This document shows positions 1 through 64,000 of a stretch of DNA of 64,000 bases, one piece after another. A model generated the notes under the pieces. That model was not told the DNA's origin. It saw only the letters and a list, made by a program, of their open reading frames with translations, and searched no databases. Each line of letters opens with the position of its first letter. Position 1 is the stretch's first letter. A program made the translations under genes and the position numbers. The stretch is from Jeongeupia sp. HS-3 (GTDB taxonomy: Bacteria; Pseudomonadota; Gammaproteobacteria; Burkholderiales; Chitinibacteraceae): positions 1,240,001-1,304,000 of the forward strand of contig NZ_AP024094.1 in NCBI RefSeq assembly GCF_015140455.1, in the 5' to 3' direction.

Positions 1-1
1 G

Positions 2-496
2 GTAGGCAAAACCCACGGCATCGCCAATTTCGAGGAATACAAGACTCGCATCGATGCAGTGAATTTCGCACTCAACCATGACGACGGCGTGATGCCACGT
101 GATCTGAACGAGGCGGACATCATTCTGATCGGGGTTTCCCGCGCCGCCAAAACGCCTACTTGCCTCTATCTGGCACTGCAATACGGCATCAAGGCCGCCA
201 ACTATCCGCTGACGCCGGAAGACTTTGGTCAACATACATTACCCAAACTGCTGCTACCGTACCGCAACAAGCTGTTCGGGCTGACGATCGATCCGGTACG
301 GCTGTCGCAGATCCGCGAAGAGCGCAAACCGAACAGCAAGTACGCAGCACTCGACAATTGCCAGTTCGAAGTCGGCGAAGCCGAAGCGCTAATGCGCCAC
401 GTCGGTGTTCCCTATCTCGCCTCGACGACGCGCTCCATTGAAGAGCTTGCCACCACCATCATGCACCGCACCGGCCTGACCCGGCGCACCTACTGA
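2..496 (+). CDS. ppsR: PpsR-type kinase/phosphorylase (DUF299), 5' end cut by window edge
   Basis: C-terminal 164 residues of a protein of the DUF299 family, bifunctional kinase/pyrophosphorylases that in bacteria regulate PEP synthase and in plants and other bacteria regulate PPDK by phosphorylation and phosphorolysis of a threonine. The frame is open to the left edge, so the start lies outside the window. The P-loop-like motif reads [10 protein letters not shown], where the neighbouring copy has GVSRAGKTPT. The block [19 protein letters not shown] and the [11 protein letters not shown] segment are shared with that copy, which follows 26 nt after the stop. By hand count about two thirds of aligned residues are identical between the copies. 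The family assignment is firm; which partner this copy acts on cannot be seen, because no ppsA or ppdK lies in the window. Confidence 0.88.
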
Positions 497-522
497 GGCC
501 GATCGGCCACCCCGGAGTTGTC

Positions 523-1341
523 ATGCCCCGTACCGCGTTCTTCGTTTCCGGCCGAACCGGCATCACCGCAGAAATGCTGGGCCACAGCCTGATCAGCCAG
601 TTCGAAGACGTCAACTTCCGCCGTATCACGCTGCCGTACATCGATAGCGTCGACAAGGCACACGAAGCCATCGAGCTCATTCGCGAACAAGCACGCATGG
701 ACGGTTGCCGCCCGGTCATTTTCTCGACGCTGATCGACGAGGATCTGCGCCAGTGCTTCTATATCGAGGAAGCGCTGACCGTGGACATTTTCGCGACTTT
801 CATCAAGCCGCTTGAGGAAGAACTCGGCGTGGTGTCGTCGCACACGGCCGGCAAGGTGCACGGCATTGCCAATTTCGAGGAATACAAAAACCGCATTGAC
901 GCAGTGAATTACTCGATGAGCCATGACGACGGCGGGGTATCGCGCAATCTCGCCGATGCCGACGTCATTCTCGTCGGCGTCTCGCGCGCCGGTAAAACAC
1001 CAACCTGCCTTTATCTGGCGCTGCAATACGGCATCAAGGCCGCCAACTACCCGCTGACGCCGGAAGACTTTGCCGACCACAAACTGCCCCGCGTACTTCA
1101 CTCACACCGGAGCAAAGTGTTTGGTCTGACTATCCAGCCCGAACGCCTCTCGCAGATCCGCGAGGAACGCAAACCCGGCAGCCATTACGCATCGATCGAT
1201 ATTTGCCGGCGCGAAGTCACCGAGGCCGAAAGCCTGATGCGCCAGGCAAAAATCCCCTTCCTCAATACCACCTCGCTCTCGATCGAGGAGCTGGCCAGCT
1301 CCATCCTGCATCACAGCGGTTTGAAGCGACGGGTCTTCTAG
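523..1341 (+). CDS. ppsR: PpsR-type PEP synthase regulatory kinase/phosphorylase (DUF299), second tandem copy
   Basis: Complete 272-residue DUF299 protein, about the usual length for bacterial PpsR. Known members inactivate PEP synthase by ADP-dependent phosphorylation and reactivate it by phosphate-dependent removal, in the cytoplasm. The nucleotide-binding motif GVSRAGKTPT lies near residue 152 and matches the common bacterial form. The ATG start is preceded by CCGGAG at a spacing of about six bases. It lies directly behind a closely related copy in the same direction, so the two are probably co-transcribed and arose by tandem duplication. The partner synthase gene is not in the window, so PEP synthase as the target is inferred from the family. 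Confidence 0.9.
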   Translation: MPRTAFFVSGRTGITAEMLGHSLISQFEDVNFRRITLPYIDSVDKAHEAIELIREQARMDGCRPVIFSTLIDEDLRQCFYIEEALTVDIFATFIKPLEEELGVVSSHTAGKVHGIANFEEYKNRIDAVNYSMSHDDGGVSRNLADADVILVGVSRAGKTPTCLYLALQYGIKAANYPLTPEDFADHKLPRVLHSHRSKVFGLTIQPERLSQIREERKPGSHYASIDICRREVTEAESLMRQAKIPFLNTTSLSIEELASSILHHSGLKRRVF

Positions 1342-1494
1342 CCCTCTCAACCACAGAAACAAGCGCATTGCGTCAGCTGTGATCCCGCCCACAGCAGCAC
1401 TCGGGGCGCAAGCGCTTACGCGCAACAACAGCTTTCATCGTCAAGATCGAACCGGTACACTCGACGCTTCATTTGTCCGCAATTTAGAACACCC

Positions 1495-2208
1495 ATGCCC
1501 AGCGGTTCCCTCGATTCGGCCTCGGCCTTTGAATTCAAGAGTACCAGCGTGCAGCTGGTCAGCTTCGTTCCCGCAACGCTCGATGCCGAACACATCGAAG
1601 CAGCGCTGCGCGACAAGCTCGGCGACGGCGACCACATGCTGCGTGACAGTCATCTCAGCATTGATTTTTCCAGCCTACCGGAAATCCCGGATGCAACCCG
1701 GCTGCAGCAGCTCACCGCGCAACTCGCCGGATTCGGACTGGGCCTGGTCGCGGCGCAAGGCGGCAACGATGCCCAACTTGCCGCCGCCCGCGATGCAGGG
1801 CTGATCGTTATCGACAGCGACGCCGTCACCCAGCTGCCTACACCGAAACCGGTCGTTGCCGAGCGCATCCCGGCGATGATCGTCACCAAGCCGGTTCGCG
1901 CCGGCCAGCAGGTTTACGCCCGCGGGGGCGATCTTGTCGTGCTGGCTCAGGTATCGAACGGTGCCGAAGTCATTGCCGATGGCAGCATCCATGTTTATGC
2001 ACCACTGCGTGGCCGGGCGATTGCCGGCGCGCGTGGCGACGCCGGCGCCCGCATTTTTACCACCTGCCTTGAGGCCGAACTCGTATCGATCGCCGGTGTT
2101 TATCGGACACTGGACGAAGCACTGCCGGCCAATATCAAGTCAGGCGCGGCACAGGTTCGGCTGAACGAAGACAAACTCGTGATCGAGGCCCTGAGCGGCC
2201 TCGTCTAA
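1495..2208 (+). CDS. minC: septum site-determining protein MinC
   Basis: MinC of 237 residues, the FtsZ antagonist that prevents polar septa. The N-terminal domain (about residues 1-105) is the FtsZ-inhibiting part. A variable linker around residues 105-130 leads to the C-terminal beta-helix domain, recognisable from [20 protein letters not shown] and [20 protein letters not shown], which dimerises and binds MinD. The gene is first in minC-minD-minE, 41 nt ahead of minD. The ATG chosen gives the expected N-terminus for the family. Confidence 0.96.
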
Positions 2209-2249
2209 CCCAATAATGCATAGCAAGCACTTACAAGGAATTTTGCAAC

Positions 2250-3059
2250 GTGGCTAAGATCATCGTCGTCACCTCCGGCAAGGGAGGCGTAGGCAAGACG
2301 ACCACCAGCGCCAGCTTCGCCACCGGGCTCGCGCTGCGTGGCTTCAAAACCGCCGTTATCGACTTCGACGTGGGCCTGCGCAACCTCGACCTGATCATGG
2401 GCTGCGAGCGCCGCGTGGTGTATGACTTCGTCAACGTGGTTCAAGGCGAAGCCTCACTGAATCAGGCCCTGATCAAAGACAAGAATTGCGACAACCTGTA
2501 CATCTTGCCGGCATCGCAAACCCGCGACAAAGAAGCCCTTTCGAAAGAAGGTGTCGAAAAGGTGCTCAAGGAGCTTGAGCACGAAGGCTTCGATTACGTG
2601 ATCTGCGACAGCCCGGCCGGCATTGAAACCGGCGCTTTTCTGGCGCTGTATTTCGCCGATGAAGCCATTGTCGTTACCAACCCGGAAGTCAGCTCGGTGC
2701 GCGACTCCGATCGCATCATCGGCATTCTCGACGCCAAGTCGAAGAAGGCCGAAGAAGGCGGCTCGGTCAAAACCCACCTATTGATCACCCGCTACAGCCC
2801 CAAGCGCGTTGACTCGGGTGAAATGCTCTCACTCGACGATGTGCAGCACTTGCTGCGGATTTCGCTGATCGGCGTGATTCCGGAGTCCGAAAGCGTACTG
2901 CAGGCGTCGAACTCCGGTTCGCCCGCCATCCACCTCAATGGCTCGGATGTCTCCGAAGCCTATAAGGACGTGGTCGCCCGCTTCCTCGGCGAGCAAAAGC
3001 CGTTGCGGTTTATCGATGCACCGAAGCAGCCGTTCTGGAAGCGGCTCTTTGGAGGTTAA
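2250..3059 (+). CDS. minD: septum site-determining ATPase MinD
   Basis: MinD of 269 residues, a membrane-cycling ParA/MinD-family ATPase that recruits MinC to the membrane and oscillates under MinE control. The deviant Walker A motif GKGGVGKTT is at residues 10-18. The Walker B-type region contains YVICDSPAGIE. The C-terminal amphipathic membrane-targeting helix is recognisable as PFWKRLFGG. The start is GTG, placed by an AAGGA Shine-Dalgarno sequence upstream and by the expected N-terminus (AKIIVVTSGKGG). minE follows after only 3 nt. Confidence 0.97.
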   Translation: MAKIIVVTSGKGGVGKTTTSASFATGLALRGFKTAVIDFDVGLRNLDLIMGCERRVVYDFVNVVQGEASLNQALIKDKNCDNLYILPASQTRDKEALSKEGVEKVLKELEHEGFDYVICDSPAGIETGAFLALYFADEAIVVTNPEVSSVRDSDRIIGILDAKSKKAEEGGSVKTHLLITRYSPKRVDSGEMLSLDDVQHLLRISLIGVIPESESVLQASNSGSPAIHLNGSDVSEAYKDVVARFLGEQKPLRFIDAPKQPFWKRLFGG

Positions 3060-3062
3060 TGA

Positions 3063-3326
3063 ATGTCTATCCTGAGTTATTTTTTCGGCGAAAAGAAAAA
3101 AACCGCCTCGGTCGCCCGCGAGCGGTTGCAAATCATTCTGGCGCACGAACGCGCCGGTGACCGCGCCACGCCCGACTACCTGCCACAGCTGCAAAAAGAG
3201 CTGATGGAAGTCATTTCCAAGTATGTATCGGTCAATCCGGACGACATCAAGGTTCAGCTCGACAAACGCGACGACATGGAAGTACTCGAAGTGAATATCG
3301 TGCTACCGGAATCACCGCGGCGATAG
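3063..3326 (+). CDS. minE: cell division topological specificity factor MinE
   Basis: MinE of 87 residues, which stimulates MinD ATPase and confines division inhibition to the poles. The N-terminal membrane-targeting and MinD-contact region starts [16 protein letters not shown]. The anti-MinCD segment contains [13 protein letters not shown]. The C-terminal beta-alpha-beta dimerisation domain includes [19 protein letters not shown]. Length and order in minCDE are standard. A hairpin terminator follows. Confidence 0.97.
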
Positions 3327-3366
3327 AATGTAAGCATTCAGCGCCGTCGCAGACCGCACGCGACAC

Positions 3367-3390
3367 AAAGAGAGGCGCACGCCTCTCTTT
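3367..3390 (+). terminator. hairpin terminator after minE
   Basis: A perfect 10-bp inverted repeat (AAAGAGAGGC / GCCTCTCTTT) with a GCAC loop lies 40 nt past the minE stop and ahead of map. The T-tract is short, being the last three bases of the stem, so termination may be partial. Confidence 0.65.
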
Positions 3391-3422
3391 GCCATTTCAG
3401 GCATCCCCACACAGGATCCAGC

Positions 3423-4232
3423 ATGACGATCACCATCAAAACCAGCGAAGACATCGCAAAAATGCGCATCGCCGGTCGCCTCGCCAGCGAGGTGCTCGAC
3501 TACATCACGCCGCATATCGTCCCCGGCGTCACCACCGAAGCGCTCGACAAGTTATGCGCCGACTATATGCGCGACGTGCAGGGCACGATTGCCGCACCGC
3601 TCAATTACTGCCCGCCAGGCTACACCCCGTACCCGAAGTCGATCTGCACCTCGATCAACAACGTGATCTGCCACGGCATTCCAAACGATAAGCCGCTGAA
3701 GAACGGCGACATCGTCAATCTCGACATCACCGTCATCAAGGATGGCTACCACGGCGACACCAGCCGTACCTTCCTGGTCGGCGACAAGGTGCCGCCGCAC
3801 GCCAAACGACTGGTGCAGGTCACTTACGACTGCATGTGGATCGGGATCGACCAGGTCAAACCCGGCGGCCATTTCGGCGATATCGGCGCGGCCATTCAGC
3901 CTTACGCCGAAAAAGCCGGTTTCTCGGTGGTTCGCGAATTTTGCGGTCACGGCATTGGCCAGGTGTTTCACGAAGAACCGCAAGTGCTGCATTACGGCAA
4001 GGCCGGTACCGGCGACGAATTCGTACCGGGGATGATCTTCACCATCGAGCCGATGATCAATGCCGGCAAACGCGAACTGCGGGCGATGCCCGATGGCTGG
4101 ACTATCGTGACCAAGGATCGCAGCCTCTCGGCCCAGTGGGAGCACACCCTCCTGGTCACCGAGACCGGTTACGAAGTCCTGACCCTCTCGGCCGGGACGC
4201 CCGCACGCCCCGATCATTACCTGCTCGGCTAA
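3423..4232 (+). CDS. map: type I methionine aminopeptidase
   Basis: Methionine aminopeptidase of 269 residues, a cytosolic metalloenzyme that removes the initiator methionine from nascent proteins. The five metal ligands of the pita-bread fold are visible: Asp in VNLDITVIKDGYHGDTSRTF (two Asp), His in REFCGHGIGQVFHEEPQ, Glu in FTIEPMIN and Glu in QWEHTLLV. There is no N-terminal zinc-finger extension, so this is the type Ia form. glnD follows 13 nt after the stop, and co-transcription is likely. Confidence 0.96.
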   Translation: MTITIKTSEDIAKMRIAGRLASEVLDYITPHIVPGVTTEALDKLCADYMRDVQGTIAAPLNYCPPGYTPYPKSICTSINNVICHGIPNDKPLKNGDIVNLDITVIKDGYHGDTSRTFLVGDKVPPHAKRLVQVTYDCMWIGIDQVKPGGHFGDIGAAIQPYAEKAGFSVVREFCGHGIGQVFHEEPQVLHYGKAGTGDEFVPGMIFTIEPMINAGKRELRAMPDGWTIVTKDRSLSAQWEHTLLVTETGYEVLTLSAGTPARPDHYLLG

Positions 4233-4245
4233 CCAAAGGCTCCCC

Positions 4246-6801
4246 ATGCGCTCGGTCAATGCGATTCGTGACGATTACGCCGCTGCCAAGGCGGCCATCA
4301 AAGCCCGTTTCGCCGCGCCGCGCCGCGCCGCGCCGCTGCTGCGCGCGCTGGCCAAGCAGACCGACGCTACCCTATCCGAGCTATGGGGACGCCATCAGTT
4401 CGGCCGCGAAGTGTTGCTGCTTGCAGTGGGCGGCTACGGCCGTGGCGAGCTGTATCCGCACTCGGACATCGACCTACTGATCCTGCTACCCGATCAGTTG
4501 AGCGCGGCACTACTGGAAAAGCTCGAAGTCTTCGTCGGCGAGCTATGGGATATCGGCCTTGAAGTGGGCCATTCGGTCCGCACCGTCGCCGACTGCCTCG
4601 CCGAAGCCGAGAAAGACATCACCGTTCAAACCGCACTACTGGAGTCGCGCCTACTGGTCGGCGACGAGGCGCGCTTTGCCGAGTTCCGCGATACGGTCTA
4701 CCGCTACATCGATCCGAAGGAATTCTTCGAAGCCAAGCTGCTCGAGCAACAGGCGCGCTACGGCCGCTTCCAGAACGCCACCTACAAGCTCGAACCCAAC
4801 CTGAAGGAAGCGCCGGGCGGCCTGCGCGATCTGCACCTGATCGGCTGGATCGCCGCCAGCCTCGGCCTCGGTCGCGACTGGCGTGCACTGGCGGCGCTGG
4901 GCATGCTCACGCGCGAGGAAGGCCAGAAACTGCGTCGGGCCGAGCGCGTACTGCGCACGATCCGCATCCAGTTGCATTGGCTGGCCCGCCGGCGCGAGGA
5001 TCGCATCCTTTTCGATCACCAGAACCGGCTGGCCGAGCTGTTTGGCTATGAGGACGACGGCAAACTGCGTGGCAGCGAGCAACTGATGGCGCGTTATTAC
5101 CTGGCCGCGCGCATCATCACCCAGCTCACACCGTTACTGGTACAGGCACTGCGCGCGCGGATTTTTTCGCAGATCGGCACCCAGGCCATACCGCTGAACG
5201 AGCGTTTCCAGTTGCGCGGCAACACACTGGAAATCACCGCGCCGGACGTATTCGAGCGCACACCGTCGGCGATTCTGGAAATCTTCCTGCAGTTCGAGCA
5301 GCAACGCGACGTCACCGATATCGCCCCGGAAACGCTGCGCGCGCTGTGGCACGCCCGCGCGCTGATTGACGACGATTTTCGCGCCGACCCGCACAATCAG
5401 GAACTGTTCATTCAGCTCTTTCGCGAACCGCGCGGCCTGACCCGCGTACTGCGGCGGATGAACCAGTACGGCGTGCTCGGCCGCTATATTCCGAAATTCG
5501 GCGAGCTGGTCGGCCGAATGCAGCACGACCTGTTCCACGTTTACACCGTCGACGAGCACACGCTGATGGTGCTGCGGAACATGCGCCGCTTTGCGCAACC
5601 GGCGTTCACGCATGAATACCCGCTGTGCTCAAAACTGATCGAGGGCTTCGAGCACCCGGAAGTACTCTACCTCGCGGCACTGTTTCACGACATCGGCAAG
5701 GGGCGCGGCGGCGATCACTCCAAGATCGGCACCGCCATCGCCGCCGATTTTGCCGAACAGCACCCGCTGCGCACCGAGGATCGGGAGCTGATCGCCTGGC
5801 TGGTCGAGCATCACCTGACGATGTCGCACGTCGCACAGAAGCAAGACGTTTACGACCCTGAAGTCACCGCCAGATTCGCCCAACTTGTGGGCACCCAACG
5901 GCGACTGAACGCGCTCTACCTGCTGACCGTCGCCGACATCCGCGGCACCAGCCCCAAGGTCTGGAACGCGTGGAAAGCCAAGCTACTGGAAGACCTGTTC
6001 AAGGGCACACAGCGGCAACTCGCCAGCGAAAATCTGCCGGCATCGAGCTGGCTGGAAGAGCGCCAGGAAGACGCCCTGAGCCAGCTGCGGCTGTACGGGC
6101 TGCGCGACGACGCACACACGGCCTTCTGGAACGAGCTCGACACCGTTTATTTTCTGCGCCACGAAGCGCGTGAAATCGCCTGGCATACACGCCAGCTCTT
6201 CAGCAAAATCAACAGCGATACGCCGATCGTGCGCGCCCGGCTCTCGGAGTCCGGCGAGGGGCTGCAGGTGTTCGTCTACACCCGCGATACCTCGGATCTG
6301 TTTGCGCGTATCTGCAGTTTCTTTGAGCGAGCCGGCTACAACATCTTCGACGCACATGTGCACACCACGCACCACGGCTACGCGCTCGACAGTTTTTACG
6401 TATTCATTCCGGAAAACCGTAACGACAACTACCGCGACCTGATCGGCTTCGTCGAATACGAACTGGCCGCCCAATTGATCAAGGCCGGGCCGCTGCCGCC
6501 TCCGGTCACGGCCCGGATCTCGCGCCAGCTCAAACACTTCCCGGTACAGCCGCACGTCTTGATTCGCGCCGACGAGCGCGGCAAGTATCACGTACTGTCG
6601 ATCGCCGCCGGCGACCGCCCCGGCCTGCTGTCGACGATTGCCCGGGTGCTGGCCGACAACCGTATCGACATCCAGAGCGCCAAGATCATGACCCTGGGCG
6701 AGCGCGCCGAAGACAACTTCCTGATCTCGGGCCCGCGTCTCGGTGACGAGCGCCATGCGCGGCAACTGGAAACCGAGTTGCTGCAAGCCCTGCAAGTCTG
6801 A
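4246..6801 (+). CDS. glnD: bifunctional uridylyltransferase/uridylyl-removing enzyme GlnD
   Basis: GlnD of 851 residues, the glutamine sensor that uridylylates PII (GlnB/GlnK) under nitrogen limitation and deuridylylates it when glutamine is high. Domains in order are a nucleotidyltransferase domain with GGYGRGEL at residues 62-69 and catalytic Asp74 and Asp76 (SDIDLL), an HD phosphohydrolase domain with HDIGKGRGGDHS near residue 480, and two C-terminal ACT domains near residues 670 and 780 that bind glutamine. Length is normal. Oddity: codons about 23-31 contain five tandem GCCGC units (4312-4336), a repeat whose unit length is not a multiple of three. Confidence 0.96.
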   Translation: MRSVNAIRDDYAAAKAAIKARFAAPRRAAPLLRALAKQTDATLSELWGRHQFGREVLLLAVGGYGRGELYPHSDIDLLILLPDQLSAALLEKLEVFVGELWDIGLEVGHSVRTVADCLAEAEKDITVQTALLESRLLVGDEARFAEFRDTVYRYIDPKEFFEAKLLEQQARYGRFQNATYKLEPNLKEAPGGLRDLHLIGWIAASLGLGRDWRALAALGMLTREEGQKLRRAERVLRTIRIQLHWLARRREDRILFDHQNRLAELFGYEDDGKLRGSEQLMARYYLAARIITQLTPLLVQALRARIFSQIGTQAIPLNERFQLRGNTLEITAPDVFERTPSAILEIFLQFEQQRDVTDIAPETLRALWHARALIDDDFRADPHNQELFIQLFREPRGLTRVLRRMNQYGVLGRYIPKFGELVGRMQHDLFHVYTVDEHTLMVLRNMRRFAQPAFTHEYPLCSKLIEGFEHPEVLYLAALFHDIGKGRGGDHSKIGTAIAADFAEQHPLRTEDRELIAWLVEHHLTMSHVAQKQDVYDPEVTARFAQLVGTQRRLNALYLLTVADIRGTSPKVWNAWKAKLLEDLFKGTQRQLASENLPASSWLEERQEDALSQLRLYGLRDDAHTAFWNELDTVYFLRHEAREIAWHTRQLFSKINSDTPIVRARLSESGEGLQVFVYTRDTSDLFARICSFFERAGYNIFDAHVHTTHHGYALDSFYVFIPENRNDNYRDLIGFVEYELAAQLIKAGPLPPPVTARISRQLKHFPVQPHVLIRADERGKYHVLSIAAGDRPGLLSTIARVLADNRIDIQSAKIMTLGERAEDNFLISGPRLGDERHARQLETELLQALQV
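4312..4336 (+). repeat. pentanucleotide tandem repeat (GCCGC)x5 inside glnD
   Basis: Five exact consecutive copies of GCCGC encode the stretch AAPRRAAP just after the N-terminus of GlnD. Gain or loss of one unit by slipped-strand mispairing would shift the reading frame. Whether it varies in copy number cannot be seen from one sequence. Confidence 0.8.
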
Positions 6802-6805
6802 CGTC

Positions 6806-8260
6806 CTACCTGGCGGGTTTGCTCGCTTCGCGCTTGTCGGCACTGCGATCGGCAGCCTGGTAGGCCAGATAGTAGCGATTCACCGACGACACGTAGTCGA
6901 GCAGATGCTGGCCGACCGTACGCCGGGCCACCTCTTCGACGTTGCCGCGCCAGACATTGGGATCCAACCCCTGTGCCTTGGCTTTTTTCCGCAACTGCTG
7001 CACCCGCCCTTCCCCGGCGTTATACGACGCAATCATGAAATAGAGCTGATCGGTCGGGGTAATGCCGCGATCGGAAAACAAGCGGCGCAGATACGTCAGA
7101 TAGCGCGCTGCGGCGGTCACATTCTGCTCGGTATCATGCGGATTGCTCACGCCCATCTTGCGCGCGGTGTTCGGATTGACCTGCATCAGCCCGGTCGGCC
7201 CACCGCCCTTGCGGGTCATCGGTTGCAGCTTGGTCTCGCGCTGGCCGATCGCCGCCAGCAGCAGCCAGTCGAGATTATTGGCGGCGGCAACGAGCTGCAG
7301 CATCGGCGCAAAAAAACCGAGCTTGTCGGTCGAGCTCATTTCATCGGGCGCATCGGCCCGTGCATCCTTGGGCAGAAATCGCCGCGTGTCGCCCGCCGCC
7401 TTGCTTGCCAACTTGCCGCCGGTCGAGGCGATGAAGCGATTGAGCACCGACAATAGCTGCGGATGCTCCGGCGCCACCGCCCACGCCACCGGCACGCTGG
7501 CGGCAGCACAGGACTGCGACTTCAGCGCCGGATAGCGCTGACTCCACAAGCCGAGCACATAGTCGCTGGCCACTGTCGCGGTATCGCCCCCGCGCTGAAT
7601 CTGCGCAAAGAGCTGCTCGGTCGACGTCCCCAGTGGCGGCTCGACCACCTTGACCGAGGCCAGCTCGCCCGCCATCACCCGTCGGCCGTAGCTCGCCGCC
7701 GGAATCGTCACCGCCCGCTCGCCAAGGTCCTCGACCTTGGTCAGGGGCGGCTTGCTGCGATTCTGCACCAGACACCAGCGCTCGTTCAGGTAGGGCACGG
7801 TGAACTCGGCCAGATGCCCTGCACCGGCGATCACCGGAATCAGCCCGGCGGCCAGATCACCCTCGCCGTCACGCAGCTTGGGCAGCAGCGCGCCGGCATC
7901 GACCGGCACGTACTGAATGCGTAGCGGCGCACGCCCCTTGGGCCGAGTGCGATTGAGGTATTTCTCCAGCTCGCTAAGCATGGCGAACTCGACGCCGTGC
8001 GGCCTGCCGTTGGCGAAAAAATACGTCGACGGCCCGAGTGCGACGAGCACGCGCAAACGATCCGGCGGGTTGGCAGGATCGTAATCACCACCGGAAAGCT
8101 CGGTCGGCTGCGACAGCGTCGGATGCTCGCTTTCAGGGGCCGCCACCGGCTTTTTCGTCACCGGCTTGGCGGCAAGCACAAGCGGCGACGCGCAAACCAG
8201 CAAGGACGCCAGGAGCAAGTACCTGAAAGGAAAGGATTTATGCGAATGGGTTGAGTGCAT
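6806..8260 (-). CDS. MltF-type lytic transglycosylase with solute-binding domain
   Basis: Exported protein of 484 residues with a signal peptide (hydrophobic RYLLLASLLVCASPLVLA, cut near residue 31). A periplasmic solute-binding (SBP_bac_3-like) domain at about residues 60-290 precedes a C-terminal SLT lysozyme-like domain at about 330-470. The catalytic Glu is in GQRETKLQP, followed by GLMQVNPNTARKMG and MIASYNAGEGRVQ. Family members cleave peptidoglycan to 1,6-anhydro-muropeptides, and the SBP domain is thought to be regulatory. It is convergent with glnD (4 nt apart) and divergent from uup. A second protein of the same architecture lies at 55.4-56.9 kb. Confidence 0.88.
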   Translation of the reverse strand: MHSTHSHKSFPFRYLLLASLLVCASPLVLAAKPVTKKPVAAPESEHPTLSQPTELSGGDYDPANPPDRLRVLVALGPSTYFFANGRPHGVEFAMLSELEKYLNRTRPKGRAPLRIQYVPVDAGALLPKLRDGEGDLAAGLIPVIAGAGHLAEFTVPYLNERWCLVQNRSKPPLTKVEDLGERAVTIPAASYGRRVMAGELASVKVVEPPLGTSTEQLFAQIQRGGDTATVASDYVLGLWSQRYPALKSQSCAAASVPVAWAVAPEHPQLLSVLNRFIASTGGKLASKAAGDTRRFLPKDARADAPDEMSSTDKLGFFAPMLQLVAAANNLDWLLLAAIGQRETKLQPMTRKGGGPTGLMQVNPNTARKMGVSNPHDTEQNVTAAARYLTYLRRLFSDRGITPTDQLYFMIASYNAGEGRVQQLRKKAKAQGLDPNVWRGNVEEVARRTVGQHLLDYVSSVNRYYLAYQAADRSADKREASKPAR

Positions 8261-8353
8261 TTTTTGATTCTAGCGGGATTCGGGCAATTCGGCATGTCGC
8301 CAAGGTGACTTGAGCATTCGTGCCGAATCCGCTAAAGCGGGGCAAGGCACGCT

Positions 8354-8359
8354 TATAAT
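8354..8359 (+). promoter_or_regulatory. candidate -10 box for uup
   Basis: A consensus TATAAT hexamer lies 28 nt ahead of the uup ATG in the gap between two divergent genes. No good -35 hexamer is found 16-18 bp upstream, so this is only a candidate. Confidence 0.4.
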
Positions 8360-8386
8360 GGCCGGCTTGTTGAATGGAAAACCGCC

Positions 8387-10306
<1,920 letters not shown>

Positions 10307-10308
10307 AT

Positions 10309-13200
10309 ATGAACTGGCCCTGGCCGCGACGTCACTCCAAATCCGCTCAAATCTCGCTGCGACCCCTGCGTCGCGGCTTGATCATGTTTTATGTCGCACT
10401 GATGTTCATCGGCATAACGATGTTGCTTTGGGTAACGTCGCGCGATTACCAGCAAGCGCTGGAAGAGGCCGAGCGACAGAACATGTCGCTCGCCCGCTCG
10501 CTTGATGAGCATGCCACCCGGACGTTTGTCTCGGTTGAGCAGGCCATGCAGAACATCATCGAGAACCTTGAAGGTCTGGGCGGCGTCGACAAAGCCGACG
10601 AGTACCTGACCTATCTGCTGCTGCGCGACAAGGTCAAGCTGGCGCCGCAAGTGCGCGGCATCATCGCTATCGATTCGCGCGGTCACATCCAGAGCCACGG
10701 CCTTGAATACCCGACGCGCCGCGTGGATTTGTCCGATCGTGCGTATTACGGCTTCCACCAGCAATTTCCGGATCTGCGCCCGCAAATCCAGCTTCCCGTC
10801 GTCAGCCGTACCGACGGCAAATGGCTGATTCCGGTCACCCGGCGCATCAATCGCCCCGATAACAGCTTCGGCGGCATCCTGCTCGCCGGAGTCGAGCCGA
10901 ATTACTTCCTCGAATTCTACGACTCACTCAAACTCCCTCCGAGCATGCGTATCCAGCTGCTGCGCTCGGATGGCGTCGTCATCCTCAACTATCCGTTCGA
11001 CGAAGTACACATCGGCCAGAGCGTCCGCGCCCGCGACCCGCTGCTATTCGAGCAGCGCCGCCTGATGCGCACCAGCGTCTATCGCCAGAACGACCCGGCC
11101 ACCGGCAAGAACGAGCTCACCGCTTTTCATGCCAGCCAAGGCGAACTGCCGCTGATCGTGACCGTATCGATCGACCAGAGCGCGGTGCTGCACAAATTCC
11201 GTGACAACCTGCTCGCCCGCGCCATCATCACCGTCACGCTGCTACTGGTGGTCACCGTACTGTTCTATCTGCTGCTGCGGCAGCTGCGCCGGATCGAACA
11301 AATCGAAGGCCGTTTGCATCTGACGCAATTTACCGTCGACGAATCGCCGGATGCGGTGCTGTGGAGTGATCGCTTCGGCAACATCCGCTACGCCAACCGC
11401 ACCGCATCGCGGATCGCCCATTACAGCCGTGAGGACATGCTCGGCCTGCGCTTTGCCGACCTGTTCCCCAACATCGGTGAAGCGCAATGGCACGAATTTT
11501 GGGGCAAGCTGAAGCAGGATCGCCAACTGGTGCAAATGACGCACCAGCGGGATCGCTTTGGCCAGCTGCTGCCGGTCGAGGTCACGCTGGCACACATTGA
11601 ATTCAACGACGAGGCCTACACCTGCGCGACGGTGCGCGACATCACCGAACGGCAGAACACCGAACGCGAGCTGCGCCGCCACCGCGATCACTTGCAGGAC
11701 CTGGTGCTCGAACGCACCGCCGAAATCCGCACGGTGCTCGACGCCAGCCCGCTGGCGATCATGCTGTCGGTCAAGAACACCATTCGCCTCGTCAACCCGG
11801 CTTTTGAAAAGCTGTTCGGCTTCTCGTCCGGCGCCATCATCGGCCAGCCGATGAGCCTGATTCACGCCGACCAGACCGAGTTTCAGGAAGCCGAGCAGCA
11901 AATGCTGCAAAAAGTGCAACAGGGCGACGTGTATCGCGGCGAGATGGCGCTGTTCCGCCGTGATTTGTCCGAGTTCTGGGCCATGCTCTACGCCAAAGCG
12001 CTCGACCCCGACGACGCCGACAAGGGCGTGATCTGCGTGATCGAGGACGTCACCGCGCAACGGATTGCCGCGCAGGCACTGCGCCAGTCGGAACGTCTCA
12101 AGCGCACGATTATCGACACTACCGCCGACGGCTTCATCCTGCTCGACGCATCCGGCCGCATAGTTGAAATCAACCAGTCCTTTTCGCGCCTGCTCGGCTA
12201 CCGGCGCGAGGACGTGGTCGGCCATCCACCACACGTATTGTGGGGCGAACAGGCGGCGCGCGTTTTCCCGGCCGATCTGGTCGCGCGCATTGGCGCCGGC
12301 AACCATATTGAAGAAGTCATCCTGCGCGCCTCAACCGGCGAATCGCTACCCTTCCTCGTCAACTCGGCGGCAATCAACGATGAGCACCAGCAACTGGAAT
12401 ACGCCTTCGCCTTCCTGACCCACATCGGCCGGCTCAAGGAGTTCGAGCGCAACCTGGTTGAAGCCAAGGAAGCGGCCGAAAGCGCCAACGTCGCCAAATC
12501 GGCCTTCCTTGCCAATATGTCGCACGAGCTGCGAACGCCAATGCACGCCATTCTGTCGTTCTCGGAAATGGGCCTATCCAAAACAGGCAGAACCGAGCCG
12601 ACCAATCTGGCGCGCTATTTCGAACGGATCAACTCAAGCGGCAACCGGCTACTGATTTTGCTGAATGACCTGCTCGATATGTCCCGGCTTGAGGCCAATC
12701 GCATGCAATACGACAAGTCACTTTATTGCCTGCAACAAACCGTACAAACGGCCGTCAACGAAATCAATCCACTCATGCTCGGCAAGCGGCTTGATCTGGA
12801 GGCGGACGAACATACCGCGCCCCTGTTCGCCGTTTATGACAAGACGCGCCTGATGCAAGTCATCGTCAACCTGCTTTCGAATGCCATCAAGTTCAGTCCG
12901 GTAGGCAGCAGCATCGTCATCGATTACCTACCCCACGCCACGCTCGACAATGGCCAGCCGGCGATTGGCGTATCGGTGCGCGACCATGGCCCCGGCATCC
13001 CCGTCGACGAGCTGGAACTGATTTTCGACAAATTCATCCAGAGCAGCCGTATGCGCACGACCGGCGGCACAGGCCTGGGGCTGGCAATCAGCCGGCAGAT
13101 CATGGGCGACCACGGCGGCAAGGTCTTCGCGACCAACCATAGCGATGGCGGTGCGGTTTTCACCTTGCTGCTCCCGGTCGAGCGCAGCACCCCGACCTGA
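10309..13200 (+). CDS. membrane PAS-domain sensor histidine kinase (orphan)
   Basis: Sensor kinase of 963 residues. Transmembrane segment 1 (about residues 28-47) and segment 2 (about 304-323, ITVTLLLVVTVLFYLLL) flank a periplasmic domain of about 250 residues that resembles a double-Cache ligand-binding domain. Three cytoplasmic PAS domains follow, near 340-440, 470-590 and 600-715. The HisKA domain has its phosphorylatable His in MSHELRTPMHAI near residue 738. The HATPase domain shows NLLSNAIKFSP, DHGPGIP and GGTGLGLAIS. There is no receiver or HPt domain and no response regulator gene nearby, so partner and signal are unknown. It begins 2 nt after uup and is very likely co-transcribed with it. 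Confidence 0.9.
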   Translation: MNWPWPRRHSKSAQISLRPLRRGLIMFYVALMFIGITMLLWVTSRDYQQALEEAERQNMSLARSLDEHATRTFVSVEQAMQNIIENLEGLGGVDKADEYLTYLLLRDKVKLAPQVRGIIAIDSRGHIQSHGLEYPTRRVDLSDRAYYGFHQQFPDLRPQIQLPVVSRTDGKWLIPVTRRINRPDNSFGGILLAGVEPNYFLEFYDSLKLPPSMRIQLLRSDGVVILNYPFDEVHIGQSVRARDPLLFEQRRLMRTSVYRQNDPATGKNELTAFHASQGELPLIVTVSIDQSAVLHKFRDNLLARAIITVTLLLVVTVLFYLLLRQLRRIEQIEGRLHLTQFTVDESPDAVLWSDRFGNIRYANRTASRIAHYSREDMLGLRFADLFPNIGEAQWHEFWGKLKQDRQLVQMTHQRDRFGQLLPVEVTLAHIEFNDEAYTCATVRDITERQNTERELRRHRDHLQDLVLERTAEIRTVLDASPLAIMLSVKNTIRLVNPAFEKLFGFSSGAIIGQPMSLIHADQTEFQEAEQQMLQKVQQGDVYRGEMALFRRDLSEFWAMLYAKALDPDDADKGVICVIEDVTAQRIAAQALRQSERLKRTIIDTTADGFILLDASGRIVEINQSFSRLLGYRREDVVGHPPHVLWGEQAARVFPADLVARIGAGNHIEEVILRASTGESLPFLVNSAAINDEHQQLEYAFAFLTHIGRLKEFERNLVEAKEAAESANVAKSAFLANMSHELRTPMHAILSFSEMGLSKTGRTEPTNLARYFERINSSGNRLLILLNDLLDMSRLEANRMQYDKSLYCLQQTVQTAVNEINPLMLGKRLDLEADEHTAPLFAVYDKTRLMQVIVNLLSNAIKFSPVGSSIVIDYLPHATLDNGQPAIGVSVRDHGPGIPVDELELIFDKFIQSSRMRTTGGTGLGLAISRQIMGDHGGKVFATNHSDGGAVFTLLLPVERSTPT

Positions 13201-13222
13201 TCCCCTCGCACACGCACCGGTT

Positions 13223-13249
13223 TTGATTGCGGATCGATTGGCGTACAAT
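13223..13249 (+). promoter_or_regulatory. candidate promoter of prfC
   Basis: TTGATT and TACAAT hexamers 15 bp apart lie just past the kinase stop and about 40 nt ahead of the prfC start. The spacer is shorter than ideal. Confidence 0.4.
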
Positions 13250-13289
13250 GCCGCCCTTCCCTGCCGAAAATCCAAGACAAATCAAGACC

Positions 13290-14882
13290 ATGCCCACGCT
13301 CGCCCAGCAAGTTGCCCGTCGGCGCACTTTTGCCATCATCTCGCACCCTGACGCCGGTAAAACGACGCTGACCGAGAAACTGCTGCTGTTCTCGGGCGCA
13401 ATCCAGCTCGCCGGAACCGTCAAGGGCAAGAAAGGCGGCAAGTTCGCCACCTCGGACTGGATGGACATCGAAAAGCAGCGCGGCATTTCGGTCGCCTCGT
13501 CGGTGATGCAGTTCGACTACCGCGATCACGTCGTCAACCTGCTCGACACCCCGGGCCACCAGGATTTTTCCGAAGATACCTATCGCGTACTCACGGCGGT
13601 TGACTCGGCATTGATGGTGATCGACGCCGCCAAGGGCGTGGAAGCGCAGACGATCAAGCTTTTGAACGTCTGCCGGATGCGGCATACGCCGATCGTCACC
13701 TTCATGAACAAGTACGACCGTGAAGTACGCGACAGCCTGGAACTGCTCGACGAAGTCGAATCGGTACTGCAGATCCGTTGCGCGCCGGTCACCTGGCCGA
13801 TCGGCATGGGCAAGACCTTCCGCGGCGTGTACCACATCCTCAACGATGAAATCCTGCTGTTCAACGCCGGCGGCGGCAAGGCCGACGGCAGCATCGAAAT
13901 CATCAAGGGGCTGGATAACCCGCGCCTGGACGAACTGTTCCCGCTGGAAATCGACAACACCCGCATGGAGCTGGAACTGGTGCGCGGCGCCAGCCATCCG
14001 TTCAATCTGGAAGAATTTCTCGCCGGCACGCTGACGCCGGTGTTCTTCGGCTCGGCGATCAACAACTTCGGCGTGCGCGAGATCCTCAATGCACTGGTCG
14101 ACTGGGCGCCGGCGCCGGGTGCGCGCGATGCCACCGTGCGCAGCGTCGACCCGACCGAAGCACCATTCTCGGCCTTCGTATTCAAGATCCAGGCCAATAT
14201 GGACCCGAAGCACCGCGATCGGATCGCCTTCTTGCGCGTGTGTTCGGGTGAATTCTCGCGCGGCATGAAGTTCAAGCATTTGCGACTGGGTCGCGACATC
14301 GCCGCCAACTCCGTCGTCACCTTCATGGCGCAAGGCCGCGAGCAAGTCGAAGAAGCCTACGCCGGCGACATCATCGGCCTGCCCAACCACGGCAACATCC
14401 AGATCGGCGATTCGTTCTCCGAAGGCGAAGCGCTGTCGTTCACCGGCATCCCCTACTTCGCACCGGAGCTGTTCCGCATCGTGCGGATCAAGAACCCGCT
14501 CAAGCTCAAGCAACTGCAGAAAGGCTTGCAGCAGCTCGGCGAAGAAGGCGCGGTACAGGTATTCAAGCCACTGAACGGCTCGGACCTGATTCTCGGCGCC
14601 GTTGGCGTACTGCAGTTCGAAGTGGTCGCCTCGCGCCTGCTGAACGAATACGGCGTCGAAGCGATCTTCGAATCGACGACGATCTACACCGCGCGCTGGG
14701 TCAGCTGCGACAACGCCAAGAAGCTGCTCGATTTCGAGAACAGCCTTGGCAACAACCTCGCCCGTGACGCCGCCGACAGCCTGTCTTATCTGGCCACCAG
14801 CCGCGTCAACCTCGCGCTGACGCAAGAGCGCTGGCCGGACATCGTGTTCCACGCCACGCGCGAACACGCCGTCACGCTCTAA
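13290..14882 (+). CDS. prfC: peptide chain release factor 3
   Basis: RF3 of 530 residues, a translational GTPase that recycles RF1/RF2 from the ribosome after peptide release. The GTPase motifs are G1 SHPDAGKTT near residue 20, switch I/G2 in [13 protein letters not shown]3 DTPGHQDF, and G4 NKYD in [10 protein letters not shown]. The ATG chosen gives the family N-terminus ([17 protein letters not shown]). An in-frame ATG 14 codons upstream is less likely, because family members start where chosen and the upstream codons overlap the promoter region. A strong terminator follows. Confidence 0.96.
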
Positions 14883-14908
14883 GCGCCCGGCACAACAGCA
14901 AACCCAGC

Positions 14909-14934
14909 ATCGGGCCGGCCTCAACCGGCCCGAT
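14909..14934 (+). terminator. hairpin terminator after prfC
   Basis: A perfect 10-bp stem (ATCGGGCCGG / CCGGCCCGAT) with a CCTCAA loop lies 26 nt after the prfC stop. The following bases TTGCAT give only a weak T-tract. Confidence 0.65.
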
Positions 14935-15125
14935 TTGCATTGGGCGCCATCTGGCGGCCGAACCGTGCGCTAGCGCCGCAATGCAATGAGCCCGGGTCTA
15001 TAAGCAGGCTTGGCCATGCCCGCCAGACATTCCTGCCACCCCGGAAAACCCGAAAAACATACACGACACACCCGTGGCATACTCCGTTATCGCAACCACC
15101 AAGGCGCAAACGGGAACGAAGCGGC

Positions 15126-15139
15126 TTGATTTTGATCAA
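15126..15139 (+). promoter_or_regulatory. perfect FNR/ANR box upstream of pflB
   Basis: TTGATTTTGATCAA matches the FNR consensus TTGAT-N4-ATCAA at every defined position. It lies 177 nt ahead of the pflB start in a 434-nt intergenic region that otherwise holds only the prfC terminator. FNR-family proteins activate pfl under anaerobiosis in other proteobacteria. No clear -10 hexamer at the class II distance is obvious, so the transcription start is not assigned. The remaining leader up to 15303 shows no gene, and TAGGAG at 15304-15309 serves as the pflB ribosome binding site. Confidence 0.8.
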
Positions 15140-15316
15140 TGCCAGTGCAGGTATCGCCCCGCAGAATGAGTGTGCTTTTTTGCAGAGCGTGAGATAGGTC
15201 AAGAGAGTAGTCTTAAACCCATAGGAAGTGCCCCACCCGATGCAGATCCGCGGGTCCGGTGGTTCCAAGCCACTGTTTTACTGATCGTCGAACAGATCAT
15301 TCATAGGAGCATCACC

Positions 15317-17575
15317 ATGAACGCACCGGAAACCAACCTGCAACAGAACGCTTGGCGCGGTTTTAAAGAAGGCGAGTGGCAGAAGAAAGTCGCGGTTCGC
15401 GATTTCATCCAGCTCAACTACACCCCGTATGAAGGCGACGACAGCTTTGTCGCCGGCCCGACCGAACGCACCAACAAGGTCTGGGAAAAACTCTCCGAGA
15501 TGCTGGCCGCCGAACGCGCCGCACCGGGCCAGGTTCTCGACGTCGCCGCCGATCGCGGCACCGGCATCACCGCTTTCGGTCCGGGCTACATCGACAAGAA
15601 TCTGGAAAAAATCGTCGGCGTTCAAACCGACGCCCCACTGAAGCGCGCCATCTTCCCGAACACCGGCCTGCGCATGGTGGAAAGCTCGCTGCACGAAATC
15701 GGCCGCGAACTCGACCCGAAGATCGAAGAAGTATTCAGCAAGTACCGCAAAGACCATAACTCCGGCGTGTTCGACATTTACAACCCGCTGATCCGCGCCT
15801 GCCGTTCGTCCGGCGTGATCACCGGCCTGCCGGATGCTTACGGCCGTGGCCGCATCATCGGCGATTATCGTCGCGTCGCCCTGTACGGCATCGATCAACT
15901 GATCGAATTCAAGAAAGCCGAAAAAGCCGAAACCGACGATTTCGACTTCACCGAAGACACCATCCGTCTGCGTGAAGAGCTGTCCGAACAGATCCGTGCG
16001 CTGGGCGAGCTGAAGGAAATGGCCGCCGGCTACGGCTTTGATATCGGCAAACCAGCCGCTACCGCGCAGGAAGCCATTCAGTGGACCTATTTCGGCTACC
16101 TCGCCGCGATCAAGGAACAGAACGGCGCAGCGATGTCGATCGGTCGCATTTCGACCTTCCTCGACGTTTACATCGAACGCGATCTGAAAGAAGGCAAAAT
16201 TTCCGAGGCCGAAGCGCAAGAGTTCATTGACGACCTCGTCATCAAGCTGCGTATCGTGCGTTTCCTGCGTACCGAGGAATACAACAGCCTGTACTCGGGC
16301 GACCCGACCTGGGTAACCGAATCGATCGGCGGCATGGGCAAGGACGGCCGTACTCTGGTGTCGAAGAACAGCTTCCGCTTCCTCAACACCCTGTTCAACC
16401 TCGGCCCGGCACCGGAACCGAACCTGACCGTGCTGTGGTCGCCGGCGCTGCCGCAAGGCTTCAAGAATTTCTGCGCCAAGGTTTCGATCGAAACCAGCTC
16501 GATCCAGTACGAGTCGGACGAACAAATGCGCCCGCACTGGGGTGACGACTACGCGATCGCCTGCTGCGTCTCGGCAATGGAAGTCGGCAAGCAAATGCAG
16601 TTCTTCGGTGCCCGCTGCAACCTGGCCAAGGCCATGCTGTACGCGATCAACGGCGGCGTCGACGAAAAGAGCGGCAAGAAGGTCGTGCCGAACTTCGAGC
16701 CGATCACGTCGGAATACCTCGACTACGACGAAGTCATGGCCAAGTACGACAAGATGCTCGACTGGCTGGCCAAGACCTACGTCAAGGCGCTGAACGCGAT
16801 CCACTACATGCACGACAAGTACTCGTACGAGCGGATCGAAATGGCGCTGCACGATCGCGACATCCTGCGCACCATGGCCTGCGGTATCGCCGGTCTGTCG
16901 GTCGCGGCTGACTCGCTGTCGGCGATCAAGTTCGCCAAGGTCAAGACCATCCGCAACGAAGCCGGCATTGCCGTCGACTTCGAGATCGAGGGCGAATACC
17001 CGGCATTCGGCAACAACGATGACCGCGTGGACCAAATCGCCGTGTACCTGACCGAATCGTTCATGAACAAGGTCAAGAGCCACAAGATGTACCGCAATGC
17101 GCTGCCGACCCAGTCGATCCTGACCATCACCTCGAACGTCGTGTACGGCAAGAAGACCGGTAACACCCCGGACGGCCGTCGCGCTGGTGCTCCGTTTGCA
17201 CCGGGTGCAAACCCGATGAACGGCCGTGACACCTCGGGCTTCGTCGCCGCAGGTGCCTCGGTTGCCAAGCTGCCGTATGAAGCCGCACTGGACGGCATTT
17301 CGTGGACGGCTTCGGCCACCCCGGATGCACTGGGTCACTCGCTGGCCGATCGCGTCAACAACCTGACCGCTTGCCTGGACGGCTTCTGCAATGCAACGGG
17401 CTTCCATATCAACGTCAACGTGCTCAATCGCGACACGCTGCTCGATGCGATGGATCACCCGGAAAAGTATCCGCAACTGACGATCCGTGTGTCCGGTTAC
17501 GCGGTCAACTTCATCAAGCTGACCCGCGAACAGCAAATGGACGTGATCAATCGCACTTTCCACGTGAAGTGCTGA
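15317..17575 (+). CDS. pflB: formate C-acetyltransferase (pyruvate formate-lyase)
   Basis: PflB of 752 residues, the oxygen-sensitive glycyl-radical enzyme that splits pyruvate plus CoA into acetyl-CoA and formate. The catalytic cysteine pair is Cys416-Cys417 (ACCVSAM). The radical glycine is Gly727 in RVSGYAVNF, close to the E. coli position. The start is set by TAGGAG eight bases upstream and by the family N-terminus; an in-frame extension of 49 codons upstream has no support. The activating enzyme pflA follows after a hairpin-containing gap. An FNR box lies upstream, consistent with anaerobic induction. Confidence 0.97.
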
Positions 17576-17618
17576 TCTAAAAAGAAACAGGGGGCGGGCC
17601 CGCCTCGCCCTGCATGAA

Positions 17619-17646
17619 ACAAAGGCGGCCCTTGGGTCGCCTTTGT
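17619..17646 (+). terminator. hairpin between pflB and pflA
   Basis: A 9-bp stem (ACAAAGGCG / CGCCTTTGT) with a 10-nt loop is followed by a weak T-containing stretch. A shorter GC palindrome (GGCGGGCCCGCC) lies just upstream at 17593-17604. The likely role is partial termination or mRNA stabilisation that sets a high pflB to pflA ratio. Confidence 0.5.
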
Positions 17647-17673
17647 TCTGCCTTGCCTCTGGAGACACACACA

Positions 17674-18477
17674 ATGACCATCGATATCGTAGAAGTAAAA
17701 AAACCGCCCGGCGAAATCGTCTCCGCCATGGTCGACGATCAGGGACGGATGTGCGGCTTCATTCATTCGTTCGAAACCGGCGCCGCGGTTGATGGCCCCG
17801 GCATGCGGTTTGTGGCTTTTGTCTCGGGCTGTCAGTTCAAGTGCCTGTATTGCCACAATCCGGACACCTGGAAACTGCACAACGGCAAACTGTGGACCGT
17901 TGACGACGTCGTCGCCGAAATCGGCAAGTACGCCGCTTTCCTGAAAATGACCGGCGGTGTGACCATCTCCGGCGGCGAACCGCTGATGCAGGCCCATTTC
18001 GTCGGTGAGATTTTCTACCGGGTCAAAAAGGAATTCGGCCTGCATACCGCGCTGGACACTCAGGGTTTCCTCGCGGAGCATCTTGAAGACAGCTGGTTTG
18101 ATAATGTCGATCTGGTGCTGCTCGACATCAAGCAGTTCAATCCGGAACGCTACGAACGGCTGACCAGCAAACCACTCCAGCCCACACTCGACTTTGCTCA
18201 CCGCCTGCAAAGACTGGGCAAGAAGATGTGGCTGCGCTATGTGCTGGTTCCTGGCTACTCGGATGATTTTGACGACGTCGAAGGCCTGGCCGACTTCGTC
18301 AAATCACTCGGTGAGATTGTCGAGCGCGTCGAAGTGCTGCCCTTCCACAAGATGGGCGAGCACAAGTGGGAAGAGCTGGGCTTGAAATACGAGCTCACCA
18401 GCGTCGAACCACCGAGCACCGAGCTGACCGAGCGGGTACGCGAGCAGTTCCGTGCCCGCGGACTGAACACCTACTGA
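17674..18477 (+). CDS. pflA: pyruvate formate-lyase activating enzyme
   Basis: PflA of 267 residues, a radical SAM enzyme that installs the glycyl radical on PflB. The [4Fe-4S] cluster motif CX3CX2C is at Cys53, Cys57 and Cys60 (CQFKCLYC). TISGGEPLMQ matches the SAM-binding GGE motif. The ATG chosen is preceded by CTGGAG and gives a slightly longer N-terminus than the E. coli enzyme. It is paired with pflB upstream and followed by a terminator. Confidence 0.95.
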   Translation: MTIDIVEVKKPPGEIVSAMVDDQGRMCGFIHSFETGAAVDGPGMRFVAFVSGCQFKCLYCHNPDTWKLHNGKLWTVDDVVAEIGKYAAFLKMTGGVTISGGEPLMQAHFVGEIFYRVKKEFGLHTALDTQGFLAEHLEDSWFDNVDLVLLDIKQFNPERYERLTSKPLQPTLDFAHRLQRLGKKMWLRYVLVPGYSDDFDDVEGLADFVKSLGEIVERVEVLPFHKMGEHKWEELGLKYELTSVEPPSTELTERVREQFRARGLNTY

Positions 18478-18499
18478 ATGCGATGTGCGCTTCGCAGTA

Positions 18500-18523
18500 A
18501 CGGGGCCGATGGCCCCGTTTTTT
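18500..18523 (+). terminator. rho-independent terminator after pflA
   Basis: Stem ACGGGGCC / GGCCCCGT with a GAT loop is followed directly by six T residues. It separates pflA from the convergent cfa gene, whose stop codon overlaps its end. Confidence 0.85.
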
Positions 18524-19754
18524 ATCGTGCGTACATATAGCCGCGCGACATCGGCGTCGGGTTCAAGCCGGCGGCGCCAGCCTTGCAACCGAGCAACTGG
18601 TAAATCGACACCCAGTCATTGGCGAAAGCCCAGGCACAGCCAGCCAGATAAACCCGCCAGATCCGGTAGTGCTTTTCATCGACAATGCCACGAATTTGAT
18701 CGGCCCGCGCCTCGAAGCGATCGGTCCAGCATTCCAGCGTGCGCGCGTAGTGGCGGCGTAGCGATTCAACATCGAGCACCTCCAGCCCGGCCGCCGACAT
18801 TTCCCGGGTCGCCAGCGCCAGATGCGGCAGCTCGCCGTTGGGGAACACATAACGGTCGATAAAATCGCCGCCACCAAAAAAAGCACCACTGCCGTTCTCG
18901 ACATCGGTGGTGGTGATGCCGTGGTTGAGCACCAGACCCCCATCACGCAACAACGCGTGGATTTTGGTGAAATAGGCCGGCAAGTTGGCCAGCCCGACGT
19001 GCTCGAACATGCCAACGCTGGTGATCTTGTCGAACTGGCCGCTCACGTCGCGGTAATCACACAACAGCACCTTGCAGCGATCCTCGACACCGGCGGCGCG
19101 AATCCGCGCCTGCGCCAAGTCATGCTGATTCTGCGACAGCGTCACCCCGGTCACATGAGCGCCAAACTGGGTCGCCGCCCGCAACGCCAGCGCACCCCAG
19201 CCACAGCCAATATCAAGCAGTTGCTCACCGGGTTTGAGCATGATTTTCTTGAGGATATGGTCGAGCTTTTTGATTTGTGCTTCTTCAAGGCTCTCGTCGC
19301 CATTTTCAAAGTAGGCGCACGAATACACCATCTGCTCATCAAGCCAGAGGCGGTAAAAATCGTTAGAGATGTCGTAGTGATACTGGATGGAATTGGCATC
19401 AAGCGTTCGCGAGTGCTGATGACCACGGGCAGCCAAGCGCCCCCACATCTTATGGCCGGACACCAGCCGCGCCGCCAGCGCCACCGCAACCTCGAACACA
19501 CTCGGCAGCGGCCCGTCGATATCCACCTGCCCCTCGACGTAGGCTTCGCCCAAACTGGCCAGGCTGGGCCGGCGGAAATAGCTGACGGCCTGCGGGTTCG
19601 GCAGGGTGATCGTTACCGTTGGCGCGGCCGAAAACTGATAGTCACGGCCGTTCCAGAGCCTGATCTGCAGCGGCAATTCGCCATGCGCGCGAATCTGCCT
19701 CACCCATTTGTCGAATTGATTCAGTCCGAACTGCTCCAGTTTGTCGATCAGCAT
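18522..19754 (-). CDS. cfa: cyclopropane-fatty-acyl-phospholipid synthase
   Basis: Cfa-type SAM-dependent methyltransferase of about 410 residues, which converts unsaturated acyl chains of membrane phospholipids to cyclopropane rings, usually in stationary phase or under acid stress. The SAM motif is LLDIGCGWGALALRAA. Cfa-typical segments include YHYDISNDFYRLWLD, SVGMFEHVG and FFGGGDFIDRYVFPNGELP. The start at 19754 has GGAG nine bases upstream; in-frame ATGs at 19769 and 19802 would add 5 or 16 residues but lack such a site. Transcribed alone, convergent with pflA. Confidence 0.92.
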   Translation of the reverse strand: MLIDKLEQFGLNQFDKWVRQIRAHGELPLQIRLWNGRDYQFSAAPTVTITLPNPQAVSYFRRPSLASLGEAYVEGQVDIDGPLPSVFEVAVALAARLVSGHKMWGRLAARGHQHSRTLDANSIQYHYDISNDFYRLWLDEQMVYSCAYFENGDESLEEAQIKKLDHILKKIMLKPGEQLLDIGCGWGALALRAATQFGAHVTGVTLSQNQHDLAQARIRAAGVEDRCKVLLCDYRDVSGQFDKITSVGMFEHVGLANLPAYFTKIHALLRDGGLVLNHGITTTDVENGSGAFFGGGDFIDRYVFPNGELPHLALATREMSAAGLEVLDVESLRRHYARTLECWTDRFEARADQIRGIVDEKHYRIWRVYLAGCAWAFANDWVSIYQLLGCKAGAAGLNPTPMSRGYMYAR

Positions 19755-19892
19755 GCAATCGCACTCCATCGCTATCGTTGGCAAGCGCCGCATCGCGGCC
19801 ATGCCTTTGATTCTAGGACGCTTCCCGGCAAGTGCCGACCCGGCCAGCGACCGTTCGGGCGACTAATCACGCCGGGCCACGCAAGGACACTG

Positions 19893-19901
19893 TGCTAAAA
19901 T
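19893..19901 (+). promoter_or_regulatory. candidate extended -10 promoter of lolC
   Basis: TGCTAAAAT is an extended -10 element (TG-N-TAAAAT) 28 nt ahead of the lolC ATG. No convincing -35 is seen, which is common for extended -10 promoters. Confidence 0.5.
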
Positions 19902-19929
19902 CCGCCGCCTACATCTGCTGGCTTGGGCC

Positions 19930-21165
19930 ATGTACGAACTCCTGATCGGCTTGCGATATACGCGCGCCAAACGTCGCAATGGCTTTATTTCCTTCATCTC
20001 GCTGGTTTCGATTCTCGGCATCACGCTGGGGGTTGCGGCGCTGATCATCGTACTGTCGGTGATGAACGGCTTCCAGGAAGAAGTGCGTGACCGCATTCTG
20101 GGCATGGCCGCCCATGTGCAAATCACCAGCGTCGACAATCGCCTGCCGGACTGGCGCACCGTTGCAGCCGAATCGAAGAAAAACCCCGATGTCGTCGCGG
20201 CCTCGCCTTATGTCCTCGGCCAGGGGCTGCTTGCCCAGGGCAGCCAGGTCAAGGGCGCCATCGTTCGCGGCATTGATCCGGCCCTCGAACCCACGGTCAG
20301 CGAGGCCGCCAGCAAAATGATGGCGGGTCGGCTGAGCGACCTGCAGGATGGTCAGTTCAATATCGTGCTCGGCTGGCAGCTTGCCGCCGAACTTGGTGTA
20401 CGCCCCGGCGACAAGATCACCCTGATTACGCCGCAAGGCCAGGTGACGCCGGCCGGGCTGATTCCGCGTTTCCGACAGTTTCTGGTTGTGGGCGTGTTCC
20501 GCGCCGATTACTACCCGTATGACGCCGGCCTGGCGTTCATCCATATCGGCGATGCGCAAAAGCTGTTCCGCACTGGCGAGGATGTCAGCGGTTTGCGCCT
20601 CAAGCTCGATGACCTCTTCAAGGCCCGCAGTGTCGCCCGCGAGCTTAGCCAGACGATGCCGGCGCTGACGGTATCCGACTGGTCGCAAGAGAACCCGACC
20701 TACTTCCGCGCGGTGGAAATCGAGAAGCGGATGATGTTCATCATCCTGACGCTGATCGTCGCCGTCGCCGCGTTCAACCTGGTTTCGACGCTGGTGATGG
20801 TCGTGACCGACAAGCAGGCCGATATCGCCATTCTGCGCACACTGGGCGCATCGCCCGGCTCGATCATGAAAATATTCATGATCCAGGGGGCGATTTCCGG
20901 TTTTGTCGGCACGCTCTGCGGCGTATTGGGCGGCGTGCTGGTTGCCGCCAACCTCGGCGTTATCGTCCCCGGCATCGAACGCATTCTCGGTACCCGCATC
21001 CTTTCGCCGGATGTTTACCTGATCACCGAACTACCGTCGAAGATCATCCCGAGCGACGTCGGCACCATCGCGGTGATTTCGCTGGTGCTGGCACTGGCCG
21101 CGACGCTATACCCGAGCTGGCACGCCAGCCGTATCAATCCTGCGGAGGCGCTGCGCTATGAGTAA
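19930..21165 (+). CDS. lolC: lipoprotein-releasing ABC transporter permease LolC/LolE
   Basis: Inner-membrane permease of 411 residues of the LolCE system, which extracts outer-membrane lipoproteins and hands them to LolA. It has the four-helix topology of the family: one N-terminal helix ([20 protein letters not shown]), a large periplasmic domain at about residues 50-270, and three C-terminal helices (near 270, 315 and 380). Only one permease gene is present here, so either the complex uses one LolC/E-type protein, as in many betaproteobacteria, or a second lies elsewhere. lolD overlaps its 3' end by 8 nt. Confidence 0.92.
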
Positions 21166-21838
21166 GGTCATTCTGAGCGCCCAAGACCTCGTCAAGCACT
21201 ACCGTGGCGGCAAACTCGAAACGCCGGTACTCGAAGGCGTGGATTTCAGCCTTATCGCCGGCGACACGGCCGCCATTGTCGGCGCCTCGGGCTCGGGCAA
21301 ATCAACGCTGCTGCACTGTCTGGGCGGGCTCGATACGCCGAGCAGTGGCACCGTGCGTATCGGCGAGACCGATCCGTTTGCACTGCGCGAGGCCGAGCGT
21401 GGCATGCTGCGCAACCGGCAGCTGGGCTTTGTTTACCAGTTCCACCACCTGTTGCCGGAGTTTTCCGCCGAGGAAAACGTCGCCATGCCACTATTGATCC
21501 GCCGCGAGCCGCGCGAGGTCGCCTTTGCCGCCGCGCGCGACATCCTCAAGCGCGTTGGTTTGGGACATCGACTGGCCCACAAGCCCGGTGAACTGTCCGG
21601 CGGCGAGCGACAGCGTGCGGCCATCGCTCGCGCCTTGGTCACCCAACCGGCCTGCGTGCTGGCGGACGAACCCACCGGCAACCTTGATCGCGGTACGGCC
21701 GAAGCGGTATTCGCGCTGATGCTCGAACTCAATCAGGACTTCGGCACCAGTTTTGTCATCGTCACCCACGACCCGACGCTGGCGCAGCGCTGTCAGCATC
21801 AATACCGGCTGGCCGACGGCAAGCTCGCGCCACTCTGA
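21158..21838 (+). CDS. lolD: lipoprotein-releasing ABC transporter ATPase LolD
   Basis: ATPase of 226 residues that powers the LolCDE extraction of lipoproteins. Walker A is GASGSGKST near residue 44, the signature is [15 protein letters not shown], and Walker B is [11 protein letters not shown]. Its ATG lies inside the end of lolC (8-nt overlap), showing translational coupling. A small ion channel gene starts 2 nt after the stop. Confidence 0.95.
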
Positions 21839-21840
21839 CC

Positions 21841-22416
21841 ATGCTGCTCCGCCTGCGCCGTACCGACAAACTGGGGCTGATCGCTGGGCTGATTTCGATC
21901 GTATTGGCGCTGTTGCTGACGGTGCTGGTTTACCTGCACCACGGCCGTGCATTCACGCTTTCAGCCTACCCGTGGCTGCGCTCGATCGGCTGGATGCTGT
22001 TCATCGGCCAGATCGGCATACTGATGTCGAGCATCATCCACTACCACCACCGCAGCCTGCCGGCGCTGATCCGGCTGTATGCGGGGCTGATTTTCCAGTT
22101 CGCGCTGACCTACTACGCGCTGGTGTTGTTCGACTTCGACAACAACGCCTTCGCCGGCATCCATGACCTGCATGTCTACAGCCCCGATGCGCCCTTCGCC
22201 TTTTTTGTCGGCGCGCTGAAGACCTTCCTCGACTGCGTGCACTTCAGCGTCGTAACCTCCGCGACGGTCGGCTACGGTGACATTTACCCGCGCGACTGGC
22301 TGGCGCGGATCCTCACCGACATCCACATCCTCTCCGCCACCGGCGTCGCAATCATCGGTTTCGGCCGCTACTTCTCCGGCCACGCCGCACCTCCGGGGCA
22401 GGATGGGCAGTGCTAG
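21841..22416 (+). CDS. small two-pore-helix potassium channel family protein
   Basis: Membrane protein of 191 residues with three predicted N-terminal helices (about residues 14-35, 48-68 and 76-98), a pore region and a last helix. The K+ selectivity filter TVGYGD is at residues 142-147, in STVVTSA-type pore-helix context, placing it in the Ion_trans_2 (voltage-independent K+ channel) group. There is no TrkA/RCK regulatory domain. It starts 2 nt after lolD and ends 3 nt before a histone-deacetylase-like gene, so it belongs to the lol operon. What it has to do with lipoprotein export is unknown. Confidence 0.85.
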   Translation: MLLRLRRTDKLGLIAGLISIVLALLLTVLVYLHHGRAFTLSAYPWLRSIGWMLFIGQIGILMSSIIHYHHRSLPALIRLYAGLIFQFALTYYALVLFDFDNNAFAGIHDLHVYSPDAPFAFFVGALKTFLDCVHFSVVTSATVGYGDIYPRDWLARILTDIHILSATGVAIIGFGRYFSGHAAPPGQDGQC

Positions 22417-22419
22417 GAC

Positions 22420-23310
22420 ATGCGTATCTTTCGCACCGACCGCTTCCCGCTGCCACTCCCCGAAGGTCATCGCTTCCCGGCCGAAAAATACCGTTTGCTG
22501 TACGAGGCAGTCGCTGACTTCGCCGACGCCGAATTCATCGAAGCACCACGCGCCAGCGATGCCGAACTGCTGAGCGCACACACCCCCGGCTATCTGCATC
22601 GGCTAAACACTGGCACGCTGAGCCGCGCCGAAGAACGTGCCATCGGCCTGCCTTGGTCGGCGGCACTGGTCGAGCGCTCACGCCGCTCAACCGGCGCCAC
22701 CATCGCGGCTTGTCGCAGCGCGCTTGACCATGGCTGTGCGGCCAGCCTCGCTGGCGGCACGCATCATGCCTATGCCGATCGGGGTAGCGGGTTTTGCGTA
22801 TTCAATGACACGGCGGTGGCCCTGCGCCTGCTGTTGCAGGAGGGCGCAATCAAACGGGCGCTGGTGATCGATCTGGATGTACATCAAGGCAATGGCACGG
22901 CGGCCATGTTGGCCGATGCCCCCATACTGCATACCTTCTCGATGCACGGCGCAGGCAACTTCCCTTTCCAGAAAGAGCGTAGCGATTACGACATCGAGCT
23001 GGCTGACGGCAGCGGCGACGATGTCTATCTGGATCAGCTTGCCCACGCGCTGCCCAGCCTGTTCGCCGCCAGCTGGCCCGATCTGGTGATCTACCTGGCC
23101 GGCGCCGATGCCTATCAGGGCGACCGGCTGGGCCGGCTGGCGCTGAGCCAGCAAGGGCTGGCCGAACGTGATGCGATGGTGCTGACGCAGTGCCGCCGCT
23201 ACGGCGTGCCGGTCGCGATCACCATGGGTGGCGGTTACTCAGTACCGATCGGTGAAACCGTTGCGATCCACGCCACGACCATCCGCACCGCGCTGAGAAT
23301 CTGCTCATGA
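22420..23310 (+). CDS. histone deacetylase family protein (AcuC/APAH-like)
   Basis: Cytosolic zinc hydrolase of 296 residues of the arginase/deacetylase fold. Visible motifs are GGTHHAY near residue 112 (catalytic His pair), DLDVHQGNG near 151 (zinc-binding Asp and His), AGADAYQGDRLG (zinc-binding Asp) and the C-terminal GGGYS. Bacterial relatives deacetylate acetyl-CoA synthetase, polyamines or other small acetylated compounds; the substrate cannot be told here. Last gene of the lolC-lolD-channel operon, 3 nt after the channel gene. It ends 19 nt from a convergent small gene. Confidence 0.88.
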   Translation: MRIFRTDRFPLPLPEGHRFPAEKYRLLYEAVADFADAEFIEAPRASDAELLSAHTPGYLHRLNTGTLSRAEERAIGLPWSAALVERSRRSTGATIAACRSALDHGCAASLAGGTHHAYADRGSGFCVFNDTAVALRLLLQEGAIKRALVIDLDVHQGNGTAAMLADAPILHTFSMHGAGNFPFQKERSDYDIELADGSGDDVYLDQLAHALPSLFAASWPDLVIYLAGADAYQGDRLGRLALSQQGLAERDAMVLTQCRRYGVPVAITMGGGYSVPIGETVAIHATTIRTALRICS

Positions 23311-23329
23311 TCTTGCTGCGCAACGTCGG

Positions 23330-23653
23330 TCAGCACAGCCAGTAGATCACCCGCTGCGTCCACGACAGCGACGCCCACCAGTCCTCCCCTTGCGCCAGCA
23401 TGGTCAGTCCGCGTTTGGACAAAAACCACGCGCGCACGCCGTTGGGCCAGTCTTGTGCCTCGATCCAGTCGTGGCGACGGAAGTAGCCCAGCCACAGCGC
23501 CGCCTCAGCGCCATAGCCATCCAGATAGGTGGTCATCGCCAAAGGGCCGGCCTCCAGAATCGGATAACCCTGATGCATGCGGCGCATCACGCCCAGCGCC
23601 CGGCGCGGTCGCGGAACGCAATTCATAGCGGGAACTGAGGTCAGCACGGTCAT
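23330..23653 (-). CDS. hypothetical protein, possible small winged-helix protein
   Basis: Protein of 107 residues with no family I can name. It is rich in Trp and Arg, and its C-terminal half has a pattern like a small winged helix (AWFLSKRGLTMLAQGEDWW). The ATG at 23653 has AAGG about 11 nt upstream; longer in-frame starts up to 23740 exist but run into AT-rich leader sequence. It is transcribed alone and convergent with the deacetylase gene. Coding status is moderately supported by the uninterrupted frame and by composition like its neighbours. Confidence 0.55.
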   Translation of the reverse strand: MTVLTSVPAMNCVPRPRRALGVMRRMHQGYPILEAGPLAMTTYLDGYGAEAALWLGYFRRHDWIEAQDWPNGVRAWFLSKRGLTMLAQGEDWWASLSWTQRVIYWLC

Positions 23654-23963
23654 ATTTTTCAAGACCTTACGGTTCAGCCATGCCCGACAGCCGGGCGTGA
23701 ATAATACCGGTCTAGCACGAATGTCATTTCCGGCAGTCAAGCATCTGCGTCATACGCAGCCGGCCGGCCGGATTCATCGGTCATCGACCAAACACGCCTG
23801 GTGCATTTCTCTTGCTGAAAGCGTGGCGTGACGGAAGAAACGTCGCTGGCGGCATCAGATGTAAAGCCAAGGAAAAACATCGTATCTCATTGTGAAATAA
23901 GGGTTTTTTGCAAAAATTTTCCCTAGTAAAACTGGAACGGCGCTGTTACCTTCCGTTTTAATC

Positions 23964-25271
23964 ATGAATCAGACCGCAGTGGAATCAATGACCAATACAC
24001 ATGCTCATCCGCCTCACCTGCCCCTCCTCTGGCTCGGCGCAGCCATTGCCGTGCCGATCTCGCTGACCGTCAGCGCCTATGGCGTTGCCGAGTACGGGCC
24101 ACAGGAAAACGTGCAGGTTCAGCAGATCTCGCAAACACTGACGACCCCCGAACTGATCAGCCGCGTGGCCACCACTCCGCTGCGCCAGAACGATGTCGTC
24201 CGTAGCGGCGATACGCTGGCACGGGTGTTGGCACGCATGTCGGTCAATGACGACGCAGCGCTCGATTACCTGCGCGCCACGCCGGCCGCGCATGGACTGT
24301 TCAATCTCACGCCGGGGCGCAGCATCGAGGCGGTAACGACCCGTGATGGCCGGCTGAACCAGCTCAGCTACATCAACGCGCAAGATCAGAAGCTGACCTT
24401 GATCCGTAGTGGCGACACCTTCAGCATCGATACGACCACGGTGGCAGTGGTGCAAACCACGGCTTATAGCAGCGGCACGCTCAAGGGTGACATCAGCACC
24501 GCGTTCAATACGCTCGACCTGCCAGCCGGCATCCGCCAGCAGCTGGCTGCGCTGTTTCACAACAGCGACAATACCCGCGAGCTCGCCCCGGGCAGCAAGT
24601 ACAGCGTGCTGTACGAATCGTTCCAGCAAGACGGCCTTAGCGTGCGTACCGGCCGGGTACTGGCGGCCTCGTTGAACGATGGCAAAGCGCTGAAACGCAC
24701 CTTCTGGTTCCAGCCGGCCAATCAACCGGGGGCTTACTATGCTGAAGATGGCAGCAGTACCTCGTCGCGCTTCCTGCGTTACCCGACCGATTTCAGCCAT
24801 GTCTCTTCCAGCTTCGGCATGCGCTTTCATCCGATCCTGAAACGGGCAATCGGCCACGAAGGCGTCGATCTGGCCGCACCGAGCGGTACGCCGATCTATG
24901 CTGCCGGCGATGGCAAGCTGATCAAGTACGGCCGCGAAGGCGCCTACGGCAATATGGCCGAGATCCGCCACGACGGTCGCTACCAGACCGTCTACGCCCA
25001 CATGAGCAAGTTCGCCAGCGGACTGAAGGCCGGCAGCACCGTGAGCAAGGGCCAGCTGATCGGCTATGTCGGCAGCACCGGCCGCTCGACCGGGCCGCAT
25101 CTGCATTACGAATTCCGCATCAATGATCAGCAAGTCGATCCTTTGGCAGTAAAATTGCCCGCCGATCCGGCGCTGAACAAAAACCGGCTGGCCGCATTCC
25201 AGCAGCACATTTCGCCGCTCGGCGAACAACTGGCCCTGCTGGATGGATCGAGGTTGGCCAGCATCAAATAA
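23964..25271 (+). CDS. M23-family peptidoglycan DD-endopeptidase (MepM/OapA-like)
   Basis: Protein of 435 residues with an N-terminal membrane anchor or uncleaved signal (about residues 18-40). A LysM-like/Csd3-N type region at about 70-140 contains VRSGDTLARVLARM, and a middle domain follows. The C-terminal LytM zinc metallopeptidase (about 285-400) has ligands in HEGVDLAAP and in GPHLHYEFRI. It is expected to cut peptide cross-links in the periplasm. It sits 14 nt ahead of anmK, a cell-wall recycling gene, a common betaproteobacterial pairing. The upstream 220 nt are AT-rich around 23880-23945 and probably hold the promoter. An alternative in-frame start lies 8 codons downstream. Confidence 0.9.
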   Translation: MNQTAVESMTNTHAHPPHLPLLWLGAAIAVPISLTVSAYGVAEYGPQENVQVQQISQTLTTPELISRVATTPLRQNDVVRSGDTLARVLARMSVNDDAALDYLRATPAAHGLFNLTPGRSIEAVTTRDGRLNQLSYINAQDQKLTLIRSGDTFSIDTTTVAVVQTTAYSSGTLKGDISTAFNTLDLPAGIRQQLAALFHNSDNTRELAPGSKYSVLYESFQQDGLSVRTGRVLAASLNDGKALKRTFWFQPANQPGAYYAEDGSSTSSRFLRYPTDFSHVSSSFGMRFHPILKRAIGHEGVDLAAPSGTPIYAAGDGKLIKYGREGAYGNMAEIRHDGRYQTVYAHMSKFASGLKAGSTVSKGQLIGYVGSTGRSTGPHLHYEFRINDQQVDPLAVKLPADPALNKNRLAAFQQHISPLGEQLALLDGSRLASIK

Positions 25272-25285
25272 TTCAACGAGGAACC

Positions 25286-26386
25286 ATGACGCGCCCGCAA
25301 CTTCTGATCGGCCTGATGACAGGCACCAGTCTTGATGGCGTCGATGCCGTCCTCGTCGACCTTGCCGGCGCCCAGCCCAGGCTGATCGCCGCGCAAGGCT
25401 CGCCGCTACCCGAAGCCTTGCGGCGTGATCTGCTCACGCTGCAAGCGCCGGCCCCGAATGAAATCGATCTGGCGTGGCAAGCCGGCAATGCACTGGCCGA
25501 TTGCTATGTCGACGCGGTCGCCGCGCTATTGGCCAAGGCCGGCGTGGCGGCGAGTGACGTCACCGCCATCGGCAATCACGGCCAGACGATCCGCCATCGC
25601 CCCGAGCGCGGTTACACCATCCAGCTCGGCAACAACGCCCGCCTGGCCGAGCGCAGCGGCATCAGCGTCATCGGCGACTTCCGCTCGCGCGATGTCGCCG
25701 CCGGCGGTCAGGGCGCACCGCTGGTACCCGCTTTTCACGAGGCGATCTTCGCCGATGCACGGCGCCACCGTGTGATCGTCAATATCGGCGGCATCGCCAA
25801 CCTCACCGATCTGCCCCGCAGCGGCGACATCACCGGTTTTGATACCGGCCCCGGCAATGTGCTGATGGATTTGTGGATCCACCGCCATCGCGGCGCGGCG
25901 TACGACGCCGGCGGCGCGTGGGCGGCCAGCGGAAAAATTCTGGACGATCTGCTCGCCGAGCTGCTGCGCGAGCCCTATCTCGCCCTGCCCGCGCCCAAAA
26001 GCACCGGCCGCGACCTGTTTCATGCCAACTGGCTAGCCGCCCGCCTGACCGGGCGCACCGACCGCATCGAAGACGTCATGGCCACGCTGACGACCTACAC
26101 CGCCAGAACCATCGCCGATGCCGTCAAAGCCACCGCGCCCGGCGTCGACGACATCTTCATCTGCGGCGGCGGCGCCCACAACCCGACCCTGCTGGCCGCA
26201 CTGGCGCGTGATCTGCCCGGCGTGAGCATCGCCAGCACCGCCGCGCTCGGCGTCGATCCGGATTGGGTCGAGGCGATTGCCTTCGCCTGGCTGGCAGAAC
26301 GGTTTATCCAGCGCGCAGCGGGCAATGTGCCCGCCGTCACCGGCGCAGCAGGATCGCGCACTCTGGGCGCACTCTGGCCAGCCTGA
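25286..26386 (+). CDS. anmK: anhydro-N-acetylmuramic acid kinase
   Basis: AnmK of 366 residues, a cytosolic kinase that opens and phosphorylates 1,6-anhydroMurNAc to MurNAc-6-phosphate in cell-wall recycling. The N-terminal phosphate-binding motif is MTGTSLDGVDAVLVD. Other ASKHA-fold segments are GNHGQTIRHRP, VNIGGIANLT, GFDTGPGNVLMD and the C-terminal ICGGGAHNP. GAGGAACC gives a good ribosome binding site. The preceding M23 endopeptidase gene fits a peptidoglycan turnover operon. Confidence 0.96.
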   Translation: MTRPQLLIGLMTGTSLDGVDAVLVDLAGAQPRLIAAQGSPLPEALRRDLLTLQAPAPNEIDLAWQAGNALADCYVDAVAALLAKAGVAASDVTAIGNHGQTIRHRPERGYTIQLGNNARLAERSGISVIGDFRSRDVAAGGQGAPLVPAFHEAIFADARRHRVIVNIGGIANLTDLPRSGDITGFDTGPGNVLMDLWIHRHRGAAYDAGGAWAASGKILDDLLAELLREPYLALPAPKSTGRDLFHANWLAARLTGRTDRIEDVMATLTTYTARTIADAVKATAPGVDDIFICGGGAHNPTLLAALARDLPGVSIASTAALGVDPDWVEAIAFAWLAERFIQRAAGNVPAVTGAAGSRTLGALWPA

Positions 26387-26459
26387 CGGTAGCAGTCCGG
26401 CAGACGGCAGGCGGGTTAAGGTAAACTGGCCGCCGGATTTATTACGCAGGCCAGTGCCC

Positions 26460-28340
26460 ATGTCGCACCCCAATCAGTTCGAGCTGTTCCGCAGCCGGCG
26501 CTTTCTGCCGCTGTTCGTGACGCAGTTTTTCGGCGCATTCAACGACAATCTGTTCAAGAACGCCTTGCTGGTGATGATCGCCTTCCACGGCCTATCCGCC
26601 GCCGGCATGGGTGCGGCGACGCTGGTCAATGCCGCGGCCGGTGTGTTCATTCTGCCGTTCTTCCTGTTCTCGGCCTTCGCCGGGCAGTTGGCCGAGAAGT
26701 ACGACAAGGCCATCCTCGCCCGCTGGGTGAAGATCCTCGAAATCCTCATCATGCTCGCCGCCGGCTACGGCTTTGCTACCCGCAATGCCAGCGTGCTGCT
26801 GGGCTGCCTGTTCATGATGGGGGTGCACTCGACGCTATTCGGCCCGCTCAAGTATTCGATCCTGCCGCAATACCTGAAGCCGCAAGAACTGCTCGGCGGC
26901 AACGGCCTGATCGAGATGGGCACCTTCATCGCCATCCTGCTGGGCCAGATTGCCGGCACGCTGATCATCAGCCATCAGCCGCACGGCGAAACGCTGATCA
27001 TCTGGGCCTGCGTCGGCGTCGCCGTACTGGGCTGGCTCAGCAGCCGCAGCATGCCTGCCGCCCCGCCGCCAGCCGCCAAACTGCCGATCAACTGGAATGT
27101 GTTTGCCGAGAGCTGGCACATCATCACTCATGTCAAAAAGAACAAAACCGTCTTCAACAGCCTGCTGGGAATCTCGTGGTTCTGGTTCTTTGGCGCGGTT
27201 TACCTGACGCAATTGCCCGAAGTCGCCAAAGTCACACTGCACGGCGACGAGCAGGTCTACACGCTGCTGATCACGCTGTTCTCGGTCGGCGTCGGCGTCG
27301 GTTCGATGCTGTGCGAGCGCCTGTCCGGCCGCACGATCGAGCTGGGCCTGGTGCCGTTCGGCTCCATCGGCCTGTCGCTGTTCGGCATTGATCTTTACTT
27401 CGCGCTGGCCAACTCGCCGGCGGGCCAATACGGGCTGACGAGCTTCATTACCGCCGCCGGACACTGGCGCGTGATGGCGGATATCCTGCTGCTGGGCGTG
27501 TTCGGCGGCTTCTTCATCGTGCCGCTGTATGCGCTGATCCAGACCCGCACCGAGCCGGGTTTCACCTCGCGCGCCATTGCCGCCAACAACATTCTCAACG
27601 CCTTCTTCATGGTCGTTGCCGCCGGCATGAGCATCGCCCTGCTCAGCGCCGGCCTGTCGATCAAGGGGCTGCTGCTGACCGTGGCGCTGATGAACGTCGC
27701 CGTCGCGATCTACATATACACGCTGATCCCCGAATTCATGATGCGTTTTCAAGTGTGGATCATGACCCACCTGCTCTACCGCATCCGTGCGCAGGGGCTC
27801 GACAACATCCCCGAAACCGGCCCGTGCGTGCTGGTATGCAACCACGTCAGCTTCATGGATGCGATGGTGCTCGCCGGCCGGGTACGCCGGCCGATCCGCT
27901 TCGTGATGGACCACCGCATTTTCAGGATTCCATTGCTCAACTTCATTTTCCGCACCGCCGGCGCCATCCCGATCGCCCCGGTGCGCGAAGACCCGACGCT
28001 CAAGGACAAGGCCTTCGACCGCGTCGCCGAGTACCTCGAAGCCGGCGAAGTCGTCTGCATCTTCCCCGAAGGCAAGATCACCAAGGACGGCGAGATGAAC
28101 CGCTTCAAGCCCGGCATCGAGGAAATCATCCGCCGCACCCCGGTACCGGTGATTCCGATCGCACTGCAAGGGCTGTGGGGCAGCTTCTTCAGCCGCAAGG
28201 ACGGCACTGCCATGATGAAATGGCCGCGCGGGATCTGGTCGAAGATCGGGGTGAATGTGGGAGAGCCGGTGGCAGCGGAAGCGGCAACGCGAACGCTGCT
28301 TGAGGAGCGCGTCAGTCACCTGCGTGGCGACTGGAAGTAA
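26460..28340 (+). CDS. MFS transporter-PlsC acyltransferase fusion (LplT/Aas-like)
   Basis: Membrane protein of 626 residues. Residues 1-420 form an MFS domain of about 12 helices similar to lysophospholipid transporter LplT (FFGAFNDNLFKNALLVM near the start). Residues 440-620 form a PlsC/1-acylglycerophosphate acyltransferase domain with NHVSFMDAM (HX4D active site, near residue 460) and FPEGKITKDGEMNRFKPG. The AMP-ligase domain found in longer Aas-type proteins is absent. Likely role: flipping lysophospholipids inward and re-acylating them. The ATG chosen fits the family N-terminus; 61 upstream in-frame codons overlap anmK and are rejected. Confidence 0.9.
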   Translation: MSHPNQFELFRSRRFLPLFVTQFFGAFNDNLFKNALLVMIAFHGLSAAGMGAATLVNAAAGVFILPFFLFSAFAGQLAEKYDKAILARWVKILEILIMLAAGYGFATRNASVLLGCLFMMGVHSTLFGPLKYSILPQYLKPQELLGGNGLIEMGTFIAILLGQIAGTLIISHQPHGETLIIWACVGVAVLGWLSSRSMPAAPPPAAKLPINWNVFAESWHIITHVKKNKTVFNSLLGISWFWFFGAVYLTQLPEVAKVTLHGDEQVYTLLITLFSVGVGVGSMLCERLSGRTIELGLVPFGSIGLSLFGIDLYFALANSPAGQYGLTSFITAAGHWRVMADILLLGVFGGFFIVPLYALIQTRTEPGFTSRAIAANNILNAFFMVVAAGMSIALLSAGLSIKGLLLTVALMNVAVAIYIYTLIPEFMMRFQVWIMTHLLYRIRAQGLDNIPETGPCVLVCNHVSFMDAMVLAGRVRRPIRFVMDHRIFRIPLLNFIFRTAGAIPIAPVREDPTLKDKAFDRVAEYLEAGEVVCIFPEGKITKDGEMNRFKPGIEEIIRRTPVPVIPIALQGLWGSFFSRKDGTAMMKWPRGIWSKIGVNVGEPVAAEAATRTLLEERVSHLRGDWK

Positions 28341-28381
28341 GCAGCTCAGCTTCCCTCAGAACTACAGTTTTGGAGAAAAAG

Positions 28382-28705
28382 ATGAAGGCGCTAATCAAAC
28401 ATGCAAATGCCGCTTTGCTGCTCTGCCTGATCTCCCACTCAGCCCACGCCTACCAGTTCAAGTCGGGGGCCCTCGTGGACGATAGCAGCACCCATGAGGA
28501 CAAGGTTTCGTTTGGGCCACTCAACAGGTTCAGCCAGCAGCGTCGCGCGATACAGATTCCCAAAGCTTATGGCAGGCTTCTATCAATCTCGACCAACAAC
28601 AACGCGACAACCATGTGGTTCGAATCGACCGAGGGACAAATTCGCAACGTCATCATCGACGGCTCAGCGCCAGTGATTGTGATCCGGACCGGAGACGCTC
28701 AGTAG
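28382..28705 (+). CDS. small secreted protein of unknown function
   Basis: Protein of 107 residues with a clear signal peptide (AALLLCLISHSAHA, cleaved before Tyr near residue 24). The mature part is about 84 residues, polar, with no cysteines and a hydrophobic beta-like C-terminus (SAPVIVIRTGDAQ). I do not recognise a family. GGAG seven bases ahead of the ATG supports the start. It lies 41 nt after the MFS-PlsC gene and ends in a strong terminator. Confidence 0.7.
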   Translation: MKALIKHANAALLLCLISHSAHAYQFKSGALVDDSSTHEDKVSFGPLNRFSQQRRAIQIPKAYGRLLSISTNNNATTMWFESTEGQIRNVIIDGSAPVIVIRTGDAQ

Positions 28706-28714
28706 ACTCCATAA

Positions 28715-28754
28715 CCGATAAGAAAAGCCGCCAATAGGCGGCTTTTCTTATCGG
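28715..28754. terminator. bidirectional terminator between secreted-protein gene and nir cluster
   Basis: An 18-bp perfect stem (5' arm CCGATAAGAAAAGCCGCC) with an AATA loop. TTTTCTTAT on both strands gives T-rich 3' arms. It serves the plus-strand secreted-protein gene and the minus-strand gene whose stop codon lies inside it. Confidence 0.9.
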
Positions 28755-29101
28755 GGCAGCACGTTCAATCTGCATTTGAAGAACTTGCTGTTCAGGTACT
28801 CCGACAAGGCCTGATTTCCGTTATCGATCACCGTGCCATCCACATCGTAGCAACGCCAGATGAAGTGCTCGTTCAGGCGAATCGTCCCGTCGAGATCCGC
28901 ACTGACCAGCCAGCGGGCAAACTGCTGGCCAGCATCCGAATCCGACCAAGCCTTCGACGCGCAAACTTCATCGGGCAGACCGTTCAGCACCACAGCCATC
29001 ACGGCTTGATCGTGATTGCCGGCGGTTTGCCAGTCGGTCGCAACACTTGGGTAAACAGCTTGCGGGGTGGTGGTCGGGTCGATGAACAGTCGATATCCCA
29101 T
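28748..29101 (-). CDS. hypothetical protein downstream of nirD
   Basis: Cytosolic-looking protein of 117 residues that I cannot assign to a family. It has no signal peptide or membrane helix. Features are an acidic middle (KAWSDSDAGQQFARWLVSAD), several aromatics near FIWRCYDVDGTVIDNGNQAL, and two cysteines near the ends of the C-terminal half. GGGAG about nine bases ahead of ATG 29101 supports the start. It begins 19 nt after nirD on the same strand and its stop lies inside a terminator, so it is the last gene of the nirBD operon. A role in nitrite metabolism is inferred from context only. Confidence 0.72.
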   Translation of the reverse strand: MGYRLFIDPTTTPQAVYPSVATDWQTAGNHDQAVMAVVLNGLPDEVCASKAWSDSDAGQQFARWLVSADLDGTIRLNEHFIWRCYDVDGTVIDNGNQALSEYLNSKFFKCRLNVLPR

Positions 29102-29120
29102 CTTGTTTTCTCCCAGTATC

Positions 29121-29459
29121 TCAGTCGACGGCCAGCCAGACCGTATCGTCGCGCAGTTCGACCTTGTGGCAAGGCGTGTGGCCTTCGTCCGGCGCCTGCG
29201 CCTGGCCGGTCTGCAGGCTGATCTTGAAATTGTGCAGCGGGCAGGCAACGGTGTCACCGTACACCAGCCCGTGCGACAGCGCGCCGCCCTTGTGCGGGCA
29301 GTGATCGTCGAGCGCGAACACGCGGTTGTCGAGAGTGCGGAACAGCGCGATATCGGTCTTGCCTTCGCGCTTGACCACGCGGGCGCCCTGCGCCGGGATC
29401 TCGTCGAGCTTGCAGATGGATTGCCAGTGATTCATATCAGCGCTCTTGTCGGTGCTCAT
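29121..29459 (-). CDS. nirD: nitrite reductase (NADH) small subunit NirD
   Basis: NirD of 112 residues, the small Rieske-fold subunit of the cytoplasmic assimilatory/detoxifying nitrite reductase that makes ammonium. The Rieske ligand pattern appears intact: C-X-H in DHCPHKGG and C-X2-H in ACPLHNFKI. Start at 29459 is chosen because AAAGGA lies about nine bases upstream; an in-frame ATG eight codons downstream (29435) is possible. It lies 59 nt after nirB in the same operon. Confidence 0.94.
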   Translation of the reverse strand: MSTDKSADMNHWQSICKLDEIPAQGARVVKREGKTDIALFRTLDNRVFALDDHCPHKGGALSHGLVYGDTVACPLHNFKISLQTGQAQAPDEGHTPCHKVELRDDTVWLAVD

Positions 29460-29518
29460 GTCGGTTTTCCTTTTGCAGCCCGCCGCTCGCACGGCGGGCA
29501 TCAATCAATATAGGTCGG

Positions 29519-31945
29519 TCAGACGGTCAGGTCGGTAAAGCGGGCGGCAGCGTCGGCGCCCAGCTGCGCCTGCCACGGGTCCGGCTCGCCGGCCAGCGCC
29601 AGCTGCAGTCGCGCCCACAGTGCCTTGCGGTTGGTGGCGTCGTCGAGCACCTTGGACTTGATGTAGTCGAGGCCGACGCGGCCCATGTAATGCACGGTGC
29701 GTTCGAGGTAGTACGCCTCTTCGCGATACAGCTGCAGCACCGCGCCCGAGTATTCGAGCACTTCTTCCTCGGTTTTCACCTTGGTGAAGAACTCGGCCAC
29801 TTCGGTCTTGATGCCGCCGTTGCCGCCGACATAGATTTCCCAGCCCGAATCGACGGCGATGATGCCGACGTCCTTGATCCCGGCTTCGGCGCAGTTGCGC
29901 GGGCAACCGCTCACGGCGAGCTTGACCTTGTGCGGCGCCCACATCCGGTCGAAGGCTTTTTCCAGCGCGATGCCCATGCCGGTCGAATCCTGCGTGCCGA
30001 AGCGGCAGAACTGCTTGCCGACGCAGGTTTTCACCGTGCGCAGCCCCTTGGCGTAGCCCATGCCGCACGGCATGTCGAGCTCGCGCCACATCTGCGGCAA
30101 GTCCTCCTTCTTCACCCCGAGCAGGTCGAGCCGCTGGCCGCCGGTAACCTTGACCATCTTGACATTGAACTTGTCGGCCACGTCGGCGATCTTGCGCAGT
30201 TCGGCCGGGCTGGTCACCCCACCCCACATCCGCGGGATCACGCTGAAGGTGCTGTCCTTCTGCACGTTGGCGTGGACGCGCTCGTTGATCAGCCGCGCTT
30301 GCGGGTCGTCCTTGGCTTCACCGGGCCAGGTCGAGATCAGGTAGTAGTTCAGCGCCGGGCGGCAGCTCGGGCAGCCGTCCGGGGTTTTCCAGTGCAGCGC
30401 CTTCATCGTGTCGGCCAGCGTCACCAGATGCTGCTCGCGGATCGCTTCGCGCACTTCGCCATGGGTATGGTCGGTACAGCCGCACATCGGCTTGCGCTTC
30501 GGCGCATCCTGGAACGAGCTGCCGACGGTACTCATCAGCACCTGTTCGACCAGACCGGTACACGAGCCGCAAGACGCGCCGGCCTTGGTGTGTTTCTTCA
30601 CGTCATCGACGGTAAACAGCCCCTGCTCCTTGATCGCCTTGACCAGCACGCCCTTGGTGACACCGTTGCAGCCGCAGATTTCGGCGTCGTCGGGCAGCGC
30701 GGCGGCGCGACTGGCGCCCGAGGTGCCGTGATCGCCCAGATCGCGCGGCGGGCCGAACAGCAACGCCGAACGCAGATCGGCGACATCACGCTCCTGCCGT
30801 AGCAACTGGAAGTACCACGCACCATCGCTGGTGTCGCCGTACAGGCAGGCGCCGACGAGCTTGTTGTCGCGCACGATCAGCCGCTTGTAGACGCCACCGG
30901 CCGGGTCCGAGAGCACGATCTCGTCGCAGCCCTCGCCGCCCATGAACTCGCCGGCACTGAACAGATCGATACCGGTGACCTTGAGCTTGGTCGACGTCGT
31001 GGTGCCGGTATAGCGCTGCTTGCCACAGCCGCCGAGCTGGTTGCCCAGCACCTTGGCCATTTCGAACAGCGGCGCCACCAGACCATAAGACACGCCACGG
31101 TGGTTCACGCATTCGCCAACGGCGTAGATGTGCTCGTCGCTGGTCGCGAGCCGGTCGTCAACGACAATGCCCTGTGCGGTTTCCAGCCCTGCTTCACTCG
31201 CCAGATCGGCATTCGGCACGATGCCGACGGCCATCACGACCAGATCGGCCGGAATGACTTCGCCGGTATCGAGCCGCACCCCGGCGACGTGGCCGTTCTC
31301 GCCAACCAGTTCCTGCGTCCTGGCACCGAGCTTGAATTTCAACCCCTGCTCGGCGAGCGATTGCTCCAGCAGCCGGCCGGCAGTGTCGTCGAGCTGACGA
31401 TTCAACAGCCAGTCGCCAAGGTGAATCACCGTCACGTCCATGCCGCGCAGCTTCAGCCCGTGCGCGGCTTCCAGCCCGAGCAGGCCGCCGCCGATCACCA
31501 CCGCGTGGCGGTGCAGCGCTGCGGCGACGATCATCTTCTCGGTGTCCTTGATGTCGCGGAAGCCGATCACGCCGTCCAGATCACTCCCCGGCACCGGCAG
31601 CATGAAGGGGCGCGAACCGGTCGCGATCAGCAGCTTGTCGTAGCCGATCGCCTCGCCGGCGGCGGTATGCACCTCGCGGCGTTCGCGGTCGATGCGGGTC
31701 GCGGCACAACCCTTGATCAAGCGGATACCGTTATCGCGGTACCAGTCCAGATCATTGAGGATGATGTCTTTGAGCTTCTGCTCGCCGGCGAGTACCGGCG
31801 AGAGCTGGATGCGGTTGTAGTTGCCCCAAGGCTCGTCACCGATCACGGTGATGTCATAGCGGTTTGCATCGTGCTTGAGGATTTCCTCCAGCGTGCGGAT
31901 GCCCGCCATGCCGTTGCCGATCAGTACCAGTCGCTGCTTTTGCAT
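29519..31945 (-). CDS. nirB: nitrite reductase (NADH) large subunit NirB
   Basis: NirB of 808 residues, which reduces nitrite to ammonium with NADH in the cytoplasm. Order of domains: an FAD/NAD(P)-binding reductase (1-400) beginning LVLIGNGMAGIRTLEE with VVIGGGLLGLEAAHGL near residue 150; BFD-type [2Fe-2S] segments near 420-540 (CGCNGVTKGVLVKAI, CGSCTG); and a sirohaem/[4Fe-4S] reductase domain with CVGKQFCRFG (CX5C) and CPRNC (CX3C) near 645-690. AAGGAG precedes the ATG. An FNR box upstream fits anaerobic control. No nitrite channel (nirC) or sirohaem synthase (cysG) is in the cluster. Confidence 0.97.
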   Translation of the reverse strand: MQKQRLVLIGNGMAGIRTLEEILKHDANRYDITVIGDEPWGNYNRIQLSPVLAGEQKLKDIILNDLDWYRDNGIRLIKGCAATRIDRERREVHTAAGEAIGYDKLLIATGSRPFMLPVPGSDLDGVIGFRDIKDTEKMIVAAALHRHAVVIGGGLLGLEAAHGLKLRGMDVTVIHLGDWLLNRQLDDTAGRLLEQSLAEQGLKFKLGARTQELVGENGHVAGVRLDTGEVIPADLVVMAVGIVPNADLASEAGLETAQGIVVDDRLATSDEHIYAVGECVNHRGVSYGLVAPLFEMAKVLGNQLGGCGKQRYTGTTTSTKLKVTGIDLFSAGEFMGGEGCDEIVLSDPAGGVYKRLIVRDNKLVGACLYGDTSDGAWYFQLLRQERDVADLRSALLFGPPRDLGDHGTSGASRAAALPDDAEICGCNGVTKGVLVKAIKEQGLFTVDDVKKHTKAGASCGSCTGLVEQVLMSTVGSSFQDAPKRKPMCGCTDHTHGEVREAIREQHLVTLADTMKALHWKTPDGCPSCRPALNYYLISTWPGEAKDDPQARLINERVHANVQKDSTFSVIPRMWGGVTSPAELRKIADVADKFNVKMVKVTGGQRLDLLGVKKEDLPQMWRELDMPCGMGYAKGLRTVKTCVGKQFCRFGTQDSTGMGIALEKAFDRMWAPHKVKLAVSGCPRNCAEAGIKDVGIIAVDSGWEIYVGGNGGIKTEVAEFFTKVKTEEEVLEYSGAVLQLYREEAYYLERTVHYMGRVGLDYIKSKVLDDATNRKALWARLQLALAGEPDPWQAQLGADAAARFTDLTV

Positions 31946-32050
31946 TCATCACTCCTTGGCTGACACCGCCTTGTGCGCGCGGCGAGATGCGTTGCAGTAA
32001 TGATCGCGAATTCAGGACATTTAGGACAGGTAAATACCGACGCCAAAAAC

Positions 32051-32064
32051 TTGATTGAAATCAA
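32051..32064 (-). promoter_or_regulatory. perfect FNR/ANR box upstream of nirB
   Basis: TTGATTGAAATCAA is an exact match to TTGAT-N4-ATCAA (palindromic, reads as FNR site on either strand). It lies 105 nt upstream of the nirB ATG, as expected for an FNR-activated promoter with a leader of about 70 nt. On the other side lie only the 3' end and terminator of the ybdD-cstA operon, so nirB is the only sensible target. Confidence 0.82.
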
Positions 32065-32146
32065 TGTCATCCAGACATATAGCCCATTCGGACTATCACT
32101 TTCTCAAGCGCCTAAGCCGACCGAACTAGACGGCGGCCCGCAAAAG

Positions 32147-32172
32147 AAAACGCCACCTTGCGGTGGCGTTTT
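32147..32172 (-). terminator. terminator of the cstA operon
   Basis: AAAACGCCACC / GGTGGCGTTTT stem with a TTGC loop. On the minus strand it is followed by a TTTTCTTTT tract, the right place and polarity to end the cstA-ybdD transcript. Confidence 0.85.
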
Positions 32173-32192
32173 GTCCTTCCAGACCGGTCAAC

Positions 32193-32570
32193 TCAGCAGG
32201 GGCACTTTCCGCCGGCGGCCCGATCGGCGCTAGGGAAACGCGCCTCCAGGCAGTAGCGGTAAAAGTCCTCGCGGCTCATCGGTGTCGCATCCGGGTGCTG
32301 GCTGCGCATGTGGTCGACGTAATACTCGTAATCGTGCACGCCCACCATCAGCCGGCAGGTCTGCACCACCTTCTTCGCCGCATCTTTCAAGCCCGAGAGC
32401 CAATCCGAACCGAGGCTGTAGCGCTCGAACTCGGCCCGGCTCATCGGCGTACCGACGGCATGACGACGCTGGTGGTCGAGCAGGTAACGCTGGTAGTCGT
32501 CACCCTCGTCCACCGCCGGTGGCGGCACCGGCTCGCGCCGGCCGCCGGTCAGGAAAGAAAGATCAAGCAT
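32193..32570 (-). CDS. YbdD/YjiX-family CstA partner with internal duplication
   Basis: Protein of 125 residues. The C-terminal part (54-125) matches the short YbdD/YjiX proteins encoded next to CstA-type transporters: VVQTCRLMVGVHDYEYYVDH, HPDATPMSREDFY and a Cys-containing tail KCPC. The N-terminal part (24-53) repeats the core of that unit. Residues 24-53 and 79-108 align without gaps and share 13 of 30 positions, including TPMSR, F, RY and L. E. coli YbdD has only one unit, in about 65 residues. The start overlaps the cstA end by 8 nt, so translation is coupled. The function of YbdD proteins is poorly known. Confidence 0.82.
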   Translation of the reverse strand: MLDLSFLTGGRREPVPPPAVDEGDDYQRYLLDHQRRHAVGTPMSRAEFERYSLGSDWLSGLKDAAKKVVQTCRLMVGVHDYEYYVDHMRSQHPDATPMSREDFYRYCLEARFPSADRAAGGKCPC

Positions 32571-34635
32571 TGGCAGCGGCCTCGTCACCGCGAAGCTGAA
32601 CTTCGGCCTCACGCACCGTCGGGTGACGTGCGCCCAGTGCGCGGCGGATATTGAAGAACGCGGCCACCAGCATCACCACCGCCACAATCATGAAGAAGCC
32701 GCACAAGGTGGCATTGATCTGATTGTTGAAGGCGATGCGCTGCATGTCCTCGATCGACTTGGCCGGCGCAATGACCGCGCCATTGGCCGCAGCGGCATTG
32801 AACTTGTCGGCGACGGCGAGGAAGCCGATCTTCGGATTGGTACTGAAAATCTTCTGCCAGCCTGCGGTCATCGAAGTCACGAACAGCCAGGCCGTCGGCA
32901 CAATGGTGACCCAGGCGTAGCGTTCCTTCTTCATCTTGAACAGCACCACGGTACCGAGGATCAGCGCCATCGACGCCAGCATCTGGTTGCCGATACCGAA
33001 CAGCGGCCACAGGGTATTGATGCCGCCGAGCGGATCAACCACGCCCTGGTAGACGAAGAAGCCCCAACCTGAAACCGCGATGGTGGTGCCGATCATATTG
33101 CCGAGCCAGCTGCGGCTCTTGCCCAGACTCGGGATCGCCACGCCGGCCAGATCCTGCACCATGAAGCGGCAAGCGCGGGTACCGGCATCCACGGCGGTAA
33201 GGATGAACAGCGCTTCGAACAGGATCGCGAAGTGGTACCAGAACGCCATCATTGCGCGGCTGTTGAAGATGTCGGTAATGATGTGCGCCATGCCGACGGC
33301 GAAGGTCGGCGCGCCACCGGCACGCGACAGGATCGACGTTTCACCCACATCCTTGGCGATCTGCGTGAGCATCTCCGGGGTGACCATGAAGCCCCAGCCA
33401 TTGATCACGACCGATGCCGATTCGACGGTCTTGCCGATCACGGCGGCCGGCGAGTTCAGCGCGAAGTAAACGCCCGGATCGATCACCGAGGCGCAAATCA
33501 GCGCCATGATGGCGACGAACGACTCCATCAGCATCGCACCGTAGCCGATCATGCGGGTATGGCTTTCGCGCTCGACCAGCTTCGGCGTGGTACCCGATGC
33601 CACCAGCGCATGGAAGCCCGAGATCGAACCGCAGGCAATGGTGATGAACAGGAAGGGGAACAGGCTACCCGAGAACACCGGGCCGGAGCCGTCGATAAAG
33701 TTCGTCACGGCCGGCATTTTCAGATCCGGCGCGGCAAAGACAATACCGACCGCCAGACCGACGATGACGCCGATCTTGAGGAAGGTCGACAAATAATCGC
33801 GCGGCGCCAGCAGCAGCCACACCGGCAGTACCGAGGCAATGAAACCGTAGATCACCAGCGCCCAGACGAGCTGCGTGCCGTGCAAGGTGAACATCGGGCC
33901 CCAGACCGGGCTTTGGGCGATGTCTTCGCCGTAGACGATGGCCAGCATCATCAGCACGAAGCCGATCACCGAGATCTCGCCGATGCGGCCCGGGCGGATG
34001 TAGCGCATGTACACACCCATGAACAGCGCGATCGGGATCGTCGCCGCGATGGTGAACGTGCCCCATGGGCTGTCGGCTAAGGCCTTGACCACGATCAGCG
34101 CCAGCGCCGACAGGATGATGATCATCACACCGAGCGCGCCGAGCATGACGATCACACCGGCGAAGGGACCGAGCTCCTGCTTGGCCATTTCACCGAGCGA
34201 GCGACCGTCGCGGCGGGTCGAGATGAACAACACCAGGAAATCCTGCACCGCACCGGCGATCATCACGCCGATCAAGATCCACAGCGTGCCGGGCAGATAG
34301 CCCATTTGCGCAGCCAGAATCGGCCCGACCAGCGGGCCGGCGCCGGCAATGGCGGCAAAGTGGTGGCCAAACAGCACCCACTTGTTGGTCGGCACGTAAT
34401 CAAGGCCGTCGTTACGACGCTCGGCCGGCGTCATCCGGCGATCGTCGAGCTCGAACACCTTGTTGGCGATAAAGGAACTGTAGAAGCGGTAAGCGATGCT
34501 GTAGCAGGCAACCGCCGCCACCACCATCCACACCGCGTTGACGTGCTCGCCCCGATTCAACGCCAGCATCCCAAAGGCGAATGCCCCTGCAATGGCGACG
34601 GCGAACCAGATCAGCTTTGATTTAAGCGTACTCAT
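32563..34635 (-). CDS. cstA: carbon starvation protein A / pyruvate-peptide transporter
   Basis: CstA-family inner-membrane transporter of 690 residues with many helices across its length. The opening signature includes the N-terminal helix SKLIWFAVAIAGAFAFGML, then NKWVLFGHHFAAIAGAGPLVGP, which is highly typical of the family, and GFHALVASGTTPK further on. E. coli members (CstA, BtsT) take up peptides and pyruvate under carbon limitation. GGAGACAGG ahead of the ATG is a good ribosome binding site. The ybdD-like gene overlaps its 3' end. An inverted repeat lies 46 nt upstream of the start. Confidence 0.95.
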   Translation of the reverse strand: MSTLKSKLIWFAVAIAGAFAFGMLALNRGEHVNAVWMVVAAVACYSIAYRFYSSFIANKVFELDDRRMTPAERRNDGLDYVPTNKWVLFGHHFAAIAGAGPLVGPILAAQMGYLPGTLWILIGVMIAGAVQDFLVLFISTRRDGRSLGEMAKQELGPFAGVIVMLGALGVMIIILSALALIVVKALADSPWGTFTIAATIPIALFMGVYMRYIRPGRIGEISVIGFVLMMLAIVYGEDIAQSPVWGPMFTLHGTQLVWALVIYGFIASVLPVWLLLAPRDYLSTFLKIGVIVGLAVGIVFAAPDLKMPAVTNFIDGSGPVFSGSLFPFLFITIACGSISGFHALVASGTTPKLVERESHTRMIGYGAMLMESFVAIMALICASVIDPGVYFALNSPAAVIGKTVESASVVINGWGFMVTPEMLTQIAKDVGETSILSRAGGAPTFAVGMAHIITDIFNSRAMMAFWYHFAILFEALFILTAVDAGTRACRFMVQDLAGVAIPSLGKSRSWLGNMIGTTIAVSGWGFFVYQGVVDPLGGINTLWPLFGIGNQMLASMALILGTVVLFKMKKERYAWVTIVPTAWLFVTSMTAGWQKIFSTNPKIGFLAVADKFNAAAANGAVIAPAKSIEDMQRIAFNNQINATLCGFFMIVAVVMLVAAFFNIRRALGARHPTVREAEVQLRGDEAAANA

Positions 34636-34680
34636 CCTGTCTCCGAGTCATGAAAGTCATCACCGCGCGCACGCGGAGAT

Positions 34681-34704
34681 GTAGTCATTTATATGAAACT
34701 ACAA
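34681..34704 (-). promoter_or_regulatory. inverted repeat upstream of cstA (possible operator)
   Basis: TGTAGT and ACTACA form exact 6-bp arms separated by 12 AT-rich bases, 46 nt ahead of the cstA start. The spacing suits a dimeric regulator, and the AT-rich centre could contain the -10 region. No binding protein can be named. Confidence 0.4.
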
Positions 34705-34769
34705 CAGGCAGGATGATCGCCGCCGGAGCGGCGACATGACATAAGTATCTTCCCTAGGTGGAAGCACGA

Positions 34770-35096
34770 CTACGCTAGTTTCAAACCGACAATCCCGGTA
34801 AGGATCAGCAATACCGAGGCGATGCGCAACACGCCCAGCGGCTCATGAAACCAGACGACACCGAACAAGACGGTGCCGAGTGTACCAATGCCGACCCATA
34901 TGGCGTAGGCAGTACCCAGCGGCAAGTGCTTCACCGCGTAAGCGAGCAAGCCCATGCTCACCGCCAGCGTCAGCACGAAGACGAGCGACGGCAACGGCCG
35001 GGTAAAGCCGTGCGAGGCCTTGAGCGCCAGCGCCCAGGCCACTTCGAACAGACCGGCAAATACGAGGGAAATCCAGGGAATGAGGGAGGGAGACAT
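34770..35096 (-). CDS. gdx: guanidinium exporter, SMR family (Gdx/SugE)
   Basis: Small multidrug resistance family protein of 108 residues with four helices, of the SugE/Gdx branch. Those proteins form dual-topology dimers that export guanidinium in exchange for protons. Glu18 in LVFAGLFEVAWALALK is the essential membrane carboxylate. SMGLLAYAVKHLPLGTAYAI and the KL-rich end match SugE closely. A two-hairpin guanidine-II riboswitch immediately upstream strongly supports guanidinium as the substrate. AAAGGA ahead of the ATG is the ribosome binding site. Confidence 0.93.
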   Translation of the reverse strand: MSPSLIPWISLVFAGLFEVAWALALKASHGFTRPLPSLVFVLTLAVSMGLLAYAVKHLPLGTAYAIWVGIGTLGTVLFGVVWFHEPLGVLRIASVLLILTGIVGLKLA

Positions 35097-35117
35097 GGCC
35101 GTTTCCTTTACAAAGGT

Positions 35118-35164
35118 CAGGGCCGTCCCCGGATGATGCAGGCAGTGTCGGGCCGTCCCGGCAC
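35118..35164 (-). ncRNA. guanidine-II (mini-ykkC) riboswitch upstream of gdx
   Basis: On the minus strand two short hairpins share the diagnostic ACGR loop. P1 (35145-35164) has stem GTG-C-CGGG / CCCG-A-CAC around loop ACGG. P2 (35118-35131) has stem CGGGG / CCCTG, also around ACGG. They are 13 nt apart, and P2 ends 12 nt before the gdx Shine-Dalgarno sequence. This is the architecture known for mini-ykkC RNAs, which bind guanidine at each loop and expose the ribosome binding site. A CCTTT/AAAGG complement at 35105-35116 could mask the Shine-Dalgarno in the off state, by inference. Confidence 0.88.
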
Positions 35165-35169
35165 AGAAA

Positions 35170-35192
35170 CGTACCCGGCGTGACCGGGTACG
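35170..35192 (-). terminator. hairpin terminator after metZ
   Basis: A 9-bp perfect stem (CGTACCCGG / CCGGGTACG) with a 5-nt loop, followed on the minus strand by TTTCTG. It lies 15 nt after the metZ stop and only 5 nt before the riboswitch. A gdx promoter would have to overlap it; TTGTCC and TACGTT about 18 bp apart are one candidate. Confidence 0.65.
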
Positions 35193-35206
35193 GACAACAG
35201 CTTAAA

Positions 35207-36385
35207 TCAGTTCAGCCCGAGCGCCAAATCGGCGGTCAGATCGTCGATATGTTCCAGCCCCACTGAAATACGGATCAGCCCTTCCCGAATGCCTGCGGCG
35301 GCACGCGCTTCCGGCGTCAGCCGACCGTGCGTGGTCGATGCCGGATGGGTGATCGTCGAGCGCACGTCGCCGAGGTTGGCGGTCCGGCTCATCAGCTGCA
35401 CCGCATCCACCACTTTCCAGGCCGCATCCTTGCCACCCTTGAGCTCGAACGACACCACGCCACCGCCACCGCCCTTCTGCTGGCGCATCGCCAGCGCATG
35501 TTGCGGGTGGCTGGCCAGCCCCGGGTAGTAAACACGTTCGACTGCCGGCTGCGCCTCCAGCCAGGTCGCCAGCTTGAGCGCATTGTCGCAATGGGCGCGA
35601 ATGCGCAGCGGTAGCGTTTCCATACCCTTGAGCAACACCCAGGCATTGAACGCCGACAAAGTCGGCCCAGACGTCCGCAGGAACAGGTAAACCGGTTCGA
35701 CCACCTCGGATTTGCCGACCACCGCGCCACCCAGCACGCGCCCTTGGCCATCGAGGTATTTGGTCGCCGAATGAATGACGATATCCGCCCCCAGCGCCAG
35801 CGGTTGCTGCAAAATCGGCGAGCAGAAACAATTGTCGACCGCCAGCAGCGCGCCATGAGCGTGGGCGATCTCGGCGATCGCGCCGATGTCGGACACATCG
35901 GTCAGCGGATTCGACGGCGTTTCCAGAAAGAACAGCTTGGTATTCGGGCGAACCAGCGCCGCCCAGTCAGCCGGATCGGTCGGCTTGGCGTAGCTGACTT
36001 CGACGCCGAACTTGCTCATGTAATTGTTGAAGAACTGGATCGTCGAACCGAACAAACCGGCCGAGGCCAGAATATGATCACCCGACTTCAGGTGCGCCAT
36101 GCACAGCCCGAGGATCGCGCTCATGCCCGACGCGGTGGCCACCGCCCGCTCGGCGACCTCGAGCGCGGCAAGGCGATCTTCAAAGGCGGTCACGGTCGGA
36201 TTGGTGAAGCGCGAATAGGTATAGCCGGGAATCTGTCCGCCGAACTTGAGCGCGGCGTCTTCGGCGCTGTCGACCACAAAGCTCGACGTCAGGAACAAGG
36301 CGTCGGAATGCTCGCCGAATTCGGTACGGTGCGTGCCGGCGCGCACGGCCAGCGTGTCGGGATGAAAATCGTTGCGGTCTGTCAT
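35207..36385 (-). CDS. metZ: O-succinylhomoserine sulfhydrylase
   Basis: PLP enzyme of 392 residues of the Cys/Met metabolism family. It makes homocysteine directly from O-succinylhomoserine and sulfide, bypassing cystathionine. The PLP-lysine motif is HSATKYLDGQGRVLGG. Other landmarks are GYTYSRFTNPTVTAFEDRLA, FFLETPSNPLTD and SRTANLGDVRSTITHP. The N-terminus (DTLAVRAGTHRTEFGEHSDA) is typical of MetZ. It follows the purF operon but is separated from it by a terminator, so it probably has its own promoter in the 45 nt before its start. Confidence 0.93.
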   Translation of the reverse strand: MTDRNDFHPDTLAVRAGTHRTEFGEHSDALFLTSSFVVDSAEDAALKFGGQIPGYTYSRFTNPTVTAFEDRLAALEVAERAVATASGMSAILGLCMAHLKSGDHILASAGLFGSTIQFFNNYMSKFGVEVSYAKPTDPADWAALVRPNTKLFFLETPSNPLTDVSDIGAIAEIAHAHGALLAVDNCFCSPILQQPLALGADIVIHSATKYLDGQGRVLGGAVVGKSEVVEPVYLFLRTSGPTLSAFNAWVLLKGMETLPLRIRAHCDNALKLATWLEAQPAVERVYYPGLASHPQHALAMRQQKGGGGGVVSFELKGGKDAAWKVVDAVQLMSRTANLGDVRSTITHPASTTHGRLTPEARAAAGIREGLIRISVGLEHIDDLTADLALGLN

Positions 36386-36430
36386 GTCCGGCTTCCTCTG
36401 GAATTATTTTCGATCCGTCGTTCAAAAAGC

Positions 36431-36461
36431 CAAGGGCCGGAGAATGATCTTCCGGCCCTTG
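36431..36461 (-). terminator. terminator after purF
   Basis: An 11-bp stem (CAAGGGCCGGA / TCCGGCCCTTG) with a 9-nt loop, followed on the minus strand by GCTTTTTGAA. It ends the long trp-acc-fol-pur operon. Confidence 0.85.
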
Positions 36462-36492
36462 TTATGCATATCGCGTCTTTGACCTGACGTTA

Positions 36493-38037
36493 TTAGATCA
36501 AATTCTGCTCGGCGACGCCAATATTGAGATCGAGCACGCGGCTATCCGGATCGCCCTCCTTGCCCTTGGTCGACAGCGGCGAGATGCGCTTGGCTTCCAG
36601 TGCATCCAGATAGGCATCGGTGATGTCACCGGTAATGTAATGGCCATCGAAACACGAGGTCTCGAACTCGGTGATCGCACCGCCGCTGGCATCGGTACAC
36701 GCCTGGATCAGCGCGGACAAATCCTGATAAATCACCGCATCGGCACCGATTTCCTCGGCGATCTGCTCGTGCGTGCGACCGGTCGCGATCAGCTCGGCAC
36801 GCGTCGGCATATCAATGCCGTACACATGCGGATACATGACCGGCGGCGCCGCCGAAGCCAGATAAACCTTCTTGGCACCGACATCGCGAACCATCTGGAC
36901 GATTTCCTTGGACGTGGTGCCGCGAACAATCGAATCATCGACCAGCAGCACGTTCTTGCCGCGGAATTCGGCGGCGATCGGATTGAGCTTCTGTCGTACC
37001 GATTTCTTGCGACTCGCCTGCCCCGGCATGATGAAGGTCCGGCCGATATAGCGGTTCTTCATGAAGCCTTCGCGGTATGGCAGCTTCAGCGTGTTCGCCA
37101 GCTCAAGCGCGGCATCGCGGCTGGTATCCGGAATCGGAATCACCACGTCGATCTCCAGCGCCGGCACCTGACTGCGGATTTTCGCTGCCAGCTGCTCGCC
37201 CATTTTCAGGCGGGATTCATGCACCGAGATCCCGTCGATCACACTGTCGGGACGGGCGAAATACACGTGCTCGAAAATACACGGAATGAGTTTTGGATCC
37301 GGGTGGCATTGGCGGCTGTGGAATTCGCCGTCAAAGCTGACGTAAATCGCCTCGCCCGGAACGATGTCGCGCCAGAACTTGAAACCCATGGTATCGAGCA
37401 CAACCGACTCACTGGCAACCAGATACTCGGTGCCTTCCGGTGTTTCATGCCGGCCGAGCGACAGCGGACGAATGCCGTGCGGATCGCGAAACGCGACCAG
37501 GCCAAAGCCCGCGATCAGCGCAACCACCGCATAGGCGCCGCGAACACGGCGGTGCACCGCCTCGATCGCGTCGAAAACGATTTTCGGCGTCAGGATCGGC
37601 CCTTGGGTGCGGCGGCTGATTTCATGCGCCAGCACATTGAGCAGGGCTTCGGAGTCGGAGTTGGTGTTGATGTGCCGCAGATCCGTGCGGTACATGTCCT
37701 CCTTCAGCTCCTTGTCGTTGGTCAGATTGCCGTTATGCGCCAGCACCATACCGAATGGGCTATTCACATAAAAAGGCTGCGACTCGGCCAGGCTCGACGC
37801 CGAGCCGGCGGTCGGATAACGCACATGACCAATGCCGGCATTGCCGAGCAGAGAACGCATATTGCGGGTGCGAAACACATCGCGCACCAGACCCTGGCCC
37901 TTGTGCATGTGGAACACATGCCCTTCGGCCGTCACGATGCCGGCGGCATCCTGACCACGGTGCTGCAGAACCAGCAAACCGTCGTACAACAACTGATTCA
38001 CCGGGGTTTTGGCGACGACGCCCACGATGCCACACAT
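36493..38037 (-). CDS. purF: amidophosphoribosyltransferase
   Basis: PurF of 514 residues, the first enzyme of purine synthesis (PRPP plus glutamine to phosphoribosylamine). The N-terminal nucleophile Cys2 ([10 protein letters not shown]) becomes N-terminal after Met removal, and there is no propeptide. The glutaminase domain spans about 1-230. The phosphoribosyltransferase domain has the PRPP-binding motif [17 protein letters not shown] near residue 360. It follows cvpA after 36 nt, the standard cvpA-purF pairing. Confidence 0.97.
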
Positions 38038-38073
38038 AGATGAACCTCGATTACTTGCTTGCTAAAAGCCTTC

Positions 38074-38565
38074 TCAGTCGAAGGAGACCCGCCCGGCCAA
38101 CGCTTCCGGCAGCCACGGCAGGCTCATTCGAGCCGCTTGTTCGAACAGCGGACTGAACATCGCATTGCGCCACAAATCGGTCTTGGGCAAACCGGTCAAA
38201 CCGGCAGCCAAAACCAGCAGGACGACAAATAAACTACCGCGAACCAAACCAAAGAACACGCCCAGCAAGCGATCAACCGGCTTGAGCCCGGTCGCCTTGA
38301 TGAACTGGTTCAGCGTGATCCGCACAATCGCAGTCAACAGCCACGCGGCACAAAAAACCACCACCAGCGCGGCCAGATAACGCAGACCTTCGTTCGGCAG
38401 GGCCGCGGGCATGAATACCGAGATAGCGGCAGCATAGTTCAATGCAAGCCATGCGGACACGACCCAACCGGCCAGCGCCAAGACTTCCTGCGTCAAACCG
38501 CGCATCACCGACAGCAGGATCGATAAACCGAGAATGGCGAGTACTGCGTAATCGAAGCCCGTCAC
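38074..38565 (-). CDS. cvpA: CvpA family membrane protein
   Basis: Inner-membrane protein of 163 residues with four predicted helices. It opens with the family signature FDYAVLAILGLSILLSVMRG and then QEVLALAGWVVSAWLAL. CvpA is linked to colicin V production and envelope integrity and is usually encoded directly before purF, as here. The gene starts 9 nt after the SPOR-domain gene. Confidence 0.93.
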   Translation of the reverse strand: MTGFDYAVLAILGLSILLSVMRGLTQEVLALAGWVVSAWLALNYAAAISVFMPAALPNEGLRYLAALVVVFCAAWLLTAIVRITLNQFIKATGLKPVDRLLGVFFGLVRGSLFVVLLVLAAGLTGLPKTDLWRNAMFSPLFEQAARMSLPWLPEALAGRVSFD

Positions 38566-38574
38566 CGCGTACTC

Positions 38575-39318
38575 TTACTTGCTGACCAGTCGGGCCGATA
38601 CGCCAAGCGCATCGAGCTTCTGCTGCCACGCCCGGGCTTTACCCTGATCGGCCGGCCCCACACGTACGCGAGTCAGCGCACCCTTATCGGTATTCACCGT
38701 TTCGCTGTAGGCCGGAACGCCCGCCTCTTTCAATTTGGCGACCATCTCGGACGCTTTGGCTTTGTCGGCGTAGGCGCCGAGTTGCAGATAATACTGCCGT
38801 GGGGCATCGGCCTTGCCGTTGCCATCATCAAGCCCTTCCAGAATTCGCGCGGGATCCTTGGCCGGGGTTGGCTTCGCGACGGGATGCTCGGCAACAGGCT
38901 TGGCTTCTTTGAGCGGCGTCGGCTTGACCGTCGGTTTCGGTGCGGGAGTCGGTGTGGGGTGGCGTTCGAGCTGCGGATTAACCAGCTTGCCGGGTAGCAA
39001 GGCAGCGTTATCCTGCTCGATCAGCGGCGTCGATTCGGTTTGCGCTGGCATGGCAATCGGCGCGGGCATCGGCTCCGACGTGGCATCGGCAAGCGCAAGC
39101 GGGGCGCTAGCCGCAGCGGCGACCGTCGACGCCGACGGTGCGCTGGCAATAATTTCAACTGACGTAGCACCCTGGCTCAGCGCCGCAGGCGGTTCACCGT
39201 CCATCACGGTCCACAGTACGAGCAGCGAGAACAAAACCAGGGCAATCGCCCCGACCAGTCGCCGACGTGCGCGTTTACGCAGTTGCAGAAGTTCTTCGCT
39301 AATGTTTTCGCGAGCCAT
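38575..39318 (-). CDS. SPOR-domain cell division protein (DedD-like)
   Basis: Bitopic membrane protein of 247 residues: a short cytoplasmic N-terminus, one helix (AIALVLFSLLVLWTVMD, about residues 25-42), a long Ala/Pro/Lys-rich periplasmic linker and a C-terminal SPOR domain (about 170-245, YYLQLGAYADKAKASEMVAKL and TRVRVGPADQGKARAW). SPOR domains bind denuded septal peptidoglycan. Placement between folC and cvpA matches DedD. ATG 39318 is chosen; a TTG two codons upstream overlaps the folC stop. Confidence 0.9.
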   Translation of the reverse strand: MARENISEELLQLRKRARRRLVGAIALVLFSLLVLWTVMDGEPPAALSQGATSVEIIASAPSASTVAAAASAPLALADATSEPMPAPIAMPAQTESTPLIEQDNAALLPGKLVNPQLERHPTPTPAPKPTVKPTPLKEAKPVAEHPVAKPTPAKDPARILEGLDDGNGKADAPRQYYLQLGAYADKAKASEMVAKLKEAGVPAYSETVNTDKGALTRVRVGPADQGKARAWQQKLDALGVSARLVSK

Positions 39319-39320
39319 AC

Positions 39321-40598
39321 TCAACGCCCACGCGCAGCCAGAACTTCAGCCACGGTGTAGAAGGAGCCAAAGGCGAGGATTCTATCATTATCCCCAGCCT
39401 GCCGTACGGCGCCCTGCCAAGCCGCCGCGATCGAATCATAACGCGTTAGCGTGGCCTGAGGCGCCGCCGTCGCGATTACATCGGCCAGCACATCGGCAGT
39501 CGCCGCGCGCGGCAATTGCGGCGCGGCCAGATGCCAGTGGTCGATCCTGTCTTTCAACAAGGCCACAACACCGGCAATGTCCTTGTCCGCCATCATGCCG
39601 AATACGGCGTGCCGATTGGCAGCGAAACCCATCTGATCAAGTGCCGACGCCAATGCCTTGGCCGCATGCGGATTATGCGCGACATCCAGCACCACTTGCG
39701 GGCGTCCCGGCAATACCTGGCAACGTCCCGGCCATTCAACCTCAAGCAAGCCGCGTTTGACCTGGCCGATAGACACCGGCAAACGCTCGCGCAGGGTGTC
39801 GAGCATCGCAATCGCCAACGCCGCATTGCCAAGCTGATAGGCACCGCGCAGCGCCGGCAAGGGCAAAGCGTAGCGGCGCTGCTCCGAGGTCCAGCACATC
39901 CACTGATTACCTTCGGCCTCGCGCTGATAGCCGAAATCGCGGCCGAGCAATTGCAGCGGCGCGCCAACCGCCGCGGCGTGATCGATCAGCCGTTGCGGCG
40001 GGTTCGGATCGGCACAGAACGCCGGGCGATCCCGCCGGAAAATCCCGGCCTTCTCGAAGCCGATAGCCTCTCGATCGCTACCCAGATAGGCCTCATGATC
40101 CAGATCGATGCTGACGACACCGGCCACATCGGCGTCGAAAATATTCACCGCATCAAGCCGGCCACCCAGGCCCACTTCGAGCACCGCGATATCGACACCG
40201 GCGGCCATAAAGCAATGCATCGCCGCCAGCGTGCCGAACTCGAAATACGTCAACGAAATATCGCCGCGCGCGGCTTCGATCGCCCGGAATGCGGCGACAA
40301 TGGCTTCATCTGCCACCGGCGCCAAATCAATCGCGATGCGCTCGTTGTAATGCAGCAGATGCGGCGAGGTGAACGTGCCGACGCGATAGCCGGCCGCGCT
40401 CAGCGTGGTCGACAGGAAAGCACAAACCGAGCCTTTGCCATTGGTACCGCCGACCGTCATCAGTGGAAACGCCGGCAGCATGCCCATTGCAGCACGCACC
40501 GCCTCGACACGGGCCAAACCCATGTCGATTTCCGTGTGATGCAAGCCTTCCAGGTGCGTCAACCAGGCGTCGAGCGTGTCGGCGTCAAACCGGGACAT
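39321..40598 (-). CDS. folC: bifunctional folylpolyglutamate synthase/dihydrofolate synthase
   Basis: FolC of 425 residues, which adds glutamate to dihydropteroate and to tetrahydrofolates. The Mur-ligase P-loop is GGTNGKGSVCAFLST near residue 46. TSPHLLHYNERI and YFEFGTLAAMHCF are typical FolC segments. The C-terminal ligase domain has VVLDVAHNPHAAKALA. Its ATG overlaps the accD stop by one base (TGATG), showing translational coupling in the accD-folC-SPOR-cvpA-purF run. Confidence 0.95.
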   Translation of the reverse strand: MSRFDADTLDAWLTHLEGLHHTEIDMGLARVEAVRAAMGMLPAFPLMTVGGTNGKGSVCAFLSTTLSAAGYRVGTFTSPHLLHYNERIAIDLAPVADEAIVAAFRAIEAARGDISLTYFEFGTLAAMHCFMAAGVDIAVLEVGLGGRLDAVNIFDADVAGVVSIDLDHEAYLGSDREAIGFEKAGIFRRDRPAFCADPNPPQRLIDHAAAVGAPLQLLGRDFGYQREAEGNQWMCWTSEQRRYALPLPALRGAYQLGNAALAIAMLDTLRERLPVSIGQVKRGLLEVEWPGRCQVLPGRPQVVLDVAHNPHAAKALASALDQMGFAANRHAVFGMMADKDIAGVVALLKDRIDHWHLAAPQLPRAATADVLADVIATAAPQATLTRYDSIAAAWQGAVRQAGDNDRILAFGSFYTVAEVLAARGR

Positions 40599-41467
40599 CA
40601 GGCACTCACCGCCGGTTGCTTTTGCAGCAAGGTCAGCAACTGCACCAGCTGCTGGCGCATTTCGCGGCGGTCAACGATACGGTCGATCGCGCCTTTCTCA
40701 AGCAGAAATTCCGAGCGCTGGAAGCCTTCGGGCAACGTTTCGCGCACGGTTTGCTCGATCACGCGCGGGCCGGCGAAACCGATCAGCGCACCCGGTTCGG
40801 CGATCACAACGTCGCCCAGGAAGGCGAACGAAGCCGATACGCCACCCATGGTCGGATCGACCAGGATCGAAATAAACGGCAGGCGCTGATCGGCCAGCTT
40901 GGTGAGGATGGCCGAGGTCTTGGCCATCTGCATCAGCGAATTCAGGCCTTCCTGCATCCGCGCGCCACCGGAAGCGGCAATACAGATGAACGGCAGGTTG
41001 TTTTCGAGCGCAGTCTTCACGCCGCGCACGAAACGCTCGCCGACGACCGAACCCATCGAACCGTTGACGAAACCGTATTCGAACACCGCCAGCACCACCG
41101 GCACGGTCTGCATGGCACCTTGCACCACGATCAGCGCCTCATCCTCGTCCGAACTCTTTCGGAAGCCATCAAGCTGCTCGCTATAGCGCTTGTTGGCCTT
41201 GAACTTGAGGATGTCGACGGGCTGCACTTCGGCGCCGATCTCGAAACGCCCTTCGGCGTCGAGCAGCAGATCGATGCGGCGACGCGCCGAGACCCGGTTG
41301 TGGTAGCTGCACTTGGGGCAAACGTCGAGGTTATTCTCGAGGTCGGTACGGTACAGCACTGCACCGCAAGCCGAGCACTTGTGCCACAGCCCTTCCGGGA
41401 CGGCAGACTTGGTGCCGGGCTCACGGCTCTTGATCTTCGGAGGCAGGAGTTTCTGCAACCAACTCAT
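40598..41467 (-). CDS. accD: acetyl-CoA carboxylase carboxyltransferase subunit beta
   Basis: AccD of 289 residues, the beta half of the carboxyltransferase that makes malonyl-CoA. The zinc ribbon uses Cys31, Cys34, Cys50 and Cys53 (CSACG and CPKC). The crotonase-like core includes [12 protein letters not shown] and [20 protein letters not shown]. The start at [10 protein letters not shown] is the family N-terminus; an upstream in-frame extension overlaps the trpA end and is rejected. The order trpA-accD-folC is common in beta- and gammaproteobacteria. Confidence 0.96.
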
Positions 41468-41483
41468 CGTGTATCTCCTTGTT

Positions 41484-42287
41484 TCAGCGGCGCGCAGTAT
41501 CCATCGCAGCGCGGACGCTGGCAAGGAATTCCGTCAATCGGTCCGCCAGCCCGGCCTCGCCGGCCTCGACTTCCTGCACCAGCCGCGAACCAATCACCAC
41601 TGCATCGGCCACTGCGGCAACGGCACGCGCCGACTCGGCATCGCGAATACCAAAGCCGACACCAATCGGCACGGACAGATGCGCCCGCAGTTCGGCCAGC
41701 TTGGCTGCAACATTCGCCACATCCAGCGTGGCCGCGCCGGTCACGCCCTTGAGCGAAACATAGTAGACATAGCCACTGGCCAAACGCTCAACCGCCTGAA
41801 CACGGCTGACAGGCGTCGTCGGTGCCAACAGGAAAATCTGGTCGATCCCGTATTGCTTGAAGACAGCAACGCATGCTTCGGCCTCTTCGGGCGGCAAATC
41901 GACCGTGAGCACGCCATCCACCCCGGCGGCGACCGCAGCCTTGGCAAACGGCTCGTAACCCATCGCCTCGACCGGGTTGGCATAGCCCATCAACACCACC
42001 GGCGTCGTAGCGTCGGTCTTACGGAACTCGGCCACCATGCCAAGCACATCGCGCAAGCGGACGCCGTGTACCAGCGCACGCTCGGAAGCACGCTGAATCA
42101 CCGGGCCGTCGGCCATCGGATCGGAAAACGGCACGCCGAGTTCGATCACGTCGGCACCGCCCTGCACCAGCGCGTGCATCAGTTCAACGGTGATACCGGG
42201 GCGCGGATCGCCGGCGGTGATGAAAGGGATCAACGCCTGACGGCCATCGGCCTTGAGCGCCTCGAAGGTCTTCTGGATTCGGGACAT
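41484..42287 (-). CDS. trpA: tryptophan synthase alpha subunit
   Basis: TrpA of 267 residues, which cleaves indole-3-glycerol phosphate to indole and glyceraldehyde-3-phosphate and channels indole to TrpB. Catalytic Glu is in [17 protein letters not shown] (with the active-site Asp further on in [14 protein letters not shown]). Phosphate-binding GVGFGIRD is present. The start at [12 protein letters not shown] matches the family; a longer frame upstream overlaps trpB and is rejected. It lies 50 nt after trpB. Confidence 0.96.
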
Positions 42288-42337
42288 GGTTTCGCTATCT
42301 AAAAGGGTTGCGGGCACCGACCGGCGCCCGCTTGATG

Positions 42338-43549
42338 TCAGAGCTGGATGCCTTCGCGCTTGGCGATGGTCGGAATATCCTTGTCGCCGCGACCGGACAG
42401 GTTGACGAGCAACACCTGATCCTTGGCCATCGTCGGCGCGATCTTGATCGCATGCGCCAGCGCATGACTCGATTCGAGCGCCGGAATGATGCCCTCGTAA
42501 CGGCACAGGTCGTGGAAAGCCTTCAGCGCTTCGTCGTCGTTGATCGCCACATACTCCGCGCGACCGATGTCCTTCAGGTGGCTGTGCTCAGGGCCGACGC
42601 CCGGGTAGTCGAGACCGGCGGACACCGAATGCGTCTCGACGATCTGGCCATCCTCGTCCTGCATCAAATAGGAGCGCTGACCGTGCAGCACGCCGATCTT
42701 GGCTTCGGACGTCAGCGGCGCGGCATGGCGACCCGTTTCGACCCCATCGCCACCGGCTTCAACGCCGATCAGGCGCACGCCCGGCACGTCGACATAAGGA
42801 TGGAAAATACCGATGGCGTTCGAGCCACCGCCGACGCAGGCAATCACCGCGTCGGGCTGACGGCCGATCATCTCGGGCATCTGTACCTTGGCCTCTTCGC
42901 CGATCACGCATTGGAAGTCGCGCACCAGCGTCGGATAAGGATGCGGGCCGGCACAGGTGCCGATGATGTAGTAGGTGGAATCCACATTGGTGACCCAGTC
43001 ACGCATGGCCTCGTTCATCGCGTCTTTCAGTGTTTTGCTGCCCGACGACACCGGCACGACCGTCGCGCCCAGCAGCTTCATCCGGTACACGTTCGGCGAC
43101 TGGCGCGCGACATCTTCGGCACCCATGTAGACCACACACTCAAGACCGTAACGCGCCGCCACGGTCGCGGTGGCGACGCCATGCTGGCCAGCACCGGTTT
43201 CGGCGATCACGCGCTTCTTGCCCATGCGGCGGGCCAGCAAGGCCTGGCCGATCGTGTTGTTCACCTTGTGCGCGCCGGTGTGATTCAGGTCTTCGCGCTT
43301 CAGATAGATTTGTGCGCCGCCGAGCTGCTCGGACAGGCGCTTGGCATGGTAAATCGGGCTCGGACGACCGACGTAATGCTTGAGTTCGTAATGGTATTCG
43401 GCCATGAATGCCGGATCGGCAATGGCCTTCTCGTATTCGACGCGCAACTCGTCAAGCGCCGGCATCAGCGTTTCGGCAACGAAAATACCGCCATGCTGGC
43501 CGAAATGGCCCAGTGCGTCGGGTTGGTTGTAGCGAAGCTTATCGTTCAT
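42338..43549 (-). CDS. trpB: tryptophan synthase beta subunit
   Basis: TrpB of 403 residues, the PLP enzyme that condenses indole and serine to tryptophan. The PLP lysine is in HTGAHKVNN. The phosphate-binding GGGSNAIG and the opening [18 protein letters not shown] are typical. The gene start lies inside the end of trpF (11-nt overlap), indicating coupled translation. The separation from trpE/trpGDC is usual for this trpFBA cluster. Confidence 0.97.
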
Positions 43550-44180
43550 CAGTCGTCTCGGTTGCAGCCAGATGTACCGCCCGGATAAAGGCGGCCACCT
43601 TGGCCAGATCTTTTACGCCCTTGGTACTTTCAACCCCGCTGGATACGTCCAGCGCCCAGGGGCGAACCTGTTTCACCGCCTGCGCCGCATTGCCCGGATG
43701 CAGGCCGCCGGAAAGGATCAGTGGCAGCGGCAAATCACGCGGCACTATCGCCCAGTCGAACGCCTCACCCGTGCCCCCGGGCACGCCGGGAACGTAGGCA
43801 TCCACGAGCAAGCCACGCGCGTCGTCATAGCGCTCAGCGTATTCTACCAAATCCGTATTAGGTTTTACCCTGAGTGCCTTGATATAGGGACGACCGAATT
43901 GCCGGCAGTAGTCCGGCGACTCGTCACCGTGGAACTGCAGCAGATCCAGCGGCACCTGCTTGAGTACATCACGAACGAAGGCCGGATCGGCATCGACGAA
44001 CAGGCCGACACTACTCACGAACGCCGGCAAGGCGGCGGTTATAGCCGCAGCGGACTTGGCCGAAACGCAGCGCGGGCTGGGTGCGTAGAACACCAGTCCG
44101 ATGGCATCGGCCCCCAACCTGGCGGTTGCAACGGCGGTTTCAACATCGCGCAAGCCGCAGATTTTGATGCGTGGCATCAT
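43539..44180 (-). CDS. trpF: phosphoribosylanthranilate isomerase
   Basis: TrpF of 213 residues, a TIM-barrel enzyme of tryptophan synthesis. The catalytic Cys is in [13 protein letters not shown]. Substrate-binding segments are [26 protein letters not shown] and [13 protein letters not shown]. The start is ambiguous: ATG 44180 (chosen, GAGTGA upstream), the adjacent ATG 44177, or a GTG at 44195 that abuts the truA stop. It is the first of trpF-trpB-trpA. Confidence 0.94.
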
Positions 44181-44195
44181 CGATTCATCACTCAC

Positions 44196-44981
44196 TCAGA
44201 TCAACCCGTGTCGCTCGGAAGGCTCGGTATCAAGGCCGAATTCGGCCGGGTAGCTGACGCCGGTCAGATAAAGGCCATCCGGCATGAAGGTCGGCGGCGC
44301 AACCGTACGATTGCGCGCAGCCACCAGCGAAGTAATCCACTCTGGCTTCTCGCTCCCCTTGGCCACGCACAGCAAAGCCCCCATCAGATTGCGCACCATG
44401 TGGTGCAAGAAGGCATCGGCGGAAAAATCGACCATCAACAGATTGCCCTGCTGACTCAACTCAAGCCGGTGCAATGTTTTGACCGGGGTTTTGGCCTGAC
44501 ACTCCGCCGCGCGGAAACTGGAAAAATCATGCGTCCCGAGCAGCAAGGCGGCCGCCTGCGTGAACGCATCCAGATCCAGTGGCTGGTGCACCCAACCGAC
44601 CCGGCCCGCCCACAAGGCAGGACGAACCGGATGACTCAGCAACAGGTAGCGATAATGCCGCGCATAGGCGGAAAAACGCGAATGAAAGGTATCGGGTACC
44701 ACCTTGGCCCACAGCACGACCACGCCGGGCGGCAAAAAGCTGTTTACCCCACGCACCCAGGCCGTCAATGGGCGCTGGACCTCGGTATCGAAATGCACCA
44801 CCTGTCGGCAGGCATGCACGCCAGCGTCGGTGCGCCCGGCCGCAAAGATTCGCACCGGATGCCCCGCCATGCGCGACACGGCCTGCGCCAGCGCAGCCTG
44901 TACCGTTGGCATCTGTGGCTGGACTTGCCAGCCGGAAAAACCACGACCATCGTACTCAAGCGCCAATGCGTAACGGCTCAA
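44196..44981 (-). CDS. truA: tRNA pseudouridine(38-40) synthase
   Basis: TruA of 261 residues, which makes pseudouridine at positions 38-40 of tRNA anticodon arms. The catalytic Asp is in AAGRTDAGVHACRQVVHF near residue 52. FSADAFLHHMVRNLMGAL is a conserved C-terminal segment. The start is inferred as TTG at 44981: GGGAG lies about eight bases upstream, the following SRYALALEYDGRGF is the family N-terminus, and the TTG overlaps the TGA stop of the preceding gene. An in-frame ATG at 45038 would add 19 residues encoded within the upstream gene and is less likely. Confidence 0.92.
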   Translation of the reverse strand: MSRYALALEYDGRGFSGWQVQPQMPTVQAALAQAVSRMAGHPVRIFAAGRTDAGVHACRQVVHFDTEVQRPLTAWVRGVNSFLPPGVVVLWAKVVPDTFHSRFSAYARHYRYLLLSHPVRPALWAGRVGWVHQPLDLDAFTQAAALLLGTHDFSSFRAAECQAKTPVKTLHRLELSQQGNLLMVDFSADAFLHHMVRNLMGALLCVAKGSEKPEWITSLVAARNRTVAPPTFMPDGLYLTGVSYPAEFGLDTEPSERHGLI

Positions 44982-45604
44982 TACCCTGCTCCCATCAAAA
45001 TCAAGCCGATCGCACCCAGCAATACAGCACAACACCATCGCTGCCCACCCACAAAGGGCAACGAGGACAAACGGATCGGCGCCGGCGCTTCCTCACCGGC
45101 ACCGTCGAGCCAGGCACGCCAGGCATCGCGTGCAGGGCGCGGCGCGGCGAGTAGCGCTTCGGCAAAATCCATCGTCAGCGCCAAACGCAGCGCACAACGC
45201 TGACGCGACAACCCGAACAGTGCCAGCGGTGCGGCCAGCGTGTAAAGCCCGCCAAACAGCCGATCACGCCCCAAAATGGCCATCAGCAACTGCAAACTGG
45301 CCAGCATGCCCATCAGCCGCAAGGCCTGCAGCGCGCCCAGAAGCAAGCCTTCCTCACTCGGCGCCCAACTCTGCGCCATGACGTGCATACCCGGCGTACT
45401 CCAGCCGTACACCACCACGAGCGCGAACAGCAAAAAGCGCAGCCGCTTGAGCGTACGCCACCAGCGACGGCGATCGCCGTACAGCGCAAGCAATATCAAC
45501 AGCGAGACCGAAACGACAAGTGGCGTGGGCTGCAATACATGCAGCCAGCACGCCACCAACAGCCAGCACAAGATCCAATTGGCCGGATGCAACCGCGACA
45601 ACAT
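44978..45604 (-). CDS. integral membrane protein, EcfT/CbiQ-like
   Basis: Protein of 208 residues with about five helices in the first 150 residues (NWILCWLLVACWLHVL, LVVSVSLLILLALYG, LRFLLFALVVVYGW and others). The segment GLLLGALQALRLMGMLASLQ followed by LFGLSRQRCALRLALTMD resembles the T component of energy-coupling-factor transporters (EcfT/CbiQ). The canonical Ala-Arg-Gly coupling motifs are not obvious. No ECF ATPase or substrate-binding gene is nearby. It sits between fimV and truA, overlapping the truA start. The ATG at 45604 is chosen; a TTG two codons upstream is possible. Confidence 0.62.
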   Translation of the reverse strand: MLSRLHPANWILCWLLVACWLHVLQPTPLVVSVSLLILLALYGDRRRWWRTLKRLRFLLFALVVVYGWSTPGMHVMAQSWAPSEEGLLLGALQALRLMGMLASLQLLMAILGRDRLFGGLYTLAAPLALFGLSRQRCALRLALTMDFAEALLAAPRPARDAWRAWLDGAGEEAPAPIRLSSLPFVGGQRWCCAVLLGAIGLILMGAGY

Positions 45605-45610
45605 CAACAA

Positions 45611-48184
45611 TCAGAGCTCGGCAAGCAGACGCTGCGCCTCCTGCTTGTGGTGCTCGCCACCTTCGCCCAGCGCCTCTTGCAGGATTTCGCGCGCGCCTTC
45701 GGTATCGCCCATATCCAGATAGGCCCTGGCCAGATCAATTTTGGTCTGCACCGGGTCATTCTCGGCAAGGTCGACATCCTCCGCCTCGATATCACCCAGA
45801 TTCAGATCCAGGGCGGAAAGATCGACCTCAGGGACCGCCGCGTTCAGCGTCGACGCGATCGCCGGCTCGCTAAAATCGAAATCAAAGCCCAGACCGTCGT
45901 CGTCGCTCTCCAGCTCGGCCACCGGCAAGGGTTCGCTCTCCGCCGCCGATTCGACCGCCGAAGACGTGATGCCAGGCAAGTCAAGATCAAGCGGAAAATC
46001 GAGCTCGTGATCGGCATCAAGATCCAGCTCAACCGGGATGGTCGGCGCATTCAGGAATGACTCGACCTCGGGCGTTGCCGCAGCCGGTTCATCCAGCGCA
46101 TCAGCGGACACCCCCAGATCGAAATCAAGGTCGTCCAATGCCGAATCGAGCGAACCCATCGCCTCGGATGGCGCAAACGCATCAGCAGCCTGCGCAGCAT
46201 CGGCTGGCTCGACCAATTCGGCCGACTCGAACGATGCAACATCCGGCAGCGGCGCATCGGCACTCAGATCCAGATCGAGGTCATCGATCACGCTCGCGCC
46301 CGCCGCCGCAACCACCCCGGCCACAGCCAACGGCGCGGTGACGCCAGCTTGCTGACGCGGCTGATACAGCGGATTCGCCGCATCGAGATTGCGCCCCATG
46401 TACGCAGCCTGCTCCCACACCGGACCCTGCCCATTGAGCTGGGCAAAGAGCGACGAAGCCACATCCTCAAACGCCGCCTTGTCCTTGCGTGCTGCATAAA
46501 TTTCCAGGAGCTTCAGGCGAATCTCGTTGCGACTGCCGTCTTTGGCCAGCGCATCGCGGAGGATTTCCTCGGCCTGGGCATCCCGCCCGTAGGCCATGTA
46601 CACCTCGGCCTCGGCGACCGGATCGACCTCATCGGTATCGATAGTGCCCAGCCCTTGACGACTGAAGTCGGTCAAGAAGGAGTTTTCAGTCGGCTGGGTG
46701 CTGATGACCGCACCACCACTGCCACCGATCACGGTATTGGGCTTGAGATCGCCAGCGGTGAGGAAGCTGTCTTCAAACCGCGCCGGCTTGCGGCGGCGCG
46801 CCCAGAACAAGCCCCCGGCTCCGAGCAGCACCGCGGCCAAACCACCGCCAATGGCCAGTGGATTGTCGAGCAGCGAGGCGAAGAACGACGGTTCTTCCAC
46901 CGGCGCAGCCACAACCACCGGCTTGCGTTTTTTGGCGACCGGGCTCGCCTCGGCCACGGCCGATGCCGCAACGGGCGCCGCGACCACCTCGGACGCCACC
47001 ACCGCCGGAACCGAAGCCTCTACGGCCGGCACTGCGGCAGCCACCGGTGCGGAAGCGGCTTGCGACACACCTGCCAGCCCCTTGAGCGCCAGCGCTTTCT
47101 CCATGTCCTTGACGTTCTTTTGCAGTTCGGCAACGCGCTGGTTCGCCTCTTCAAGCGATTTCTGCCGTGCCAGCGCCTCGTCCTGCAACGCCTTCAACTG
47201 TACGTCGCCAGCCTGCCCCCCCTTGGAGAGCTTGAGCACATCTTTACTGGCATCACCTTGCGCCAGGCCCTTGTCGTCGACCTTGGCGGTGATCTTGCCC
47301 GAGGCGGCGCCAGCACCGGCGTCCGCCGCCTGCTGCTTGCCGACGGCATTAGCCACCTGACTACGGTAGTTCTTCCAGCCCTCGCCCTGCAGGCGAATTT
47401 CCTTGGCGGCTTCGTCGCGACTCACCGAGGCGATGGCCTCACGATCAGGAATGCGCAAAATCTTGCCGCGCTTGAGCCGGTTCATATTGCCATCGAAGGC
47501 TGACGGATTGGCACGGTACAGACTGACCAGCACCTGTTCGTAACTCACGCCATCCGGCTGCACCTTTCGCGTCACCGATGACAAGGTATCGCCGCTACGC
47601 ACGGTGTAGGCATCGCCTGCGGCCTTTTCGGCCGGTGCATCTTGCGGTGCAGCCGTGGCGGCAACCTTGGCCGGCGCGGCCTGTCTTGGCTGCTTGATCG
47701 CAACCGGTGCCGCACTGGTAGACCCGGAGGTTTTGCCGACAACACGCCCCGGCAGCTCGGCCGAGCGGGCCGGCGCACTGCCGTAGCCCACCGGATCAAT
47801 CAGTGCCGAGTATTCACGCTGAATGCGGCCCGATGCCCAGTTGAGTTCAACCAGCAAGCCAAGGAAAGGCTCGCTCACGGCCTGACTGGAGGTCACCAGT
47901 ACATAATACTGACCGTTAGCACGCTTATCGATATTGAAGCGCAAGCCCAACGACGACGGCGGATAGGGCACTTGTGCATTGGCATAGCCTTCTGGCGATG
48001 CAAGGCTGACCGCCAGCGAATCGGCTTCACCCGCCTGCACCGAGGTCAAATCGATTTCAGCGCGAAAGGGCTGACCCAGACCGGAAATGACATTCAATTT
48101 ACCAAGCCCGGCAGCATGGGTCACCCAAGGCGATGCAAGCATCATTGCCAATACACATGCTTTGAGTTTCGATTGGATTTGCAC
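45611..48184 (-). CDS. fimV: FimV/HubP-family polar peptidoglycan-binding protein
   Basis: FimV of 857 residues, a polar scaffold needed in relatives for type IV pilus function. Signal peptide (residues 1-24, MMLASPWVTHA). The conserved FimV N-terminal domain (25-130) has GLGKLNVISGLGQPFRAEI. A LysM domain near 190-250 shows YTVRSGDTLSSVTRK and GKILRIPD. A coiled coil lies near 330-365, one transmembrane helix near 445-465 (AIGGGLAAVLLGAGGLFWARR) and an acidic cytoplasmic part ends in a FimV C-terminal/TPR-like motif (KIDLARAYLDMGDTEGAREI). It heads the long minus-strand operon; the 264 nt upstream hold no gene and probably its promoter. Confidence 0.94.
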   Translation of the reverse strand: MQIQSKLKACVLAMMLASPWVTHAAGLGKLNVISGLGQPFRAEIDLTSVQAGEADSLAVSLASPEGYANAQVPYPPSSLGLRFNIDKRANGQYYVLVTSSQAVSEPFLGLLVELNWASGRIQREYSALIDPVGYGSAPARSAELPGRVVGKTSGSTSAAPVAIKQPRQAAPAKVAATAAPQDAPAEKAAGDAYTVRSGDTLSSVTRKVQPDGVSYEQVLVSLYRANPSAFDGNMNRLKRGKILRIPDREAIASVSRDEAAKEIRLQGEGWKNYRSQVANAVGKQQAADAGAGAASGKITAKVDDKGLAQGDASKDVLKLSKGGQAGDVQLKALQDEALARQKSLEEANQRVAELQKNVKDMEKALALKGLAGVSQAASAPVAAAVPAVEASVPAVVASEVVAAPVAASAVAEASPVAKKRKPVVVAAPVEEPSFFASLLDNPLAIGGGLAAVLLGAGGLFWARRRKPARFEDSFLTAGDLKPNTVIGGSGGAVISTQPTENSFLTDFSRQGLGTIDTDEVDPVAEAEVYMAYGRDAQAEEILRDALAKDGSRNEIRLKLLEIYAARKDKAAFEDVASSLFAQLNGQGPVWEQAAYMGRNLDAANPLYQPRQQAGVTAPLAVAGVVAAAGASVIDDLDLDLSADAPLPDVASFESAELVEPADAAQAADAFAPSEAMGSLDSALDDLDFDLGVSADALDEPAAATPEVESFLNAPTIPVELDLDADHELDFPLDLDLPGITSSAVESAAESEPLPVAELESDDDGLGFDFDFSEPAIASTLNAAVPEVDLSALDLNLGDIEAEDVDLAENDPVQTKIDLARAYLDMGDTEGAREILQEALGEGGEHHKQEAQRLLAEL

Positions 48185-48448
48185 GTTGTCCCCCAGGGCT
48201 CTTGATCATCAGCCGACGTGTGCTGAGTGCTTTATTTATTCAAATATTGGAACGCAACATATCACCACGTTCAACGGCCATGCAAGGAAGCCTCCCGGGC
48301 ACCAAGCAATCCGTTGCGGATTCACCATTGGCGCGGCTTTCAGGCTAATTAAGCGATCGTTAAAATCACTATTTCAAGATACCAAATAGAGGCCTGCATT
48401 AGTCATCGCAACGCAACATTAATTGCAAATCAAGTAAGCATCAAAGCA

Positions 48449-49393
48449 TCAGAACCCGGTATCAACGCCCTGCATTGTGATCGACTTCACCCCGGCCAGC
48501 GCGTCGATACGCCAATGCGACCTGGCCCACTGCCACACCTCGGCAAGCGAAGCGCGATTTAGGTCTTGGGGTGGCAACTGACGCAGCAGCGCCAAGGCCG
48601 CCACAAGGCTGTGGACAGCCAGCCCGGCCTGCAGGGGCGCCGCCAGCGTCTGCTTGCTCAATTTCTCGCCCTGCGCATTGACCAACACCGGGATATGCGC
48701 ATAAGCCGGCCGAAGATAGCCAAGCCTTTGCTGCAAATAGCATTGCCGCGGCGTCGAGTCGAGCAGATCGGCGCCGCGCACCACATGGGTAATCCCCTGC
48801 GCCGCGTCATCCACAACCACTGCCAACTGGTACGCCACCAAGCCGTCGGCGCGAAGCAGCGCGAAATCGCCCACCTCCCGCACCAGATCCTGCCGACGCC
48901 AACCCTGCACCGCATCCTCAAAATCCACCACCGCCTCACCCACCCGCAGGCGCCAGGCGCGCGCCATACGCCCCCCCGCCAAACCGGTGCGACAGGTACC
49001 CGGATACACCGGACCATCGATCCCGGCATGCGCGATTGCGGCGATTTCCTTACGAGTACAGGCACAGCCATACAGCCAGCCAGTCGACTTCAAGCGCTCG
49101 ATTTCAGCCAGATAGAGATCGCCACGTTCGCTCTGATAGCGCACCGGGCCATCCCACTCGAAACCATAGGCATCGAGTATCTGCAAAATCCGATCAGCGG
49201 CACCCGGGACGATGCGCGGCGGATCGAGATCCTCGATTCGCAACAACCATTCTCCGCCGGCAACGCGCGCCTCGAGATAGCTCGCCACCGCCGCCAGCAA
49301 GGAACCCAGATGCAAATCACCGGTTGGACTGGGCGCGAATCGACCACGGTAAACCGGCAGAGTTAGTGCGCTGGGTTCTTTATAAATAGCCAC
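48449..49393 (-). CDS. gluQ: glutamyl-Q tRNA(Asp) synthetase
   Basis: GluQ-RS of about 314 residues, a truncated GluRS paralogue that attaches glutamate to queuosine at position 34 of tRNA(Asp). Class I signatures are [14 protein letters not shown] (HIGH type) and GEKLSKQT (KMSKS type). A zinc-site pattern lies in [10 protein letters not shown] and YPGTCRTG. There is no anticodon-binding domain, consistent with length. The start is taken as GTG 49393; in-frame codons up to 49474 run through the ferredoxin promoter region and are unlikely to be translated. Confidence 0.9.
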
Positions 49394-49475
49394 GTCGTCA
49401 CTCGACCCCGAAGGGGCTTTGGTAAGATTCCGGTATTCTGACGACCGTCTCGCCCCAAGAAAAGGATCAAACACA

Positions 49476-49799
49476 ATGACCTACGTTGTTACCGACGCCT
49501 GTGTGAAGTGCAAATACACCGACTGCGTTGATGTCTGCCCGGTGGATTGCTTCCGTGAAGGCCCGAATTTCCTGGTAATCGACCCCGATGAGTGCATCGA
49601 TTGCACCCTGTGTGTCGCCGAATGCCCGGTCGAGGCCATCTACGCCGAAGATGATGTCCCCGCCGAGATGCAAGACTACATCGCACTGAACGCCGAGCTT
49701 TCCCAAGCGTGGCCGGCCATCGTCGAAAAGAAAGACCCGCTGCCGGATCACGACACCTGGGCCGCTGTCGTCGGCAAGCTCGACCAGCTCGAACGCTAA
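49476..49799 (+). CDS. fdxA: 7Fe ferredoxin (FdxA type)
   Basis: Small electron carrier of 107 residues with a [3Fe-4S] and a [4Fe-4S] cluster. The N-terminal half has the Cys-rich array [19 protein letters not shown] and [17 protein letters not shown], and the C-terminal extension [17 protein letters not shown] is characteristic of the FdxA group. AAGGATC is the ribosome binding site; an in-frame extension of 19 codons upstream has none. It is divergent from gluQ. Confidence 0.95.
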
Positions 49800-49817
49800 T
49801 ACCAGCATCGCATCGGC

Positions 49818-49846
49818 TTGAACAGGCGAGGCCAAATGGCTATAAT
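49818..49846 (+). promoter_or_regulatory. sigma70-type promoter of the rpsF operon
   Basis: TTGAAC and a consensus TATAAT are separated by 17 bp. Transcription would start near 49853, giving a leader of about 57 nt that contains the hairpin described next. Confidence 0.72.
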
Positions 49847-49861
49847 CGCCTGTTACCCCTT

Positions 49862-49888
49862 GCCTGACCGACGTCGCTGACGGCAGGC
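49862..49888 (+). promoter_or_regulatory. rpsF leader hairpin, candidate S6:S18 autoregulatory motif
   Basis: GCCTG-A-CCG pairs with CGG-CAGGC (8 bp with one bulged A) around a 10-nt loop, starting about nine bases after the predicted transcription start and 21 nt ahead of the rpsF ATG. Many bacteria carry an S6:S18-binding hairpin with a conserved CCG in this leader. The match is by position and the CCG only, so this is tentative. Confidence 0.4.
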
Positions 49889-49909
49889 TTTAACCCAAAA
49901 GGAGAACAC

Positions 49910-50278
49910 ATGCGACACTATGAAATCGTATTTATCGTGCACCCGGACCAAAGCGAGCAAGTGCCCGCAATGGTCGAGCGCTATAAGGCACTGATCAGCA
50001 CCGGCAACGGTACGGTTCATCGCCTGGAAGACTGGGGCCGCCGTCAACTGGCTTACCCGATCCAGAAAATCCACAAGGCACATTACGTGCTGATGAACGT
50101 CGAAATCGGCCAGGAAACCCTGGACGAACTCGAACACGCGTTCAAGTTCAACGATGCTGTGCTGCGCCACCTCATCATCAAGGCAGATCACGCTGTAACC
50201 GAAGCGTCGCCGATGATGAAGGAAGAGAAGTCGAAGTCGCTGACCGCTCCTGCACAAGAAGGCCAGGCTGCCGCCTAA
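49910..50278 (+). CDS. rpsF: 30S ribosomal protein S6
   Basis: S6 of 122 residues, binding 16S rRNA with S18 in the platform of the 30S subunit. The family start [18 protein letters not shown] and the motif [20 protein letters not shown] are present. AAAGGAG precedes the ATG. First gene of rpsF-priB-rpsR-rplI; the C-terminus has the short charged tail (EEKSKSL) common in proteobacteria. Confidence 0.98.
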
Positions 50279-50584
50279 GTGCCCGATCGCAACAAGACGG
50301 TTCTGGGTGGAACCCTGATCGAATTGCCTCCGTTGCGCTACACCCCTGCCGGCATTCCGGTTCAACACTGTGTCATCAGTCATGAATCCAGCCAGCAGGA
50401 GAACGGCATACCACGCCAGGTCATTATGGAAGTGGAAGCCGTGGCAGTAGGCACGGTCGGTCTGGCGATGAATAAAATCGCCAATGGCCAGCAACTCAAG
50501 GTTCGCGGTTTTTTTGCCGCAACCAGTCAGCGACAACGCCGGCGTCTTGTTCTGCACATCAACGAATTTGAATTGCTGAATTGA
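50279..50584 (+). CDS. priB: primosomal replication protein N
   Basis: PriB of 101 residues, a single-stranded DNA-binding OB-fold dimer of the PriA-PriB-DnaT replication restart pathway. The fold is seen in GGTLIELPPLRYTPAGIPV and LKVRGFFAATSQRQRRRLVL. The start is GTG, directly abutting the rpsF stop codon, with the Shine-Dalgarno sequence inside rpsF. The location between rpsF and rpsR is the conserved place for priB in beta- and gammaproteobacteria. Confidence 0.93.
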   Translation: MPDRNKTVLGGTLIELPPLRYTPAGIPVQHCVISHESSQQENGIPRQVIMEVEAVAVGTVGLAMNKIANGQQLKVRGFFAATSQRQRRRLVLHINEFELLN

Positions 50585-50593
50585 GGAATTAAC

Positions 50594-50821
50594 ATGTCCC
50601 GTCATCTGTTTAAGCGGAAAAAATTCTGCCGCTTCACCACCGAAGGCATCAAGCATATCGACTACAAAGATATCGCTATCCTGAAGGATTTCATTGCTGA
50701 AAACGGCAAGATCATCCCGGCCCGCATTACCGGCACCAAAGCCAAGTACCAGCGTCAACTGTCGACCGCCATCAAGCGCGCTCGCCTGCTGTCCCTGCTG
50801 CCATTCACCGATCTGCACTAA
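50594..50821 (+). CDS. rpsR: 30S ribosomal protein S18
   Basis: S18 of 75 residues, partner of S6 on 16S rRNA. Typical segments are [20 protein letters not shown] and [26 protein letters not shown] lies just upstream of the ATG. It is translated after priB in the same operon. Confidence 0.98.
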
Positions 50822-50838
50822 TCCGAGGAGACCCTGAC

Positions 50839-51288
50839 ATGCAAATCATTCTGCTCGAAAAAGTCGCAAATCTCGGTGGCCTCGGTGACGTGGTCAAGGT
50901 CAAGGACGGTTACGCACGTAACTTCCTGATCCCGCAAGGCAAAGCCAAGCGCGCCAATGACGCCAACCTGGCCGAATTCGAAGCACGCCGCGCTGAACTC
51001 GAAGCACGTCAAGCCGAAATCCTGGTTGACGCACAAGCACGTGCCGCCCAACTGGAAGGCGCCGTTGTCACCATCGGCCAAAAGGCCGGTGTTGATGGCC
51101 GTCTGTTCGGTTCGGTCACCACCGCCGACATCGCCGATGCGTTCACCAGCAATGGTATCGCGGTGAAGAAGGCTGAAGTTCGCCTGCCGCAAGGCCCGTT
51201 CAAGGCCATCGGCGAATACGACATCGCCCTCGCTCTGCACCACGACGTGGTTGTTGAAGTGAAGGTGGTCGTGGTTGGCGAGCAATAA
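50839..51288 (+). CDS. rplI: 50S ribosomal protein L9
   Basis: L9 of 149 residues, with the N-terminal rRNA-binding domain ([20 protein letters not shown] and [13 protein letters not shown]), a connecting helix near residues 40-75 and the C-terminal domain ([16 protein letters not shown]). GAGGAG precedes the ATG. Last gene of the operon, followed by a strong terminator. Confidence 0.98.
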
Positions 51289-51309
51289 GCTCACCAGGCA
51301 CTCGCCATT

Positions 51310-51337
51310 AAAAAAGGCACCTTCGGGTGCCTTTTTT
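51310..51337 (+). terminator. rho-independent terminator after rplI
   Basis: Stem AAAAAAGGCACC / GGTGCCTTTTTT with a TTCG tetraloop, 21 nt after the rplI stop. It has both a stable loop and a six-T tract. The next 175 bases up to the following terminator hold no gene that I can support. Confidence 0.95.
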
Positions 51338-51514
51338 ACGTCCGTTGCTTTTGGTCTCGCTCGCAGTCAGACCGAAACCAGCCCAGGCCACATCCCGCTT
51401 GTGCCTTGCATGCCAAGCCCCCTCCCGCGATCATCGTCCCGGCGTAACGAAAACCACCGGAGCGCACCACTCGCATCATGGCGCAGAGCCAGCGAACGGG
51501 GAATGCATGCCCGC

Positions 51515-51543
51515 AAAAAAGCCGACCCAGAGGTCGGCTTTTT
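51515..51543 (-). terminator. terminator of the lysP-like gene
   Basis: Stem GCCGACC / GGTCGGC with a CAGA loop and A/T tracts on both sides. On the minus strand six T residues follow the stem, 15 nt after the permease stop. Confidence 0.9.
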
Positions 51544-51557
51544 ATAGCCATCAACAA

Positions 51558-53045
51558 TCAGCGACGATCGGCCGATGATTCATGCGGGAAATCCATTTCC
51601 GCATACGGCACGATGCGACTCTTGTTACGAATCCGGTAAACCAACCAGATCACCAGGAACAAGGGGATGCCGATATACGTCGCCACCACGCCTACCCAGT
51701 CAATCCGGTCGAGCATGAAGGCCTGATAATTCTGCCCCAGCATGATCACCATGCAGAGCCCGAAGGCGAACATCGGCCCGAAGGGGAAAAACTTCGAGCG
51801 GTAAGGCAAGTCTTCCAGCGAGTGCCCTTGCGCCACGTAGCCCTTGCGAAAGCGATAGTGACTGATCGCAATCCCCAGCCAAGCGATAAAGCCGGTCATG
51901 CCCGAGGTATTCAGCAGCCACATATAGACTTCCTTGTCGCCATAGAGCGAGGTCAGAAAGCACAAGCCGCCCACTGCGGTGGTTGCATAGAGCGCGTTTT
52001 GCGGCACACCGTTCTTCGATAGCTTGGCAAACAGCTTCGGCGCCTTGCCCTCGGTGGCAAGGTTGTAGAGCATCCGCGTCGATGCATACATGCCGGAGTT
52101 ACCGGCTGACAGCACCGCAGTCAGGATCACCGCATTCATTACCCCGGCAGCGAAGGCCAGACCTGCGTGCTGGAATACCAGCGTGAACGGTGACACGCCG
52201 ATATCGGCGACATCATTTTTCAGCAGGCTCGGATCGGTGTACGGAATCAGCACGCCGATCAGGAAGATTGCCAGCACATAGAACAGCAGAATGCGCCAGA
52301 ACACCTGCTTGACCGCGCGCGGGATATTGCGCCGCGGGTTCTCGGATTCGCCAGCGGCAACCCCGATCAGCTCGGTCCCCTGAAACGAGAAGCCGGCGAT
52401 CATCGCCACGCCGAGCATGGCCGGAAAGCCCCCCACGAAGGGCGCATCACCGATCGTGAAGTTACCAAAGCTTTGCTGCGCACCGCCCTTGAGGATGCCG
52501 AAGATCATCGCCAGCCCCACGCCGATAAACACCACCACAGTCACGACCTTGATCAGCGCGAACCAGTACTCCGCCTCGCCAAAGCCCTTCACCGAGATGT
52601 AGTTGAGCAGGAACATGATGCCGAGGAAGATCACACTCCAGTAAATCCCGGGTATATCCGGGAACCAGTAATGCATGACCAGTTGCGCGGCAGCCAGCTC
52701 GACGGCGATGGTTACCGCCCAGTTGTACCAGTAGTTCCAGCCAAGCGCGAAGCCGAAACCCTCATCGACATACTTGGCGCCGTAAGTCGAAAACGAGCCC
52801 GATACCGGCATGTAGGCTGCCAGTTCACCCAGGCTGGTCATCACGAAATAGACCATCAGGCCGATGAGCACATAGGCGGCGATGGCGCCGCCGGGGCCAG
52901 CCTGCGAGACGGTAGCGCCCGATGCGACGAAAAGGCCCGTACCAATCGAACCGCCAATGGCGATCATGGTCAGATGGCGAGCCTTGAGGCTACGCCGCAG
53001 CGCGGGTGCGCTTTCCTCGCCGGAGTGAGTTTGATGTTCTTGCAT
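51558..53045 (-). CDS. lysP: lysine-type amino acid permease (LysP-like)
   Basis: APC-superfamily permease of 495 residues with 12 helices. The N-terminal part matches E. coli LysP very closely: LRRSLKARHLTMIAIGGSIG, TSLGELAAYMPVSGSFSTYG and FGFALGWNYWYNWAVTIAVE. LysP imports lysine with protons and in E. coli also interacts with the CadC sensor; no cadC is seen here. The start at 53045 has GGAGG-like sequence poorly placed, but the N-terminal length fits. Transcribed alone, divergent from marR. Exact substrate is inferred from similarity. Confidence 0.88.
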   Translation of the reverse strand: MQEHQTHSGEESAPALRRSLKARHLTMIAIGGSIGTGLFVASGATVSQAGPGGAIAAYVLIGLMVYFVMTSLGELAAYMPVSGSFSTYGAKYVDEGFGFALGWNYWYNWAVTIAVELAAAQLVMHYWFPDIPGIYWSVIFLGIMFLLNYISVKGFGEAEYWFALIKVVTVVVFIGVGLAMIFGILKGGAQQSFGNFTIGDAPFVGGFPAMLGVAMIAGFSFQGTELIGVAAGESENPRRNIPRAVKQVFWRILLFYVLAIFLIGVLIPYTDPSLLKNDVADIGVSPFTLVFQHAGLAFAAGVMNAVILTAVLSAGNSGMYASTRMLYNLATEGKAPKLFAKLSKNGVPQNALYATTAVGGLCFLTSLYGDKEVYMWLLNTSGMTGFIAWLGIAISHYRFRKGYVAQGHSLEDLPYRSKFFPFGPMFAFGLCMVIMLGQNYQAFMLDRIDWVGVVATYIGIPLFLVIWLVYRIRNKSRIVPYAEMDFPHESSADRR

Positions 53046-53195
53046 GGGAGGTTATCTATAGAAGTTGAAGGTGCCCACCAACGCGCAGGCCCATTGACCA
53101 TCAGTAAAGCGAACCCTTCAGAGTAACAAACTGGCCGCATCGACGAAACGGCGGTTTTCCACAATCCGCCCGTCGGACAAGCCGAATCGCCTCAA

Positions 53196-53217
53196 TATAA
53201 TTTCATATGATATTATA
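53196..53217 (+). promoter_or_regulatory. palindromic operator/promoter of the marR-MFS operon
   Basis: A 22-bp palindrome with one mismatched pair: left half TATAATTT, centre CATATG, right half ATATTATA. It lies 26 nt ahead of the marR start. Its AT-rich arms also contain -10-like hexamers (TATAAT). This is the classic layout for MarR autorepression. Confidence 0.75.
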
Positions 53218-53243
53218 TCAATCAAAACCAAAGGAATGCCTCA

Positions 53244-53726
53244 GTGGAATTTGAAGCCCGCATCGAGCGCATCTGCGCCGCCAATCCGGACGCACCACGC
53301 GATGCCATCATCGCTTCGCGCCGGCTGTTCCGTGCCGCCCACCTGCTCGAACGGCGCGTCAACGCCGCCCTGGCGCAGTTCAAGCTGGAAATGCGCGAAT
53401 ACCTTGCGCTGACGCTACTGGCGAGCAACATCGACGACCCGATGAGCCCGACCGAACTGAGCGTGACGCTCGACGCCAGCCGCACCCAGATCACCCGCCT
53501 GCTCGACGTACTGGAAAAGCGCGGACTGCTGGAACGCACGCCATCGGCATCCGACCGCCGCGGGCTGGAACTCAACCTGACCGAAGCGGGCCGCAGCCTG
53601 CAGCAACAGGCCGTGCCCGAGGTCTACGCCGCCTACGAAGCCTGCTGGCAGCTCGTCGAGCCCGCGATGCGGCCAATGTTGCTGGTCACGCTCGGCCGCA
53701 TTGACGAGGGACTCTCGCAAGCATGA
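53244..53726 (+). CDS. MarR-family transcriptional regulator
   Basis: Regulator of 160 residues with a winged-helix DNA-binding domain: recognition region SPTELSVTLDASRTQITRLL, wing RTPSASDRRGLELNLTEAG. MarR proteins are dimeric repressors released by small ligands. It starts with GTG, preceded by AAAGGA. The stop overlaps the ATG of an MFS transporter gene by 4 nt, and a 22-bp palindrome lies upstream, so it most likely represses its own operon including the exporter. Confidence 0.92.
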   Translation: MEFEARIERICAANPDAPRDAIIASRRLFRAAHLLERRVNAALAQFKLEMREYLALTLLASNIDDPMSPTELSVTLDASRTQITRLLDVLEKRGLLERTPSASDRRGLELNLTEAGRSLQQQAVPEVYAAYEACWQLVEPAMRPMLLVTLGRIDEGLSQA

Positions 53727-55261
53727 GTTTGCGACTGCATGCCCGCTATCGGGCAAGCAAGAAACGCTTACTGATGGCGCTCCTGGGGCTGATCACCGGC
53801 GTCGAGTTTCTTGAAAACCTGATGTTCGTTTTCGCCGCCAGCCACATCATGGGCGGCATTGGCGCCGCGCCGCGCGAATTCGCCCAGGCGCAAGCCGCCT
53901 ACGCCATCGGCAGCCTGCTGATGATCGTCAAACAGCAATGGTCGGTGCGCCAGTTCGGTTATCGGCGCTATCTGTGCACCGCACTCGCCCTGTTCATCAT
54001 CGGCACCATCGGCTGCTCGCAGAGCGGCACGCTCAACGAACTGACTTTGTTCCGCCTCGTTCAGGGCCTCGGCGGCGGCGCCTTCTTCACCAGCTCGCGC
54101 GTGCTGATTCCGCTGATGTTCAAGGGCAGCGAACGCGCGCTGGCGGTGAAATACTTCATGTACGGCATTTTCAGCGCCTCGATGATCGCACCACTGCTGG
54201 CCGCAACCCTGGTCGAGAGCGGCAGCTGGCATCTGGTTTTTTACGGCGCACTGCCGCCGGCGTTGCTGGCACTGCTTGGCGCCTGGTTTTTACTCCCCGA
54301 CGCCGAGCCACCGCGCGAACGCGAACCACTGGCCATTGGCGGACTACTACTCTTTGGCGCGGCGGTACTGTGTCTGCAACTGATGCTGAGCGATACCCGC
54401 TACGACATCTTTGCCCACCCCTACCGGCTGGCCTTGCTGGCCGGCGGCGGCGGACTGCTGCTGCTCGGCTTTCTGCGGCATCAGTGGCGCCATCCCCAGC
54501 CGATCCTGCACCTGCGGGCACTGGTCAGTCCGGTTTATCTGACCGGGCTGGGGCTGTACTTCCTGTATTACTCGATCAAAAACTTCCGCGGCTATCTGTT
54601 CCCGATTTATGCCGAGCGTGGTCTGGGCATCCCGCTGATTGCGGTAGGCTGGCTCGATAGTTTTGCCGGCGCCGCGACCTTTGTCGCGGTGTATTTCTAT
54701 ATCAGATACAGCCGCAAACTCACGCTCAAGAAGCCGTTGATGCTCGCCGGCACGCTGATCATGGCCGGCGCGTGCTGGTGGTATTCGATCCTGCCGGCGG
54801 GGGTCGACACGCACTGGCTGATGTATGGCCTTGCGTTCCAGGGCCTGTTCTCGGTGATGGTCGTACTGCCGGTGGCCGGGCTGACGTATAGCGAACTGGG
54901 CGACGAATACTTTGGCCACGGCTATCAGGGCAAGAATCTGATGCGCCAGCTCGCCACATCAATCTCCAGCGCCTTCGCCGCCGTGATGCTGCAGGACAGG
55001 CAATTCGAGGTGCAGCACAACCTGGCGGCGACGGTCCACGCCGGCAATCCGCAAATCGATCACTGGCTCGCGACAATCGCCGGGGTTTTCAGTCAGAACG
55101 GCTACAACGCCGAGCAGGCCATGACTGGCGCCAGAATCGAGCTGGGCCGCATGGTCGCGCAGCAGGCGCAATTGCTGGCCTGCCAGGATCTGTACCGTTA
55201 CCTTGCCGCATTCGCCGTAGTAACCGGACTCATCATTGCCATACAGCGCAGACTGCGCTGA
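53723..55261 (+). CDS. MFS transporter, DHA2-like
   Basis: Membrane protein of 512 residues with about 14 predicted helices, of the DHA2 (EmrB-like) drug/H+ antiporter type. Motif-like segments include LFRLVQGLGGGAFFTSSRVL and the gly-rich helix near residue 230 (LALLAGGGGLLLLGFLRH). It is translationally coupled to the MarR regulator (ATGA overlap), the common arrangement for an inducible exporter. There is no partner membrane-fusion gene, so it may act alone. Substrate unknown. Confidence 0.87.
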   Translation: MSLRLHARYRASKKRLLMALLGLITGVEFLENLMFVFAASHIMGGIGAAPREFAQAQAAYAIGSLLMIVKQQWSVRQFGYRRYLCTALALFIIGTIGCSQSGTLNELTLFRLVQGLGGGAFFTSSRVLIPLMFKGSERALAVKYFMYGIFSASMIAPLLAATLVESGSWHLVFYGALPPALLALLGAWFLLPDAEPPREREPLAIGGLLLFGAAVLCLQLMLSDTRYDIFAHPYRLALLAGGGGLLLLGFLRHQWRHPQPILHLRALVSPVYLTGLGLYFLYYSIKNFRGYLFPIYAERGLGIPLIAVGWLDSFAGAATFVAVYFYIRYSRKLTLKKPLMLAGTLIMAGACWWYSILPAGVDTHWLMYGLAFQGLFSVMVVLPVAGLTYSELGDEYFGHGYQGKNLMRQLATSISSAFAAVMLQDRQFEVQHNLAATVHAGNPQIDHWLATIAGVFSQNGYNAEQAMTGARIELGRMVAQQAQLLACQDLYRYLAAFAVVTGLIIAIQRRLR

Positions 55262-55378
55262 ACACCGGCCATCTGCCCCGCCCGACGCACTGCTTGGCGC
55301 AGACCTCAGCCGGCCTATTCTATAAGCATCCACAGGGGGGACAACGCACCGTCTACACGCCGGCGCCGAGGAATAACC

Positions 55379-56866
55379 ATGCCCTGTGCCCTGTTCAAAT
55401 CGTTCGTCGCGAGCCTGATGCTCAGCCTGAGCATCTGCCAGACATTCGCCGCGCCACCCGTACCAACGAATGCTTCGGCCGTTGCGCCGGGACGGATCTA
55501 CGGCGAATTGCCCTACCAGAATCCGCTTTACACCGGCGACCTCGACGGCATGCTCAAGCGTCGGGTCATCCGGGTTCTGGTGACCCACTCCAAGACCCAC
55601 TACTGGGTCGAAAATGGCCAGCAACGCGGCGCCAGCTTTGAGGCGCTCAAAGCCTACGAAGATGAACTCAACAAACGCCTCAAGACCGGCAACATCAAGG
55701 TATTTGTCGTGTTCGTCCCCACCCGGCGCGACCAGCTCATCCCGTCGCTACTGGCCGGACGCGGTGATATCGCGGCCGCAGCACTGACGATCACGCCCGA
55801 GCGACTCAAGCAGGTTGATTTCAGCGCGCCGACGATGCAGAACGTCAGCGAGATCGTCGTCACCGGACCATCCTCGCCCAAACTGGGCAAACTCGAAGAC
55901 CTCGCCGGACAAACGCTGTACGTACGCAAATCATCGAGCTACTGGCAACACCTGCAGCAACTGAACCAGCGCTTTACCAAGGAAAAACGCCCGCTGATCA
56001 CGCTCACCCCGGCGGCCGAGGAGCTTGAGGACGAAGACCTGCTGGAGATGCTCAACAGCGGCCTGCTCAAATTCGCAGTCGTCGACGACTACAAGGCCCA
56101 GCTGTGGGCGCGCGTACTGCCCAAACTGCAGCTGCACCCCGACCTGGCCGTCAACCGCCAAGGCCAGATCGCACTGATGATCCGCAAGAACAGCCCTCAA
56201 CTGAAAGCCGACCTTGATGCGTTCATCAAAACGCATGCGCGAGGGACGACGTTCGGCAACACCATCTACAAACGCTATTTCGGCGAGCAGAATTTCGTCA
56301 AGAACGCGCTGCAGACCACCGACCTGAGCCGCTTCGAGGCGACCAAAGCCCTCTTCCGCACCTACAGCGGCCGGTACCATATGGATTACCTGCTGATGAT
56401 GGCGCAGGGCTATCAGGAATCCCGCCTCGACCAACAGGCGCGCAGCCATGTCGGCGCCATCGGCGTGATGCAGCTGATGCCGGCGACCGGCAAGGAGATG
56501 AAAGTCGGCGATGTACGCCAGCTCGAACCCAACGTGCATGCAGGGGTGAAATACATCCGCTTCATGATCGACCAGTACTACGCCAAGGAGCCGATGAACA
56601 CGCTCAACAAGGGTCTGTTCGCCTTCGCCTCGTACAACGCCGGCGCCGGGCGCATCCAGCAGCTGCGCGCCGAAGCACGCAAACGCGGGCTCGACCCGAA
56701 CAAGTGGTTCAACAATGTTGAAGTGGTCGCCGCGGAAAAGATCGGCCCGGAAACCGTCACCTATGTCAGCAACATCTTCAAGTACTACATCGCCTACACG
56801 CTACTGACGAAGGCCGAACAGGACCGGGCGGCCGCAAAGAAGGGCATGAGCGCGCCCAAACGTTAA
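55379..56866 (+). CDS. MltF-type lytic transglycosylase with solute-binding domain
   Basis: Exported protein of 495 residues: signal peptide (residues 1-24, SLMLSLSICQTFA), an SBP_bac_3-like domain at about 55-300 (RVIRVLVTHSKTHYWVENGQ) and a C-terminal SLT domain at about 335-470. Catalytic Glu is in MAQGYQESRLDQQA, then AIGVMQLMPATGKEM and FASYNAGAGRIQQLRAEARK. It resembles the protein at 6.8-8.3 kb in architecture and in its C-terminal YNAG-GRIQQLR region, so the two are paralogues. Transcribed with or just ahead of a mechanosensitive channel gene. Confidence 0.9.
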   Translation: MPCALFKSFVASLMLSLSICQTFAAPPVPTNASAVAPGRIYGELPYQNPLYTGDLDGMLKRRVIRVLVTHSKTHYWVENGQQRGASFEALKAYEDELNKRLKTGNIKVFVVFVPTRRDQLIPSLLAGRGDIAAAALTITPERLKQVDFSAPTMQNVSEIVVTGPSSPKLGKLEDLAGQTLYVRKSSSYWQHLQQLNQRFTKEKRPLITLTPAAEELEDEDLLEMLNSGLLKFAVVDDYKAQLWARVLPKLQLHPDLAVNRQGQIALMIRKNSPQLKADLDAFIKTHARGTTFGNTIYKRYFGEQNFVKNALQTTDLSRFEATKALFRTYSGRYHMDYLLMMAQGYQESRLDQQARSHVGAIGVMQLMPATGKEMKVGDVRQLEPNVHAGVKYIRFMIDQYYAKEPMNTLNKGLFAFASYNAGAGRIQQLRAEARKRGLDPNKWFNNVEVVAAEKIGPETVTYVSNIFKYYIAYTLLTKAEQDRAAAKKGMSAPKR

Positions 56867-56932
56867 TGGTGCGCGTCGCCTGTACCGATCCGGACTGCTA
56901 GACTGGGGCGCCCGCATAACCTACGCCGCCCC

Positions 56933-57793
56933 ATGCAGATCGCCGACTGGCTCCCTACCTTTATCGACCGCGTATTCATCCGCGATGCCGCCGTTTCGCT
57001 GATTTTCATCATGACGCTGCTGCTGGTTCGCACGCTGGTACGGCGAGCCATTCTTGGCCGCCGGGACATGAGCGCCGAACTGAAGCGCCGTTGGCTGGTG
57101 ACCCTGCGCAATACCATATTGGTGATTTTTGTCCTGGCAATGGCGCTGATCTGGGCCAACGAGATCGAAACGCTGGCGGTCTCGCTGGTGGCGATCGCCG
57201 CAGCCATCGTGCTCGCCACCAAGGAGATGATTCTTTGCGGCATGGGATCGATCTACCGCACCAGCAGCAATGCCTACAGCGTGGGGGATCGAATCGAGAT
57301 CAGCGGCTTGCGTGGCCTCGTGATCGATACCAATCTGCTGTGCACCACCATTCACGAATCGAGCCAGGTGCAGGCACACAAAGGTACCGTCGGCCGGGCG
57401 GTCACCTTTCCCAACAGCCTGCTGTTGTCGCAACCGCTATACAACGAAACGGCGCTGGGCCAGTACGTCATCCAGACCATCCACATATCGATCGATCGCG
57501 AAGCCGACTGGCAACGCGCCGAAACACTCTTGCTGAACTGCGCCTTCGACATCGTCGCCGACTATGCCGACGACCTGAAGCAGCACGCCCGGCAACTGGA
57601 GCGCAGCTACGCACTGGAATCGCCGACACTAGAGCCGCGCTTGCGCATCTCGCTTGAAGAACGTGAGGACATTACCCTGCACCTGCAGTTGCCCGTTCCG
57701 CTAGGGCAGCGCGCCATCATCGAGCAGCGCCTGCTGCGCGAGTTACTCTCGGGTCTGTATGGCGAAGCCGGAAAAATCAACGTTAAATCATAA
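56933..57793 (+). CDS. MscS-family mechanosensitive ion channel
   Basis: Membrane protein of 286 residues with helices near residues 18-38 and 60-82 and a pore-lining helix near 85-110 (LAVSLVAIAAAIVLATKEMI). The beta domain YSVGDRIEISGLRGLVIDTN follows, then VTFPNSLLLSQPLYNET, which is typical of MscS. The pore helix lacks the strict Gly/Ala pattern of E. coli MscS, so conductance may differ. It starts 66 nt after the transglycosylase gene. Family assignment is firm, gating role inferred. Confidence 0.87.
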   Translation: MQIADWLPTFIDRVFIRDAAVSLIFIMTLLLVRTLVRRAILGRRDMSAELKRRWLVTLRNTILVIFVLAMALIWANEIETLAVSLVAIAAAIVLATKEMILCGMGSIYRTSSNAYSVGDRIEISGLRGLVIDTNLLCTTIHESSQVQAHKGTVGRAVTFPNSLLLSQPLYNETALGQYVIQTIHISIDREADWQRAETLLLNCAFDIVADYADDLKQHARQLERSYALESPTLEPRLRISLEEREDITLHLQLPVPLGQRAIIEQRLLRELLSGLYGEAGKINVKS

Positions 57794-57798
57794 ACTTG

Positions 57799-57827
57799 TT
57801 GCCATCCCGAAAAGGATCTGGCATAGT
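57799..57827 (+). promoter_or_regulatory. candidate promoter of the DEAD-box helicase gene
   Basis: TTGCCA and CATAGT are 17 bp apart, just after the MscS gene. Transcription would start near 57834, leaving a 5' leader of about 215 nt. That leader has no convincing gene; AAGGAAG at 58039-58045 is the helicase ribosome binding site. Long leaders are typical of cold-inducible RNA helicase mRNAs. Confidence 0.55.
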
Positions 57828-58049
57828 TCAGCCCATATCGACGGCCCGCGCACTGCGCGGGTTCGTTTTTTGCATTGCCCCTGACCTTTCATTCCGGTTC
57901 CTTTTGCGTTCGCGGTTCATTCTGGTTAGCGGCTATGTTTTTCGCCGTGACCAGGCCAATGGACTCGAATCGCCTGCCCGCTACTTTGCGGGCCTGGGTT
58001 TCGTCGTCTTGTCCGCCCAAGAACGGCTTCACCCTGCAAGGAAGTCGCA

Positions 58050-60008
58050 ATGAACACCCAAGATCAAAATACCTCTATTCTCGATAGCGTTGTAGACGCT
58101 GCCCTTGACGCGCCTGTTGCTATCGAAGCAGTCATCGTTGAGGCCGCTGAGGCAACCATCGAAGCACCTGTTGCCGCCGCAACCGAAGCTGCCGCCGCAC
58201 CGTCGAACTCTTTCGAAGCACTCGGCCTGTCCATCGACATCGTTCGCGATCTGGCCCAAGGCGGCCTGCTCGAACCGACCGCGATTCAGGCTCAAGCCAT
58301 TCCGCAAATTCTCGCTGGTAACGACCTGCTGGCCTCGGCCCAGACCGGTACCGGCAAGACCGCAGCTTTCCTGCTGCCGGCCATCCACATGCTGGGCATG
58401 GCGCCGAAGCATCACAGCCGTGGCCCGCGCGTTCTGGTCCTGACCCCGACCCGCGAACTGGCCGAACAGGTTGCCAAGGTGGCCACCCAGTTCACCCGCC
58501 GCATTCCGCGTTGCAAGGTTGTCTGCATCGTGGGCGGCACACCGTACCCGATCCAGCACAAGCAGCTGTCGCAGCCGGTTGAAGTGGTTGTCGCTACCCC
58601 GGGCCGCCTGATGGACCTGATGCGCAGCGGCCGTATTGATTTCCGCCGCCTTGAACTGCTGGTGCTGGACGAAGCCGACCGCATGCTCGACATGGGCTTT
58701 ATCGACGACATCGAAGCCATCGTTGCCGATCTGCCGGCCGAACGCCAGACCGCATTGTTCTCGGCCACGCTGTCGGACACCGTCCAACGCTTTGCCGCAC
58801 CAATGATGAAAGATCCGGTTCTGGTCGAACTGGCACCTACCGGCTCGCCGACCGCGAACATCGCCCAAGCGATCCATTACGCCGACGGTTACGACCACAA
58901 GCTCAAGCTGACCGCAGCCATGATCAATGGCGCCGGCACGACCCAAAGTATCGTGTTTACCGCCACCAAGGTTGACGCCGACAGCGTTGCCGACTGGCTG
59001 CGCATGGAAAGCATCCGTGCTGACGCACTGCACGGCGATCTGCCGCAGCGTATGCGCCGCAAGGTGCTGGACAAGCTGCGCCGCGGTGAAATCGACGTGA
59101 TCGTTGCCACCGACGTGGCCGCTCGCGGCATCGACGTCGCCGGCATCGGTCTGGTGCTGAACTTCGACCTGCCGAAGTTTGCCGAAGACTACGTTCACCG
59201 TATCGGTCGTACCGGCCGTGCCGGTCGCGAAGGCCGCGCTGTGTCGCTGGTCGGCAAAAACGACTTCCATCTGCTGACCAAGATTCGTCGCCGCTATGAA
59301 ATCGAAGTTGAAACCCTGGCCATGGAAGGCCTGGAAGCCAACTTCAACCCGGCCAATCGCAGCGCACCGCGCGGTGACAGCCGTGGCCGTCCGCAAGGTG
59401 GCCGTGGCGGCTACGGCGGTGGCAATGGTGGTGGCAACTTCCGTCGTGAAGGCGGTGGTGGCTACGCTGGCAACCGTGATCGCAACGCCGGCAACGGTGG
59501 CGGCGAACGCAGCTACGCCGACCGTGCTCCGCGTGAAGAACGTCGCGCATTTGGCGATGCGCCGGCAGCCGCACCGCGTCAGGAACGCAGCTTTGGCGGC
59601 GAACAACGCAGCTTCAGCAAGCCGCAAGGCGAGCGCAGCTACGGTGATCGCAACGACCGCGCTCCGCGCCGTGATTTCGGTGGCGCGCCGCAAGAGCGTC
59701 GCAGCTATGGCGACCGTAGCGACCGCCCAGCAGCGCCGCGTGGCGACTTCGGTGGCGCACCGCGCCAGGAACGTAGCTATAGCGACCGTCCGGCAGCACC
59801 GCGTGGCGAGTTTGGCGCGCCGCAAGAACGTCGCAGCTATGGCGACCGTAACGACCGCGCGCCGCGTGGCGAATTCGGTGCACCGCAAGAGCGCAGCGAG
59901 CGTTCGTACGGCGACCGTGGCGGCTTCGGCGGCAACAAGCCGGCTGGCAAGCCGCGCAGTGATCGTCCGGCTGGCAAGTCGTTTGATCGCCCGCGTCGTC
60001 CGGACTAA
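58050..60008 (+). CDS. DEAD-box RNA helicase with disordered tails (RhlE-like)
   Basis: ATP-dependent RNA helicase of 652 residues. An Ala/Glu-rich N-terminal arm (1-52) precedes the two RecA-like domains: Q motif near 67-80, Walker A AQTGTGKT near residue 97, PTRELAEQV, VLDEADRML near 205, FSATLSD, and HRIGRTGRAGREGR near 395. From about residue 431 a 220-residue low-complexity tail is rich in Arg, Gly, Ser, Tyr and Asp, with repeats of RSYGDR and APRGEFGAPQER. Such RGG-like tails bind RNA and can drive condensates. The RhlE subgroup is suggested by LDMGFIDDIEAI but not proven. Confidence 0.92.
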   Translation: MNTQDQNTSILDSVVDAALDAPVAIEAVIVEAAEATIEAPVAAATEAAAAPSNSFEALGLSIDIVRDLAQGGLLEPTAIQAQAIPQILAGNDLLASAQTGTGKTAAFLLPAIHMLGMAPKHHSRGPRVLVLTPTRELAEQVAKVATQFTRRIPRCKVVCIVGGTPYPIQHKQLSQPVEVVVATPGRLMDLMRSGRIDFRRLELLVLDEADRMLDMGFIDDIEAIVADLPAERQTALFSATLSDTVQRFAAPMMKDPVLVELAPTGSPTANIAQAIHYADGYDHKLKLTAAMINGAGTTQSIVFTATKVDADSVADWLRMESIRADALHGDLPQRMRRKVLDKLRRGEIDVIVATDVAARGIDVAGIGLVLNFDLPKFAEDYVHRIGRTGRAGREGRAVSLVGKNDFHLLTKIRRRYEIEVETLAMEGLEANFNPANRSAPRGDSRGRPQGGRGGYGGGNGGGNFRREGGGGYAGNRDRNAGNGGGERSYADRAPREERRAFGDAPAAAPRQERSFGGEQRSFSKPQGERSYGDRNDRAPRRDFGGAPQERRSYGDRSDRPAAPRGDFGGAPRQERSYSDRPAAPRGEFGAPQERRSYGDRNDRAPRGEFGAPQERSERSYGDRGGFGGNKPAGKPRSDRPAGKSFDRPRRPD

Positions 60009-60026
60009 TAATCCGCACGCAGCATG

Positions 60027-60057
60027 AAAAAGCCCGGCATTGCGCCGGGCTTTTTTT
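60027..60057 (+). terminator. rho-independent terminator after helicase gene
   Basis: AAAAAGCCCGGC pairs with GCCGGGCTTTTT across a 5-nt loop, and seven T residues end it. It lies 18 nt after the helicase stop. Confidence 0.93.
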
Positions 60058-60100
60058 CGTCTGTCGGCAGTGACTTGCCAGCGATACGGTACATCAGCGC

Positions 60101-61057
60101 TCAGGCAACCCGATACAAACGCCCCTGCCAAGTCTCGCGCTCAAGCATTCTGGCCGCCACGTTTTGCTGCAATACCGACAGCGGCATTGCCTCGGCAGGC
60201 GCCAAACGCAACCGCGCCGGCACTTCGCTGCCAATACGCTGGATGGCAATATCGGGCGATAGCCGCTCCAGAAAGTCGATTACCAGCTCGATATAGTCGG
60301 CTGGACTGAACAAGGGCACCGCGGCCGAATTGCGCCGCCACTGGCTCGCCAGCGCCGTCCCACGGATCAGCTGCAACTGGTGCAGCTTGAGCGACGCCAG
60401 CGGCAACGCCGACAGCAATGCCGCCGCCTGCAGTTGGTCAGCACGACTCTCGCCCGGCAAACCAAACAACAAATGCCCGGTGACCGGCAAGCCATGCGCC
60501 GCAACGCGCCGAATGGCATCGGCACTGGTGGCAAAGTCGTGGCCGCGATTGACCCGCGCCAACACCGCGTCGTCGCACGATTCGATGCCAATCTCGACCT
60601 CAAGTGGAAAATCCTTCGCCAACGCGCTCAGATACGCAAGCAAGGACTCGGGCAAGCAATCCGGCCGGGTACCGATCACCAGACCATCGATATCCGGATG
60701 CGAGAGCGCCAGCTCATACTGCGATTTGAGCTGCTCCAGCTCGCCATAGGTATTGGTATAGGCCTGAAAATAGGCAAAGAAGTGCCGGGTCTGCGGATAG
60801 CGCCGCCGCAAGCGGCCGATGCCTTCATCCAGTTGCTCGGTCAGCCCCAGTGGCCTTTGCAGATAAGCGGGGGTGAAGCCGGCGTTATTGCAAAAGGTGC
60901 AGCCACGCCGCCCCAATGTGCCATCGCGATTGGGACAGGTGAAGCCGGCATTCAGCGAGACCTTTTGCACCCGCCCGCCGTAGCGCTGTGTCAGCAGATC
61001 GTGGTAACGGAAATAACGATGCGCACCGAAGTGCGGCGGAAGGACGGGCAAGTTCAT
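60101..61057 (-). CDS. TIGR01212-family radical SAM protein (YhcC-like)
   Basis: Radical SAM protein of 318 residues, of the YhcC group related to Elp3. The cluster cysteines are in FTCPNRDGTLGRRGCTFCNN (first Cys, then CX2C). LEVEIGIESCDDAVLARVNR and GLPVTGHLLFGLPGES follow. The biochemical role of YhcC is not established. ATG 61057 gives the family N-terminus; an ATG at 61117 would add 20 residues. Stands alone on this strand. Confidence 0.88.
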   Translation of the reverse strand: MNLPVLPPHFGAHRYFRYHDLLTQRYGGRVQKVSLNAGFTCPNRDGTLGRRGCTFCNNAGFTPAYLQRPLGLTEQLDEGIGRLRRRYPQTRHFFAYFQAYTNTYGELEQLKSQYELALSHPDIDGLVIGTRPDCLPESLLAYLSALAKDFPLEVEIGIESCDDAVLARVNRGHDFATSADAIRRVAAHGLPVTGHLLFGLPGESRADQLQAAALLSALPLASLKLHQLQLIRGTALASQWRRNSAAVPLFSPADYIELVIDFLERLSPDIAIQRIGSEVPARLRLAPAEAMPLSVLQQNVAARMLERETWQGRLYRVA

Positions 61058-61284
61058 TACCAGAGCATGAATAGTTTGCCGGATGCTCGCCTTGATGCGC
61101 GGCAAGCCGATCGGCATTGGCCATCAACCGCACGTACCTCAAGCCAAACCGAACAACAACGGCAGCGCGGCACGCAGGCGCAGACAGGCGCTCACCGATC
61201 CACGGCAAAACCGGTAGTTTGGCGCGTTGCCGCAAGCCCCCTCAATCGTTACCCTCAAAGCATTGCAGATTTGATCACACCGCC

Positions 61285-61770
61285 ATGCCCACCCCGATTC
61301 ATCTCAGCCTGCTCACCCCCGCCATGCTGGATCATGTTCTAGCGATTCAGTCTGCTTGCTACCCGCAGCATTACAACGAAACGCGCGAGGTTTTTGCCCG
61401 CAAGCTGGCGCTATGCGCCGATTCGCACTGGCTCGCCTGGCAGGGAAGCGAGCCGGTCGGCTATTTCTTCACCCACCCGTGGCACGGGGATACGCCGCCG
61501 ATGCTCGGCCATGAGCTGACGGCCTTGCCGGCAAGCGCGGATTGCCATTACCTGCACGATCTGGCGATTCTGCCGACGGCACGTGGCCTAGGCGTAGCTC
61601 AGACACTCGTCGGCGCCGCGCTCGACTGGGGGCGTGCCCAGCATTTTTCACGAACGCTACTCGTCGCGGTGCAAGGCTCGGCACCGTTCTGGGCACGCTA
61701 TGGCTTTGCGCCGCTCGGCCCAGCCGAAGGTTATGGCGAAGGTGCCACGCTGATGCGGCGCAATGCATGA
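61285..61770 (+). CDS. GNAT-family N-acetyltransferase
   Basis: Protein of 161 residues with the GNAT fold. Motif A is LHDLAILPTARGLGVAQTLV (acetyl-CoA pyrophosphate loop RGLGVA). It ends with the typical AVQGSAPFWARYGFAPLG. The substrate cannot be told. The start at 61285 is the first ATG that gives a normal N-terminus; 56 upstream in-frame codons lack support. It is followed closely by the DUF2863 gene. Confidence 0.87.
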   Translation: MPTPIHLSLLTPAMLDHVLAIQSACYPQHYNETREVFARKLALCADSHWLAWQGSEPVGYFFTHPWHGDTPPMLGHELTALPASADCHYLHDLAILPTARGLGVAQTLVGAALDWGRAQHFSRTLLVAVQGSAPFWARYGFAPLGPAEGYGEGATLMRRNA

Positions 61771-61840
61771 TGCAAGGTGCGCAGCCGATGCACCGAATCC
61801 GCTAAAATGGTGGATTGGAATCGAGATGGAGCCTAAAGGC

Positions 61841-63028
61841 ATGTTGAAGCGTTATCGCCCTTCGCGGCGCGGCCGTTCCCCGGCCGACGCAGCCGATTTG
61901 CTGCGCCTGGCCGATGGCCTGGCGCACGCGACCAGCCGCCTTGAAGACGTCTTCTGGGAAAACCAACTGACCGAGCACTTGCAGCGACTGATTGCCGACA
62001 GTGAAGAAGATGCACTCAATCAGGCGCTCGACGCCGCCAGTGACGATGAACAAGGCGAAACCTATAACGTCCTCGCCGATGCGATCGAAGCCGCTTGCGA
62101 AGCGCAGCAAATCGAACGCGATGGCGTCGCCTGGGATGTATTGTTGTTCGCCGCACCGGCACTTGCATGGTCACGCTGGCAGATTGGCGCCGGCCATCTG
62201 GCCGATGCGCAGCTTCAGGATCTGCGCGTTCAGCTCGGCGCGCATGTATTCTCGCGCAGCGCCAAAATCGCCCTGACCGATTACCTGTTCAGCCCGGATC
62301 AGCTACCACGCGGCTATGTGCCCACAGCCGAACTGGCACTCGCACTCGGTGAGGCTGCATTCAACCGTGAAGTGCTGCGACTGGATACCACCCAGCTACC
62401 CGAAACCAAGCAATTCCTTTCCGATACCCGTTACCTGATCGGTGCCGTCGTGGTACCCGCCGGGGCGGCGATCTTCCGCTGGCAAGAGGACGACGGCAAC
62501 CGTGCGGAAGCACTGAAGCAATGGCAGCAACAAGGCGGTGCCGCACTGAAACCGGTGCTGGCCGGCGCCGCATTCGAATTGCTGCTACCCGGGGCGTACC
62601 ACATGGCCTGGCGCAACGCCGATCATGCCTCGCGGGCCTATTCGCTGCGCGCCACCCTTGCCTACCTGGTGCTCACCCTCAACCTGGAGCCAAAATACTT
62701 TCAGGCCAGCATCGGCCCGTTCAGCGGCCGGCAGCTGGAAGAATATCGCATCGGATTCAGTAAGCTGGGCGAAGACCAGATCCTGCACGGCATCATCTGG
62801 CCCCTGCTCGACGGCGAAGACGAAACCACCGACTGCGTCGGCGAAATCGAAAAGCTGCTCGTGGAACTGGGTATTGGCGATGTCCGAGTACACGAGCACA
62901 ACTTCCCGCTCGACTACTGCGACGATTGCGGCACACCGCTCTATCCGAATGCCGACGGTGAACTGCTGCATCCCGAAGTCCCCGAGGAGGTCGAGCAAGA
63001 TGGCGGCGCACCACAGCAGCTACATTAA
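61841..63028 (+). CDS. DUF2863 family protein
   Basis: Cytosolic protein of 395 residues of a family found mainly in betaproteobacteria, with no known function. It begins with a basic RYRPSRRGRSP tail, then an alpha-helical region. Near the C-terminus CDDCGTPLYPN looks like half of a zinc ribbon, followed by an acidic end (VPEEVEQDGG). ATG 61841 is chosen because GGAG lies nine bases upstream; ATG 61826 is an alternative. A small lipoprotein gene overlaps its last 29 nt. Confidence 0.82.
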   Translation: MLKRYRPSRRGRSPADAADLLRLADGLAHATSRLEDVFWENQLTEHLQRLIADSEEDALNQALDAASDDEQGETYNVLADAIEAACEAQQIERDGVAWDVLLFAAPALAWSRWQIGAGHLADAQLQDLRVQLGAHVFSRSAKIALTDYLFSPDQLPRGYVPTAELALALGEAAFNREVLRLDTTQLPETKQFLSDTRYLIGAVVVPAGAAIFRWQEDDGNRAEALKQWQQQGGAALKPVLAGAAFELLLPGAYHMAWRNADHASRAYSLRATLAYLVLTLNLEPKYFQASIGPFSGRQLEEYRIGFSKLGEDQILHGIIWPLLDGEDETTDCVGEIEKLLVELGIGDVRVHEHNFPLDYCDDCGTPLYPNADGELLHPEVPEEVEQDGGAPQQLH

Positions 63029-63158
63029 AAACCGCTGGCGGCATTACGCTGCGGTGCTGGTTTTGCTGGCGCTGAGCGCTTGTGCCAACGTCAACGGTAA
63101 CGGACCGGAAACCACCGTTTCCGGCAACATCGACGTCGGTATAGGCATTCAGCGCTAG
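63000..63158 (+). CDS. small lipoprotein of unknown function
   Basis: Protein of 52 residues. A basic N-terminus and hydrophobic stretch (AAVLVLLALSAC) end in a lipobox LSAC, so Cys28 would be lipidated. The mature part is only about 25 residues (NVNGNGPETTVSGNIDVGIG near its end). GAGGAGG lies about nine bases ahead of the ATG. It overlaps the end of the DUF2863 gene in another frame and ends before a terminator. Short length is the main doubt; the lipobox and ribosome binding site support it. Confidence 0.68.
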   Translation: MAAHHSSYIKNRWRHYAAVLVLLALSACANVNGNGPETTVSGNIDVGIGIQR

Positions 63159-63176
63159 CCCGCTTCCTGCCAGAAC

Positions 63177-63204
63177 AAACGGCGCATCCTCAGATGCGCC
63201 GTTT
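63177..63204 (+). terminator. terminator after the small lipoprotein gene
   Basis: Stem AAACGGCGCAT / ATGCGCCGTTT with a CCTCAG loop, then TGTCGTTTT. It lies 18 nt after the lipoprotein stop. Confidence 0.8.
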
Positions 63205-63264
63205 TGTCGTTTTCTGGCGACTCACCGTTGCCAGTCATTCGCCGAGCCCGATTCCAGCATGGAT

Positions 63265-63711
63265 CTAGGCATTCGCCTTGAGCATCTGCGTATGCGATGG
63301 CGAGAGGTAAGCCAGCACGGTTCTCACCCGCTGCGGCCCCAGAATCAGCGACACCATTTGTGCCGTAATCGAGCGCTGATCCTGCGGATCACACGCGACA
63401 CTGGCGGCCTTCACCCAGCATTCACACCCGCTAACCAGACCATCCGGGGCAATCGTCACGGTATTTGCCCCCAGCTTGCACCACCCGGCACTACCCGCAA
63501 CCTGGATATGGTCAACATCCATCAGGTTCGACGTCGTTATCCCCGCAGCAATGCGATAAAAATCATGTTCACCATCCCAAGCATTCACCACTGCAGCACT
63601 CTGGTTGATGACTTTTCCATTGAACGGCCATGCGGTATACATCGCGCTTGCATGACCGGCAAAAAGAAGAAAAAACAGGGCAAACAGCGGAGAGAGGATG
63701 GCTTTTTTCAT
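63265..63711 (-). CDS. secreted protein of unknown function
   Basis: Protein of 148 residues with a signal peptide (KKAILSPLFALFFLLFAGHASA, cleaved near residue 23). The mature domain of about 125 residues has four cysteines (WCKLG, GCECW and ACDPQD) that could form two disulfides, and aromatic-rich N-terminal strands (MYTAWPFNGKV). I recognise no family. ATG 63711 is chosen; a TTG nine codons upstream exists. Its ribosome binding site is weak. Confidence 0.68.
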   Translation of the reverse strand: MKKAILSPLFALFFLLFAGHASAMYTAWPFNGKVINQSAAVVNAWDGEHDFYRIAAGITTSNLMDVDHIQVAGSAGWCKLGANTVTIAPDGLVSGCECWVKAASVACDPQDQRSITAQMVSLILGPQRVRTVLAYLSPSHTQMLKANA

Positions 63712-64000
63712 GGATGGCAGACAAATGGGCAGAGACAATAAGCCAAGCTTCTAAGCAAATCTCGTTCCACCATAAAAATACGCAGTTACTTCAGCAAGTT
63801 ACATCTAATTACACACACAAAAACACCGCCAACACCACCGTCGGCAGTGTTTGTGTCGCCATCAAGCGACAGCATTACGGCGATCACCGCCCGGACATCT
63901 ATAGAGCCGTCGCCAATCAGCGACGAGCCATCCGCGTGGCAGCCAGCCAGCGTCCGCAGCACGCTCACTGCCCGTGCCGCTTTTCCACCTTGCACTCATA
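63712..64000. other. right-edge region without a confident gene
   Basis: About 290 nt, AT-rich near 63740-63830. An imperfect long inverted repeat (63813-63857, ACACAAA / TTTGTGT arms) looks like a terminator for a minus-strand gene. One minus-strand frame is open from a GTG at 63995 to a stop at 63786 (69 codons, including the segment GDGSIDVRAVIAVMLSLDGD), but a stop lies just before the GTG. Another minus frame starting with ATG at 63999 stays open to about 63862. I cannot decide which, if any, is real. Confidence 0.35.

Follow-up and report, generated by a model that had tools for sequence, protein, structure and literature searches.

A guanidine-II riboswitch in the leader of a predicted guanidinium exporter gene of Jeongeupia sp. 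HS-3

The leader element at positions 35164–35118 on the minus strand of the window (the whole 64-kb stretch of DNA that was analysed) is a guanidine-II (mini-ykkC) riboswitch, an already known kind of regulatory RNA, located in front of gdx, which codes for a predicted guanidinium exporter of the SMR family. The aptamer, the identity of the gene and the conserved linkage between them are established for this leader. Taken as a whole, the explanation that we regard as very likely is a guanidine-II riboswitch in the gdx 5′ leader that acts as a translational ON switch, with an OFF hairpin covering the ribosome site. The leader is a genuine and ordinary member of its class, a slightly weakened aptamer being its sole notable feature.

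Read directly on the minus strand, the leader comprises P1, a linker, P2 and then ACCTTTGTAAAGGAAACGGCC, the 21 nt that separate P2 from the gdx ATG at 35096. P1 (35145–35164, minus strand; GTGCCGGGACGGCCCGACAC) consists of GTGCCGGG-ACGG-CCCGACAC, with an 8-position stem that includes one C·A mismatch, as defined by the alignment to the Rfam Guanidine-II family (RF01068), the sequence and covariation in relatives. P2 (35118–35131, minus strand; CGGGGACGGCCCTG), defined by the same alignment and by covariation in relatives, is CGGGG-ACGG-CCCTG with five pairs, one of which is G·U. The linker L1/2 between them (35132–35144, minus strand; TGCCTGCATCATC) is 13 nt long, which falls inside the range of about 7–40 nt described for guanidine-II (PMC7544219). 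GG-ACGG-CC thus occurs twice in the leader, each copy providing an ACGR cap with GG/CC closing pairs as in RF01068.

The covariance model of RF01068 matched 35164–35118 (minus strand) over its full length (model positions 1–48 of 48) with 40.6 bits, above the gathering score of 32 bits. The E value was 1.2e-4 for the 64 kb, both strands and 4227 Rfam families, and 1.6e-6 across the whole genome (3.4 Mb), where this was the sole Guanidine-II match and a second copy was not found. No other Rfam family scored above threshold in the 64-kb window, and a strict search of both its strands for paired GG-ACGR hairpins returned a single site, the present leader.

The gene itself (gdx, sugE-type; 34770–35096, minus strand) has an intact reading frame of 108 aa that matches PF00893 with 100.8 bits. 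Among solved structures, the Gdx-Clo entries (6wk5 and others) come closest to it, at 56% identity without gaps, and the residues of the Gdx-Clo substrate site, E13, W16, S42, Y59 and W62 (PMC7695847), align with E18, W21, S47, Y64 and W67 here, all of them kept. The likeness to Gdx-Clo (PDB 6wk5) lies in gapless identity and identical substrate-site residues; the protein here differs from it by about 5 additional residues at the N terminus (MSPSLIP). NCBIfam NF008512 (SugE) is the best SMR model for the product, 51 bits above the next one, but its score of 119.4 bits is below the equivalog cut-off of 126, so that membership is not supported. We assign the product as putatively Gdx-like on the strength of its solved relatives and residues rather than as an NF008512 SugE equivalog. 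Two more SMR genes in the genome encode proteins 43% and 35% identical to the gdx product, and the whole-genome search gave no Guanidine-II match at either. An earlier note on this DNA had described two hairpins, both with ACGG loops and 13 nt apart, assigned them to guanidine-II (mini-ykkC) and placed them directly 5′ of a SugE/Gdx-type SMR gene on the minus strand; the direct reading, the covariance-model score and the distance of 21 nt to the Gdx-like gene agree with each of these statements.

The arrangement is conserved among relatives. Of the named homologues, the Gdx protein is closest to that of Jeongeupia naejangsanensis (86%), followed by those of Andreprevotia (68–74%), and in the host's bacterial family every genome with a Gdx at least 60% identical has the riboswitch directly upstream. 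For one of these (G027) the riboswitch was missed by the fast filter, and both hairpins are present in its gdx leader (L122). Family genomes that have only paralogues, at most 44% identical, showed no riboswitch ahead of the SMR gene, and the ACGR hairpin pair was not found 5′ of a 50%-identical Gdx relative from another family of the order (G046, L125). In an alignment of 16 family leaders, compensatory changes, on both sides and keeping the pair, occur in 8 of the 13 pairs, while the GG-ACGR-CC cores with their closing pairs are invariant. Close relatives that retain gdx have kept the two ACGR loops, the loss of which the earlier note had held to speak against the riboswitch. Across bacteria, paired ACGR hairpins are found just 5′ of the gene in most of the 80 Gdx relatives that were fetched. 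A gdx relative from Mycobacteroides (L088, about 2440–2500) has an ACGG/ACGG hairpin pair upstream, beyond the mainly proteobacterial range stated for the class.

The gene neighbourhood is shared as well. Upstream of gdx and outside the switch lies metZ (35207–36385, minus strand; O-succinylhomoserine sulfhydrylase, NF006003 678 bits, cut-off 522), and cstA follows downstream; the order metZ-gdx-cstA, with the riboswitch between metZ and gdx, is common to several genera of the family. Overlapping the end of cstA is a 139-aa reading frame (32193–32612, minus strand) with two PF04328 matches, which suggests that the short partner usually found with cstA has been duplicated in tandem.

In six leaders from family relatives (L009, L010, L021, L023, L026 and L027; about 1501–1640), a guanidine-II riboswitch lies 5′ of a different gene, whose product has a beginning that resembles MFSKVLIANRGEIACRII, as is typical for biotin-dependent carboxylases of the guanidine/urea carboxylase type. 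A riboswitch copy ahead of such a carboxylase-type gene is absent from the host genome. Neither a guanidine-I or guanidine-III riboswitch nor a urea/guanidine carboxylase above the urea-carboxylase family cut-off was found in the genome, which fits with export as its main response to guanidine.

Riboswitches of the guanidine-II class are described as translational ON switches in which guanidinium binds both loops, stabilises their kissing interaction and frees the ribosome site (PMC12186494; PMC9300104; PMC5486947). The ligand and the ON direction presumed for the gdx leader are taken from this literature on the riboswitch family. When guanidinium is absent, P2 would lose its 5′ arm and its loop to a long hairpin that hides the Shine-Dalgarno sequence and the start region, so that little exporter would be made. 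Binding of guanidinium to both ACGG loops would stabilise P1, P2 and the loop-loop contact, which would prevent the covering hairpin and allow gdx translation to begin, and the Gdx protein would then swap guanidinium out for protons. For the Gloeobacter riboswitch, a stem-loop that overlaps P2 as well as the ribosome site has been proposed as a mutually exclusive structure (PMC5486947). Because the predicted OFF hairpin excludes P2, stabilisation of P2 by the ligand would expose the start region in the way proposed there.

The OFF hairpin (35089–35130, minus strand) is predicted from the minimum-energy fold of the leader. It pairs GGGGAC (35130–35125) with GUCUCC of the coding start (35094–35089), GGCC from the loop and 3′ arm of P2 (35124–35121) with GGCC just 5′ of the AUG (35100–35097), and CCUU with the AAGG of the Shine-Dalgarno sequence; the Met-Ser-Pro codons of gdx are thereby complementary to the P2 arm GGGGAC. 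The minimum-energy folds of the leader and of both sister species consist of P1 and the OFF hairpin, not P1 and P2, with a preference for the OFF fold over the P2 fold of about 1.3 to 4.3 kcal/mol in ensemble energy, and a longer leader segment folds into a related structure. The GGGGAC/GUCUCC pairing is present in the window leader and in one sister (G001), with a shifted match in the other (G002). Enclosed within the OFF hairpin is a mini-hairpin, CCTT-TGTA-AAGG (35105–35116, minus strand), seen in the sequence, in sister species and in folding, in which CCTT (35116–35113) forms four pairs with AAGG (35108–35105) around UGUA, the 3′ side being the Shine-Dalgarno sequence. The earlier note had suggested a complementary CCTTT/AAAGG pair as the switch. 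The complementarity is indeed present, and CCTT-N4-AAGG is kept in three species of the genus, with other loops in the two sisters; however, a literal 5-bp hairpin was rejected, since it would have a loop of 2 nt and only four pairs can form, and the element is absent from other genera. As a local switch it would therefore be partial at best, and folding nests it in the larger hairpin that competes with P2.

Compared with dinucleotide shuffles, the complementarity of P2 to the downstream region has a z of −0.7 in this leader, which is within the shuffle range, and the folding energy of the whole leader is no better than that of shuffles (z −0.36). Over 64 leaders, the mean z for P2-to-downstream complementarity is −0.48 ± 0.17, slightly beyond shuffles, and in another genus of the family the pairing is strong (z −3.3 to −4.9; L006, L007, L024 and L025). 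Pairing of the linker with the Shine-Dalgarno sequence, as reported for E. coli, was considered and rejected (linker z +0.25 here, mean −0.06 over 64 leaders). The exact OFF structure of the gdx leader is thus one that we infer from folding.

Two alternatives question whether the element is a translational riboswitch at all. A chance pair of GC-rich hairpins would be in keeping with a GC-rich region and with a leader that folds no better than shuffles as a whole, but it is refuted by the covariance-model match and by conservation in the same place with covariation in relatives, as well as by the uniqueness of the site in the window and genome, and we give it practically no credence. Control of transcription or of mRNA stability, instead of ribosome-site access, could be suggested by the terminator-like 10-bp hairpin followed by TTTCT that a pattern scan placed just 5′ of P1, between metZ and the riboswitch (35170–35192, minus strand). 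The same type of scan found no terminator-like site from P2 to the start codon, where 21 nt are available, and the guanidine-II family is described as translational (PMC12186494), which makes this reading very improbable. A consensus scan of the metZ-gdx gap detected no sigma-70-like promoter.

A different question is whether the translational riboswitch still works at full strength. Among the 16 family leaders, this one alone has ACGG in P1, where the sister species have ACGA, and its C·A mismatch in P1 is at a position paired in all 15 of the others. The 74 distinct aptamers collected comprise 39 AG, 23 AA, 9 GG and 3 GA loop combinations; GG is described as rare in nature, and an E. coli aptamer engineered to GG binds guanidinium in vitro at 264 µM, compared to 133 µM for AG and 59 µM for AA (PMC9300104). 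The ACGG in P1, the C·A in P1 and the G·U in P2 should each weaken the sensor, and owing to the G/G loop pair and the mismatched P1, the leader probably responds more weakly than those of the sister species, or requires more guanidinium to respond. Such an aptamer may be tuned down or slowly decaying. If decay had gone far, the aptamer would still be recognisable while P1 no longer switched usefully, with gdx constitutive or hardly made; the loss, relative to the sisters, of the A at P1 loop position 4, the gain of C·A and G·U, and the roughly two-fold weaker binding of the published GG construct relative to AG point in this direction. Nevertheless, both hairpins retain the complete invariant GG-ACG-CC core, the score exceeds the gathering threshold, the GG construct retains ligand binding in vitro, GG loops recur in natural aptamers and the gdx frame is undamaged, so that we consider decay rather unlikely. 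The idea of a naturally down-tuned guanidine-II switch with a competing hairpin reaching into gdx codons 1–3, the coding start being part of the switch in the family, is a tentative one to which we assign a low probability. The leader confirms a guanidine-response module in this Jeongeupia genome, in what is otherwise routine annotation. A natural ACGG/ACGG leader beside ACGA/ACGG sisters of the same genus and gene setting would offer a clean in vivo test of the fourth loop base.

With the guanidine-II riboswitch of E. coli gdx/sugE, the leader shares two GC-rich ACGR hairpins, a 13-nt linker and a position directly 5′ of the Gdx gene. It differs in having ACGG/ACGG loops, C·A in P1 and G·U in P2, as opposed to the ACGA/ACGG loops of E. 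coli, and in its predicted OFF pairing the partners are P2 and the gdx coding start, not the linker. The guanidine-II riboswitches of Jeongeupia naejangsanensis and Andreprevotia (L028–L031) have the same location and gene, and the Jeongeupia sister leaders have the CCTT/AAGG element in common with the one described here. They all differ from it by ACGA in place of ACGG in P1, and in the Jeongeupia sisters P1 is an unbroken 10-bp stem, whereas here it is interrupted by the C·A mismatch.
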